Shown: piece by piece, positions 1-64,000 of the stretch | Numbering within the stretch: the first letter of the stretch is position 1 | Layout of the letters: every line of letters begins with the position of its first letter | From: Siphonodentalium dalli | Lineage: Eukaryota > Mollusca > Scaphopoda > Gadilida > Siphonodentaliidae | DNA length: 64,000 bases | Reading direction: 5' to 3' | Assembly (NCBI GenBank): GCA_032622095.1 | Contig: CP136062.1 | Span: forward strand, 158,032,875 to 158,096,874 | Translations under genes and position numbers: made by a program | The notes under the pieces: generated by a model | The model's database searches: none | Told to the model about the DNA's origin: nothing | The model's input: only the letters and a program-made list of their open reading frames with translations

Positions 1-987
1 GAGAGCTTCCAAATGTTATTGGTATTATTTCTGTTCAATATTGAGACACTATCGTGGCATGAAAGTTCAATACGGCAAATCATGAATTATTGAGTTAAGT
101 TTAACGTCAAGTTCAACTAGCATTCCCAATTTACTAACAAATGTTGTGCCAAAGTTGGGTGGATTAGACACCTTCCAAACACATCATATCCCCATGTCCC
201 TCGACCAGCGTACTGTGAATGTAGTTTAGTGCCAGTAAATCTTTTGAATTCCAGCTGTGATAGCTGCGATCTGTGTGCTGTGATATATTTGTCACTTCAT
301 CGTCATTTTAGAGATACTTAGTCGATTTCATCACCTCCAAATTAACATGTTTCGGGTTATGTTGAGAAAAGTTTCATTTGAGTCGAGGAACCCAACATTC
401 ACAGCTCAGTGCTAATAGATATCTTTCACGTGTGAGCTGCATGATATTGTTCTTGGCTTATGTTGTGTCTCAAATTATCACTGGATCAGGAATAAGTAAC
501 AAAATGTACCTGATTGCCAGCTATCAAAAGGTAGTTTCGCTTTTGTTTCTGGTAGACAGTTTCGTCGGTTTTTTTCCGAGAATCATATCCTATCACCACT
601 AAAAGAAATATCACATGTCCGTGTATATTTCTGTGGGAATTTTTACCAAGCTAACAAAAATTCTAGGTGTATAAAATAAATATATTTCAATAATCGAAAC
701 GTAATAGCTCTGAGCTTTAAAGAGTGGGTCCTTCGACTATAAAAAAAAATATTTTTACATCCCTAATGAGAAGAAATAGTAATGTATGGGTATTAAATCT
801 GACAAGGCATTTTAACCATGACTTACGAGCAAGCTTCAAATTATTCACCATATTAATATATCTAACATAGATACGTTCCCACAAATTAGTCTAGACATTG
901 ATTCATGTCAATATCTCCAGATTCCAGAATCAACGAAATTTGTTAGTTAAATCTCCTGATGAACATGTTGATTCCTTCGATTTTCAG

Positions 988-1152
988 TGAATTGTAAGTG
1001 GGGCCGCTGGGCAAGGTGGAGTCGATGTAACAAAAAATGTGGACGTGGAAGAAGGACCAGGAAAAGACGGTATACGAACGCTCGCTATGGTGGCAGAAAA
1101 TGTCCAGGCAGAGCGCTGATGTCAGGGGTGTGTAACTCCAAACCATGTCCAG
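988..1152 (+). CDS. Exon encoding one thrombospondin type 1 repeat (copy 1, intact)
   Basis: A 165-nt internal exon bounded by a TTTTCAG acceptor and a GTAATA donor. It starts with two bases of a codon and ends with one (phase 1-1), so it can be duplicated or skipped without changing frame. The 55-codon domain shows the TSR tryptophan/arginine ladder (WGRWARW, then GRRTRKRR) and six cysteines: NCKW, RCNKKCG, RKCPG, VCN and PCP. A cysteine before the first Trp, with tyrosine where group 1 TSRs have cysteine after the RxR motif, is the group 2 pattern (F-spondin, semaphorin-5 or ADAMTS style). TSRs are extracellular adhesion or matrix-binding modules, often C-mannosylated on WxxW and O-fucosylated. 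The parent gene is not identifiable from this one module. An open frame continues past the donor into intron and should be ignored. Confidence 0.88.
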
Positions 1153-2320
1153 GTAATATATTACAATACGAATCAATCTTTGAACATATTATGAGAAAGA
1201 ATCGGGCAACGCTGATGATTACGCACTTGTGTTCATTAGGGATCCGTTGTTGTTTGATACCTACAATTATTATCCGTATTCTTACACTCGGTCTGGTTGC
1301 GTGGGTTTTGAGAGCTTCCGAATGTTGTTGGTCTTACTTCTGTTCAAAATTGAGACACAATCGTGGAATGAAAGTTCAATATGGAAAATCATGAATTATT
1401 GAGTTAAGGTTGACGTCAAGTTCAACCAGCTTTCCCAAATTACTAACAAATGTTGTGCCAAAGTTGGGTTGGTTAGACACCTTCTAAACACATCATATTC
1501 CCCTGTCCCTCGTCCAGCGTACAGTGAATGTGGTTTAGTGCCAGTAAGTCTTTTGAATTCCAGCTGTGATAACTCCAAATCAAAATGTTTCGGGTTCTGT
1601 TGTGAACACACTGAAAAGTTTCATATGAGTCGAGGAACCCAACATTCAAAGCTCAGTGCTAATATATATCGATTATTGACATATATGTAGTTTATTCACC
1701 TCCAATTCCACTGGAATTCCCCAGCACGTGTCATAATAAATGTAAATAAACATCTTTCACGTGTGAGCTGCATGATATTGTTCTTGGCTTATGTTGTGTC
1801 TCAAATTATCACTGGATCAGGAATAAGTAACAAAATGTACCTGATTGCCAGCTATCAAAAGGTAGATTCGTTTTTGTTTCTGGTAGACAGTTTCGTCGGT
1901 TTTTTCCGAGAATCATATCCTATCATCACTAAAATAAATATCACATGTCCGTGTATATTTCTTTGGGAATTTTTACCAAGCTAACAAAAATTCTAGGTGT
2001 ATAAAATAAATATATATTTCAATAATCGAAACGTAATAGCTCTGAGCTTTAAAGAGTGGGTCCTTCGACTATAACAAAAAATATTTTTCCATCCCTAATG
2101 AGAAGAAATAGTAATGTATGGGTATTAAATCTGACAAGGCATTTTTAACCATGACTTACGAGCAAGCTTCAAATTATTCACCATATTAATATATCTAACA
2201 TAGATACGTTCCCACAAATTAGTCTAGACATTGATTCATGTCAATATCTCCAGATTCCAGAATCAACGAAATTTGTTAGTTAAATCTCCTGATGAACATG
2301 TTGATTCCTTCGATTTTCAG

Positions 2321-2485
2321 TGAATTGTTGGTGGGCCCGCTGGGCAGGGTGGAGTCATTGTAACAAAAAATGTGGACGTGGAAGAAGGACCAGGAAAAGA
2401 CGGTATACGAAACCTCGCTATAGTGGCAGAAAATGTCCAGGCAAAGCGTTGGTGTCAGGGGTGTGTAACTCCAAACCATGTCCAG
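2321..2485 (+). CDS. Exon encoding one thrombospondin type 1 repeat (copy 2, intact)
   Basis: A second 165-nt, phase 1-1 TSR exon with the same acceptor and donor as copy 1. It differs at several codons: NCWWARW replaces NCKWGRW, and AGWSHC replaces ARWSRC. All six group 2 cysteines are kept and the reading frame is open throughout. The upstream intron matches the one before copy 1. The downstream intron (from GTAATA to about 3690) is almost identical to those after copies 3-5. Copy 2 therefore sits at the boundary between the older 1.33-kb units and the younger 2.43-kb dimers and probably marks an unequal-crossover point. Spliced to copy 1, the reading frame is maintained through a Val codon. 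Confidence 0.88.
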
Positions 2486-4746
2486 GTAATATATTACAAT
2501 ACGAATTAATCTTTAAACATATTATGAGAAAGAATCGGGCAACAACGATAATTACACATATGTGTTCATTACGGTTCCGTTGTCGTTTGATACCTAAAGT
2601 TATTATCCGTTTTCTTATACTCGGTCTGGTTGCGTCGGTTACGAGAGCTTCCAAATGTTATTGGTATTACTTCTGTTCACAATTGAGACATAATCGTGGC
2701 ATGAAAGTTCAATGCGGCAAATCATGAATTATTGAGTTAAGTTTAACGTCAAGTTCAACCAGCATTCCCAAATTACTAACAAATGTTTTGACAAAGTTGG
2801 GTGGATTAGACACCTTCCAAACACATCATATTCCCATGTCCCTCGACCAGCGTACTGTGAATGTAGTTTAGTGCCAGTAAGTCTTTTGAATTCCAGCTGT
2901 GATAATTGAGATATGTGTGCTGTGAAATATTTGTCGCATCATAGAGATACCTAGTCGATTTCATCACCTCCAAATTAACATTTTTCGGGTTCTGTTGAGA
3001 AACGTTTCATTTGAGTCGAGGAACCCAGCATTCAAAGCTCAGTGCTATTAGATATCTATCATTGACATCTATGTAGTTTATTCATCTCAAATTCCACTGG
3101 AATTCCCCAGCAAGTGTCAAAATAAATGTAAATAAAACATATGCATGTGGGATATTGTACTTGTTTTATGATATGCCTAAAAATGGTCACTGGATCAGGA
3201 ATAATTAAACAAATGTACCCGATTACCAGCCATCAAAATGTAGTGTCGCTTTTGTTTCTGGTAGACATTTTCGTCGGCTTTTTTCCGAGAATCATTTCCT
3301 ATCACCACTAAATGAAAATCACATATCCGTATATATTTCCGTTGGAATTTTTTACCAAGCTAATACAACTTTGAGGTTTATATAATAAATACATTTCATT
3401 AATCGGATACGTAATAGCTCTTAGCTTTGAAGGGCGAGTCCTTCGACAATAACAAGAAATATTTGTTCACCCCTAATGAGAAGGAAAAGTAATATAAGTG
3501 TACTAAATCAGACAAAGCACCTTTAACCATGACCCATGAGCAAGTTTCACATTTTTAACCATATTAACAAATCTAGCATAGTTACCTTCCCACAAATTAT
3601 TCTAGACATTGATTCATGTCAATGTCTCCAGATTACAGAATCAAAGAAATAAGTTAGTTAAATCTCGCGATGACAATGTTGATTCCTTCGATTTGTTCTT
3701 ACTTCTGTTCAAAATTGAGACATAATCGTGGCATGAAAGTTCAATACGGAAAATCATGAATTATTGAGTTAAGGTTGGTGTCAAGTTCAACCAGCATTCC
3801 CAGATTACTAACAAAATTAATGTTGTGCCAAAGTTGGGTGGGTTAGACTCTTACCAAACACATCTATCCCCATGTCCCTCGACCAGCGTACTGTGCATGT
3901 AGTTTAGTGTGTTTTGAATTCCAGCTGTGATAACTGAGATCTGTATGCTGTGAAATATTTGTCGCTTCATCGTCATTTTAGAGATACTTAGTCCGATATT
4001 ATCACCTCCAATTTAATATGTTTCGGGTTCTGTTGTGAAAACACTGAAAAGTATGATATGTGTGGAGGAACCCAACATTCAAAGCTCAGAGTTATTATAT
4101 ATCGATTATTGACATCTATGTAGTTTATTCACCTCAAACTCCACTGGAATTCCCCAGCAATTATCAAAATATATGTAAATGATACATATTCACGTGGGAT
4201 CTTGTACTTGTTTTATAATGTGCCTAAAAATTATCACTGGATCAGGAATAATTGAACAAATGTACCCGATTGCCAGCCATCAAAAGGTAGTGTCGCTTTT
4301 GTTTCTGGTAGACATTTTCGTCGGCTTTTTTCCGACAATCATTTCCGATCACCACTAAATGAAACATCACATATCCGTATATATTTCCGTTGGAATTTTT
4401 ACCAAGCTAATAACAAGTTGAGGTGTATATAATAAATACATTTCATTAAACGGACACCTAATAGCTCTTAGCTTTGAAGGGTGAGTCCTTCGACAATAAC
4501 AAGAAATATTTGTTCACCCCTAATGAGAAGGAATACTAATATAAGGGTACTAAATCTTGCAACGCACCTTTAACCATGACCCATGAGCAAGTTTCACATT
4601 ATTAACCATATTAACAAATCTAACATAGTTACCTTCCCACAAATTATTCTAGACATTGATTCATGTCAATGTTTCCCCTATTCCAGAATCAACGAAATAT
4701 GTTAGTTAAATCTCCCGATGACCATGTTAATTGCTTCGATTTTCAG
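2486..4746 (+). other. Intron containing exon-less array unit 1
   Basis: There is no exon between the copy 2 donor and the copy 3 acceptor. Near 3691-3700 the usual pre-exon sequence (GATTCCTTCGATTT) runs straight into sequence that lies about 345 bases further downstream in other units. The deletion therefore removed the acceptor AG, the whole TSR exon and the start of the next intron. Flanking unit sequence is otherwise recognisable on both sides. Confidence 0.85.
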
Positions 4747-4918
4747 TGAATGGTAAGTGGACCCCCTGGGCACGGTGGAGTCGATGTAACAAAAAATGTG
4801 GACGTGGAAGAAGGATCAGGAAAAGACGGTTGTACGAACCCCGCCCCACGCTACGGTGGCAGAAGATGTCCAGGCAAAGCGCTGGTGTCAGGGGTGTGTA
4901 ACTCCAAACCATGTCCAG
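4747..4918 (+). pseudogene. TSR exon copy 3, frameshifted, cysteine pattern changed
   Basis: Homologous to copies 1-2 with intact acceptor and donor, but 172 nt long (165 + 6 + 1). The six extra bases are an in-frame insertion in the loop after the RxR motif (adding two residues, around P-A-P). The extra single base is a T in the codon following AAAAGACGG, and it breaks the frame so that a stop arrives before the donor. Independently of the frameshift, the codon for the first cysteine is now GGT (Gly), and the codon after RKRR was evidently TGT (Cys) rather than TAT (Tyr), as still readable in copy 5. The tryptophan ladder is WTPWARW. If the single T is a sequencing error, this is a functional exon; otherwise it is a dead copy. 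Confidence 0.8.
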
Positions 4919-7179
4919 GTAATATATTACAATACGAATTAATCTTTAAACATATTATGAGAAAGAATCGGGCAACAACGATAATTACACATATGTGTTC
5001 ATTACGGTTCCGTTGTCGTTTGATACCTAAAGTTATTATCCGTTTTCTTATACTCGGTCTGGTTGCGTCGGTTACGAGAGCTTCCAAATGTTATTGGTAT
5101 TACTTCTGTTCACAATTGAGACATAATCGTGGCATGAAAGTTCAATGCGGCAAATCATGAATTATTGAGTTAAGTTTAACGTCAAGTTCAACCAGCATTC
5201 CCAAATTACTAACAAATGTTTTGACAAAGTTGGGTGGATTAGACACCTTCCAAACACATCATATTCCCATGTCCCTCGACCAGCGTACTGTGAATGTAGT
5301 TTAGTGCCAGTAAGTCTTTTGAATTCCAGCTGTGATAATTGAGATATGTGTGCTGTGAAATATTTGTCGCATCATAGAGATACCTAGTCGATTTCATCAC
5401 CTCCAAATTAACATTTTTCGGGTTCTGTTGAGAAAAGTTTCATTTGAGTCGAGGAACCCAGCATTCAAAGCTCAGTGCTATTAGATATCGATCATTGACA
5501 TCTATGTAGTTTATTCATCTCAAATTCCACTGGAATTCCCCAGCAAGTGTCAAAATAAATGTAAATAAAACATATGCATGTGGGATATTGTACTTGTTTT
5601 ATGATATGCCTAAAAATGGTCACTGGATCAGGAATAATTAAACAAATGTACCCGATTACCAGCCATCAAAATGTAGTGTCGCTTTTGTTTCTGGTAGACA
5701 TTTTCGTCGGCTTTTTTCCGAGAATCATTTCCTATCACCACTAAATGAAAATCACATATCCGTATATATTTCCGTTGGAATTTTTTACCAAGCTAATACA
5801 ACTTTGAGGTTTATATAATAAATACATTTCATTAATCGGATACGTAAAAGCTCTTAGCTTTGAAGGGCGAGTCCTTCGACAATAACAAGAAATATTTGTT
5901 CACCCCTAATGAGAAGGAAAAGTAATATAAGTGTACTAAATCAGACAAAGCACCTTTAACCATGACCCATGAGCAAGTTTCACATTTTTAACCATATTAA
6001 CAAATCTAGCATAGTTACCTTCCCACAAATTATTCTAGACATTGATTCATGTCAATGTCTCCAGATTACAGAATCAAAGAAATAAGTTAGTTAAATCTCG
6101 CGATGACAATGTTGATTCCTTCGATTTGTTCTTACTACTGTTCAAAATTGAGACATAATCGTGGCATGAAAGTTCAATACGGAAAATCATGAATTATTGA
6201 GTTAAGGTTGGTGTCAAGTTCAACCAGCATTCCCAGATTACTAACAAAATTAATGTTGTGCCAAAGTTGGGTGGGTTAGACTCTTACCAAACACATCTAT
6301 CCCCATGTCCCTCGACCAGCGTACTGTGCATGTAGTTTAGTGTGTTTTGAATTCCAGCTGTGATAACTGAGATCTGTATGCTGTGAAATATTTGTCGCTT
6401 CATCGTCATTTTAGAGATACTTAGTCCGATATTATCACCTCCAATTTAATATGTTTCGGGTTCTGTTGTGAAAACACTGAAAAGTATGATATGTGTGGAG
6501 GAACCCAACATTCAAAGCTCAGAGTTATTATATATCGATTATTGACATCTATGTAGTTTATTCACCTCAAACTCCACTGGAATTCCCCAGCAATTATCAA
6601 AATATATGTAAATGATACATATTCACGTGGGATCTTGTACTTGTTTTATAATGTGCCTAAAAATTATCACTGGATCAGGAATAATTGAACAAATGTACCC
6701 GATTGCCAGCCATCAAAAGGTAGTGTCGCTTTTGTTTCTGGTAGACATTTTCGTCGGCTTTTTTCCGACAATCATTTCCGATCACCACTAAATGAAACAT
6801 CACATATCCGTATATATTTCCGTTGGAATTTTTACCAAGCTAATAACAAGTTGAGGTGTATATAATAAATACATTTCATTAAACGGACACCTAATAGCTC
6901 TTAGCTTTGAAGGGTGAGTCCTTCGACAATAACAAGAAATATTTGTTCACCCCTAATGAGAAGGAATACTAATATAAGGGTACTAAATCTTGCAACGCAC
7001 CTTTAACCATGACCCATGAGCAAGTTTCACATTATTAACCATATTAACAAATCTAACATAGTTACCTTCCCACAAATTATTCTAGACATTGATTCATGTC
7101 AATGTTTCCCCTATTCCAGAATCAACGAAATATGTTAGTTAAATCTCCCGATGACCATGTTAATTGCTTCGATTTTCAG
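4919..7179 (+). other. Intron containing exon-less array unit 2
   Basis: This repeats the arrangement of 2486-4746 almost base for base. The exon-deletion junction is near 6124-6133, with the same breakpoint. The shared breakpoint shows that the deletion happened once and was then amplified as part of the 2.43-kb dimer. Confidence 0.85.
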
Positions 7180-7351
7180 TGAATGGTAAGTGGACCCCCT
7201 GGGCACGGTGGAGTCGATGTAACAAAAAATGTGGACGTGGAAGAAGGATCAGGGAAAAGACGGTGTACGAACCCCGCCCCACGCTACGGTGGCAGAAGAT
7301 GTCCAGGCAAAGCGCTGGTGTCAGGGGTGTGTAACTCCAAACCATGTCCAG
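7180..7351 (+). pseudogene. TSR exon copy 4, frameshifted, cysteine pattern changed
   Basis: Nearly identical to copy 3 and the same length (172 nt), with splice sites retained. The frame-breaking base is in a different place: an extra G in ATCAGGGAAAAG where copies 3 and 5 have ATCAGGAAAAG. Copy 4 lacks copy 3's extra T, so the TGT (Cys) codon following RKRR is readable once the G run is discounted. The first cysteine is Gly as in copies 3 and 5. The lesion is an independent one-base homopolymer change in an otherwise unmutated copy, so either very recent decay or an uncorrected long-read error would explain it. Confidence 0.8.
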
Positions 7352-9613
7352 GTAATATATTACAATACGAATTAATCTTTAAACATATTATGAGAAAGAA
7401 TCGGGCAACAACGATAATTACACATATGTGTTCATTACGGTTCCGTTGTCGTTTGATACCTAAAGTTATTATCCGTTTTCTTATACTCGGTCTGGTTGCG
7501 TCGGTTACGAGAGCTTCCAAATGTTATTGGTATTACTTCTGTTCACAATTGAGACATAATCGTGGCATGAAAGTTCAATGCGGCAAATCATGAATTATTG
7601 AGTTAAGTTTAACGTCAAGTTCAACCAGCATTCCCAAATTACTAACAAATGTTTTGACAAAGTTGGGTGGATTAGACACCTTCCAAACACATCATATTCC
7701 ATGTCCCTCGACCAGCGTACTGTGAATGTAGTTTAGTGCCAGTAAGTCTTTTGAATTCCAGCTGTGATAATTGAGATATGTGTGCTGTGAAATATTTGTC
7801 GCATCATAGAGATACCTAGTCGATTTCATCACCTCCAAATTAACATTTTTCGGGTTCTGTTGAGAAAAGTTTCATTTGAGTCGAGGAACCCAGCATTCAA
7901 AGCTCAGTGCTATTAGATATCGATCATTGACATCTATGTAGTTTATTCATCTCAAATTCCACTGGAATTCCCCCAGCAAGTGTCAAAATAAATGTAAATA
8001 AAACATATGCATGTGGGATATTGTACTTGTTTTATGATATGCCTAAAAATGGTCACTGGATCAGGAATAATTAAACAAATGTACCCGATTACCAGCCATC
8101 AAAATGTAGTGTCGCTTTTGTTTCTGGTAGACATTTTCGTCGGCTTTTTTCCGAGAATCATTTCCTATCACCACTAAATGAAAATCACATATCCGTATAT
8201 ATTTCCGTTGGAATTTTTTACCAAGCTAATACAACTTTGAGGTTTATATAATAAATACATTTCATTAATCGGATACGTAATAGCTCTTAGCTTTGAAGGG
8301 CGAGTCCTTCGACAATAACAAGAAATATTTGTTCACCCCTAATGAGAAGGAAAAGTAATATAAGTGTACTAAATCAGACAAAGCACCTTTAACCATGACC
8401 CATGAGCAAGTTTCACATTTTTAACCATATTAACAAATCTAGCATAGTTACCTTCCCACAAATTATTCTAGACATTGATTCATGTCAATGTCTCCAGATT
8501 ACAGAATCAAAGAAATAAGTTAGTTAAATCTCGCGATGACAATGTTGATTCCTTCGATTTGTTCTTACTTCTGTTCAAAATTGAGACATAATCGTGGCAT
8601 GAAAGTTCAATACGGAAAATCATGAATTATTGAGTTAAGGTTGGTGTCAAGTTCAACCAGCATTCCCAGATTACTAACAAAATTAATGTTGTGCCAAAGT
8701 TGGGTGGGTTAGACTCTTACCAAACACATCTATCCCCATGTCCCTCGACCAGCGTACTGTGCATGTAGTTTAGTGTGTTTTGAATTCCAGCTGTGATAAC
8801 TGAGATCTGTATGCTGTGAAATATTTGTCGCTTCATCGTCATTTTAGAGATACTTAGTCCGATATTATCACCTCCAATTTAATATGTTTCGGGTTCTGTT
8901 GTGAAAACACTGAAAAGTATGATATGTGTGGAGGAACCCAACATTCAAAGCTCAGAGTTATTATATATCGATTATTGACATCTATGTAGTTTATTCACCT
9001 CAAACTCCACTGGAATTCCCCAGCAATTATCAAAATATATGTAAATGATACATATTCACGTGGGATCTTGTACTTGTTTTATAATGTGCCTAAAAATTAT
9101 CACTGGATCAGGAATAATTGAACAAATGTACCCGATTGCCAGCCATCAAAAGGTAGTGTCGCTTTTGTTTCTGGTAGACATTTTCGTCGGCTTTTTTTCC
9201 GACAATCATTTCCGATCACCACTAAATGAAACATCACATATCCGTATATATTTCCGTTGGAATTTTTACCAAGCTAATAACAAGTTGAGGTGTATATAAT
9301 AAATACATTTCATTAAACGGACACCTAATAGCTCTTAGCTTTGAAGGGTGAGTCCTTCGACAATAACAAGAAATATTTGTTCACCCCTAATGAGAAGGAA
9401 TACTAATATAAGGGTACTAAATCTTGCAACGCACCTTTAACCATGACCCATGAGCAAGTTTCACATTATTAACCATATTAACAAATCTAACATAGTTACC
9501 TTCCCACAAATTATTCTAGACATTGATTCATGTCAATGTTTCCCCTATTCCAGAATCAACGAAATATGTTAGTTAAATCTCCCGATGACCATGTTAATTG
9601 CTTCGATTTTCAG
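7352..9613 (+). other. Intron containing exon-less array unit 3
   Basis: Third copy of the exon-deleted unit, with its junction near 8557-8566. It differs from units 1-2 mainly by homopolymer changes, for example one fewer C near 7700, an extra C near 7975 and an extra T near 9196. Confidence 0.85.
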
Positions 9614-9785
9614 TGAATGGTAAGTGGACCCCCTGGGCACGGTGGAGTCGATGTAACAAAAAATGTGGACGTGGAAGAAGGATCAGGAAAAGACGGTGTA
9701 CGAACCCCGCCCCACGCTACGGTGGCAGAAGATGTCCAGGCAAAGCGCTGGTGTCAGGGGGTGTGTAACTCCAAACCATGTCCAG
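9614..9785 (+). pseudogene. TSR exon copy 5, late frameshift, group 1-like cysteine pattern
   Basis: A 172-nt copy whose frame stays open through most of the domain. It clearly reads WTPWARW, CNKKCGRG, RKRRCTN, PAPRYGG and RRCPG. An extra G in TCAGGGGG then shifts the frame just before the last two cysteines and creates a stop. In this copy the swap is directly visible: the N-terminal Cys codon is Gly, and the Tyr after RKRR is Cys. Six cysteines would remain if the extra G were absent, now in group 1 (thrombospondin-1 type) arrangement. The copy lies 370 bases from the assembly gap, so the array probably continues into missing sequence. Confidence 0.8.
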
Positions 9786-10154
9786 GTAATATATTACAAT
9801 ACGAATTAATCTTTAAACATATTATGAGAAAGAATCGGGGCAACAACGATAATTACACATATGTGTTCATTACGGTTCCGTTGTCGTTTGATACCTAAAG
9901 TTATTATCCGTTTTCTTATACTCGGTCTGGTTGCGTTGGTTACGAGAGCTTCCAAATGTTATTGGTATTACTTCTGTTCACAATTGAGACATAATCGTGG
10001 CATGAAAGTTCAATGCGGCAAATCATGAATTATTGAGTTAAGTTTAACGTCAAGTTCAACCAGCATTCCCAAATTACTAACAAATGTTTTGACAAAGTTG
10101 GGTGGATTAGACACCTTCCAAACACATCATATACCCATGTCCCTCGACCAGCGT

Positions 10155-10254
10155 NNNNNNNNNNNNNNNNNNNNNNNNNNNNNNNNNNNNNNNNNNNNNN
10201 NNNNNNNNNNNNNNNNNNNNNNNNNNNNNNNNNNNNNNNNNNNNNNNNNNNNNN
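10155..10254. other. Assembly gap (100 N)
   Basis: Exactly 100 consecutive N, a conventional placeholder for a gap of unknown size. The TSR array stops on the left, and a different repeat (the interior of a foldback MITE) begins on the right. Confidence 0.98.
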
Positions 10255-10625
10255 AGTGATTAGATATCGATTTTTGAAATCTATTAATTTTCGGAGATCT
10301 GTACCACAAGCTAGCAGAACCACGTGCTCAAAACGGTCAAATTGCTGGTGTAAGACCCATAACTCTAAAATGAAGTGCTTAGATTAACAATAATAACCAC
10401 TTGATTTTAGAGTTATTCATCTTACACCCACAATGTGTCTGTTTTGATCACGTGGTTCTGCCAACTTGTGGGCTATATCTCTGAAAATTAATATGTTTCA
10501 AAAATCGATATCTAATCACCTTGAGCTTTGATGGGTGGGTTCCTCTACTCGAATCAAATAATTGTTATCCACAAAGCCAAAGAAATAGTAATATAGGACC
10601 CTCTGGTCGGATTGAGTACCTTTAA
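10255..10625 (+). mobile_element. TTAA foldback MITE, right part (left end in the gap)
   Basis: Corresponds to the right three quarters of the complete element at 14970-15447 and ends with GAGTACCTTTAA. The left terminus is lost in the adjacent N run. Non-coding. Confidence 0.85.
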
Positions 10626-11645
10626 GTGATCTATCTCCAATTTTTCATTTTTGTGGGCAATCGAGTTTAAAGTTTAAAGTTCACATGTTCTCATTCTGTT
10701 TTGGAAGATAGTACACAGCGGGTATGATAGCTGGTGTAAAAATACTATTATATGACGAGTTTCGAGACAAAACATATGATATCTTGGGTGTATAATCACG
10801 AAAAAACACTTTGAATATAGAACAAAATTGTGTAAAAAAGTTCTGTTTGTATTCCCTACTAGAGTGGTTTTCGTGTTTTTAAATCAGATAAACGTGCAAA
10901 AAACAAAAATCACGCCATTTTCTGAGTTATTTTAACAAATAATCATCCTAGAAATAAAATGTTCACAGTTCACACCTACGAATTAGAAAGCATTATCTTC
11001 AACTAGAATGCACTCACTTGAGCTGCCTATACTTGCGCCCATCACACATTTGGCATGTTGTGTGGTGTCTTGCCAACAACAGTTTGAACCACGGGTGCTG
11101 GCCCCTCGTTTGAGAGATCGATAACAAAAATCTAGATATCAAATCTCTGTTCATCCATCGCTGAAATAGTTGTGTGTACGGACATAATATCCCTGTTATG
11201 ATGATATGGGCCCCAGTTGGCTGCATATTAGGAACGATAACTCTATCCGATCTAATTACAGGTGAGACATATTGGTAGTGTTTTTTACCTGTTAACCAAC
11301 TATCAGATTTAGGCCACTCCAATGCATGGTGTATTATCTACATGTATATTACGTGAGGACCTTGATGGGGATAGCTTCAGTCTTGAATGTTAAAGTGACA
11401 CACTGCGCTCGCTGAACGAAGTCTCTCCATGTGAACGATGTATTATCTACATTTATCACATAATTTGGCCATAAAAGCAGTTTCATAATTATCGGTAATA
11501 CTGAGACACGTTTAATATCAGCGCGTGCGATGACGTCACGGCGTTCTTCAAATAACTTGCGATCGCTGTAGTTTATGATTGTTGTTTTCGATGAATATTG
11601 CGCGTTGCTACGGGTTTATTTGATCATGTGATAAAAGGTATCACA

Positions 11646-11774
11646 CACTCGTCCTATTTTATACGTAATTTATCAACCTCGTCCTCTAAATTCTATTTGA
11701 GCCTCGGTAAACCTCGGCTCAAATCGAATTTAGTGAACTCGGTTGATAAATTACGTATAAAATAGAAACTCATG
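11646..11774. repeat. Foldback (inverted repeat), copy A
   Basis: Two arms of about 55-60 bases pair around a short loop. Key matching blocks are CTATTTTATACGTAATTTAT on the left and its complement on the right, with CTCAAAT/ATTTGAG nearer the centre. No ORF. Probably a MITE remnant. Confidence 0.8.
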
Positions 11775-11835
11775 TGAGATCCTCTATGTATATCACGTGA
11801 TGACCTCGATGAACGATGGGCAGCTTCCGCCCTGA

Positions 11836-11995
11836 ATATTAAAGGGACAAAATGCACTCAGTATTTGAATATTAAAGGGACAATAGGCTCTCACGGGGGA
11901 TGATTGTTAAAGTGACACAATGCACTCACTATGGATGAATGTTAAAGTGACACTAGGCACTCACTGTGGGATAATGTTAAAGTGACATTCGCATT
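11836..11995 (+). repeat. Short tandem repeat around TTAAAGTGACA (copy A)
   Basis: About four degenerate units of 40-50 bases, each carrying GTTAAAGTGACA or ATTAAAGGGACA followed by TGCACTCACT-like sequence. No coding potential. Confidence 0.75.
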
Positions 11996-12104
11996 GAAAA
12001 CTTCAAAAACTTCAAACGCGTTGACGTGCGCGTTACTAGGACTGACCCGCAGTGTATAAGGGTATACGTCTTGGATGGTAATTTGGCGCCTATAAAAATG
12101 ACTA

Positions 12105-12258
12105 AGTTTTTTGAAATTTGTGAAGTTTTTGAAATATTTGAAATTTTTGAAGTTTTTTGAATTTTTGAATTTTTTTTTAATTTTTGAAGTTTTTGAAGTT
12201 TTTGAAATTTTTGAACTTTTTGAAATCTTTGAAGTTTTTGAAATTTTTGAAATTTTCA
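12105..12258 (+). repeat. Microsatellite, period 9, TTTTTGAAR-type (copy A)
   Basis: Runs of TTTTTGAAG and TTTTTGAAA. Open frames on both strands (Lys/Phe/Leu-rich) are only translations of this low-complexity tract. The array is longer here than in copy B. Confidence 0.85.
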
Positions 12259-12650
12259 ATATTGTTCATTTACGAACGATTTATTACCAAAATACTTTAC
12301 ATTTTGTACTTCCGGTATGACATAACATATTCCCGGAAGGACAGACAAAGATCCGGACAGAAAACATTACTTGCGTCCAGCATGGACTGGCGCAAGTAAC
12401 TAGTCATTTCGCTGGCACTCTGCCAAATTCGGTACCTTTGCTTTCTATTGAAGGTGAGAGGTATAACATTTTAACTCTGAAATTTTGTTAATCACGTGGT
12501 ATAAAATAAATAGTTTCATTGGTACACAGTGTAGATAGAAAAGTGAGTGTTTGAGTTGGAACAGATTTACACAGCCTCTCATTCAAATTTGAAATTTGTT
12601 AGACACGATATCTGGCCGTTTATAACGTAGCGCATATAATAAAAAGAAAA

Positions 12651-12803
12651 CCTACGGGTTTTGGTTGAATACCCGAATTATCTCATTCGTGGGTGCAAGG
12701 AAGTACAGAATTTCCACTCGCGGCTTGCAGCCGCTCGTGGAAATTCTGTACTTCCTTGCACCCACTCATGAGATAATTCGGGTATTCAACCAAAACTCGT
12801 AGG
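12651..12803. repeat. Near-perfect 153-bp palindrome
   Basis: Left arm 12651-12723 and right arm 12731-12803 are reverse complements with only scattered mismatches, centred on CGGCTTGCAGCCG. Such a sequence would form a 70-bp hairpin. It sits between the right end of direct repeat A and an R repeat. Non-coding; probably a MITE or a replication-generated inversion. Confidence 0.9.
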
Positions 12804-12825
12804 TATTCTCTATTTACCACTTTTT

Positions 12826-13545
12826 AAGGGCAAAATTGGAACCTCCCACCGAAGATGGCTGCCAAAATGGCCACCTGAAGTGGAAATATGACGTTTTTCA
12901 ATACTACCTTCTAGATCAGTTTCTGACTTATTTTGAATTGTTGATGTTAACTGATAATTACAGTAACGAATTATGCTATTATTGTGGTCCCAACCCCTTC
13001 CGATCCCTCAAAAATTCGATTTTTCAGAACGCAGTATAAAATTTCACAAGAGTTAGAGTTGGGGTTATAGTCACATTTCAACACAAACTGAGCAGAACTA
13101 TGTATATAAGTGAGGCCTACCATTACTTATGAATATTCCAACTCAATGAAACCAAATTTGTCACTTTGGCTCAAAATAGCGGCCAAATTGTGGGAAATGG
13201 TATATATTGCCCAGCTTGTGCTGCAATCGCTTACACGTTGTCGTTGAAGTATAAAATAGGCTATTCTGACTTCAATAAGGCAATTACTAATATTCCTGAT
13301 GCACCTTGGTTAACTGTTACTATTGCAACCATTGACATTACTGGACTCGTTGGAATGTTCTCTCACAAGACACACACTTGAGATAAAAAAAAAAAACTTT
13401 TACGGTTTGGACCATTTTTTCCTAATAAAATGGAACTATGTTTGGTACGGAAGGAGGTTATTGTTTTTTATCTATCTTAAATGTGTTAGTGATGTGTTTT
13501 TAGACCAAATTACTGAAGATGACGTGCAAAATGACGATTAAATCT
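12826..13545 (+). repeat. Interspersed repeat R, + orientation
   Basis: First of at least six copies of a repeat (others: 17655-18197 and 54335-54870 and 58060-58690 inverted; 46969-47370 and 51700-52640 direct). Hallmarks in order are an ATGGCCGCC-like block, CTTCCGATCCCTCAAAAATT, GTATAAAATTTCAC, ATGAATATTCCAACTCAATG, CACTTTGGCTCAAAAT, TTGGTTAA..GTTACTATTG and a terminal AAATTACTCAAGATGG-like block. No ORF is conserved among copies, so it behaves as a non-coding mobile repeat. Confidence 0.82.
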
Positions 13546-13739
13546 GGTAAAAAGGTAATACGGTCAAATTTCGTGATACTTTAGTGATAATACGGGCATA
13601 TTTTGTTGAGCAAAATGTTGATAAATAACAAGTTTTGGGAAATTTGATACCATTGTTGACAGGGTTAGCATTATTTTGTTGCAATAAATCGATTCTGATA
13701 ACTAAAGCGTATTTTGAAGAAATGTTGTTATTCTTGTAT

Positions 13740-13783
13740 CTTGATGGTATGGGGACCGACTGATCGGATTGAGTACCTTTAAA
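13740..13783 (+). repeat. Terminal fragment of the TTAA MITE
   Basis: Contains CTGATCGGATTGAGTACC followed by TTTAA, the right terminus of the element at 14970-15447. No left arm is present. Confidence 0.6.
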
Positions 13784-14969
13784 TTGGAGCCTATTAAGCC
13801 CAGTATTGAACTCTATGTAACATTCAATAAAAACTAAAATAGTACTTGTGCAATATGCATTGGTTTTCAGAAGTATTCGGAAATGTTCAGAGTATGTATA
13901 TTGGTCTACATTATATCTAAAATCAGATTTAACTATGTCATCGCCTACACAAAGCAGTCATATATTTGATCCTCTGGAAAGTCTGTGGGTTCTATCAGAT
14001 ATGGGTATATGAACTACTTTGACTAATGCGTTAGTTGGTTATTAAATATGTTAGTTCATTAATAACTAAATGTTTTGTTTTGTCATGAGAGATCACAAAT
14101 TGGTTTTAAATAATTTAATTTTGCCGAAAACTTCCTTTTGGGATTCTGGCCATGGTTTTGAAAGGAAATGGACAAAACTTTGTAAGGGACTATAATATGA
14201 CGTGTGGCTACTTTGGTCTGTTAGCATCCATATCCCATTGGACTTTTGCTCTATATACGCTGATATTACTTTCAATGTGTTGACAAATGCGCCCCTAGTG
14301 CATACATATGACAATTGTTTAACTTATTATCTGAACATTTCCCAAGGGAAAATATTCCTGTCAATGAGTATTTAGTTCAGAAAGTGTTGTATGATACTAA
14401 TGAAATGAAGACAACTGTCCCTAATACAATGATTTTTGCACCATCAGAGAAAGACGTCTTGAAATTCGCTGTCGCCAATCATTTGAATAATTTCCTTGAC
14501 ATATTCGTATTGGTGGTTGGAAACGTTGTGGCCAATATATTGTATAGCTATATACCAGGAATAAAATAATGGATCGTTGCTTGTAAAATAATGTACGATC
14601 GCGACAATAACCATCCATTATCCTATAAACTGTACTCGATGAACAAAAGAGTGACGTCATAGCCATGTTTTAATAGGTAATATACTAATTAATTGTTGTA
14701 TATGCCAGCCATCTTCCATCGTCATTTCTGTATAATAACTTGTGCTATCAGAATTTAATAGCTTCTCGCCTCCAAGAAAAATAAAATATCAGCAGAGCAG
14801 ATTCCAATATCAACATAATTATGCAAAATTAACAGGGGTTTATGCATAACAATGACAGATAGAATATATCAATGCCAATTATATGTCAAATAAACTGGCG
14901 ATGGTGTGAGAGGATACATACAGAAAGTTCACTGTACAGTATAGACAACATTATTATCTGAACTAGAAC
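13784..14969. other. Intergenic/intronic sequence without recognisable gene
   Basis: Only short open frames on both strands (up to 84 codons), with no domain, splice-site context or repeat structure that supports a gene. AT-rich unique-looking sequence. Confidence 0.6.
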
Positions 14970-15447
14970 TTAAAGGTACTCAATCCGATCAGAGGGTCCT
15001 ATATTACTATTTATTTGGCTTTAGGGGTAAAAAACTATTTGATTCGAGTCGAGGAACACACCCATCAAAGCTCAGAGTGATTAGATATCGATTTTTGAAA
15101 TCTATTAATTTTCGGAGATCTGTCCCACAAGCTAGCAGAACCACGTGCTCAAAACGGACAAATTGCTGGTGTAAGACGGATAACTCTAAAATGAAGTGCT
15201 TACTATTAACAATAATAACCACTTGATTTTAGAGTTATTCATCTTACACCCACAATGTGTCTGTTTTGATCACGTGGTTCTGCCAACTTGTGGGCTATAT
15301 CTCTGAAAATTAATATGTTTCAAAAATCGATATCTAATCACCTTGAGCTTTGATGGGTGGGTTCCTCGACTCGAATCAAATAATTGTTATCCCCAAAGCC
15401 AAAGAAATAGTAATATAGGACCCTCTGATCGGATTGAGTACCTTTAA
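14970..15447. mobile_element. Complete foldback MITE with TTAA ends
   Basis: A 478-bp element bounded by TTAA on both sides. It starts TTAAAGGTACTCAATCCGAT and ends with the reverse complement. The two halves are inverted repeats of each other over more than 200 bases, around a centre near 15210. TTAA target use with a purine-G start fits Kolobok-type elements and is also compatible with piggyBac-type elements. There is no transposase, so it is non-autonomous. Partial copies are at 10255-10625, 13740-13783 and, degenerate, 25560-25735. Fragments are also present in every TSR intron at the left end. Confidence 0.88.
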
Positions 15448-16467
15448 GTGCTCTATCTCCAATTTTTCATTTTTGTGGGCAATCGAGTTTAAAGTTTAAA
15501 GTTCACATGTTCTCATTCTGTTTTGGAAGATAGTACACAGCGGGTATGATAGCTGGTGTAAAAATACTATTATATGACGAGTTTCGAGACAAAACATATG
15601 ATATCTTGGGTGTATAATCACGAAAAAACACTTTGAATATAGAACAAAATTGTGTAAAAAAGTTCTGTTTGTATTCCCTACTAGAGTGGTTTTCGTGTTT
15701 TTAAATCAGATAAACGTGCAAAAAACCCAAAATCACGCCATTTTCTGAGTTATTTTAACAAATAATCATCCTAGAAATAAAATGTTCACAGTTCACACCT
15801 ACGAATTAGAAAGCATTATCTTCAACTAGAATGCACTCACTGGAGCTGCCTATACTTGCGCCCATCAAACATTTGGCATGTTGTGTGGTGTCTTGCCAAC
15901 AACAGTTTGAACCACGGGTGCTGGCCCCTCGTTTGAGAGATCGATAACAAAAATCTAGATATCAAATCTCTGTTCATCCATCGCTGAAATAGTTGTGTGT
16001 ACGGACATAATATCCCTGTTATGATGATATGGGCCCCAGTTGATGCATATTAGGAACGATAACACTATCCGATCTAATTACAGGTGAGACATATTGGTAG
16101 TGTTTTTTACCTGTTAACCAACTATCAGATTTAGGCCACTCCAATGCATGGTGTATTATCTACATGTATATTACGTGAGGACATTGATGGGGATAGCTTC
16201 AGTCTTGAATGTTAAAGTGACACACTGCGCTCGCTGAACGAAGTCTCTCCATGTGAACGATGTATTATCTACATTTATCACTTAATTTGGCCATAAAAGC
16301 AGTTTCATAATTATCGGTAATACTGAGACACGTTTAATATCAGCGCGTGCGATGACGTCACGGCGTTCTTCAAATAACTTGCGATCGCTGTAGTTTATGA
16401 TTGTTGTTTTCGATGAATATTGCGCGTTGCTACGGGTTTATTTGATCATGTGATAAAAGGTATCACA

Positions 16468-16596
16468 CACTCGTCCTATTTTATACGTAATTTATCAACC
16501 TCGTCCTCTAAATTATATTTGAGCCTCGGTAAACCTCGGCTCAAATCGAATTTAGTGAACTCGGTTGATAAATTACGTATAAAATAGAAACTCATG
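16468..16596. repeat. Foldback (inverted repeat), copy B
   Basis: Copy of the foldback at 11646-11774, with one arm substitution (TTATATTTGAG for TTCTATTTGAG). Confidence 0.8.
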
Positions 16597-16657
16597 TGAG
16601 ATCCTCTATGTATATCACGTGATGACCTCGATGAACGATGGGCAGCTTCCGCCCTGA

Positions 16658-16812
16658 ATATTAAAGGGACAAAATGCACTCAGTATTTGAATATTAAAGG
16701 GACAATATGCTCTCACGGGGGATGATTGTTAAAGTGACACAATGCACTCACTATGGATGAATGTTAAAGTGACACTAGGCACTCACTGTGGGATAATGTT
16801 AAAGTGACATTC
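16658..16812 (+). repeat. Short tandem repeat around TTAAAGTGACA (copy B)
   Basis: Duplicate of 11836-11995, with the same number of degenerate units. Confidence 0.75.
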
Positions 16813-16923
16813 GCATTGAAAACTTCAAAAACTTCAAACGCGTTGACGTGCGCGTTACTAGGACTGAGCCGCAGTGTATAAGGGTATACGTCTTGGATGG
16901 TAATTTGGCGCCTATAAAAATGA

Positions 16924-17060
16924 CTAAGTTTTTTGAAATTTGTGAAGTTTTTGAAATATTTGAAATTTTTGAAGTTTTTGAAATTTTTGAAGTTTTTTTA
17001 ATTTTTGAAGTTTTTGAAATTTTTTAACTTTTTGAAATCTTTGAAATTTTTGAAATTTTC
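16924..17060 (+). repeat. Microsatellite, period 9 (copy B, contracted)
   Basis: The same TTTTTGAAR tract as 12105-12258 but shorter, the main length difference between the two large repeats. Confidence 0.85.
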
Positions 17061-17654
17061 AATATTGTTCATTTATGAACGATTTATTACCAAAATACTT
17101 TACATTTTGTACTTCCGGTATGACATAACATATTCCCGGAAGGACAGACAAAGATCCGGACAGAAAACATTACTTGCGTCCAGCATGGACTGGCGCAAGT
17201 AACTAGTCATTTCGCTGGCACTCTGCGAAATTCGGTACCTTTGCTTTCTATTGAAGGTGAGAGGTATAACATTTTAACTCTGAAATTTTGTTAATCACGT
17301 GGTATAAAATAAATAGTTTCATTGGTACACAGTGTAGATAGAAAAGTGAGTGTTTGAGTTGGAACAGATTTACACAGCCTCTCATTCAAATTTGATATTT
17401 GTTAGACACGATATCTGGTGATTTTCGGACAGGAAATCCCGCACCGACCATTTTGGAGATAGAACAGTTTAGTTCTGACGCGACGATTCGCACGAGAGAC
17501 GCCGTCCAATATTGTGGCGGTGCGTCGCCCAGAATATCTCGTTTAAAACGTGCTGTGCTGGGCGAAAAAATCACAATATCAAACTTGGTGCACATGATTG
17601 AAAATATGCGGATTACAAGTCACATTTTGGTGTGCGTGTCAGTTCTATTTAATT

Positions 17655-18197
17655 ACCATCGTACGTCTGAAATGACAGTATTCAATGTATCGAAGAAGGA
17701 TAAGTCAATTTTATTCAACAACCACAACATGTAAGAGATTGCAGGGCACGCTGGGGCAATATCTACCAATTTCCATAATTTTGTCTCCATTTTGAGCCAA
17801 TGTGAAAATTTTGGTTCCTTTGAGTTGGAATATTCATAGATAATGGTATGCCCCACTGACACTACACAGTTTGTCTCAGTTCCTGTTGAAATATGACAAG
17901 AATACCAATGGCTATTTTTGGTGAACTTTTATACCGCGATCTGTCATGTCGAATTGTTGAGGGATCGGAAGAGGCTGGAACCACAATAAAGTCACAATTA
18001 TCAACGAATATTAAACACCAGAAATTGATCTAGAAGATATTAGTATAAAAACGTCATATTTTCAACTTCCGGCGGCCATGTTGGCGATTTCCAATTTTGC
18101 CCTGCAAAGGTGTCCTCATGCGTTTGCTTCACAAAATTTTATACATTTGATTTCTCGCTATAATTTGCACCAAACTGTCTTAGTGCCTCGTCAGAAA
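17655..18197 (-). repeat. Interspersed repeat R, inverted orientation
   Basis: Reverse-strand copy of R that faces the + copy at 12826-13545. The outer end reaches GTGCCTCGTC near 18195, whose complement GACGAGGCAC also begins the copy at about 51700. This is the best estimate of the true outer end of R. Between the two R copies lie the complete MITE and direct repeat B. Confidence 0.8.
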
Positions 18198-19703
18198 AAA
18201 CGACAAAAAAAATCCGTATATAGGGCCGGGGTGGGTGGGTGGTCTAGAGGCCGAAAAAATCGTGCTTGTAATTTTTTTCCAAAATGGGTTTTTTTTCAAA
18301 CAATTTACAAGTACTGACCATGTAATGTTGTTTGTAAGCATGTTAGTACCATGCTTGTTGGTATAGGGCTATATAGGCAGCTATAGTGACTCTTTAGCCT
18401 CATATTTAGCAACATTCTGGATTTCACAGGATCCCGGCCCACTTCACAGTGGACCACCGTAATATATAGCATTCAGGAAACTTATGATCAACGGAAGAAA
18501 TATTTAGTAACAAAATTAATATTTTACCTGAATAAAAGTAACAAAACAAAAAAACTGTATCACAAAGTAGATACTACATGTACATGGCGAATACTCAATG
18601 ATGACTAGATATCATTAACCTGATTGTTGCATAACATGAAATTGAAAAGGGTATCTCATAAAGTTATAATATCGGGGGGAGGGTATAATAACCATATATC
18701 TATGTGTATACCTAATCAAAAACAATTCCCCTCCCCCACCCCACCCCGTGGATAAGACTAAAGAGTTTTTTGGGCATGCACAACTAATTGTGGAACCCCT
18801 GACCTGTTTACCACTATTGACACTGGCCAGTGTTCTCTGTCAGACACAACACACTCGATATATTAATGCTATAATGTGGTCTAGGACGATTTGTGACATA
18901 TAGTGTACCTACACAATGCTTTATTATTCTTGTTATATACTGAAAACTCCAGGAAACACCTGGAAATACAGTTTATTTTTCGTTTTTCTGATCTGTGTTT
19001 ACCAATTAATCATGTTATTGCTTGAGTCTTAATGGTACACAGCAAGAGTTTGCACCAAAAAAGGATAGTGGAATGGGATTGAAAGGCAGTTAACACAGTT
19101 ATTGAAGAACGGCTAAAAAAAAACCTCTGAAATTTTGATAAAAACATGAGAAAGGGGGGTTGGGTCCCCAAAATTTTGCACAAATTCGGTGGTGGGTCCC
19201 TTGGGGTCGGAAAAAAAAATTTTGGGCCATATATGTGCAATTATTTTCCAGACTCCTCCCTGGTCTGACACTCCCGAACGGCCTTATGTAGTTCGGAAAA
19301 TTTAAGCGACCTGGGAGAGGACTCAATAAGCTTGTTGTCTCATCCCTTTCCAATCACCCATAGTCATCCATTGGCATTTTTGTAAAATATTCATCTTGTT
19401 TTGTATTGGGAATAAATGTTGTTTACACCAAATCTTTAAAGCAACCCTAACTTTTATACCAGAAGTGGTCATTTTTAGACTTCTATCATAATTAATGGAA
19501 TCATATAAGTACTGAATAAAACTTTGGTCACATACTAGTAACTCCACTTAATCAAGTAGCATAGTTGCCCGATTCATTAGATTTCCGTTAGATTTGTGTT
19601 AAATGTCAATCATTCCACTATTTTGATCATAAATTTAATATGAATCATACGTGACACGTAGTGGAGCAACCACACATGCTGTATCCCGAATTTCCTTTTC
19701 ATC
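18198..19703. other. No gene seen; G-rich repeat fragments
   Basis: Contains two fragments of a G-rich motif (GGTGGGTGG near 18231; GGGTTGGGTCCCC and GGTGGGTCCC near 19157-19200, each followed by a GGAAAAAA-like run). Related fragments occur near 49405, 49620 and 50735-50840. Otherwise only short open frames. Confidence 0.5.
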
Positions 19704-22700
19704 ACCAACGCAGGTCCCGCCATAAAATAATTAATGCTGCACCAGCACAGCTGCCGTCATGAAATGGTTAATGTTGCACCAATGCAGCGCCTGTCATAAA
19801 AGGGTTAATGCTGCAATAGCACAGCTCCCGTCATGAAAGGGTTAATGTTCCACCAGCACAGCTCCCGTCATGAAAGGGTTAATGATGCACAAACGCAGCT
19901 CCCACCATGGAAGGGTTAATGCTGCACCAGCACAGCTACCCGCCATGAAAGGGTTAATGCCTACACCAGCACATATCCCATCATAAAATAATTAATGCTG
20001 CACCAACGCAGCTCCCGTCATGAAATAATTAATGCTGCACCAGCGTAGATCCCGTCATGAAAGGGTTAATGCTGCACCAGCGCAGCTCCCGTCATGAAAG
20101 GGTTAATGCTGCACCAACGCAGCTCCCATCATAAAAAGGTAAAAGCTGCAACAGCACAGCTCCCTTTATGAAAGAATTAATGCTGCCCCAACGCAGCTCC
20201 CGTCATGAAAGGGTAATGGCGCACCAACGCAACTCCCATCATAAAAGAATAAATGCTGCACCAGCACAGCTCCAATCATAAAATAATTAATGCTGCACCA
20301 GCACAGTTCCTTTCATGAAAGGGTTAATGCTGCACCAACGCAGCTCCCGCCATGAAAGGGTTAATGCTGCTGCACCAACGCAGCTCCCATCATAAACTAA
20401 TTAACGCTGGACAAGCACAGCTCCCGTCATGAATGAATTAATGCTGCCCCAACGCAGCTCCCCTCATGAAAGAATTAATGCTGCACCAGCACAGCTCCCG
20501 TCATAAAAAGGTTAATGTTGCACCAGCACAGCTCCCAGTCATGAAAGGGTTAATGCTGCACTAGCACAGCTCCAGTTATAAAAGGGTTAATGCTGCACCA
20601 GCACAGATCCCATCATAAAATAATTAATGCTGCACCAACGCAGCTCCCGTCATGAAATAATTAATGCTGCACCAGCGTAGCTCCCTTCATGCAAGGGTTA
20701 ATGCTGCACCAGCGCAGCCCCCGTCATGAAAGGGTTAATGCTGCACCAACGCAGCTCCCATCATAAACAGGTAAAAGCTGCACCAGCACAGCTCCCGTCA
20801 TGAAATAATTAATGCTGCCCCAACGCAGCTCCCGTCATGAAAGGGTAATGGTGCACCAACGCAACTCCCATCATAAAAGAATAAATGCTGCACAACTCCA
20901 ATCATAAAATAATTAATGCTGCACCAGCACAGTTCCTTTCATGAAAGGGTTAATGCTGCACCAACGCAGCTCCCGCCATGAAAGGGTAATGCTGCTGCAC
21001 CAACGCAGCTCCCATCATAAAATAATTAACGCTGGACAAGCACAGCTCCCGTCATGAATGAATTAATGCTGCCCCAACGCAGCTCCCGTCATGAAAGAAT
21101 TAATGCTGTACCAGCACAGCTCCCATCACAAAAAGGTTAATGTTGCACCAGCACAGCTCCCAGTCATGAAAGGGTTAATGCTGCACTAGCACAGCTCCAG
21201 TTATAAAAGGGTTAATGCTGCACCAGCACAGATCCCATCATAAACTAATTAATGCCGCAACAACCCAGCTCCCGTCATGAAAGGGTTAATGCTGCACCAA
21301 CGCAGCTCCCATCATAAACAGGTAAAAGCTGCACCAGCACAGCTCCCGTCATGAAATAATTAATGCTGCCCCAACGCAGCTCCCGTCATGAAAGGGTAAT
21401 GGTGCACCAACGCAACTCCCATCATAAAAGAATAAATGCTGCACAACTCCAATCATAAAATAATTAATGCTGCACCAGCTCAGTTCCTTTCATGAAAGGG
21501 TTAATGCTGCACCAACGCAGCTCCCGCCATGAAAGGGTTAATGCTGCTGCACCAACGCAGCTCCCATCATAAAATAATTAACGCTGGACAAGCACAGCTC
21601 CCGTCATGAATGAATTAATGCTGCCCCAACGCAGCTCCCGTCATGAAAGAATTAATGCTGTACCAGCACAGCTCCCATCACAAAAAGGTTAATGTTGCAC
21701 CAGCACAGCTCCCAGTCATGAAAGGGTTAATGCTGCACTAGCACAGCTCCAGTTATAAAAGGGTTAATGCTGCACCAGCACAGATCCCATCATAAACTAA
21801 TTAATGCCGCAACAACCCAGCTCCCGTCATGAAAGGGTTAATGCTGCACCAGCGCAGCTCCCATCATGAAAGGGTTAATGCTGGACCAGCGCAGCTCCCA
21901 ATCATGAAATGGTTAATGCTGCACCAGCACAAATCCCATCATAAAATAATTAATGCTGCATCAACGCAGCTCCCGTCGTGAAATAATTAATGCTGCACCA
22001 GCGCAGCACCGGTCATGAACGGGTTAATGCTGCGCCAACACAGCCCCCGTCATGAAAGGGTTAATGCTGCACCAGCACAGATCACATCATAAAATAATTA
22101 ATGCTGCACCAACGCAGCTCCCGTCATGAAATAATTAATGCTGCCCCAACGCAGCTCCCGTCATAAAAGGGTTAATGATGCACCAACGCAACTCCCATCA
22201 TAAAAGACTCCCATCATAAATAATTAATACTGCACCAACGCAGCTCCCGTCATGAAATGGGTAAAGCTGCACCAGCACAGATCCCATCATAAAATAATTA
22301 ATGCTGCACCAACGCAGCTCCCGTCATGAATTAATTAATGTTGTACCAACGCAGGTCCCGTCTTGAAATGGTTAATGCTGCACCAGCGCAGCTCCCGCCA
22401 TGAACGGGTTAAGGCTGCACCAACGAAGGCCCCGTCATAAAAAAGGTTAATGCTGTACCAGCACGGCTCCCATCATAAAACAATGAATGCTGCGCCAGCA
22501 CAGATCCCATCATAAAAAAATAATGCTGCACCAGCACAGTTCCTTTCATGAAAGGGTTAATGCTGCACCAACGCAGCTCCCATCATAAAATAATTCATGC
22601 TGCACCAACGCAGCTCCAGTCATGAAATAATTAATGCTGCACCAGCGCAGCTCCCGTCATGAAAGGGTAAATGCTGCACCAGCGCAGCTCCCATCATGAA

Positions 22701-23169
22701 TGGGTTAATGCTGCACAAACGCAGCTCCCGTCATGAAATAATTAATGCTGCACCAGCGCATCTGCCGTCATGAAATGGTTAATGCTGCACCAGCGCAGCC
22801 CATCATAAGTTGGTTCATGTTGCACCAACGCAGCTCCCATCATAAAAAAATGTTAATGCTGCACCAGAACAGCTCCCATTATAAAAAAATTAATGTTGCA
22901 CCAGCACAGTTCCTTTCATGAAAAGGTTAATGCTGCACCAGCACAGCTCCCGTCATGAAAAGGTTAATGTTGCACCAACGCAACTCCCGTCACGAAAGGG
23001 TTATTGCTGCACCAGCACAGCTCCCCGTCATGAAAGGGTTAATGCTGCACCAGCACAGCTCCCGTCGTGAAATGGTTAATGCTGCACCAGCACAGCTCCC
23101 GTAATAAAAACATTAATGCTGCACCAGCGCATCTCCCATCGTGAAAGAGTTAATGCTGCACATACGCAG
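19704..23169 (+). repeat. 37-bp minisatellite, about 90 copies
   Basis: Unit approximately TGCACCAGCACAGCTCCCGT followed by CATGAAAGGGTTAATGC, 37 bases. Variants include AACGCAGC for AGCACAGC and AATAATT for AAGGGTT. The array is continuous for about 3.46 kb with occasional 36-38 base units, 3-base CTG insertions and truncated units. Higher-order repetition is visible: the variant unit ACGCTGGACAAG recurs near 20403, 21029 and 21580, embedded in the same order of neighbouring variants. The array does not encode a conserved frame. Confidence 0.95.
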
Positions 23170-23365
23170 CCAACATGACGTGAATGACGGCATGAGCCGT
23201 GCCATTTCATCTCGTTGTTCCACTTCTGATTCCACAATTTTAAACACTTGCTAATCGGAAGTCACGTGTCAATTTCGCTTAATAGCATACACCCTTTCCT
23301 GAATTTCCTCTCATCGTATAGAAAATATAAAAAAAAATTATATGACGTCATTCACCTGCCTAAGG

Positions 23366-23405
23366 TATAAACAACCACGCTCGCCTGCGGCGAGCTGGTG
23401 GTTGC
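23366..23405. repeat. GC-rich hairpin
   Basis: ACAACCAC.GCTCGCC pairs with GGCGAGC.TGGTGGTTGC around a TGC loop. It is isolated in AT-rich sequence just after the minisatellite and could be a transposon-end hairpin. Confidence 0.5.
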
Positions 23406-23849
23406 TATAAAGATAGATATTTTTGATATTGCTTGTAAACACACAGCAGTGGTCGGAAATATGGCTTGTTGCCATTCATCGGAAAGGTCTCACTGATTCT
23501 GCTATGGTAAAGGAGTCGATTATTTAGGGTATTACTGTATGTGGAGGCTAATAAAGAATATATGTATTCTAGACCAACCGATATCACAAACCGGGTTTAG
23601 TCGAATTTTCAGTTGTGGGGCTGAACAGTTTTTGATTATTTAATTAATTAAATAGTTTAATTAGCGAGGATTGAGTGATTTTCTTTTATTTCTGCTTGTG
23701 CGCTTCATTTAGTTTACCTGCTTGAGATTTCATCCGCATGGTTATTTAAAAGCATTTATTACGCCATCAAATGGAGTTTTCTGCTATCGTGATCTGGGGA
23801 TGTCTGCTGAGACATGGAGGTTCTTTTTTATATAAATGGGGATTATTGA

Positions 23850-24460
23850 GACACACTAAAAGTTGTAGTCCGACCCCGAGGTCGAGCCCGGTAAAAGGTG
23901 TAGTTGGGAATTTCAATTTAGTTTATTGTCGTTTACATTATGTCAATAATGTCGAATTTTGGTTTGTGTTAAGCTATGCCAATTACAAATAAAAGTTATG
24001 AAAAAGATAATTTGTAAGTCTTATATTTCAACTTTTATCGACATTTTTCGTTCCGCAGCCCACTAAAAGTTGTAGTCGGAACCACCCGAGTCAGCCGCCT
24101 ATTGTTAGTTAGGGCAAATTGATATTGTTCGGATTCTGTTGGCGACTCAAATGAATGGATGTATTAGTTCCAACGTGAGAATATGAATCAGTGAATTATA
24201 CTCTCAAAGTGCTGTGTATACACTATACAGTTGTTTTCCAAGTGGGATTATATCATGCACATGCATGTGTTTTGTTTGATATGTCGCAGGCCTATAGGGG
24301 ATAATTAACGAACCGGCGGCTGGATCGGCTGTCTCCGATTACAACTTTTAGTCGATAAACAGTTGAAATAAAATATTTACAAAATATCTTTTTAATTTCT
24401 TTAATTTGTAATTGGCCTAGCTTATACCAAAATTCAATATTATTGATCTTGCGAAGTATC
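23850..24460. repeat. Inverted repeat with ACTAAAAGTTGTAGTC motifs
   Basis: Sequence 23937-24090 is repeated in inverted, degenerate form at about 24325-24460 (shared blocks ATTTTGGT..AAGCTA, CCAATTACAAAT and ACTAAAAGTTGTA). A further direct copy of CACTAAAAGTTGTAGTC lies at 23852. The loop is about 235 bases. Non-coding. Confidence 0.65.
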
Positions 24461-26361
24461 CGGAGTGTACATGTATTTAATCCGATTAGTAGATTTTTTG
24501 TTTTCTCGTGTGGTGAATGATAAACTTTCAGTGATTAGCCGCAGTTGTTGTAATGATTTGAAGGATTAGTTGTTTCAACGGAATTCTGAGGTGGTGCTTT
24601 CCTGAAATCTTGAAGGCATTATGATTAATTAATTTCCATAATCGGTGGTGAATGAAACCTTATCGGAAATTATTTCATAATGACTCTCGAGATTGTTTGT
24701 AAATCATTCAGTGTTCAGCCGCCGTATGTTGGCGTCTGTTAGTCAATTGCATACCTCTATTACAATACAAATTTGAACAAATAACAAAGAAAATATACAT
24801 GCCAGCCGAAAACAATTATAATGCCGTATAAGAGAACCGATAAAATAACAGTTTAGTGTATTTGCCGCGAGCTGGCAACACGTCAACATAATAACATTTC
24901 AATCGTCAAGGCGTTTGTCATTTTGTTGGCAGTGGGTGTTTGAATATAACAAATAAAATATTGGTGTATCAATATAATGGCCGTTGCATGTTTGGCGATG
25001 AACCTTTCAACCAATCGGAACGCATGCGCCCTTTGTGAACACACCATGCGTGAGTACATATTTCATAATTATCATAACTTTAGTATGGCACGTCCGATTT
25101 AAAAAAATGTGTTCATATGCTTTCTCACCAAGCACATACTATACACATATACACAAAAAATACATATACTCAACTATATATATATATATACACATAGCCA
25201 TTACCTATATAAACATTTGTCATTAAAGCTCCAATATATTTTATATATGCGTAATAATATGAGTTAGGTGGCGTTACCATCTATGACTATGTTTTCTTGT
25301 CATCATTTGTCTGCCTTATCCTGATATATTCACTGTTTTTGTTGACACAATCCGATTCGATGGTCTCCATATCATCAGATCCCAACAACAACACCATTTC
25401 TTGAAATGCCGCTTCAGTTTCAAAAACGATTAATTGACAAAAAATAATGCTACCACTGTCAACTAGTATAAGATTGCCCAAATTTTTTAAATATCAACAT
25501 TTTGCTGAACGTAATTTGGTATTGAGAGTATGTCTGTGGCATTCATCGAATATTTGTTAGGCCGCCAAATATTCCAGGTGGTGAAAATTAAAAGATATAA
25601 AATATCGGTATCTGATAACTCTGAGCTTTGATGGTGGGTTCCTCGATTCGCATCAAATATCCCCCAACTCGAAGCCAATGAAATAGTAACTTAATTGCGT
25701 TAATTTGGAGTGTGCATCTTTAAACTACGGGGTTGGTTCTCCCTTACCCTTATGTAAAAACAAACATTGGACGGGTGGGTTGTTTCCGACTAATTAGCAT
25801 GGAATGTTCGTCACACCAGCTGCATGGTTCATCCAAATAATCCAACACGTCAGCGGTGCCAAAAGCGGAAAACAAATCCACACCATAATTAGCAAAGGGG
25901 ATGAGAAGATAATACCTATAATACCGTGACCACATCATAATCCCTCTCCACACAGACATGATGCTGTCCACTTCGAGTATATATGGTCACCAACTTAGGC
26001 TACCATGCAGAGGTTATGTCGAGGAGAGCTGGCTAGCTACAATCACAATGTGATCCTCCGACAGTTTCTGTAGATTCTCGGACAAAGTTAACCCACAATG
26101 CAGTAGCCATTCAGGTATGTTTTTGAAGATAGAACTATATTTTAACCCTGTGTATCCTAAATTGATTATCCCACCCACTTATCAAAATATACATTGGAAT
26201 GTTATATTATCCTTTTGGAGGGATGTTAAGGATATATGCGCAGATGAAAACTTATGATCTGAACATTTCCTATTGGCTCTACTCGTCAATGAGTGATGTG
26301 AAACACTCCGGTATGGTGATCAAATAGAAATGGAGAATAATCTTCTTCAAAGTAGTAATCA
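24461..26361. other. Long stretch without recognisable gene; microsatellite and MITE arm
   Basis: Holds an imperfect TA/CATA microsatellite at about 25140-25215 and one degenerate arm of the TTAA MITE at about 25560-25735 (GAGCTTTGATGGTGGGTTCC, GAAATAGTAA). The rest has only short open frames without domain or splice context. Confidence 0.6.
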
Positions 26362-26945
26362 CGGTGGGGAATCACGTGGTTGCGAGTTGATGAGTACCAC
26401 GATTTTAAATGGCGGCGGATAGAGAAAATATGCCAAGAAACGACGAAAAAGGTAATAAACTACGATATGACATATTACATATTATGTTGGCAGCGCCGAG
26501 CATATGCTACACTATTTGTTATACAAGATGATACCTCATATGTGTCCAAACTCACATTTGTTTGCTCAAACATTCTGACCAAATGCCGTCAGTTGGACGA
26601 TTTTTCACGATGTTTTCACGATGTGTTTACTGGTGTATTCCACGAACATTCTATATTTTCATGCATTTTCTCTAGTTGGGCCAAAACTATTGTTACTGGC
26701 GTTATGTTTACTGAAAGAAAGCACATTTAGTCGGCAATATATTGATCCTTCTTTTAAAGAAAATATAATTTTCCTTGTGAATCATAGCTTTTTCATTAGT
26801 AGTGAGTGTACATGCACCACAATTGAGTGATGAGTTACCACGAACTTTTTCGGAATCGATTGAATAAATTGAGGACAGCAAACAAGTCAGCCGGCTTATA
26901 GCGATATTTACAAAAGGAGTACATCTAATTAGGTCTGAACCGTCC
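26362..26945 (+). repeat. About 585-bp segment duplicated in inverted orientation at 44623-45209
   Basis: Nearly identical, apart from scattered substitutions, to the reverse complement of 44623-45209. It starts at CACGGTGGGGAATCACGTGG and ends around TTAGGTCTGAACCGTCC. It includes the first coding exon and the proximal upstream sequence of the zinc-finger gene, and the start of its first intron. Confidence 0.9.
26409..26451 (+). CDS. C2H2 zinc-finger gene, exon 1 (start codon)
   Basis: ATGGCGGCGG begins a 14-codon stretch (MAADRENMPRNDEK) plus one base, ending at a good AAAAAG|GTAATA donor. The exon ends in phase 1, and exon 2 (27636) supplies exactly the two bases needed to make a GAT codon and continue in frame. 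An ATGGCGGC start is typical of a metazoan initiator context, and the short acidic/basic leader carries no domain. An upstream 5' UTR and promoter are presumed in 26362-26408 but cannot be delimited. An inverted copy of this exon with its donor is preserved near 45120-45162. Confidence 0.7.
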
Positions 26946-26990
26946 AAACTGTACATGTACCCTAGATGTAAAGAATATATGGTCAAGTTC

Positions 26991-27060
26991 AGTTCTGAAT
27001 AAAACTATACTCAGACTCTAAAAGTACTTTTAGAGTCTGAGTATGGTTTTAATCAGAACT
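26991..27060. repeat. 70-bp palindrome in intron 1
   Basis: AGTTCTGA-TAAAACTATACTCAGACTC pairs with its complement (GAGTCTGAGTATGGTTTTAATCAGAACT) around AAAAGTACTTTT, with one or two mismatches. Confidence 0.9.
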
Positions 27061-27126
27061 GGGTCTCAAGTTATATATATGCTACCTGTGCTGTTCATGG
27101 TCGTTGATCACCATTTGGTAATCAGT

Positions 27127-27215
27127 GTAAGATAAGATAAGATAGTTTATTGACAGATACGCCCACTCGAGGCCGATGTCAAACCAGTCGACATAAATTT
27201 CGACTCAGTATATCA
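27127..27215 (-). mobile_element. Possible 3' tail of a non-LTR element
   Basis: GATAAGATAAGATAG followed by TTTATTGACAG resembles the inverted 3' microsatellite tail of an LINE-type insertion. No coding part is attached, so this is a tentative call. Confidence 0.3.
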
Positions 27216-27635
27216 TATAAATTCATCACAGTTGAAATCTGAACAATAAATCTGCGCATAAATTATTCCTTATTTGGAATGTCTTCGACATCAGTATGAC
27301 GTCATGATATTGGGGGAAGCCCATTGTTCTGGAAATGGGTTTTTACATGAATTCGTGTCGACGTAATATTATAATTATTACGGAGATGTTTACGTCGACT
27401 GATGTCAAACGAGTTACATAAATAAAATATATTAATGTTCAATGTTTGGTGATTCACATCGTTTATGTAGAAAGAGTTGAACCATGTTGCAGATGATATT
27501 ACATGTTTTGCATGGGTTCATCGTTTCTCAAGATGATTAAGATAATGACAATAATAAATGTTGGACCATGTAATAACACGAAATAATGTCACAGAAATAT
27601 TCCTACGTACGATTTAATTTGTGTTTTTTTTTTAG

Positions 27636-27798
27636 ATGAAATGGCCGAGACCAAAAAACTTATGTTATGCAGTACCTGCGGTAAGCAGTTTGCATCCAAG
27701 TCGGGATTGAGTTGCCATACACGTGCCCACAGAAAGGAAGCCCCATATAGCTGCTGCGGGAAATTTTTCTACAGCATGACAAATTTGCATCGACACAG
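27636..27798 (+). CDS. C2H2 zinc-finger gene, exon 2
   Basis: Preceded by a long T-run ending in TAG and followed by an AG|GTAAAC donor. In frame with exon 1, it encodes an acidic linker, then finger 1 (CSTCGKQF...H-x3-H; C-x2-C-x12-H-x3-H). It then encodes a second finger-like unit (YSCCGKFF..NLHRH) whose two cysteines are adjacent instead of two residues apart. The exon ends with two bases of an AGG codon completed by exon 3. C2H2 fingers bind nucleic acid in the nucleus; two to five fingers is a small array, so the protein could be a transcriptional regulator or an adaptor. The second unit may be a non-canonical or dead finger. Confidence 0.75.
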
Positions 27799-27940
27799 GT
27801 AAACTTAATTAAAGTATGATCTTTTTTTCAGAAACCATAACCATGTAGGAAGTTATACATAATTATACCATATGTAGATCGGTAATATCATGCACTGCAA
27901 AATATTTTGGTTTCTAGTGGTCCCATATTGTATAAAAAAA

Positions 27941-28072
27941 ATTCATTTTGGTTCAGGATCGGACCAAGCACATATTTTGTACCGTTTGGTTTCAGTATGG
28001 CTATTCAATAGCCATATTGAAACCAAACGGTACCAAACTATGTGCTTGGTCCCATACTGAACCAAAATGAAA
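27941..28072. repeat. Foldback element with GGTACCAAA/TTTGGTACC motifs
   Basis: Inverted arms of about 62 bases (TTCATTTTGGTTCAG..GGACCAAGCACAT.. and complement) meet at CTATTCAATAG. The motifs GGACCAA and TTTGGTACC recur in the 132-bp tandem repeat at 32448-32868, suggesting a common origin. Confidence 0.85.
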
Positions 28073-28776
28073 AATTTAGTCAAAATGACAATGAAAACAA
28101 AAATAAGTATAAGTAGATATATATAGCTACTTAACATAAGCTACGTTTTATAACTCATACCTTATCGCATTTAAGTGTTCCAGAAACTATATAACGTTAT
28201 TCAAGCGGCATAATTATTTTACCCCTGCACTTTAAAAATGGTACGAGGTTTATAGTACGAAAATCAAAATATTCTTCCGGTGAATGAACCAACCATGTGC
28301 GATGTGTTTTCGTGTTTACAAACTTCTCTTGTTTAGATTGTTTTAGCAAATAATTGGACCTAACTTGCTTCTTAATAGCCTGGAATATTGTTGGCACTGT
28401 CTGGATTATGTTGGTATATGAAAGGGACAAGAGGTTATAACCTCCGAAAACAGGCGAAGTCAACGAATGCAGACAATTTCAGTGCCAATGGCAATGGGAC
28501 TGATTACACAAGTTTGACAATGACATGCACGACAAGGCTGTGGATTTCAAATGACAGATACTTAAGTTTCACAAAATTATAAACCGTCCAATTACCTAAC
28601 AAGTCTGACAAGAGTCAAACACTGGTGACTAGGATTACGAGACATACAATTATGTAGAAATTGGTCGGAATTATGACGTCACAGATCAGTCATGACTCAT
28701 GAGTCCGTCACAAGTTTGTTGAATGTTCAAGGCTGCAACGTACGAGTACCTGGCTGTACAAAGGAAGATGGATCAT

Positions 28777-29232
28777 ATTCTTCAATATTTATCGAAGCGT
28801 GATTTGAGAACCATGTCGCCATGACATATTGCCCAGTTATGGAGTCAGCAATTCTTTTGATTGAAACGCCGGTGACGCGCGCTGTGATATTGTTGTGAAA
28901 TATTTATGAAATGAAGGATAATCTCGGAGATACGATCCAATTCTGGGACACACATTATCACTGAATCCATCGCAAGCTTTTAGTAACATACTACAGCTAT
29001 TCTTCAATTTTCATCGAAAAGTGATTTGAGAACCATGTCGCCATGACATATTGCCCAGTTACGGAGTCTCTTATTCTTTTAATTGAAACGCCAGTGACGC
29101 TGTGATATTGTTGTGATATTGTATTTATGAAATGACGGATAATCTCGGAGATACGGATCCAATTCTTGGACACACATTATCACTGAATCCATCACAAGCT
29201 TTTACATGTACATGTTGTGACGTACTACAGCT
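28777..29232 (+). repeat. Tandem duplication, 222-bp unit x 2
   Basis: Units start with ATTCTTCAAT at 28777 and 28999. They share GTGATTTGAGAACCATGTCG, ACATATTGCCCAGTTA, ATAATCTCGGAGATAC and ACACACATTATCACTGAATC. No ORF. An intronic repeat. Confidence 0.88.
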
Positions 29233-29567
29233 ATGCTCTGATTAATCGTCCCCTTTAAAAAGGTTGTAGGGCGTTAATGACACCGGTTATACCATACCGC
29301 CGTTCAACTATATTATTAATAGTACTGTAGAAAGATTTTTCAACGTACTATTACTATTTAGCGACTCCTGTACTCCGCATTAAATTTTCACATGGCCACC
29401 TTACATGTACACCCAGTCCAGCTTTTCTTGAGCGCCATGCACTGTGTTAACTTAACTACCTTGCTGGACAAAACAAATTTCCGCTTAACATCAGTGCAGT
29501 TAGCGTTGCCACCGTGGCTGAAATGCAACAACACTGCAGCTCCACCGGCTAACTACATGTACAGTTG

Positions 29568-29790
29568 GGCCGCAGTGTACTTGCCATTCGTCCATGGTGT
29601 AGCTGCCGCGGTGTACGTTCATTAAACTGAAAAAAGATGATACAAACCAGAAATCTAACCATGGTGTACATGCCATTCGGCCATGTTGTAGTTACCTTTC
29701 GGCCATGGTGTACTTGCCGTTCGGACACAGTGTACTTGCCTTCAGCCGCAGTGTACTTGCCGTTAAACGGCGGTGGTCAACCGCAGTTAC
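29568..29790 (+). repeat. Short tandem repeat around GTGTACTTGCC
   Basis: About seven degenerate units of 25-35 bases with CATGGTGTACNTGCCATTCG or CGCAGTGTACTTGCC cores. Open frames here are translations of the repeat. Confidence 0.65.
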
Positions 29791-30689
29791 AAACGCTAAC
29801 ACGGCGGCCGAACGGCAAATACACCGCGGTGTCAAAACTTGTTTTGTCGAGCGGGGTATACACAAAACAATATTTCAATTAATAATTTGTTTATGGTCTG
29901 TGGTGGTTATAATGCTGACTTTAAAAAGGTACGAAGGTCGGTCATGGTAGGATTGATCATGGTTAAAAGCATCATCAACAATGCGGTAATATCGGTGTCA
30001 ACGTCGTTAGGGGGGTCCAATTAGAGCTTAGCTGTATATATATATACAGGTACATGAACATGTAGACCATTCCAATGTCCAGATGCATCATGTTGTTACT
30101 AAAACATGTGTGGCTAAACTGGCTAGCATTCAGAACGATTCGGACATTATCGCTTTGCTGTGAAATAACCTCTTCCATAATTGGAAACCATATTCGCGAA
30201 ATTCTACATTATATGGCTCTGGTGATCAGGCAATGACATTGACTCGATGACGCATAGCTGCGAATGGAGAATAATTTTTTTACCATGGCTGTACCAAAAT
30301 GGATCATATATTAAATACATTAAACTCTCTTTGTGTGAGATTTGTTTGTTCATATACCAATACAGCACATCGGAAGTGTACGATAAGCAAAACGCTCAAC
30401 AATGTGGCAACTTTTTTGGGAGAGTGACTCCGGTGACCATTCAACACCGAAATCTTGTGGCGAGGACTAGTGAGCGCTACAACCGTATTTTGCAAACAAC
30501 ATGGTGCCAGTTTTAATTAAGCACAGTTCATTAGTGTGGTCTCCCCATTGTTGAGTATTTTGCTTATCGCATGCTATTTACATACTTTACAACAGGTTCT
30601 CGAACTGAATTTGGCTTCGTTCACATAATGCAGTGTAGGAACCACAACAATTACCGGTACATACTATTTACGCGATATTTATTATGGTA

Positions 30690-32340
30690 TAAAGAAAGGT
30701 CTGAGCGAACCACAGATTAACTATAATAGCCTGATCGGGCTACAATAGACCGATCGCTCTTCCTGACACATTGCTCACTGTTATAAGAGAGGGAACTCTA
30801 AATTTATTGACAATTTGAATCTATTTGTTTTAATATCTGTATACATGTACATGTACATGTATGTTTATTTTGAATATTCTCAGTATACAGTAAATAATTA
30901 TTTGGTGTCTTGCAAAAGAATTCAGTATTAATTTTGTTTACGTATTGGTTGAGAGATAACAATAAAACAGTTTAGAGTGACTCCCCTTATCCCGGATGCA
31001 TGCTGGCTGTGAAAGACCGATCGGCTTATTTTAGTTTATTTTACAGGTAGTCTATTATAGATCGGTAATTGGTTCACCCATACCTGTTTAAGATATCTGA
31101 TTGATAATGGTTATATGGTTCAATCCCATTAGTGCCCACATATAACAATATAATTCAATCATTGCGATTAATCGCAAACGTTTGTGATAAATCGCCAACT
31201 TATAACAATATAATTCAATCATTGCGATTAATCGCAAACGTTTGTGATAAATCGCCAAGTATGGTAGTTAGCGATTTATCAGAAATATGTTTTCGATTTA
31301 TCGCAAAGTTGTTTTAACTTTGAATGTTCTTAGTGAATAATATTATATTATGATGTTGTCTTGATAAAAAAAAATCGGAACTAATTTTGTTTTGTTTTTG
31401 AAGTATATGTTGATCGATAATAATAGAACCGTTTAGAGTTACTCCCCTTATCCCAGATGCATGATACAAGGTACATGCTGGCTGTGAAAGAATGATTGGT
31501 CTATTTTAACCTCATCGGCTATTGTGATAAATCTCAAACATCTTTGCAATAAACGTATAATCACCAAGTAGTTAATTGAGAGTTATTGTAAAGATGTTTG
31601 AGATTTATCGCAAAGGTTTGGCAATTTATCGCAAAGTTGTTTTAATTTTGAATATTCTCAGTAAAAAATCTCCAAAAGAGATCAGAATTAATTTTTGTTT
31701 CAAGTATTGGTTTGCTTCTTTTGTATGTTGGATGTGAAAGACCGATCAGTCTATTTTAGCCCGACCATGCTATCATAGATCGATTTGTGGTTCATCCAGA
31801 CCTGTTTAAGATGTCTGATTTATTATTTTTATACCGTTCAAGCCCATTAATGCCAACATGAACACATAACAATATATCTGCAATAAATCACAAACCTTCG
31901 TGATAAATCTCAAACATGTTTACTATAAAATGTAAAGTATAATCACCAAGTAGTTTGAGAGTTATCGTAAAGATGCTTGAAATTTATTGCAATGGTTTGC
32001 GAGTTATCGCAAAGGTCTGCGAGGTATTGCAAAGGTGTTTGTGAATTTTCACAAAGTCGTTTTGTGATTTATCACAAAGATTTGCTCCCCTCATCACACA
32101 TGCATTCTGGCTGTAAATGACCAAACGGTCGGTCTATCTTAGCATGACCATGCTATTATAGAGCGATTGGAGTTCACCCAGACCTGTATGATTTATGTTT
32201 ATACAGTTAAAGCAAATTGATTTTATTAATTGCAAACATTTGTTATAAATCGAAAACCTTTGCACTAAATCGCATACATATACTAGTATATTTATTGTAT
32301 AGAAGTTTGCGATTTATCGCGAATTAGTTTTTTTCATATT
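30690..32340 (+). repeat. Degenerate tandem region with GCGATTTATCGCAAA motifs
   Basis: Four or five loose units of about 350-450 bases share CTCCCCTTATCCC.GATGCATG, GCTGGCTGTGAAAGACCGAT, CTATTATAGATCG, TTCACCCA.ACCTGTTTAAG and clusters of ATTTATCGCAAA or ATAAATCGC. GCGATTTATCGC is itself a short palindrome. An exact 60-bp tandem pair (31141-31200 and 31201-31260, differing only near the end) lies within. Confidence 0.7.
31141..31260 (+). repeat. Exact 60-bp direct tandem pair
   Basis: TATAACAATATAATTCAATC...ATCGCCAA is repeated head to tail with a single difference (ACT/AGT) near the unit end. A very recent duplication. Confidence 0.95.
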
Positions 32341-32447
32341 ACACACAAATTAAGAATTACGGCCCATTATTTTAGACATTCAGACACATTTTACTCCATG
32401 TGCAGGGAACAGGCCATTTCGGTTTGCTTCCCGTGCATTTTTTGGTT

Positions 32448-32868
32448 TGGTTATGATATGGGACCAAATTTGGTTTCTAATTTGGTTCAACTATTGTACC
32501 AAAAATAGGACCACTTTAAATTGGTTCTAAATTTGGTCCCTATTTTGGTACTCCCACAGTGACAAGGGTCCGGACCAATTTTGGTACCATATGGGACCAA
32601 TTTTGGTTTCTAATTTGGTTCACTATTGTACCTAAAATAGGACCACTTTAAATTGGTTCTAAATTTGGTCCCTATTTTGGTACTCCCACAGCGACAAGGG
32701 CCCGGACCAATTTTGGTACCATATGGGACCAATTTTGGTTTCTAATTTGGTTCACTATTGTACCAAAAATAGGACCGCTTTAAATTGGTTCTAAATTTGG
32801 TCCCTATTTTGGTACTCCCACAACGACAAGGTTCCGGACCAATATTGGTTCCATATGGTACCAACACT
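32448..32868 (+). repeat. Tandem repeat, 132-133 bp unit x 3
   Basis: TGGTTTCTAATTTGGTTCA begins at 32471, 32604 and 32736. Units contain alternating GGACCAA and TTGGTACC-type palindromic blocks and ACTCCCACAGCGACAAGG. Confidence 0.9.
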
Positions 32869-33692
32869 TTTTGCAGTGTGGATGCATTGGATTGTTGTCA
32901 TTTTAGCCCCGTAATGGCTCCATTGTTCTGTGTTCCTAAAAAATAACGCAGTATTAACAATACATTTAAAACTTAAAAGATGGCGGCGTTCCCATGATTC
33001 ACCGAGGAAGTTGGATAAGCGTTTAACACGCTTTCTATATGGTATAATAATGTACAAATATTTTAAGTTATAGGACGATTTGTTGCCGGATACGATGGCA
33101 TGTGAGGCAAAGTGAGATTATTATCCGGCGAGGCGCTAGCCGAGCCTTATATTCATCTAGCTAAGTCTCTCTTGCCACCGCAGCCGACAACTAAGAGTCC
33201 TGTAGCGATGTATTCATGCATTCAAGTTCAGATTTTGAATTACGTGTAGGCCTACGAAGTTCATTAGACTCTAGTAAGTAAGAACTGAATATGTCGTTAA
33301 TGTATGAGTCTTTAGAATTCCTTAAATATATCACAAGCAGGTTTGGCTACATGTCGCTATTATTTTTTTTTATTCGCGGAAAATGATTTCCGACATATTT
33401 CCCTTTTATTGGCACCAAAATACACAGAAAATATCACAGAGGCGAGTTCCAAGAAAAACAAGATGGCGTCTGTTGTCCCCATATACCCATATACTCTCTC
33501 TCTCATTGGTCAATTTAATATGCCAACATGATAAACAACAGCGCCCCCATATATTGCAATGACCAGCATGATAAATGTCCACCTGACCAAGCGACACATA
33601 GTGCGATTTAGTTTTTCATGGTAATTTATATTGATTATACGTCAATGATATATCGTATGACAACAAGTAAACAATTCGTCGTTGTGTTTTAG

Positions 33693-33963
33693 GTGCAGCA
33701 AACACGGAGACGAAGGGAGGTACGATTGTGATAAGTGCCAAAAACAATTTGCGAGTGCAACAGATGTCAGAAGGCACAAACGACTGCAACACAGCGAGCC
33801 AACCTTTAAATGCATTGAATGCGATGCAGCATTTCGTACCAACGTCCGATTGACAGGGCACATGGACATTCATAGCGGGGACCGGAGGTATCGGTGCGAA
33901 TGTGGTAAACTGTACAGACACGAAAGCAATCTCTATCGACATAAGAAGAAATGCGTTGGTTAG
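33693..33963 (+). CDS. C2H2 zinc-finger gene, exon 3 (stop codon)
   Basis: Starts after GTTGTGTTTTAG with the G that completes the Arg codon left open by exon 2, and runs to a TAG stop at 33961-33963. Fingers: CDKCQKQF...RRHKRLQH (C-x2-C-x12-H-x4-H), CIECDAAF...GHMDIH (C-x2-C-x12-H-x3-H), and a final CECGKLYRHESNLYRHKKKC. The last has a compact C-x1-C knuckle and a terminal H-x4-C, so it may be a C2HC finger. Linkers are not the TGEKP type. With exons 1-2 the coding sequence is 477 nt (158 residues), with four or five fingers and all junction phases matching. That is strong internal evidence for the gene model. The family member is not identified. Confidence 0.85.
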
Positions 33964-34051
33964 AACGTTGCTGAAGTTTTCATAGTTATATTTTGTCATA
34001 AATTTATCATCAAATGCAGAATGCATCTTCAGTTAACTGAATAAGCGAGAT

Positions 34052-34272
34052 CACCGTGTCGTGGCCATATTGGGTTCACCATATTCCGCGGTTTAATTGC
34101 TACTGGTCAAAGTTCTGGAAGTGCATTCCATATATTGAAATCGCGAAATTTCTAAATTTCCAAATATGGAATCATGAATATTCAATATGGAATGCACCAC
34201 CAGAACTTTGACCTGTAGCACTTAAACCGCGGAACGGGGCCTGGGTGAATCAAATATGGCCGCGTCGCGGTG
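34052..34272. mobile_element. Foldback MITE downstream of the zinc-finger gene
   Basis: Inverted arms of about 95 bases begin CACCGTGTCGTGGCCATAT on the left and end with the complement GGCCGCGTCGCGGTG. Shared inner blocks are CCGCGGTTTAA, GGTCAAAGTTCTGG and TGCATTCCATAT. No coding sequence. It lies 88 bases after the zinc-finger stop codon, within the likely 3' UTR or just beyond it. Confidence 0.8.
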
Positions 34273-34699
34273 GTCTGGCTTAATATCTTCAGGTATTGTC
34301 TAGTCAGAATGTTGAACGGTTACTGTCAGTGTTCACGCTGTCGGTAGCCAAATTAGCCAATGGCTAATCTTTTTCGAATTTGGCTAATAAAAATTTCATT
34401 TGGCTAAAATTTTGGCTAAACTTTTTTTTACCCCAAATGTAGACTGAAAGCATGGAGTCAGAAAGCTAATTAATAAAAGCGCTCAATAGATCGACATTCA
34501 AGACGAAGTTAGGTGACGAAAGTATTTCATTATTTTCGTACTTATGAAAGATCGTTCCGTAACAGCAAAAGGTAAGCTCTAACAATTAGTGAACAGTAAA
34601 CATATTTTTATTTCCAAATCTAACATAAATTTTGGCAAGTTGGTTTTCAATTCTGTGATATGAACGATCTAGTCCGAAAATATCGAAACTGGGAATATA

Positions 34700-34990
34700 T
34701 TGCCGACTGTACAAAGGGAAACCCGATCGCGGACAGTACAAAGGGAAACCCGATCGACAACTCTATCAACCAAGCGATCACACAGTGATATGCAATCATC
34801 TTTAGTTTTCACAAGACGGACATTCAAAGACGCATGGACATTAAACCGACCGTGGTTGAATCATGACAATGTGAAGAAAGCAATATTTTGTAAAGTGTGC
34901 ATTGACGCTGGTATATAAGCAATTTGTTCGTAACAGGCTGTTTTAATCTGGAGAAAGATTACGTCACTCTGCACGAAACAGCAAAAGGTT
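34700..34990 (+). pseudogene. Remnant of hAT transposase N-terminal TTF/BED-like zinc finger
   Basis: Within the hAT element, one frame reads TFKDAWTLNRPWL and then IFCKVCIDAG (to the stop at 34918). After a frame change the next segment reads FVTGCFNLEKDYVTLHETA. Together they match the layout of the TTF-type zinc finger at the N-terminus of many hAT transposases (aromatic/Trp motif, FCKVC, FVTGC, then Lys/His). The stop and frame change between the Cys pairs disable it. A tandem duplication of about 27 bases (VQRETRS twice) lies just upstream. No RNase-H-like catalytic domain follows. Confidence 0.65.
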
Positions 34991-35401
34991 ATTATTTTAC
35001 ATTTAATCCCCTAATCCCCCATTGTCTGTCTGGTCACTCGCGGGGCCTCTGCACAATGCATGTTTATGATGACATTGTATTTATGACCGTCGAGGTTTAT
35101 GAGCACCAAGTGTAAGACAATAGCTTAATCAGCCAAATGTGAATCACGACATATACTTTGTGGCTATTTGTCGTCAATACCGATACAGTCAAAATAATAT
35201 GCATGTTTTTATGACAGATTGTAATTTGATAATGGCGTAACAATATTAAGTTATTAGTTTCCAGATGTCACTTAGATATTTTCGCAAGGATAAATATTTA
35301 ATGATTTAAAACAAAATATTGATATAAAACAAACAAAAACAAAATTAAGAAGGACAATCCGGGTTAACCCCCCCCCCCCAAATCACTCTTTCACATACAG
35401 A

Positions 35402-36001
35402 TTAAAGGGGTACTGTACCCAAGATGTTGTTGTTGGTTTCAATAATCCCCGAGTCGGAGAATAATGTAACAACTTTTCCATTTTTTGAAAGTTTGTTGAG
35501 TACGAAGTATTGTTACGGATGGCAAATTTACCGGAATGCAAAAATACAAATTGTCGTTGTCGAGTAGTTTTTGTAAAGTTTTCAACCAAATGAATCAAAT
35601 AAACATTATATTATATGGTTAGTAGTCCCATATACTCATTTAAGTTAGTGTACCGTCACTAGTCAATGAGTGGCTTGGGTTTTCTCTCCGTATAAGCATA
35701 ATGTTTCAAACGATCGTGTGTGCAATTGTTTTCCTAATCCAATATCCCTCAATTATAATTTGATTACGTTTTGTACACGGAAATTCGAATTTTAAGAGAC
35801 GCCATTTTATGGCTGGAGCCATAAAATCAATTTATATTAAATTATTAACTTTTAAATTATTAAATTTTAAGATAGCCTATTAACCTGAGCGTTTACAGAA
35901 TACATCTTCGACTCAAATTACTTATATTTCTATATAGTATCGATAATAGATCGTTGTTATCACCGGGAATTTATTGAAAATGGCGTACAGTACCCCTTTA
36001 A
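35402..36001. mobile_element. TTAA MITE nested in the hAT element
   Basis: 600 bp from TTAAAGGGGTACTGTAC to GTACAGTACCCCTTTAA, giving 13-bp inverted ends including the TTAA target. Internal sequence is non-coding. A second, more diverged copy lies in the opposite orientation at 45703-46259, sharing for example GCCATTTTCAATAAATTCCC and GGTTAATAGGCTATCTTAAA. Kolobok- or piggyBac-like by target site; it inserted after the hAT element. Confidence 0.88.
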
Positions 36002-36269
36002 TAATTTTTTAATAAATGATATATATAAAAATACTTCTAGTTCATAAACATTATTTAAATTATTGAGTATTTTACCTGTGTCTGTTAGATTTTACGTTTT
36101 AGTCATCAATTGTGAACCGACCAGAAAACGATGATTTAATTTGGCCAAAGTTTTTTTTAGTTTGGCCAAAAAACATTTGGCTAAAGTTTTTTTCATTTGG
36201 CTAATAAAATTTTCATTTGGCTAAAGTTTTTTTCGGTCCAGCGTGAACACTGGTTACTGTACACTACGG

Positions 36270-36605
36270 GTATTGTACACTAAATCCGGTCATTTGCGTG
36301 ACCATCTCCGTTTATACTCAAAATAATGTATGCAACAAATGAATGAATTTGAGCCAGGGTGAGTGCAAAATACACTCATGTGCTCTATGAACGATGTAAA
36401 CAGCATGATAATTATAATGAAAATGAGTTTAGCGAACCATCACCAATTCATTATAATTACCATGTTGTTTACGTCTATCATAGGGCGCGTGAGTTATATC
36501 GCATTCATTCCTGGCTCAAATTCATTTATTTGTTGCATATTTTCTGTTGAGTATAATAGGAGATGGCCCCATAAATGGCTGGATTTAGTGTGCAGTCCCC
36601 CTTTA
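36270..36605. repeat. Long foldback (about 330 bp)
   Basis: GTACACTAAATCCGGTCATT... to TTTGAGCCAGGG is complemented by CCTGGCTCAAATTCATT...AATGGCTGGATTTAGTG. A second, inner inverted pair (GATGTAAACAGCATGATAATTATAATGA and complement, written here as two blocks: GATGTAAACA and ATGATAATTATAATGA) lies inside, so the element is palindromic nearly end to end. It directly abuts the hAT target duplication. Confidence 0.78.
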
Positions 36606-36774
36606 ACCATGTTGACAAACATTAATGTTTTAACTTTTTCACATATTTGTTATAGTTTATGACGATGTCTGGTTGTTTATTTACACACATCTGTTGTTTA
36701 TTTTTAATGGCGAGATGCCTATAGTTGTTTTAATATTGAATAAAAAACGAATATTGTAACATTGTTTTATTGTT

Positions 36775-36962
36775 TTATTTATCAATATCATATAGCCCCA
36801 TCTTCTTGTGTGGCAACATCTTTGACTGATTACACCTGGCCTTTTCCCACCGGACTCCGAGAGTGCATTTGAGGAACGAATTACGTCCTGTCGATATCGT
36901 ACATTCTTTCTGCCTCCCGGGTATATAGTCGTTTTCTTTCAGCAGAATCGAATGTGTGATTT
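36775..36962 (-). CDS. Possible terminal exon of an unidentified minus-strand gene
   Basis: On the minus strand a good acceptor (TTTATCTTTCAG) is followed by open sequence and then AATAAA-type signals (complement of TTTATT at 36774-36779 and nearby). Joined to the exon at 37085-37228, two frames are possible. One gives a 27-codon tail ending with TAA at 36881-36883 (…AERMYDIDRT). The other runs to a TAA at 36775-36777 and encodes three more cysteines (KECTIS, LKCTLG, ARCNQS). I cannot decide between them from sequence alone. No family is recognised. Confidence 0.45.
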
Positions 36963-37084
36963 CTGAAAGATAAAATGGGTGGTTTTGTTGATTAACAATA
37001 ATGAATGGTCATAATATGGCTGTAGTCCGTACAACGATTAGAAAGATGTGAGCGACCGATCTACCACGAAACTGTGGTACTTAC

Positions 37085-37228
37085 CTGGGTACGATATCGG
37101 CAGGAAGTGATCCCGGTTGTTCGAGGCATATTCTGCAATTCTCGTGGTCCGGTCCCGCGTCGTCTGTTTGTTCGGCTTCCTCAACCAAGTTGTATACCGT
37201 TCCTCGTTTGGTGCAGAAGGAAAACCTC
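37085..37228 (-). CDS. Possible internal exon of the same minus-strand gene
   Basis: A 144-nt minus-strand interval bounded by a pyrimidine-rich acceptor (CTCTTTTATATATAG) and a consensus donor (CCCAG|GTAAGT). In phase 2 it reads RFSFCTKRGTVYNLV, an acidic stretch (EEAEQTDDAGPD) and ENCRICLEQPGS, a CxxC-bearing sequence. Phase 1 is also open and basic. The length is a multiple of three, so it is a symmetric exon. Earlier exons on the right (37229-38600) were not recognised. The CRIC motif recalls zinc-binding knuckles, but the evidence is too thin to name a domain. Confidence 0.45.
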
Positions 37229-38634
37229 CTATATATAAAAGAGATTAACTTGAAAAAGTTGCCAAAAGATGTGAAAATAAGAGAAACTCAAAAACTAAAT
37301 AAGCGAATATGCAGCTTTATATAGAGGTAAATTGAAAACGGTATAATAACTAAGTTATTATTGTTGCACGGGAATACATACTTTTATGTATCTATCAGTG
37401 AAATATTTAGGGTTTTGTTGAGATATAATTATGATAGTGGGGTAGGTGTCATTCATTTAGTCTAAGCCGAATGGTATAATAATTACCCCGCTAGCATTAA
37501 TCCTCAATGTTAGAATAATTTTCAAAAGAAAAACATTTAGACTTTGACAGTGCATGGTGGGCAAACGGATCTGATAACAAATCAACACAAGGACACTTTA
37601 AACAAGAAAACCATAGTCAGAAATGGTAACGCCACCAAGATTATAGTATTACATATAAATAGAAATTATAAAAAAAATACATAAAATATTTTGATAACAA
37701 TTGCGTTTAAACAAGTAATCCTTCAAATTATTACTAACAAAGCAAGTAAACGACTGTGGGGTCACTCAACAGATTATAAAGACTTGGACTTAGTATGCTG
37801 TAAATACTAAAATTTAAATGAAATATTTAAAAGATAAAATTTAGCAAGTAGTAAAAGTTAATTTTCTCATTTGGTTTTTTTGTTTGTTAAATAAAGCAAT
37901 AATTTAAATGTAACATTTGTTTTTTTTTAAATGATTGACCGTGGCTCTTCCAATAATTGCGCGACTGACCTGGTCAATTGTTCTTAAGAAGTTGTTTTGA
38001 GAATTACTATGGAGGGAAATAGTTATGGCTGTGGCTTCGCAAGTAATTAACTTGGTGACGTGGTGTTAACATATCTGAACTCCAGTAAACCAAGGACGCT
38101 CCATACCAAATATAAGGTAAATGAATAATTCTTTAGAAGTTGTTTTAAGATTTACTATGGAGCGAAAGAATTGTGGTGCTGGCTTCGCAACTATTTGACC
38201 TCATTGTAACAAATATAAATATTAGTCACTCAGGCAATAGATGTATCTATTCTGTATATTAAGTTATTGGGTCTTACGTGTCTTGAGATGTCTAAATGAT
38301 TTTCGATGGACAGATCGCACAAGGGACCCACGCCAATCTTCTGTTGGGATTCCAATTGTTGGCTTATTAAATATGCACATATGCTTAAGATACAGTCGCG
38401 CGCGAAGCACGCTCCCGTAAGTCAGGTTTTGGATCCCAGTTAATGACAATATCATTGAAATAATCGGTTTCCCCCAATAAACATCCATATATTCAATATA
38501 CATGTTTTGGAGCAGAATTAGGCAGTCCATATTGGACGCCATCATGGAATTTATTTTGTTTTGTTTTAATTTTCACACATATTTATTAGTTATGTGGATG
38601 GAGTTCACATTAAACCTCACATCCTTATATTGGT
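37229..38634. other. No gene recognised
   Basis: AT-rich. It includes a minus-strand open frame at 38264-38545 beginning ATGATGGCGTCC, with no recognisable domain and no splice partner in a compatible phase with 37228. That frame could be an upstream exon of the minus-strand gene but lacks support. Confidence 0.4.
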
Positions 38635-39113
38635 TACAGTAATGCCCAAAGTAATTGACCACTTAACCAGATCAGACTTATTGGTAATTTTTCAGGATTT
38701 AAAATCCTGAAATTTTACAAATTCTGCTCTGGTTAAGTGGTCAATTACTTTGAACATTACTGTATGAGGATTGAGTTATCATTAAACCTCAAATCCTTAT
38801 ATTGGTTACAGTAATGTCCAATGTAATTGACCACTTAACCACAGCAGAATTATGGGTATTTTTTCAGCATTTAAAATCCTGATAAATTACCCATTATTCT
38901 GCTGTGCTTAAGTGGTCAATTACTTTGAACATTACTGTATGGGGATTGAGTTATCATTAAACCTCAAATCCTTATATTGGTTACAGTAAAGCCCAAAATA
39001 ATTGACCACTTAACCACAGCATAATTATGGGTAATTTTTCAGGATTTAAAATCATGAAAAAATACCCATAATTTTGCTGTGGTTAAGTGATCAATTAATT
39101 TGGACATTACTGT
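38635..39113. repeat. Three tandem hairpin MITEs (about 130 bp each, period about 173)
   Basis: Hairpins occur at 38635-38764, 38807-38939 and 38982-39113. Each begins TACAGTAA, contains AATTGACCACTTAACC and folds back to end with GGTCAATTA...CATTACTGT(A). Spacers of about 42 bases (TTATCATTAAACCTCAAATC) are repeated too. TA-flanked CAGTAAT ends suggest a Tc1/mariner-type MITE amplified in tandem. Confidence 0.88.
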
Positions 39114-39306
39114 TTGTAGATGGAGTTAAACCTCACAACAGTGTGTTGGGAATTTGGACCTTGACTTGGGACCTTTGGTTTTTAACTCAACAAATGCGCG
39201 TACACCATATACACAAATTTCTTATGTAACCAGAGTTTTTCTTGGATAAGATGAGTTTGAAGCCTGCTAACATTTCAAAATGTTGTCAGTTTTGTATTCC
39301 CTGCAG

Positions 39307-39386
39307 CGGAACTCGACGCATTGAAGCAAAAGTTACAAGAGATAAAATGTGTACGTAACGAGACTATAATACAAATGAAAAAATAA
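39307..39386 (+). CDS. Possible terminal exon with coiled-coil C-terminus
   Basis: After TTTTGTATTCCCTGCAG (a good acceptor), the frame encodes a heptad-like helix ELDALKQKLQEIK, then a short tail to a TAA that overlaps an AATAAA signal (39382-39387). No matching upstream exon was found, and similar sequence (ACGTAACG.GACTATA..ATGAAA) recurs near 39850 in a degenerate repeat. It could therefore be coincidental. Confidence 0.25.
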
Positions 39387-39399
39387 ATTCAGGGAGGGG

Positions 39400-40060
39400 T
39401 GGGCGATACAGGGAACTAAGGGTTGAACCGATATAAATTTATAGAGCGATAATGACCAATGTTGACATATTATGCATCTAAACTCTACTGAACATTGCAA
39501 CAAGGCTGTAAAATAAGGGGTGTCAGAATTTTAGTCATCTCTATATAGTGCCATAATAGTCATTTATGGACTTCTATAAGATGTTGGGTTGGTTATATGG
39601 ACTCTGAGAAAAAGGGGTCTGTACCGATGAACTGACATAAATTAGTGGAGCGATGTTGTCATGTAATATATCGCGACTGTACCAAAGCAGCAATGATATA
39701 AAATTGGGGGGGGGGGGGTCTGAAATTATCTCTATGTCTATAGATGGCACCAGGATTATATAGAAAGGAATAGCAATTGATATACGTATACGGTATACTA
39801 TAGTAATACCATAGACATATAAGTACAAGTATCACGCGATACAATATTACGTAACGTGACTATACCGATGAAAGAAATAAATAAATTGGACCGGGATTAG
39901 AGGTTGGGTTGGTTATATGTGGATGATTGGATATGGAATTCATACCGATGAAACGATACAAATTAGTGGAGCGATAAAGACCAATGTTGACACTTAGTCA
40001 GGCTATGCGGGAGAAAATAGGGGTTGATACGATAGACCAAAATAAAATTGTCGGGTGATA
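39400..40060 (+). repeat. Degenerate tandem repeat
   Basis: Loose units share GGTTGGGTTGGTTATATG, ACCGATGAA..GATA, AAATTAGTGGAGCGAT and GACCAATGTTGAC. An 11-base G run is near 39707. No coding evidence. Confidence 0.5.
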
Positions 40061-40190
40061 ATGACCAATGTTGATGTATAAAGTAACGCGACTGTACTGT
40101 CGCACAATTATCAGGTGTAACCGGTCAAATATGGACTCTAGTGCCAATATGGAACAGCTCAGAAAATATTTGCAAGGCCCAAAAAATTAT

Positions 40191-40545
40191 TTAACATGGC
40201 ATTTGCCATTAAAATCGATTTATGTCAATAAAACTGTCATTTTTCAAAATTTTAAGCTGAGACTTGGTGTTTGTGCGTGGGATAGTTATATATTCCTAAA
40301 AATACAGAGTACAGCACGTAATTATGTTTTAGATGGAAGAAATGAATTGTTTTCAATGATAAAATTTAACATGGCATTTGCCATTAAAATCGATTTATGT
40401 CAATAAAACTGTCATTTTTCAAAATTTTAAGCTGAAACTTGGTGTATGTGCGTGGGATACATATATATTCCTAAAATGACCAGTCCAGCGCGTAATTATG
40501 TTTTAGATGGAAGAAATTGAATTTGTTTTCGATAATAAATTTTCA
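40191..40545 (+). repeat. Tandem duplication, 175-bp unit x 2
   Basis: Units begin TTAACATGGCATTTGCCATT at 40191 and 40366 and are almost identical. Confidence 0.92.
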
Positions 40546-40841
40546 GCGTGGACGGGTCATTCCGGTCAACCCGGTCATCGAGTGCGCTCAATTTGTAAAC
40601 AAAGTTTTGGTCAATAGTCGTTTTGGTCAAACTATCCCTTTTTAGACCGGGACAGCAGATCCGAATAGTAGCTAAGATGTATTTAGATAGAATTATCAAA
40701 AGAATTTGACCGATTCGGGTGTAGTTTAAGAGAATAGAGTGGAGAAATCTTGGTGATAATTCCAGAAAATAAAGATGGCTGAGAATATTCACAATGAAAC
40801 TACCCACAATTCACTTCACCACACCGGGGGGGGGGGGTTCG

Positions 40842-41300
40842 CAATGGGTTACACATTATTTTTAGTCTATCAAATTATTTATATTTTCAACAACAAGTGA
40901 CTTTAAGTTTACAATTTCAGCCTATCCTGACTCTATTGATACGATTTATCATATTTTCATAAACATATTATACACCGGTGGCGTTAACTTTACAATTTCG
41001 GCATCTACGTGATTCTATCGGTACGATTGAGTAATGGTACAAAACAAAATGTTCAAGAATACATTAGGGGCTCCCAATGGGTTATATATTATTTTCAGTC
41101 TATCAAATTATTTATATTTTCAACAACATATTATTACACCGGTGACTTTATGTTTACAATTTCAGCCTGTCCTGACTCTATCGATACGATTTATCATATT
41201 TTCATAAACATATTATACACCGGTGACGTTAACTTTACAATTTCGGCATCTACGTGATTCTATCGTACCGATAGAATCACGTAGATGCCGAAATTGTAAG
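40842..41300 (+). repeat. Tandem duplication (233 bp x 2) ending in a palindrome
   Basis: CAATGGGTTA begins at 40842 and 41075. Shared blocks are TATCAAATTATTTATATTTT, GTTTACAATTTCAGCCT and ATTATACACCGGTG. The second copy ends in a 67-bp palindrome (41234-41300) in which ACAATTTCGGCATCTACGTG folds onto its complement. A run of about 13 G lies just upstream near 40826. Confidence 0.85.
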
Positions 41301-41636
41301 GTACACAAAATCTCCAAGAATACATTCGCCCTGTCCACCACACAATATCAAACTCACAGAAGCTAGAAACACCACAGGTGGCGTAAATAGCGCCTATGAA
41401 TTTAGCTGTCTTGGGAATTCCGTTTCGACGAGGTGTGTATGATTGATGTGACCATAGTTCAAAACAATTTTGACTTGATCATATCATTAAAAGACAGAAT
41501 CACGCCATATCGGTGCCAATTTTTTTTTAATGCAGTGAAATGTTTGGACTGCCGCCATTATGTTCTACCACCTCGAATTTCCTCATTCAAATCTTTTCAT
41601 CACACATATATATTAATAAACTAATGATATCATATA

Positions 41637-41715
41637 CAGTTAAACTTCGTTAAGTCGAATCGCAAGGGACCGCTGGATTACTTCGAGTTATCCGAGTGTT
41701 CGACTTAAACGTTTC
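41637..41715 (-). mobile_element. Tigger/pogo-like terminal sequence
   Basis: CAGTTAAACTTCGTTAAGTC next to TA begins a terminus that resembles Tigger-type TIRs (CAGT.AA.C.TCGTTAA), with an internal fold onto GTTCGACTTAAACG. It lies on the C-terminal side of the transposase remnant (41983-42367), as expected for the 3' end of such an element. The opposite end was not found. Confidence 0.6.
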
Positions 41716-41982
41716 GTCCATTTGGTGACCACAAATTCCAACTAGTTGAATTCATATCGATCCGAAATTAACTGTTTTCAACCGTGTGCACGCTATATAC
41801 CCACAGGCAGTGACTATGTTGATAACATACAACAGACGAGATGATATTTGTTAAGATTATTTATTGAATAATATAATAAAAACACAGAATATGATCAGAA
41901 AACATCAACAAATTCGCGGTAGAAATAAAAAAATTACATTTGACCCGGAAGTGGTTACAATAGTTTATACAAAAATTGGGAA

Positions 41983-42367
41983 TCAGGATTGGAAGTGACT
42001 GGTGATCAGGGACTGCGGTTTCTTCATGTATCTGGTAGTTGATTCTTTCTTTATTTTATCGCTGATTCCCAGCATTTTCATGAGGTCGTCGGCCGTGTTT
42101 GCTTGCGCCATAAGATAACGCATCACAATGTCGCAGCTATGCATTGCGTCATCAAATAGTCGGGTCGGGTTTGTTGCACTCTTTTTTCTTGATCCACGTT
42201 GACAAAGTACTGGCTGCGACTTTAAACATTTTAGCGATCTCTGATTTTGATTTCTGACCGCTTTCGACGAGAATTAGGGCTTCGTATTTCATCTCAATGC
42301 TGTGCGTCTCAAGTTTCCTCTTTGTTCCTTTGCCGCCGATCGCTGAAGTCGCTGCAAGAAGCCGTTC
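41983..42367 (-). pseudogene. Internally deleted Tigger/pogo-like transposase (CENP-B-type HTH plus C-terminal tail)
   Basis: On the minus strand the first segment contains KRKLETHSIEMKYEAL, then EIAKMFKVAASTLSTWIKK. This is the N-terminal pipsqueak/CENP-B helix-turn-helix of pogo-Tigger transposases. It stops at 42152. In the next frame a second segment reads CDIVMRYLMAQANTADDLMK and ends KKPQSLITSHFQS, which resembles the Q-x-x-I-T-x-F C-terminus of the same family. The CENP-B second HTH and the whole DDE catalytic domain between them are missing, so the element cannot be autonomous. A possible acceptor (ACATAG) lies at the N-terminal edge. Confidence 0.6.
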
Positions 42368-42639
42368 TTCTATGTATAGTATAAAAACAGCCCACGTCGT
42401 AACATTCGTAAATTGTATGGTTCCAATGATAACAAAACAGACCACACGGTTAATATAAAACAATTTAATGGTAAACAATCTGAAACGGTTATTTGTTCAC
42501 ATTTGGACAACGTATTTTCAATAAAGTTAGAACTGATGTACACATCCATTAATTTCAGACGTTGAAAGAAGATAGCAAACCATTTATTAAAATCAAATGC
42601 AGTCAATTTGCATGGTATTTTGGTTGAATTATATTCAGT

Positions 42640-43975
42640 TGAATTGTGGCGTAAATACACCCAAATAATTTGGCGATTGACCAGTATGACAATTGGTGTG
42701 AACCCCTCATCGTTGGTTGAATGTGCTCAAACACGTAATCGATAATATATACTTGCCTTCTTGGATCCATCCGAACATGGATCTGCTTTATGGTGTTGCC
42801 AATGAAGGAACCAAACCGTTCCCTGTCCTCGCCTGTCATTCATTGTCAGTTCTGAGAAGAATGTTTCTCCAACCATGCTAGAAAATGCACGCACGTTATA
42901 ACTACCAGAATGGCAGTAAATGTAAAGCCAAGTCTTTGCGTCAATACTTGCAAGAAGTGCTTCCCATAACTGTATCGGCCAACCACTGACGTGCATCGTA
43001 CGTGGTGGAAAGACACGTGGTGGAAAACGACTTCTAAGATAATCCCGCAGTCTTATTCTATCCATGGCCGATATCCCAGGCTTATCTTCGGATTGCCACC
43101 ACGATCTTACATCATTGCATAACTCTGCACACGCGATATCCCCATTCGATATCATGCAATCTTCAACTGACTCTGAGAAGTGAGCCAGTGCCATAGAAAC
43201 AGACATTGGGTTTGTTACCTCTTCAACCATAATAGGAGTCAACAGAGTGTTTCTTTGTTTGGCTACTTTCATCCACCCGTCATTAGTCAAATTATCAAGA
43301 CCACCTTTGCATGATTTCCTTCGTGTTCTTGTCAACAAATGAGTGGCGTCAATACATCTAACTTCGTACAGGCCTCGAACTTCGCTGAATTCTGGTTTAT
43401 AGAACCATTGCACCTCTTTTCTAATTTCTAATTTCTGACGACCATTTTTCTAATTTATCAGGCCAGACGAACTCTGCCAAAGCCACGTTCAGATCAAACT
43501 TGTGAACTTTCTTCCTCAAAACATCCGTCGCTAATTCCGATAACAATCTGGGTGAAAATTTCCTAGCACTTTTCTTAGGAGGCCTAATAATTTTAAATAA
43601 CTCTCTGGATACATTCTTTTTTTTTGCGTGGAGTGATTTTGATTGAGTATGGTTCTGGTGATTTTGTTTTCTGGGCAGAATTGTAGCCGTGTCTGGAGAA
43701 GCCTGATAATGGAGATTTCCCACACGTTATTTTCGTTATTTTTATTTTTTTTGTAGTGTTTGTGGAGTAAGAGTAGTACGGTGTCGCTTGTGGCGTCGGG
43801 GTGATTTTTTAGCACTCTGGTGGATTGCTACTACTGTGTGTAACACAAGAGTAGAAACAATGTCATGTCCAATAACTTGAGATATATCTAATGGTAGTCT
43901 ACATGAATGCGTTTCCTTTGTTGTTTTTCTCCTTCGTCTCAATCCTTGAAGCGACAGCTTACTTTTTGGTTTCAT
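42640..43975 (-). pseudogene. Broken ORF of an unrecognised, conserved-looking protein (possible mobile-element gene)
   Basis: Minus-strand coding-like sequence in at least four frame segments. The N-terminal segment starts at an ATG at 43975 (MKPKSKLSLQGLRRRRK, then DISQVIGHDIVSTLVLHTVV), just inside a TTTGCAG acceptor. The frame breaks in an A-rich run near 43740. A basic segment follows (43723-43421) containing KKNVSRELFKIIRPPKKS. It ends at a tandem AAATTAG duplication that causes a 7-base shift. The 228-codon core (43413-42727) has IDATHLLTRTRRKSC, PMSVSMALAHFSE, WWQSEDKPGISAMDR and NVRAFSSMVGETFFSEL. Near 42840 the frame shifts again to FGSFIGNTIKQIHVRMDP. Codon-like composition and internal consistency suggest a formerly intact gene of about 440 codons. 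I do not recognise the family; its position beside a transposase remnant hints at a repeat-borne ORF. Confidence 0.55.
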
Positions 43976-43984
43976 GATGTACCT

Positions 43985-44622
43985 GCAAATGAGAATGAGT
44001 AATTGTTACAGTTATAATTAAAAGCAGATTTAATATGTGTCACATGCATGTACATTGTGTTAGTTATATCACGAGATTTGAGTCGGGCCTGCATGTATAT
44101 TATATGGGGTTGTGGACACATACACATATATTGGATAGCTTAGTGGATTGAAAAGTCTCCACTCAGCATTATCCACAGTTTGTCACAATGCACATGCATG
44201 AAGCTGACTAACTTTTCGTGACCTTATGTGTACACTTTAACAATATACTGGTTGTCAGAGAAGAACGGAGTTAAGAAGGTGAATTAAACCAGCATTAAAC
44301 AAAGATGCAATGCCTGCATGTCGGTATAAAGTCCACGGGAGTTCTATTTTAAAGGTATACATAATTAATTTTTACAAGACAGTTTGCATTAACAATAAAA
44401 TTCGTGTTGACTCATGGTGATCAACAACCATGCATTAATAGCGCCAGTAACCTATATGTATAACTTAACCACATGTTTTACATCTGAGGTAAACATTTTA
44501 ATTTATTACACCAGTTGAATAGTATCGTAATTAGGCGGTTTGCTTGGGCCATACATTTATAATCTTCAAGTCGTCTCAGTATATGGCGAAATTCCAGTAT
44601 ATAAAGCCTGCGTCTTGCTATA
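43985..44622. other. No gene recognised
   Basis: AT-rich sequence with only short open frames between the broken ORF and the inverted duplicate. Confidence 0.5.
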
Positions 44623-45209
44623 TGGACGGTTCAGACCTAATTAGCTGTACTCCTTTTGTAAATATCGCTATAAGCCGGCTGACTTGTTTGCTGTCCTCCA
44701 TTTATTCAATCGATTCCGAAAAAGTTCGTGGTAACTCATCACTTAATTGTGGTGCATGTACACTCACTACTAATGAAAAAGCTATGATTCACAAGGAAAA
44801 ATATATTTTCTTTAAAAGAAGGATCAATATATTGCCGACTAAATGTGCTTTCTTTCAGTAAACATAACGCCAGTAACAATAGTTTTGGCCCAACTAGAGA
44901 AAATGCATGAAAATATAGAATGTTCGTGGAATACACCAGTAAACACATCGTGAAAACATCGTGAAAAATCGTCCAACTGACGACATTTGGTCAGAATGTT
45001 TGAGCAAACAATTGTGAGTTTGGAAAAATATGAGGTATCATCTTGTATAAAAAATAGTGTAGCATATGCTCGTCGCTGCCAAAATAATATGTAATATGTC
45101 ATATCGTAGTTTATTACCTTTTTCGTCGTTTCTTGGCATATTTTCTCTATCCGCCGCCATTTAAAATCGTGGTACTCATCAACTCGAAACCACGTGATTC
45201 CCCACCGTG
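44623..45209 (-). repeat. Inverted duplicate of the zinc-finger gene's first exon region
   Basis: Reverse complement of 26362-26945. The ATGGCGGCGG start, the 14 codons and the AAAAAG|GTAATA donor are all preserved on the minus strand (about 45120-45162). No zinc-finger exon follows on the minus strand within the window. Splicing this donor to the acceptor before 43975 would give an immediate stop, so there is no sign that the copy drives a working gene. Confidence 0.9.
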
Positions 45210-45702
45210 AGTAATATTTACAAACACACACCGCTAGTCTTATATATGAATTACACGCAGTGACTCTCGATGGCGAAATGGTTTTCGTCAGTTTATCGCC
45301 GATAGATGCGTCCCGTATCGAGTTGTAAATATTTACAATTGAGCGTAGTTCTGATGATGTTTTCTATGGAGTGGAATGGTCGATTTGCTTCAAATTTTCG
45401 GCGATGTTAGTAAAATGTTACATTCCTCCAGTTGTCATAGCGCCTGAATACTAACTTATCAGTTTCATGCACCAGAACAAGAATATAATACGTCTTTAAT
45501 TCACTTCGGACATATCAAGATATATAATAAGTTCATTAAACGGCATAGGCATAGTAATAATTTCTGCACTTGTTTTATCTAGTTTTTTTTTACGGTCTGC
45601 CGTTTGCGTATATTTCCTGAACTCCCCAGACTAATAATAGACCATTACATCTTAAACTGTTATAACTGATGCAGAAGAAGAAATCATTTAATAAATACAA
45701 GG

Positions 45703-46259
45703 TTAAAGGGGTACTGTATGCCATTTTCAATAAATTCCCGGTGATAACAACGATCTAATATCGATAATATATAGAAAAGTAAGTAATTTGAGACGAAGAT
45801 GTATTTTGTAAACGTTCAGGTTAATAGGCTATCTTAAAATCAAAGTTAATAATTTGATATAAATTTAATTTATGACTGGAGCCATAAATTAAATTACGCA
45901 TTTCCGCGTACAAGGCGTAATCAAATTAATTGACGGACAGTGGATTGGGAAACGCGTGGCACACATGATCGTGTAAAAAATTATGTTGATATGGGGCGTA
46001 AACTCAAGTCATTCACTGACTAGACTGATTATACAACGACTTAAATGAGTATATGGGACCAGTGTGCATATAATATAACATATATTTGATACATTTGCTT
46101 GAAAACGACAATTGGTATTTTCGCATTCCGGCTAATATGCCATCCGTAACATTACTTCGTACTCAACAGACTTACAAATAATGGAAATCGGGTTACCTTA
46201 TTCTACAACTCGGAGACTATAGAAACTAACAACAACATTTGAGAACAGTATCCCTTTAA
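45703..46259. mobile_element. TTAA MITE, second copy (opposite orientation)
   Basis: Starts TTAAAGGGGTACTGTA and ends ACAGTATCCCTTTAA. The 3' inverted end has decayed. Homologous to 35402-36001 read in reverse. Non-coding. Confidence 0.82.
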
Positions 46260-46289
46260 ATTTACTGTTTGTCATCGAAAATAGATTGC

Positions 46290-46760
46290 GTCACACTGAA
46301 CAGTGTTTGTGTTACGATGAGTTTTGTGGTACCTCACGAGTTCTGTAAAAAAAATCAACGCGTTATGTAGAAATTGTGGTCACGAGTTCTGTAGTAGAAA
46401 TTCAACGAATTGTGTAGTAAAAACAAAAATCGTCGCGTTTTGTTGCAAATTTTTAGTAAATTAAATTTTCACCGAACCGATCCGTGGAGAAACGGCGGAG
46501 TACCGAAGGACCAACATCAATTTGAGCTACAACGCCATTAACACAAAGTTACACAAATGGACATTGAATTTACTAAAAAATTATAACAAAACTCGGCGAT
46601 TTTTTTGTTTTTTATTACACAACCCGTTGATTTTCTACTACATAACTCGATCGTGACCTCAAATTACTACATAACTCGTCGATTTTACTACATAACTCGT
46701 CGATTTTACTACATAACTCGTAGGTTACTACACAACTTACGTAACAGCTTGTGTTCAGAC
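46290..46760. mobile_element. Foldback MITE with TACTACATAACTCG tandem motif
   Basis: Left part (CACGAGTTCTGTAGTAGAAATT.., GTCGCGTTTTGTTGCAAATT, TTTAGTAAATT) is complemented on the right (AATTTACTAAAAAATT.., TATTACACAACCCGTTG, TACTACATAACTCG). The right side carries about four tandem copies of TACTACATAACTCGTCGATT. No ORF beyond repeat translation. Confidence 0.78.
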
Positions 46761-46968
46761 CAGAGTGATGGAATATTTTGTCTAACTATTTTTTTCCTGC
46801 ATTTCCCTTATAAAACACTCGGAAAAAAAAACAGGTGGACCATGGGTGTTCATGGATCTACTCTTGTAAACTATGGCAAAGTCAGATAAACAATGATATA
46901 CTCTGGTGAAAACCACGTAAAGCCCGCGTAAAAAGGACACACTCTTGTAAATTCAACGTAATAGCATG

Positions 46969-47370
46969 CATGGAACCAAAATTGTCACTTTGGCTAAAAA
47001 TGGCTGTCAAAATGACGGCCAACATATGGAAAGTTGTAAGTATTGTCCCAGCGTGCCATGCAATCGCTTAAACGTTGTGGATGATGGATAAAATTGTCTG
47101 TTCTGGCGTACATGTATATACATTGGATACTAGCATTTGTGATTCATCTTGGATAAGTGTCACAATTGCATTACTAAAATTATTGGAAATTTCTCTCAAA
47201 TTCGGTTTGTACCATTTGTTTCAAGTACTATGGAACTATCTTTTGTGTTTATTGTTTTGATCCGTCTTAGATGCGTCACACTGATGTGTTTTTAGGAAAA
47301 AATACTCAAGCTGGCTTGCAAAATGTCCACAAAATTAGGTAGAAAAACATATACTTGAGTTATTGTGGAA
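46969..47370 (+). repeat. Interspersed repeat R, 5'-truncated, + orientation
   Basis: Begins abruptly at TGGAACCAAAATTGTCACTT, an internal point of R, and runs through GATGTGTTTTTAGG..ACTCAAG to the start of the minisatellite. The junction TTATTGTGGAAA.TGATAGCCA is the same one seen near 52760. Confidence 0.8.
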
Positions 47371-47394
47371 AGTGATAGCCACCAAAGGTCCGAC

Positions 47395-48620
47395 TCAAAA
47401 TGACATACAACCATGTTATATATACATAAACACAACACAAATGCCCATGTAGCCACTCGTCTATACACATACACCTCGCCATGACCACACAACAACACTT
47501 GGGTTTAGCCGTGAACCACAAACACAACTATACAGGCATGTGTCACCATTCAGGTACTGTGTATATACTCCTACACTTCATCTGTGACCATATAATCACT
47601 TTCTGTATAAATATTTACCATATTCGTGATCATACAGTCACTTATTGTATATCTATTCGCCTCACCATTGGCCATAAAATCACCCCCTGTGTATCAATTT
47701 GCCACATCCATGGCCATATATCCACTCAAGATAAACATATACAATGCAACATAACCATAAAGTCACTCGGGGTATAGATATAAACCTCACCAATGGCCAT
47801 ACAACCCTTTATGCCAATGCTCCGCACAAATGGCCATTCACATATTCCATGCTTTAATATACTCCTCACTCAAAACAATTCAGCCACTCGCTGTATACCC
47901 ATACACAACATTCGCGGTCATATAGTCACTTCTAGGTTATCAATTCACCTCAACATTGGCCATACGACCACTGCACTCCCTGTATACATATTGGCCGCAC
48001 TCATGGCCATATAGCCAATATATATATACAGTGTACATACACACCCCCACCAATGGCTATTATATAATCACTCCATCGACACCTCATCGTTGACCATACA
48101 CACTTCTATATATAGCAACACAACGCGCAGTACTTCACCATTGGTCATACAGTCACTGCCTGTAAGTATATATTTTCTTCACACCCATGACCATATACCC
48201 ACTCAAGATATACATATATACACACCACCCATGGCCATACAGTCAACCCAAGTATACATATATACCTCACCAATGGATATACCACGACCAATGGTATACT
48301 CCAGATTTGCAAATACACCTCGCCCATGACAATTCAGCCACTCGATGTATACTCATGCAACCCATCCATGACCATACGGCTACATGTTCTACATGTATAC
48401 CAATACATACACCAATGACAACGCAGACACGACAGAGATCATATACATCACATATACAACCATAACAACAATGGCACTTCATATATACCCACACGCCGCC
48501 AATGGCCATCCATGTATACTCCGGGTATGCATATACACTTCAACAATCATGACCGCACAGTAATTTCATGTACACATATATACATTACACATAAGCATAC
48601 AACCACTCCCTATTTTTAGC
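47395..48620 (+). repeat. Minisatellite, 42-45 bp unit (array 1)
   Basis: Degenerate units of CCATGACCATACAGTCACTC followed by .TGTATACATATACACCTCAC. Variants carry ATGGCCATA or GTATAC.TATTCACC. The His/Thr/Ile-rich and Tyr/Val-rich open frames here are translations of the array. It follows directly on an R repeat. Confidence 0.88.
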
Positions 48621-51600
48621 CCAGTCAATTAACAAAAATTCGTGACTGGCCGGATTAAAGCATGAAATTTGGTTCTTTGAACAAACGGTAATCTGTTTGG
48701 CGGGGGTGCCCGGACTACCAGATACTGGTGAGGAATAAATTTAGTATCCATGGCAACGGCATCTGGAAAATTGGAGGAAACGGGAAATACCTCTTTCTGT
48801 TAAACTAATTGGTACTATGTTTGATATTAGTATCTAAGTTGGGAACACAAGAGATTGCCTACTTCATAATATAAATGGGGAGAGACATATGTGTCAAGGT
48901 CGTCCACTAAGGTCAAGCTCATTAATAATATGTTCATTTACAACAAGTAATTCTACATTCATCTGCCCCTAAATGCATTTATTTCGCTAATAACCCCAAA
49001 CCATGCAATTTATGTAGAATCGGAGGTTTCTTGCCTTCAATTTGTTGTATGAACTGCCTTATAGATGTATTTCGTTTCCCAGTTTGAACTATTTGAATTG
49101 TCATGATCAGGGCCAGATTATGACAATTTTTTATCTGAGCTGCCCATCTTTGCCATGGTAATAGCCTGTCATTTGTTATAAAAACATGTGTTTTGTAAAA
49201 TGTTTTGTGAATTTTCAACAACATATGTTTTCATAAAGCCCTATACTGGAGACATTGGAACACGTAACAACGTTAACAAGCGTCCTATCACTTAGTGTCC
49301 TAAAATTGGTGTTACCATAGCAACAGTGTGTGATTTCTGAGAATTCTGGAAAATTATCATATATAAAGTATATTGGTCGGAAAATAATTACAGGATACAA
49401 GGACCGGGTGGGTGGGTGTCCCGAGCCCGGAATGCAGATTGTTTTCTGATGTCATGCAATTTTTTTCCAAAATCAGTTCTAAGACAAATTACAGCTTCAA
49501 AATGAATTGAAACAATCATATTCATATAGTAGTGCATGCTATAGTCTTATACAAGTGAGGGGGCTCTATATTTTAATTTTTTTTCCACAATTTGTCCCAT
49601 TAACAATTGAAACCATGGGGTGGGTCCGGTTTTGGTCGAGGAAAAAAATTGCAATAAAAAAAATCCATTCTCATCTTTTCTCATAGTTTATCATGGCTTT
49701 TTTAACTTATTATACATAAAGGATACCTGTGTGATTTGAGTGAATACCGGAAGTATCTCGTGAGTGGTCACAGTGAGATACTGGATGAAAATGAAACAAT
49801 AAACTAAAATAAAACAAAAGAAAACCAAACATAATAACCTAACGTAAAATATAAAACTGTATACAACTGCATATAACATAAATAATGTAACATAAATACA
49901 ACAAATTACATAAATAGTAACTAACATAGAAATTCATAATTAAAAGTTCTTGGTTCCCTCATTCCTTGAAATCCCGCTGGAAACCCTATTACTTTTAAAT
50001 AAATACCGGTAATGTATGACCCATTAGATTGATTTGCTGTCAAAAAGCCGAAAAACCGTTGGCCTCATTTGTTTATATTAATGATATCAGTCAAGATATT
50101 GAATAAACGATAAATACAGTGACCACGTGGTCGAAGTACATGGTCGATGTCGATACATGACTACAGTAACTTAAGTCACATAAAAACGTGTTGTTAACTG
50201 ATTGGAGCATTAAAAGGCTCAAGATTCAATCTCAGAGTATCTAATTTTCAAAATTTTCCGGGGGAAGCCCTCTGACCCCTCCCGTACTCTCCCCCTCAGC
50301 ATATCCTGCTGAGATACTAATCGGCTCGACATTTTGTAGGAGAGCTACTCGCCACTCGCCTAGAATGATTTTAAGGGGAGCTCCTCATTGCTCACCAGTG
50401 ATTTCCCACATGGATAGGACTGGAACTGTGTTTATTTAATCAAATTGATGGTGCTTTTACTTTACACATGCACATATTTTAACTTATTGCTAATAAGGGA
50501 CACAACTATTCTGTTAAAGTGGGTATTTTATCTTTATAACCATAAATATTTGAGTTTTTAAAGGTTTTGTTACTGGTTTTGTTGGCATATTTTTCAGCCA
50601 TGTGCTTTATTTGTTATTGTTTGTGGGTGTACTTGATCAGCGTTCTCTCAGTTCCGGTGCAGACACAATGAGAGACCCTTACCCTGCCAACAACACATTA
50701 TTTAGTAGAATTTACGAGATTTTTATCAATTTCGGGGGTGGGTGTCCCAGACATGGTGTGGAAAAAACTTACGGTCCCGGGTGGGTTGTTCCAGACCTGG
50801 GAGGAAAAAACTTACGCTCCCGGGGTGTTGGGTCCCCAAAACTGAAAAACACAAAATTTCCACCTTGTATCCGAGTTTTTTTTTAATGACCCCCCCCCCC
50901 TGATAGGACTGGACATATAGTTATATAATAATATTTATATAAATCTATTGTTCATAACGGACCGCAAGTACTCATCTCAAGGGTCAAGGTCATTGTGAAA
51001 GGTCAAGGCCATTGTAAAAAAAATGCTGTCCCATGAGCTGGTAGAACCCCTGAGCTTGAGGCCAGTCTAATGCTATAGGTTTTTGCGTTTTTCATGTTCA
51101 GACTTTTCTCCTACCGTGCCCAACTATGATCGGATTTTCAGGTTCAGATCTCTAATTTGTCTTCTACTGGCAGAACCATGGTCCGCCCAGTGCATGATCA
51201 CAAGTCTACTGATCCATTCAGAAAAGGCTATAATCCAGGCATGTGAAGGAACAGCCAAGCGGTGTGCAAATTGAATTACGCAAATTTATTAGAACACTTC
51301 TTCTTTGGTATTTTTATGTACCCTAATGTGTTACCATTATGATGTGGTGGGGGAAATGGTATCCCATATACGGGGGATGTCATTGGGATTGAATTTAACA
51401 CGCGATGTGTCATTCTGTGGGTATTGGAATACTCTATCCACCGGTAGCAAAAAATATATGACGTTGTCATTGATGACGTCACCAGATGTCAAACGGTCAT
51501 GCGATGGCAATGAAAACCCCAGTATAATAGTCAGGAAGCTGATAGGGTACTTCTGCACCACACACAATAGGTCTTAACTTCACCACACTCATTTTATTCC

Positions 51601-51699
51601 TTATTATGTCCCTCAACTTTTAATCAATGTTAACACGGAAAGAAAGTGTCCGCGTAAAACGAAACAAGATGGCGTCCAACATGATCGCCGTGTTTTAAG
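48621..51699. other. No gene recognised; G-rich repeat fragments and an X-box-like palindrome
   Basis: Contains GGTGGGTGTCCC-type fragments (about 49405-49440, 49618-49650, 50735-50850), a tandem GGTCAAGG..CATTGT.AA motif near 50980-51020, and GTTACCATAGCAAC at 49311-49324, which fits the RFX X-box consensus. A C-run lies near 50890. No exon was recognised. Confidence 0.5.
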
Positions 51700-52640
51700 A
51701 CGAGGCACTATAAGTTAGGTTGATGCAAATTATAGAGAGAAAATCTTGACAAATGTACACAAATATCTATATTATTTTAAAGCTAAGACAAAATTCTAGC
51801 ATTTTATGGTTAAAATCGGAACTCCCCATTCCAAGATAGGCACCAATATGGCCGCCGGAAGTGAAAAATGTGACTATTTTTCACTAATATTTTCTAGATT
51901 AGTTTCTGCTGTTTGGAACTGGTTGAGAATTACAAATTTATTTCTATTTTTCATGTTAACAGATCATTGCATTTCAAATATGAATCCATCGCCGCACGCT
52001 GCAACCCGCATTTGTTATATATTTTTTATGTTAACTGATCATTGGGGCAATGAAATATGACATTATGTGAGTAGCAAGCCCTTTGATCTCTCAAAATTAT
52101 TATTTTACAGAACGTGCTATAAACTTTCGCAAAAAATCACCATTGGGATTCTAGTCATATTACAAAAAGAAATGAGAGAACTGCGCATTAGTGAGGCATA
52201 CATTTACTTATGAAAATTCCAACTCAAAGGAACCAAAATTGTCACTTTGACTAAAAATGACCGCCAAAATATTATGGAAAAAGGTAGCTATATTTCCCCA
52301 GCACATATTGCAATCACTTACAAGTTGTGGTTCGTGAATACAATCGAATATAATCCTTCTATACATTGAATACTATCATTGCTGATGCACCTTAGTTAAT
52401 AGTTACTACTGTAACCACTGACATTACAAGACAATTGGATTTCCCTCTCACAAACGTTATATCAAAACGGCACAAATTTACTTTTGGACAATTGTTCTCA
52501 AGTAAAATGGAACTATCTTTGATATTAAAGGTGTTATCGTTTTGAACTGTCTTAAATGTGTCACAAGTGGGTGTTTTTTAAGACAAAATTACTCAAGATG
52601 GTTTGCAAAATGGCAATCAGATTTTGCAAAATTCCACATA
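51700..52640 (+). repeat. Interspersed repeat R, + orientation (most complete copy)
   Basis: Starts at GACGAGGCACTATAAG and runs through ATGGCCGCCGGAAGTGAAAA, GGGATTCTAGTCATATT, ATTCCAACTCAAAGGAACC and GGCAATCAGATTTTG. About 100-200 bases later it leads into minisatellite array 2. Together with the inverted copy at 54335-54870 it frames that array. Confidence 0.82.
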
Positions 52641-52854
52641 TATCCCGTACATTATTCTATGCTGTTCTGAAAAGGTAGCAAATTGTAACCCACTTGGTTA
52701 TTAAAATGTTACTTAATCAACTGACAACTAAACATCTCTATTAATTAGCATATACTTCAGTTATTGTGGAAACGATAGCCATCATATGCCCACCTTTGCG
52801 GCACACACGTGGCCATAGAGTTACTCTATATATAGACCAGACAAATATACCAGA

Positions 52855-53853
52855 CCAGACCATATAACCACTCACTTTATACACAAACACCTCGCCCATG
52901 ACCATGCAGCCACCATTGGGTATATACGTACGCCCCGCCCATGACCATACAACCGGGAGTCATCATACATGCACACCGGGTATACTCATACTCATACACT
53001 CATGACCCATGGCGATATAGTAACTCCCAGCATATATATTCACCACATGCATGATCATACAGTGGTGGACTATAATACACCTCACTATTGGCCTCCGTGT
53101 ATAAATATTCTCCACATCCATGGTCATAACCACTCAATATATACATATACACCCACCCATGACCATTGAATCGCTCCAGGTATTCATATACACCTCACCA
53201 ATGGCCATACAGCTAAATGCTTTATACACATACACCTCACCCATGACCATACAGCCACACTTGGGTATACATTTATATCCCACAAATGACATACAGACAT
53301 GAGTCACCATGCAGGTACACCGGTATATTCCTACACATGACCCATGACCATATGTTCACTTCCTGTATACCTATGCTCCACACTCAGGGTCATAGAGTCA
53401 CTCCTTGTACACATATTCACCTCACCCACTGCCATATAGCCACTCGAGATATACATATACACCCAGCCATATGCATGGCAACAGAGTCACTCCGTGCATA
53501 CATATACACCTCACCAATGGTCATATGGCCACCTGCTTTATAGACAAACACCTCACACAAAGACATACAGCAATAAATGGGTACACCGTACACCTCACAT
53601 ATGACCATACAGTAATGAGTCACCATGTAGGCACACCAGGTACACTCCTACGCCTGACCCATGACCACACAGTCACTCCATGTATACATATTCACCACAT
53701 TCATGATCATACAGTCACGCAATGTATACCTATTCACCTCAACATTACCCATACAGTCACGCATATACATATTCTCCACACCGATTGCTATATAACCACC
53801 AAAGATATACATATGCACCCTACCCATGACCATAGGATCACTCTAGGTATACA
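52855..53853 (+). repeat. Minisatellite, 42-45 bp unit (array 2)
   Basis: Same family as 47395-48620. The 188-codon His-rich open frame near 53405-53971 is a by-product of the array: period-like HIH / HDHTV repeats, running on into the hAT MITE. Interrupted at 53855 by a hAT-type MITE. Confidence 0.88.
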
Positions 53854-53854
53854 T

Positions 53855-54205
53855 AGTGTTTGTGCTGTCAGTAGCCAAATTGGCCAATGGACAATTTTTT
53901 TTCGAAATTGGCCAATAAAACATTCATTTGGCCAAACTTTCTTTCTACCCCAAATGGATACGGGAATCTAATTCAAAAGCGCTGAAAAGATCGACAATCC
54001 CGACGAAGTTAGGCGACGAAAGTATTTCGTACTTCGGAAATATCGTACCATGCAAATCTGCCTCCCGTCTAATAACAACCTGGCTTCACATAATGTTTTT
54101 TTTAATTTGGCCAAAAAATATTTGGCCAAAGTTTTTTTTAATTTCGCCAATACTATATTTGGCTAAACTTTTGGCCACAATATTTTTCGGTCCAGCGCAA
54201 ACACT
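53855..54205. mobile_element. hAT-type MITE inserted in the minisatellite
   Basis: 351 bp with 13-bp ends AGTGTTTGTGCTG and CAGCGCAAACACT (one mismatch) and flanks GTATACAT / GTATACAA, an 8-bp target duplication with one mismatch. Subterminal TTGGCCAA repeats and the internal block GACGAAGTTAGG.GACGAAAG match the larger hAT element at 34327-36252, so it is a deletion derivative of a related element. The minisatellite resumes after it. Confidence 0.85.
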
Positions 54206-54213
54206 GTATACAA

Positions 54214-54330
54214 AACACCTTACCAATGACCATACAGCTCTTCCATGTATACAAATACCCTACACACGGCCATTCATACCTTCCAGACTTGCATATACAT
54301 CATTCATAATCATATATTAACTTCGTGAGA
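54214..54330 (+). repeat. Minisatellite remainder (array 2, after the MITE)
   Basis: Two or three more units (ACCATACAGCTCTTCCATGT, CATTCATACCTTCC) before the inverted R copy begins. Confidence 0.75.
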
Positions 54331-54334
54331 GAAA

Positions 54335-54870
54335 ACTCCAATAGTTTCTGGTAATGTCAGTGGTTACAATAGTAATTATTAACCAGGTGTATCAGCAACG
54401 TTAGTATTCAATGTATAAGGCATATAAGTCAATTTTGTCAATCAACCACAACATGTAAGTGATTGCACGGCGGGCTGGGACAATATGTCTACTCCCCCGG
54501 TATCTTGGCTGTCATTTTGAGTCAAAATGACGATTTTCGTTCCATTGAGTTGGAATATTCATAAGTAAAGGTATGCATCACTTACACGCACAGTTCTGCT
54601 CATTTCTTTTTGTAATATGACTAGAATCCCAATGGTGATTTTTGGTGAAATTTTATACCGCATTCTGTAAACTTAAAAGTTTGAGAGCTCGGAAGGGCCT
54701 ACGGCCCACATAATGGCATATTCCATTGCTCCAATGATCAATTAACATAAAACATATATAATAAATGCGGGTTGCAGTGTGCGGCGATGGATTCAAATAT
54801 GAAATCCAAGATAGCTGCCGGCGGTCATGTTTTTAACGGATTTTGGAAAAATGGCTCCCATCTAGAGGTC
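54335..54870 (-). repeat. Interspersed repeat R, inverted orientation
   Basis: Reverse complement of the R copy at 51700-52640 (shared on the minus strand: ATGAATCCATCGCCGCACAC in near-identical form, and GTATAAAATTTCACC). With that copy it makes an R - minisatellite - inverted R unit of roughly 3.2 kb. At its outer side a block of about 30 bases (AAATCCAAGATAGCTGCCGG) is repeated in tandem about 160 bases later (54963). Confidence 0.82.
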
Positions 54871-56900
54871 ACCCCAAAGATCGTTATAAAGTTTTGAGTT
54901 GATCGGATGAGAGATATAGTTGGTCTGTATGGTGTGGCAAAGGATTTAGTCATGCAAACAGTGAAATCCAAGATAGCTGCCGGCGGCCATGTTTTTCATC
55001 GAAAATCATTCAAAAATGGTCAGAATTCATCAATAAAATGCGGTGTTATAAAGGTTTGTTGCCACACAAGGACTCCCGCCTACGGTCTCTCGCCATATTA
55101 ACAGTCAAGTTTTGATAAAAATCGACTGCCAATTGAGAAAAAAACACCACATACTGAAGGGATCTACAATCTAGATCAAAAGATATGGGGTGTGACAACG
55201 ACCGTACTACCAGGGAGTACGGGTACATAGCACTATGGATATGGACTGAGAGAATCATGCTCCCATGAGACCTTGAGTATCTGGGTGGAATGTTTAACAG
55301 AGAGGGTAAACTTGTATACACTAAATGGAGTTCCCGTCCCATACACCAAAAATTCAAAAGAAATTCTGAATCAAAAAGTGGCATAAATCAGATAACATTC
55401 ATTCAACCAAAACATTTTCGAAATTGGACCTGTATTATTATGATCCACATTTCACATCTGAGTCGAAAAGGGACATATCTCCATCCAAAATGATTGGACC
55501 AGACCCAACTGTGTGGATCAAGTGGGAGGGTTCAGTTGAAAATTCCAAGGCGTGCACCCCCAGCGGAGACACTCTAGCCACGTCCCTGATAACAGAACAC
55601 AGAACAACGTGTTTTTCATTTCTGCATAGATTGAAGATATGTTTTGTAACTGTGATGCCATAGGACATAATCGAATTACATGCAATAGTACAATAGGTAT
55701 AATTAATTTATGTGGTTGCCTTTTCCGGCAATAATAGCTTGGTTACCATGTAGATTTTAGCATACGACAATCTTCTAAAGTCTACTGACGTTGAAATGTT
55801 ATGATGTCAGTGATAAAATTTGAAACGGTTGCTATGGAAACAAGTACATTGGGTCCACCCAACATATTATTTGGAATAGACATGTATAACAAACTTACAC
55901 CGCGGATAGTATTACGCATTGAAGTTTTTTCTAAACGAAATTGAGGAAGTCCTACACAAAATGTCAATTGAAGTGGCCACTGTGACATTATTTGGGATAA
56001 TGGTTGTCATGGAAACCATAATTATGTTCATATAAGTCCACATTTTATCTCCGAAGTGAATGAATTTATGATATAGGACCTGTCGGTGGAATTAATTCTG
56101 AGAAATTATTCGCAAGCCTTATCATTTTCATTCGAAAATGGTAATTTTGCGATATTTTCGCTATCAGTTGCCATGGCAACACGATATATGTTATGTATTA
56201 AAATTACCAACTCAACCCGAAAACTCTAAAACTAATATTAACCCAACGCAATCGCTCTATATTTACTTTGTATGGCTATATTTAATGTTTATATGTGAGG
56301 GTAACATTAAAATTCACTTGATTTATCTTTAGCATAGTGTCCGGGTCGTTATTACCATTAAAAGTGGTATCTAAAAATGTGATGATCTAAACTTAAGGTT
56401 ATCAAAAGTAAACAATGACCATATAAATAAAGTATATCATATACCAAATTGAACATGGTGGTGACGCCCTATTGTTTTGTTCATTTATGAAGGGATTGCA
56501 TTTAAGACTAAGGCATTATGGTTGACGGCATATGAGACTACCAATAAAAAATAGACAGAAAAATGACACTTTTTTCAATTACCTTGACCTTAGTGGTTGA
56601 CCTTGACCATATATGTCCTATTAGCCCAGTTCATTTGATGGACCATTGATTGCACTATGAGTTCACATCATTTAATCAAAAACAAGTCTAATTGTTTCCA
56701 AACTGACATGTTTTCACTTTCCCCCAAATATTTTATGCCGATACCATGGAAACCAGAAATTCTCCTGAACCATGACCCACAGCCCGGGCACCCCCTCCAA
56801 AATTGTTTCCCATATCCCATATTGCATATCGGCAAAGTTTCATGCTTTAATCCGGTCTCACGATTTTGCTAAATTTTGACCCTAAATAACTGGGCTATTA
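54871..56900. other. No gene recognised; cluster of X-box-like palindromes
   Basis: Short open frames only. GTTGCCATGGCAAC at 56167-56180 is a perfect palindromic match to the RFX X-box consensus. Two near matches (GTTGCTATGGAAAC near 55829, GTTGTCATGGAAAC near 56003) lie upstream. Whether they are regulatory or part of a repeat cannot be told. Confidence 0.45.
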
Positions 56901-56904
56901 GTCA

Positions 56905-57030
56905 TACAGCCAACACCCATCCATGACAATAGTCACCAAAGGTACGGACGTATATCCCACACACGACCATACAGTCACTCTATATACATTGCATACCTAA
57001 ACAACACACATATGACCATGTAGCCACTGT
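56905..57030 (+). repeat. Minisatellite (array 3)
   Basis: A few degenerate units of the 42-45 bp family (ACCATACAGTCACTCTATA, CATATGACCATGTAGCCACT). Confidence 0.65.
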
Positions 57031-57404
57031 AATTATACTGTAGTGTTTTGGGTATCAATTAATTAACGTGGATGACAAATAAAACACCGAAAAGCCCGTG
57101 ATCGGAAGATATACAAATGAGGTCACATTTGACCCCGTCAACAACTGCGGGAGAGACAATCACGAAGTCAAACGAACACGGCTCGGCCAATTCCGGAACT
57201 GCACGGCGATGCTCTCCCGATGACGAACTTCCATCACTCGACCCACAATCTTCAAACCAACAACATATCTTACAATTATTGTCTATTCTATTGCCTGTTA
57301 TTCTACATGTAAATATTCCTGTTATATTATAAAGGTTAGTTAAACTTGTATGTTCGTATTTAATTAATAATGTAGTAAATAAAAATAACCCCTAATTAAA
57401 AATA
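57031..57404. other. Insertion between minisatellite pieces; small ORF of unknown meaning
   Basis: Holds a 71-codon + strand frame (57117-57332) with a Ser/Thr-rich middle and hydrophobic C-terminus (ILQLLSILLPVIL). It has no convincing acceptor and no domain, so a gene is not claimed. The sequence separates arrays 3 and 4 and may be an inserted element. Confidence 0.35.
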
Positions 57405-57630
57405 CGACAATACCCATACACCACTACAATAACCACACAAACAATCCTTGTATAGCTGTTCACCTAACACATGACCACACAGTCACCTCTTGTATACCTA
57501 TACATCTCAGCAACCATGGACACAATACCAATCACCATATAGCAACTCCTTCGCACCATGCATGACAATATAAAACTCCCTGTAGAACAATTCGCCTCAT
57601 CTGTGGCTACCCATTCGCTCCCTGTCTGCC
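57405..57630 (+). repeat. Minisatellite (array 4)
   Basis: About five degenerate units (CACATGACCACACAGTCACC, TATACCTATACATCTCAGC) of the same 42-45 bp family. Confidence 0.7.
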
Positions 57631-58059
57631 ACTGTGACATACACCATCTATTAAGTTGATGTTGATGCTAAAGGGTGCGAGTAGTAACATAGTATGGTTT
57701 CACTCGGCTCCGTTTAGCCGTTCTGTCAATTTCCGTTCAAACATATGGCCAGAATCCTAAAAAACATTTTTGGAAAAAATACATTTTTTTGTTTAAACAT
57801 ATTTTATTTGTTCATAATTTAATATATGGCAAAAGAGATTGGAGGACAAGTACTGTAGTCACTTAGAATACCCTCCTCTCCCTAAAAATACATAGTAGAG
57901 TACATCATTTTAATTGAATTAGTATTGCCTCGGAAGGCACTGTGACAACGAGAATGATACATATAGTAGACAATGGTTAATAACTAAGTGAGTCACAATT
58001 ATCTCTTGGGAACAGAGAATAATGCTCGGGATGAAGGTAAAACAAACAAAAAAACCTTT

Positions 58060-58690
58060 TTTTTAAAACAAATTTTGTTGCCATCTTGATTATAATTTTG
58101 TCTAAAAAACATCAGTGTGACACATTTAAGACAGATCGAAACAATAAACCTCTTTGATACCAAAGATAATTCCATTTACTTGAATAAATGGTCCAAACCT
58201 GAAAAGTAATTTTTTGCCGATTTTTATGTCAAGTTTGTGATAGAAAAATCAAATATTTCTGGTAATGTCAGTGGTTACATTAGTAACACGTAACCAAAGT
58301 GCATCAGAAATGTTAGAATTTAATGTATATAAGACAGAATAGCCAATTTGTAAGTGATTACATGGTATGCTGGGCCAATATTTACCATTTCCGAGGTTTT
58401 GGTCGCCATTTTCAGCCCAAGTGACAATTTTGGTTCCAATTTTTAGTTGAAATATTCATAAGTAATTGTATGTCTCACTTTGTTTGCACAGCTCTGTCAA
58501 TTTCTTGTTTAAATATGACTAGAATCCTAACGGTGATTTGTTTGTGAAATTTCATACCGAGTTCTATAAAATCTAATTTTTGAAGGTTTGGAAAGGGCAT
58601 ATTCCATTGCCCTAATGATCCGTTAATATGAAAAATACAAAAATAAAGTCACAATTCTGAACCAGCAGAAACTGTATTGTACAATCATCC
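58060..58690 (-). repeat. Interspersed repeat R, inverted orientation
   Basis: Minus-strand copy with the inner end first (CATCTTGATTATAATTTTGT, ACATCAGTGTGACACATTTA) and the outer end near 58690 (TTCTGAACCAGCAGAAACTG). It faces the direct copies at 46969 and 51700 across minisatellite arrays. Just beyond it, 58693-58745 resembles one arm of the foldback at 36270-36605. Confidence 0.78.
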
Positions 58691-58745
58691 CTGATTCAAA
58701 TTTAGTCATTTGTTGAATATTTTCTATTGAATAGAGTAGGATATA

Positions 58746-60124
58746 GCTTATTGGATAACCATCCCCAACTGCAACTCATGCGTGCCCTTCGTGGAAACAA
58801 GACAATGAGATTTATTCAAATGAACTGCAATTATTTACAATCTTTTTATAACTCTGTGACGTCAATTATTACTTAGGATTGGCAATGAGATAAGAATACC
58901 CAATAACAAATTATGTACTGATGTTGCGTGGGCTTTAATGTGCGGCATCGTTATGGTTTAATATTGCAACTTAGCTGTTTTCCTCAAATACACGCGGTTT
59001 CCGATCTTGTATTCTGCATGGAAACAAGTCATATATCCTTGATGGAAATAGTGACTGCGCGTCAGCCATGGCGAAACTCGCTTTGTTTATCAATTATATC
59101 TATTGTGCTCACAATATCGGACAAAACAGATATTTTATTTATTTTTTATTTGAGTCGTTATCAATGGCAATGCCGCAACCAAATAAATAATTATTGTAAG
59201 TTATGTGTGTTAATATTATCTGAATCGTTGATGACGTCACTCTTGATAGCGACACACCATGACGTCAACTGTGCGGAGCGTTATCTACATGATTGTATAT
59301 TCTCACAACAACATAATTATCATAATATAATACATTTAAGCGACATGTAGTATGTTGAGTCTATTGTATGATAAACTGGTTATCACCACGTCGTGTGTTT
59401 CCGGGATAAGTATTTAAATCTCGATACCTTACCTGGGCGATATATCGTCTCGACCTGACGGACCCCACAATATGCGTCCCAAATAAGGTAGTTCGACTTG
59501 GATACCGATCTCGACAACACACATTTGGGGTCACAACCTATATTTATTGGGATTCCGCCGACGATTTAGAAGCAAAACACGTGAGCTGGGTAAATGGAAA
59601 AGTACAAGTGAAATGGCTGAGAAAATGATTTTTCTTCAAGAATTTGTTTACAAATCATCAGTTCAGGCAATCCGATAGGATTTTGCTCCACTATTTCAAG
59701 GTCGCCAACTGGTCATCCAAAGTTTCCAAATAGTTCCTGTTAAGTCCTGTTGAGTCTTGTTGAGTGTTAACTAGTGTCGTGCGACTATGGTGACAACTTG
59801 TCCGACGTTTTAACAATTCTATGACATCTTTCGAATTAACTATACAGAGGAAGACAGTCGTGGTTGCACCCTCCACAATAGTTAGATCTATAACATAAAA
59901 AAATGCTCATATTAATGTTGCGCGGATATAGCTTTTTTAGCTTTGATAATATCAATATGACATATTGTTTTCAAAAACTAAATATATACACATATTACCC
60001 CTCTGGTGACCTCATTCTGCTTGGGTCTTATCTTCTCTGGAAAGTATCTTTGTTATTAAATTAACAATCATTTAGTTTCTTTAGAAACTTATTCACAAAG
60101 CAGCGCAAAGATTCTTTTTCTTTT
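58746..60124. other. No gene claimed; weak exon-like signals
   Basis: Contains the 140-codon + strand frame at 58928-59350 (no domain, no splice context) and a 105-nt minus-strand interval at 59433-59537 with an acceptor and a CCCAG|GTAAGG donor but two open frames. Two CRE-type TGACGTCA palindromes are at 59232 and 59260. Confidence 0.4.
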
Positions 60125-60326
60125 TTAGTTTAGTTTCTCTCTATATATATATGTCCCTATATTGGCAGACGACACAATGCATAATCGAGGTGCCCATTTT
60201 GTGCATTTATAACACGCTAATCGGCCAATGGATGTTATCTGATGAGGTCCGGTGACCGACATGGATTTACTTAAAGATCTTCTGGTGTCGATTACATGCG
60301 CGCCATGAAGTCCGATTATCTTGTAT
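60125..60326 (-). CDS. Possible terminal exon of a small cysteine-containing protein
   Basis: A strong minus-strand acceptor (CTGTTTTTTTACCTAG) precedes 202 nt that stay open for 67 codons to a TAA, reading YKIIGLHGAHVIDTRRS and later RLACYKCTKW and RLCIVSS. The exon begins with one base of a codon, which exactly fits the two bases left by the exon at 61932-62004. No domain is recognised. The alternative phase-0 reading is also open for 18 codons, so the frame assignment rests on the phase match. Confidence 0.35.
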
Positions 60327-61931
60327 CTAGGTAAAAAAACAGATAAGCCATTCATATAAACGATTTATCACCAAATTATTTACCTGGAACTGAACTCAGG
60401 CTACGTTGTCGCGTTTATGTAAACATGTAAGTCTGTTCTGAAATGTCCGAGATATCACAATGGCCGAATGATTGAATCACAATCGCTATGTACCAATCGT
60501 ACCGCCACGGCTACGAGTTTCACCGGTGTATAGGTATGTTGGCAAGTGCAGTTGTCGGTACTTTCGTTTGATTTCGGAGAGGTGGTGGGGGCGGTTACGG
60601 ATACAAAGAATGGTATTATAACAGATACATGCACCGTCAACGGAATTAAGAGAATCATTAATAAACTGGTGGGGCTAATGTTACATTGTCCCATAAACTC
60701 CATACCTCTCTACCCAATGATCAACGTAATGCAATACCTAGGGGAATCTGTATATATTTCAATTTTGAATATACCATTTAAAGTACTAGAACAATTAAAT
60801 GAGCTCACTTTGGCATCGCATGGGCAAAAGATGGCAAAATAGCAATAAAACATGTGAGAACTGATGGCATTGCTTTTTTCATTGCATGTTTTTCCTCACC
60901 AGAAACCGGATCCATTTCACTCCATCGTGTTATAAAAGAAAACATAGGACATGTTGATGTGGATAACTGTCCTATCTGATCCACGAATATATGTCCCTAC
61001 GGAATAGCCTTTGTATAAGAAATCACGAATATTGAGGCAGACTAATTCAAAGCCATTTACAGTAGCATGTAATCACAAATGGTTTGGAACAATTCAATTC
61101 AATTTATTGGATACTCTCATCGTATGACAATGCCGCGACACCATAGTAATTTGTCTGAAGGCATCCTGAATACCAGGACGGTATACAAATTCAAATAACA
61201 TGTTTCATATATGAATACTTAGTTGTTATTATGCAATTAATTTAGTATAATTCGAGTGACGAGTTAAAACGTGAAATATGTTACCACAAACGATTGTAAT
61301 ATCTTATTAATTAAATTTTATGGTTATGGTTTATTGAGATTATCGAGAATATGTTACCACAAACGAGTTTAATATTTTAATAGTATATGGTTATGGTTGT
61401 ATTATCAATCCATTAATTAACACTATTTCTGATTCTTTCGATTTTTTCGTTAGGAAATCAGCTTCTCTATGGAAAGCATATGTTGATAGCATATCATAAT
61501 TTATGATTGTACCTCCATAGTTCTGTATTAAAATGATATATACGTACGCGTGACATACGACTGTGTGTCCATATCTCTATGACTCATATGCGTAATTGCC
61601 ATGTATAATGAACATGTAGACGCATACTTGTATTATGCGACCACAATCAATTGTATATAGCTGGTATTCGTCGCGAATTATACTCAAATCATTTGCGATA
61701 TATTGTTTGTTCACGCACATTATGCCAATGAATATGTTTAATGTATAATTATGTTAATTATGTAATAATGTGTATGTGATTTTATACACTATATCTTCGT
61801 TTACGGAGGAAATAAAGTCATATATAATTCAAATTTGCTAGTCTACAAAAAAATTGTGTTTATTCGAGTGAAACGAGTTAAAATATAAAATAGGTTACAC
61901 ATTTAGACGGCGTTTTTATTTAAAAACTTAC

Positions 61932-62004
61932 ACGCATACGGTTCCTTCATCGCAGACGACATTCATGCATGGGTCTGCAATGCAGGCCACTGTTGTTTTA
62001 CAAT
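61932..62004 (-). CDS. Possible exon of a secreted cysteine-rich (follistatin/Kazal-like) protein
   Basis: A minus-strand acceptor (TTTTTTTCTTCCAG) is followed by 73 nt encoding CKTTVACIADPCMN, then VVCDEGTVC, and a GT|GTAAGT donor. The spacing DPC-x3-VC-x2-GT-x-C is like the first half of follistatin-type or related disulfide-rich domains, which are extracellular. If the donor is not used, the frame ends immediately at TAA (61928-61930), with an AATAAA 7 bases on. Either reading is possible. The upstream exon with a signal peptide would lie to the right and was not found. Confidence 0.4.
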
Positions 62005-63334
62005 CTGGAAGAAAAAAAGAATATCGACCATCATATCTACAAACGTACAATTAAGAAATTACATGAAGATCGATTGGGGTCATTGGATTTTGACCGGCAG
62101 ATAAATTAAACAAAGTGGGCGGATTCGTCATCTCCGGTTTAAACCCGGTCTTCGTAAACCTCTAGGTTTAAACCGCCGTTTAACAAATAAATCAGTGGTC
62201 TAAAAGACGAGATAGCAGGCCTTATGGACGTATTCGTCGTCTCTGGCTAAACCGGGTCAGCCAAAACAACGGCTCAGCAGTAGAGTCTCTGTATCTTCGA
62301 GATGGGGATACAGTTTTATCAATTTCGATAGTTGTTTTGCGTTTTATAAGCTTAAACCGGCAACTAAACCATATAATTCGATGGTCCAGCCAAACCATTT
62401 TACGGAGGCAAGGCCTGAGGTGACGAATCAGCCTTTTCTGGAAGGCTGTTTAGATTGGTGGGTCTCGAGTGAGTGCGTGTCAAAGAGGCGACTGCCGACG
62501 TGTTATCGTGTCACAATTGATTCGTTCGCATGCGAACGTTGCTCAGATATGGACATGTTCCTGAAATTTTATTTTGCAACTACTTTGTCGCTTTTTTTTG
62601 GCTGTGGCAGTCACGAATAATGGCGCATTTTTCGAATTGATTTGAAGGATCAAAAGTTTTAATTTTGACACCAAACGAAGTTACTACATGACCACATATA
62701 TGTACGCTAGATACATAGTTTGCAATCTTAAATTTATATTGCTTCATGAGTAAAATTCGATAACTTTTATAATTTTGATATAGATCATATCACGAATCTC
62801 TACTTTGGATGCGCCTACAGAGATAATATTCCACCAGTTCAAAACCTATGAACGTTTTGATGTTCTGCATGATGGGAAATTTATAACAATGAAAAAAGCA
62901 ACGCATGATATATGTAATATTCAATATTTCATTTTATATAACTGGCCCTTATAAAATAAAACATTTCTAAGTAGTTGAATATCCCAGCTCGCGATTGCAC
63001 GATAGGTTAACCAAATTGCGTTGCGTCACTTACAATCATGGAATTTTCCTCGGGCAATCAATTGAACCTGTTAAAATGTCGCTTAAATCATGCCATCTGA
63101 CCTTGTGCCAGTGCATTAATTATCTTATATATGGGAGTCTCATCACATTAGTTTAACAATCATGACATCAATTTCTTATTTTTCATAGTATCGAAAATAA
63201 ACGAGTAAGTTGTTCTTGATATCTTCAACGGGCTGCTCGCCGTGGTATTGTTTCCAATTTATCGATTTAGTACTGACGATACGGTAAAGGCGTAGTTAAG
63301 TTTAGGGCACACACTAGTAGTATATGTTTGCTTT
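62005..63334. other. No gene recognised
   Basis: Includes a 79-codon + strand frame at 62381-62620 without domain or splice context. Otherwise unique-looking AT-rich sequence. Confidence 0.5.
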
Positions 63335-64000
63335 TTATGTTTTTATGATATCAACGAGATTACATCGGAGAAACCCCAGCGTTTTGTTGGCGTTGACTGT
63401 TATTATGTTTGCATGTTCATGCCACTCCACGTTTGACGTGATTTCCACTCTGAGGTAGTTACTTTGCTTTACTGTCTCGCGCATTTGACCGCCCATAGCG
63501 TACTGATATATGACTGGTGATTTTGTTGTTTGTATCCTTAAAACATAAATTTTTTGAAGATTGAAGCGCGTGTGCCAGCTTGAAGAACATGCGGTTAGAA
63601 CCGATAAATCCTGTTGCAATGTCTGGTATTTTTTTGCGGATTCTATGACGGCATACAAAAGACTGTCGTCAGCGAATAATCTGAGTTGTGACAGAACTCC
63701 GTCTCCAACATCGTTTATATACAACACGTCCTTGAGGGACATATGATTTCACTGAACATGCCGCTGATTCCTCGCAGCCCACACAAACTTTCTGCCATGA
63801 TCGAATCCATCCTAATATGTTTCCCCGTACACCGTAGTGAGATAGTTTCCACGTTAGTTTGATATGAGGGACTGTATTAAATACTTTGCTAAAATCTAAA
63901 ACTATTAGTCACACTTGGTTTGAGTTATCCAAATGACGTGCTATGGCCTCAACTGTGGTGATCAGTTGAGACTCACACGATCGTTCATTCCTAAATCCGT
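63335..64000 (-). pseudogene. Non-LTR retrotransposon reverse transcriptase, decayed, running off the right edge
   Basis: From the right edge on the minus strand, one frame carries RSCESQLITTVEAIARHLDN, a stop, then LIVLDFSKVFNTVPH and CSVKSYVPQG. These are the RT fingers/palm motifs of jockey/CR1-like elements. A deletion and frame change near 63740 removes the LGPLLF-type segment. The next frame continues LYINDVGDGVLSQLRLFADD, with FADD as the catalytic motif, then thumb-like sequence ending at 63335. At least one stop and one frameshift make it inactive. No endonuclease domain is in the window. Confidence 0.85.

Follow-up and report, generated by a model that had tools for sequence, protein, structure and literature searches.

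A tandem array of closely related TSR exons with two cysteine layouts in Siphonodentalium dalli

A tandem array in the genome of the scaphopod mollusc Siphonodentalium dalli holds five thrombospondin type 1 repeat (TSR) exons that are closely related in sequence and yet follow two different cysteine layouts. Because both layouts stand in one row of such similar exons, the array may preserve a fairly recent switch in disulfide wiring. It lies on the + strand and fills the first 10.15 kb of the window, by which we mean the whole stretch of 64,000 nucleotides that was analysed. Copies 1 and 2 have the layout of group 2 TSRs, and copies 3–5 have the residues of group 1. In the history that we propose, the array started from a group 1-type exon, and copies 1 and 2 moved to the group 2 layout through paired cysteine changes and a loop deletion while the exon array was growing; we give this history a probability of slightly above one half (about 0.54). 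That the array records a natural, fairly recent change of disulfide topology, made up of two compensating cysteine changes and a loop deletion and leaving both forms side by side, perhaps in one protein, seems to us possible, if somewhat short of probable.

Cysteine layouts of the five exons

The exons, in order along the window, are:

988–1152, + strand: TSR exon copy 1; 165 nt, phase 1-1, group 2-like, with a Cys as its second residue, a Tyr in the place of C3 and a short loop; six cysteines; frame intact.
2321–2485, + strand: TSR exon copy 2; 165 nt, phase 1-1, group 2-like; protein 83% identical to copy 1; frame intact.
4747–4918, + strand: TSR exon copy 3; 172 nt, with the residues of group 1; the C3 codon TGT directly preceded by an extra T; frame broken in the assembly.
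7180–7351, + strand: TSR exon copy 4; 172 nt, group 1-like residues; extra G at about 7254; frame broken as assembled.
9614–9785, + strand: TSR exon copy 5; 172 nt, group 1-like; one frame to residue 48 (9616–9759); extra G in the G run from 9757; last two cysteines out of frame.

The outer limits agree with those of the original prediction, the first exon starting at 988 and the last ending at 9785. Each of the five is directly preceded by TTTTCAG and directly followed by GTAATA, so that all five retain the splice-edge bases on either side. Both exon boundaries split a codon between its first and second base (phase 1-1), and an intact copy could therefore be added or skipped without a frame shift. 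The introns of the array are 1–2 kb long and, together with the exon symmetry, give the window an animal-like appearance.

Copy 1 reads NCKWGRWARWSRCNKKCGRGRRTRKRRYTN--ARYGGRKC..., copy 2 reads NCWWARWAGWSHC...RKRRYTK--PRYSGRKC... and the readable part of copy 5 is NGKWTPWARWSRCNKKCGRGRRIRKRRCTNPAPRYGGRRC.... Copies 1 and 2 start with NCKW and NCWW, respectively, and both contain RKRRY; they thus have a Cys before the first Trp and a Tyr at the C3 position. Copies 3–5 have AAT GGT (N-G) at the start, TGT after RKRR and two extra loop codons, CCC GCC (P-A). All of these residues had been reported in the original prediction, and a direct reading confirms them.

A Cys before the first Trp, as in F-spondin and complement C7 and C9, combined with the absence of C3, places copies 1 and 2 with group 2. 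Their cysteines are at residues 2, 13, 17, 38, 48 and 53, those of complement C7 at 2, 13, 16, 37, 47 and 53, and the N-terminal Cys is 11 positions from the next one in both copies and in 3/3 group 2 comparators (F-spondin, C7 and C9). The group 1 arrangement, with C3 after R-x-R-x and no N-terminal Cys, is spread over two frames in copies 3 and 4 but lies in one frame in copy 5, whose readable cysteines (13, 17, 28 and 40) have the spacing of thrombospondin-1 TSR3. All six cysteines lie in a single open frame in copies 1 and 2. Copies 3–5 each carry one additional base, and for them the earlier claim that six cysteines are kept holds only with the extra bases set aside.

A scan with the Pfam model PF00090 (TSP_1), which covered copies 1, 2 and 5 (to residue 48) and the 32-residue tail of copy 4, gave 37.4, 37.7 and 38.7 bits for the first three, above the cut-off of 21.6, and 16.5 bits for the tail alone, under it. 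On the spondin-type model PF19028, copies 1 and 2 scored 40.2 and 37.5 bits and no copy reached the cut-off of 41, full-length copy 2 having the same score on both models (TSP_1 37.7 versus spondin-type 37.5). Over like stretches (46, 46 and 48 residues), the spondin-type and TSP_1 models gave 36.5 versus 32.0 bits for copy 1, 33.6 versus 32.9 for copy 2 and 34.5 versus 38.7 for copy 5; the spondin-type model is ahead by 4.5 and 0.7 bits in the first two and behind by 4.2 bits in the last. Pfam thus agrees mildly with a split in class between copies 1 and 2 and copy 5. The non-diagnostic columns do not separate the classes, copy 1 scoring 1.92 per column to C7 and 1.71 to thrombospondin-1 TSR3. 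The class assignment made at the outset, group 2-like for copies 1 and 2 and group 1-like for copies 3–5, is upheld by comparison with solved TSRs and for the most part by comparison with Pfam.

The division into two TSR groups reportedly originates with Tan et al. 2002.

As given in two reviews (PMC11990869, PMC6096484), the disulfides pair as C1–C5/C2–C6/C3–C4 in group 1 and as C1–C4/C2–C5/C3–C6 in group 2. On these pairings, the fourth cysteine switches partner and the other two bonds are unchanged, and the re-routing logic of the original prediction is sound to that extent, the disulfides of both exon types being themselves predictions from sequence. An AlphaFold model of copy 1 with copy 2 consisted of helices at a mean pLDDT of 44 and was unusable.

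Repeat units and extra bases

Downstream of copy 2 the array is organized into long units:

2486–4918, + strand: first 2433-bp unit; an exonless half, then a half with exon copy 3.
4919–7351, + strand: second 2433-bp unit; exon copy 4 at its end.
7352–9785, + strand: third unit, 2434 bp; exon copy 5 at its end.
9786–10154, + strand: start of a further unit, 369 bp; runs into a 100-N gap at 10155–10254.

The first half of each of the three 2433-bp units is exonless, the match to the pre-exon intron (up to TTCGATTT) being joined directly to post-exon sequence. At the other end, the window opens with bases that match the intron found after the known exons, which means that the repeat continues leftward too. 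As the repeat continues at both ends, with the 100-N gap on the right, five is the count of exons for the part of the array between the left edge of the window and that gap. A profile built from the copies, searched in six frames, found no further TSR exon in the window, its only hits being the five known places and one chance match at 37139–37201 (E = 6); among the copies in the window there was no intermediate with five or seven cysteines. Rfam gave no match in the window at gathering scores, and exact searches with a 29-base core of the exon in collections of prokaryote genomes and of viruses came back empty, as expected for animal sequence. Two open reading frames in the window, one for a C2H2 zinc finger and one for a CENP-B-type DNA-binding domain, add to its animal-like character.

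The units are mosaic. Copies 1 and 2 differ at 2/347 positions just upstream of the exon, at 12/165 in it and at 36/350 after it, and copies 2 and 3 differ at 50/348 before the exon, 16/165 in it and 0/350 after it. Both changes in divergence sit at or in the exon, and boundaries of this kind are consistent with unequal exchange or conversion at exons. We considered whether exon copy 2 mutates faster than its near-identical flanks and dropped the idea, because the exon belongs to the older, diverged part of both pairwise comparisons.

Copies 3, 4 and 5, each 172 nt long, have one surplus base apiece at three different places; where one of them has it, the remaining two do not. Because of these +1 bases, no copy of the three gives a full TSR in the assembly. 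Copy 5 alone holds both diagnostic codons in one frame, and this frame is lost before the last two cysteines. Among the three 2433-bp units there are 4 substitutions and 6 one-base indels, every indel being a change in run length, and owing to this near-identity copies 3–5 amount to one evolutionary observation rather than three. The indel-to-substitution ratio of 6:4 compares with 8:40 in two other near-identical repeat pairs of the window (BLAST; p = 0.009), and the same test with a second count of 6:41 (a MAFFT count of one pair) gives p = 0.003; the indel excess suggests sequence errors in a tandem repeat that the assembly did not resolve. Three of the six indels lie within the 171 bp of the exon, or 7% of the unit length, more than an even spread would give (p = 0.006), a clustering that random error leaves unexplained and that would fit decay. 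On balance, the extra bases look like run-length sequence errors for the most part, though decay is a possible source.

Direction of change and alternative histories

The history that we propose would begin with a tandem array of one TSR exon and its introns, in an animal-like gene that presumably yields a protein, growing by unequal exchange. The ancestral exon would have been of the type of copies 3–5, with Gly before the first Trp, Cys at C3 and a C-x-N-P-x-P loop. In the lineage of copies 1 and 2, a change of GGT to TGT would have placed a new Cys at the group 2 position, a change of TGT to TAT would have removed C3 and an in-frame 6-bp deletion would have shortened the loop. The predicted outcome is a domain that keeps six cysteines and two of three disulfides, in which the fourth cysteine pairs with the N-terminal strand instead of C3.

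Three observations argue for this direction: the group 1 loop motif, the simplicity of a 6-bp deletion and the best matches of copy 1. The motif C-x-x-P-x-P, counted in 13 group 1-type TSR stretches that appear in the alignments and in three group 2 domains (F-spondin, C7 and C9), occurs in 8/13 of the former, with 5/13 lacking it, and in 0/3 of the latter; it is present in copy 5 and absent from copies 1 and 2. The two additional residues of copies 3–5 complete the motif, and their CTNPAP is identical to the UNC5B loop. The long loop can be converted to the short one by a 6-bp deletion with four equivalent placements, after which a few substitutions lead to copies 1 and 2. Finally, the best single-domain solved matches of copy 1 belong to group 1 (vasculostatin-120 at 36.3 bits and a one-TSR thrombospondin-1 chain at 34.9 bits), as against 25.8 bits for C7 and 24.8 bits for F-spondin among group 2 solved TSRs. 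Group 1 is thus probably ancestral and copies 1 and 2 derived, the opposite of the title of the original prediction, and the two residues that it took for an insertion make better sense as a deletion from copies 1 and 2.

The argument is not decisive. Once the diagnostic columns are set aside, the two classes resemble the copies to about the same degree, and vasculostatin-120 is a group 1 TSR with a short loop (21 positions from C2 to C4, like copies 1 and 2), so that loop length does not mark class and a short loop could be old. Both points leave some room for the direction given originally, in which copies 3–5 descend from a group 2 ancestor and gained C3 and two loop residues while losing the N-terminal Cys. 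Such a path would need a 6-nt insertion that recreates the common group 1 loop at thrombospondin-1 spacing; no 6-nt tandem duplication in the four short forms tried yields the long loop, the best leaving 3 mismatches, and we consider this direction improbable. Still less probable, in our judgement, is that one exon type was imported by gene conversion from a TSR exon outside the window, the switch having taken place elsewhere and earlier. Conversion would leave boundaries at or in the exon such as the mosaic units have, but no more than 13 substitutions over the 165 nt of the exon separate copies 1 and 3, so that any donor would itself have to be a close family member.

A further alternative is that the array is dead or dispensable, copies 3–5 being pseudo-exons and the paired cysteine change a product of drift. 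The separate frameshift in each of copies 3–5, the clustering of indels in the exon and the loss of the exon from the other half-unit all fit neutral decay, as do the substitution rates. Values of dN/dS (Nei–Gojobori) are 2.0 for copies 1 and 2, 0.99 for copies 1 and 5 and 1.03 for copies 2 and 5, none different from neutral, so that across classes the ratio is about 1 and these three pairs show no trace of purifying selection. We make no claim of diversifying selection between copies 1 and 2 either, since their 10.5 nonsynonymous and 1.5 synonymous changes have P = 0.50 under neutrality, and the divergence between copies 1 and 3 is not significantly lower in the exon (13/165) than in the flanks (86/697; p = 0.13). 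Against decay stand the intact frames of copies 1 and 2 with all six cysteines, the splice-edge bases kept in every copy and the indel excess over other repeat pairs, which suggests sequence error. Drift would also seldom produce the paired change: when the 48 codons readable in copy 5 were substituted at random in 200,000 runs, gain of the group 2 Cys coincided with loss of C3 in 0.15%, 0.36% and 0.60% of cases with 8, 12 and 16 substitutions (13 are observed relative to copy 1), and in 0.06–0.09% with no other Cys change or stop. This test was framed after the pattern had been seen, with the group 2 position fixed beforehand by the known class. The paired cysteine swap itself, rare under drift, is the argument for selection, which dN/dS does not support. 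Weighing these points, we regard neutral decay as rather unlikely. The switch from a group 1-type ancestor stays our preferred reading; the earlier description of a captured evolutionary switch holds as a possibility, and falls short in that dN/dS shows no constraint on either type and copies 3–5 are frame-broken as assembled.

Significance and comparison with known TSRs

The two TSR classes are already known and are treated as separate disulfide architectures. What appears new, at the level of sequence, is a cross-class pair with 76–80% identity in protein; in 15 cross-class pairs of known domains (5 group 1 × 3 group 2), identity is at most 41%. Such a pair would show that a domain can pass from one class to the other across little sequence distance, and it would make it possible to test directly if a five- or seven-cysteine intermediate is able to fold. 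Among the papers listed in the literature searches, none, judged by title and the opening part of its abstract, deals with a change between TSR classes in one gene. As assembled, the array is a modest lead, and the claims made originally for copies 3–5 were overstated. Its value would be lost if the array is dead; if copies 3–5 are intact, it would provide a useful natural example of a disulfide-class switch.

Copies 3–5 resemble group 1 TSRs (thrombospondin-1 TSR2 and TSR3, properdin and UNC5B) in W-x-x-W-x-x-W, in C3 after R-x-R-x and in the C-x-N-P-x-P loop, and differ from them in frames that are broken as assembled. PMC9198472 gives the O-fucose site as C-x-x-S/T-C; unlike group 1 TSRs, copies 3–5 have CNKKC, without the Ser/Thr of this site. 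Copies 1 and 2 are like group 2 (F-spondin, C7 and C9) in having no C3 and in the distance from the third Cys to C4, which is 21 positions as in C7 and C9 (20 in F-spondin). They depart from it in T-N or T-K after the C3 position, where all three chains have other residues, and in being closest overall to group 1 domains. The vasculostatin-120 TSR shares the short spacing of copy 1, but it has C3 and lacks the N-terminal Cys. Complement C7 holds both layouts in one protein, with a group 2-type N-terminal TSR and a second TSR with the loop CNNPPP; its two TSR types are far diverged, whereas those of the array are 76–80% identical in protein and lie in one tandem exon array.

Exonless halves of the 2433-bp units

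The first halves of all three 2433-bp units in the TSR (thrombospondin type 1 repeat) exon array lack an exon. In each, TTCGATTT directly abuts sequence that is found past an exon elsewhere, and these half-units have therefore lost both the exon and the splice edges that go with it.

3693, 6126 and 8559: exonless junctions, one per unit

Other repeats and a transposase-like frame

The window also contains the following features.

10255-12615 and 15076-17418: direct duplication, ~2.36 kb, 98% identity
19703-23161: 3.5-kb tandem array, 37-bp unit, ~93 copies
26349-26946 and 44623-45219: inverted pair, ~600 bp, 97.5% identity
42155-42496, minus strand: ORF scoring 32.9 bits for a CENP-B N-terminal DNA-binding domain

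The first copy of the direct duplication begins precisely where the N gap ends; the duplication may stem from the assembly or from haplotypes. The inverted pair is perhaps a mobile element; the minus-strand ORF is transposase-like.

O-fucose site of the TSR exons

The O-fucose site of TSRs, C-x-x-S/T-C, needs Ser or Thr, according to PMC9198472. Exons 1-5 all read CNKKC, and because Lys replaces the required residue, their predicted TSRs should not be O-fucosylated there.
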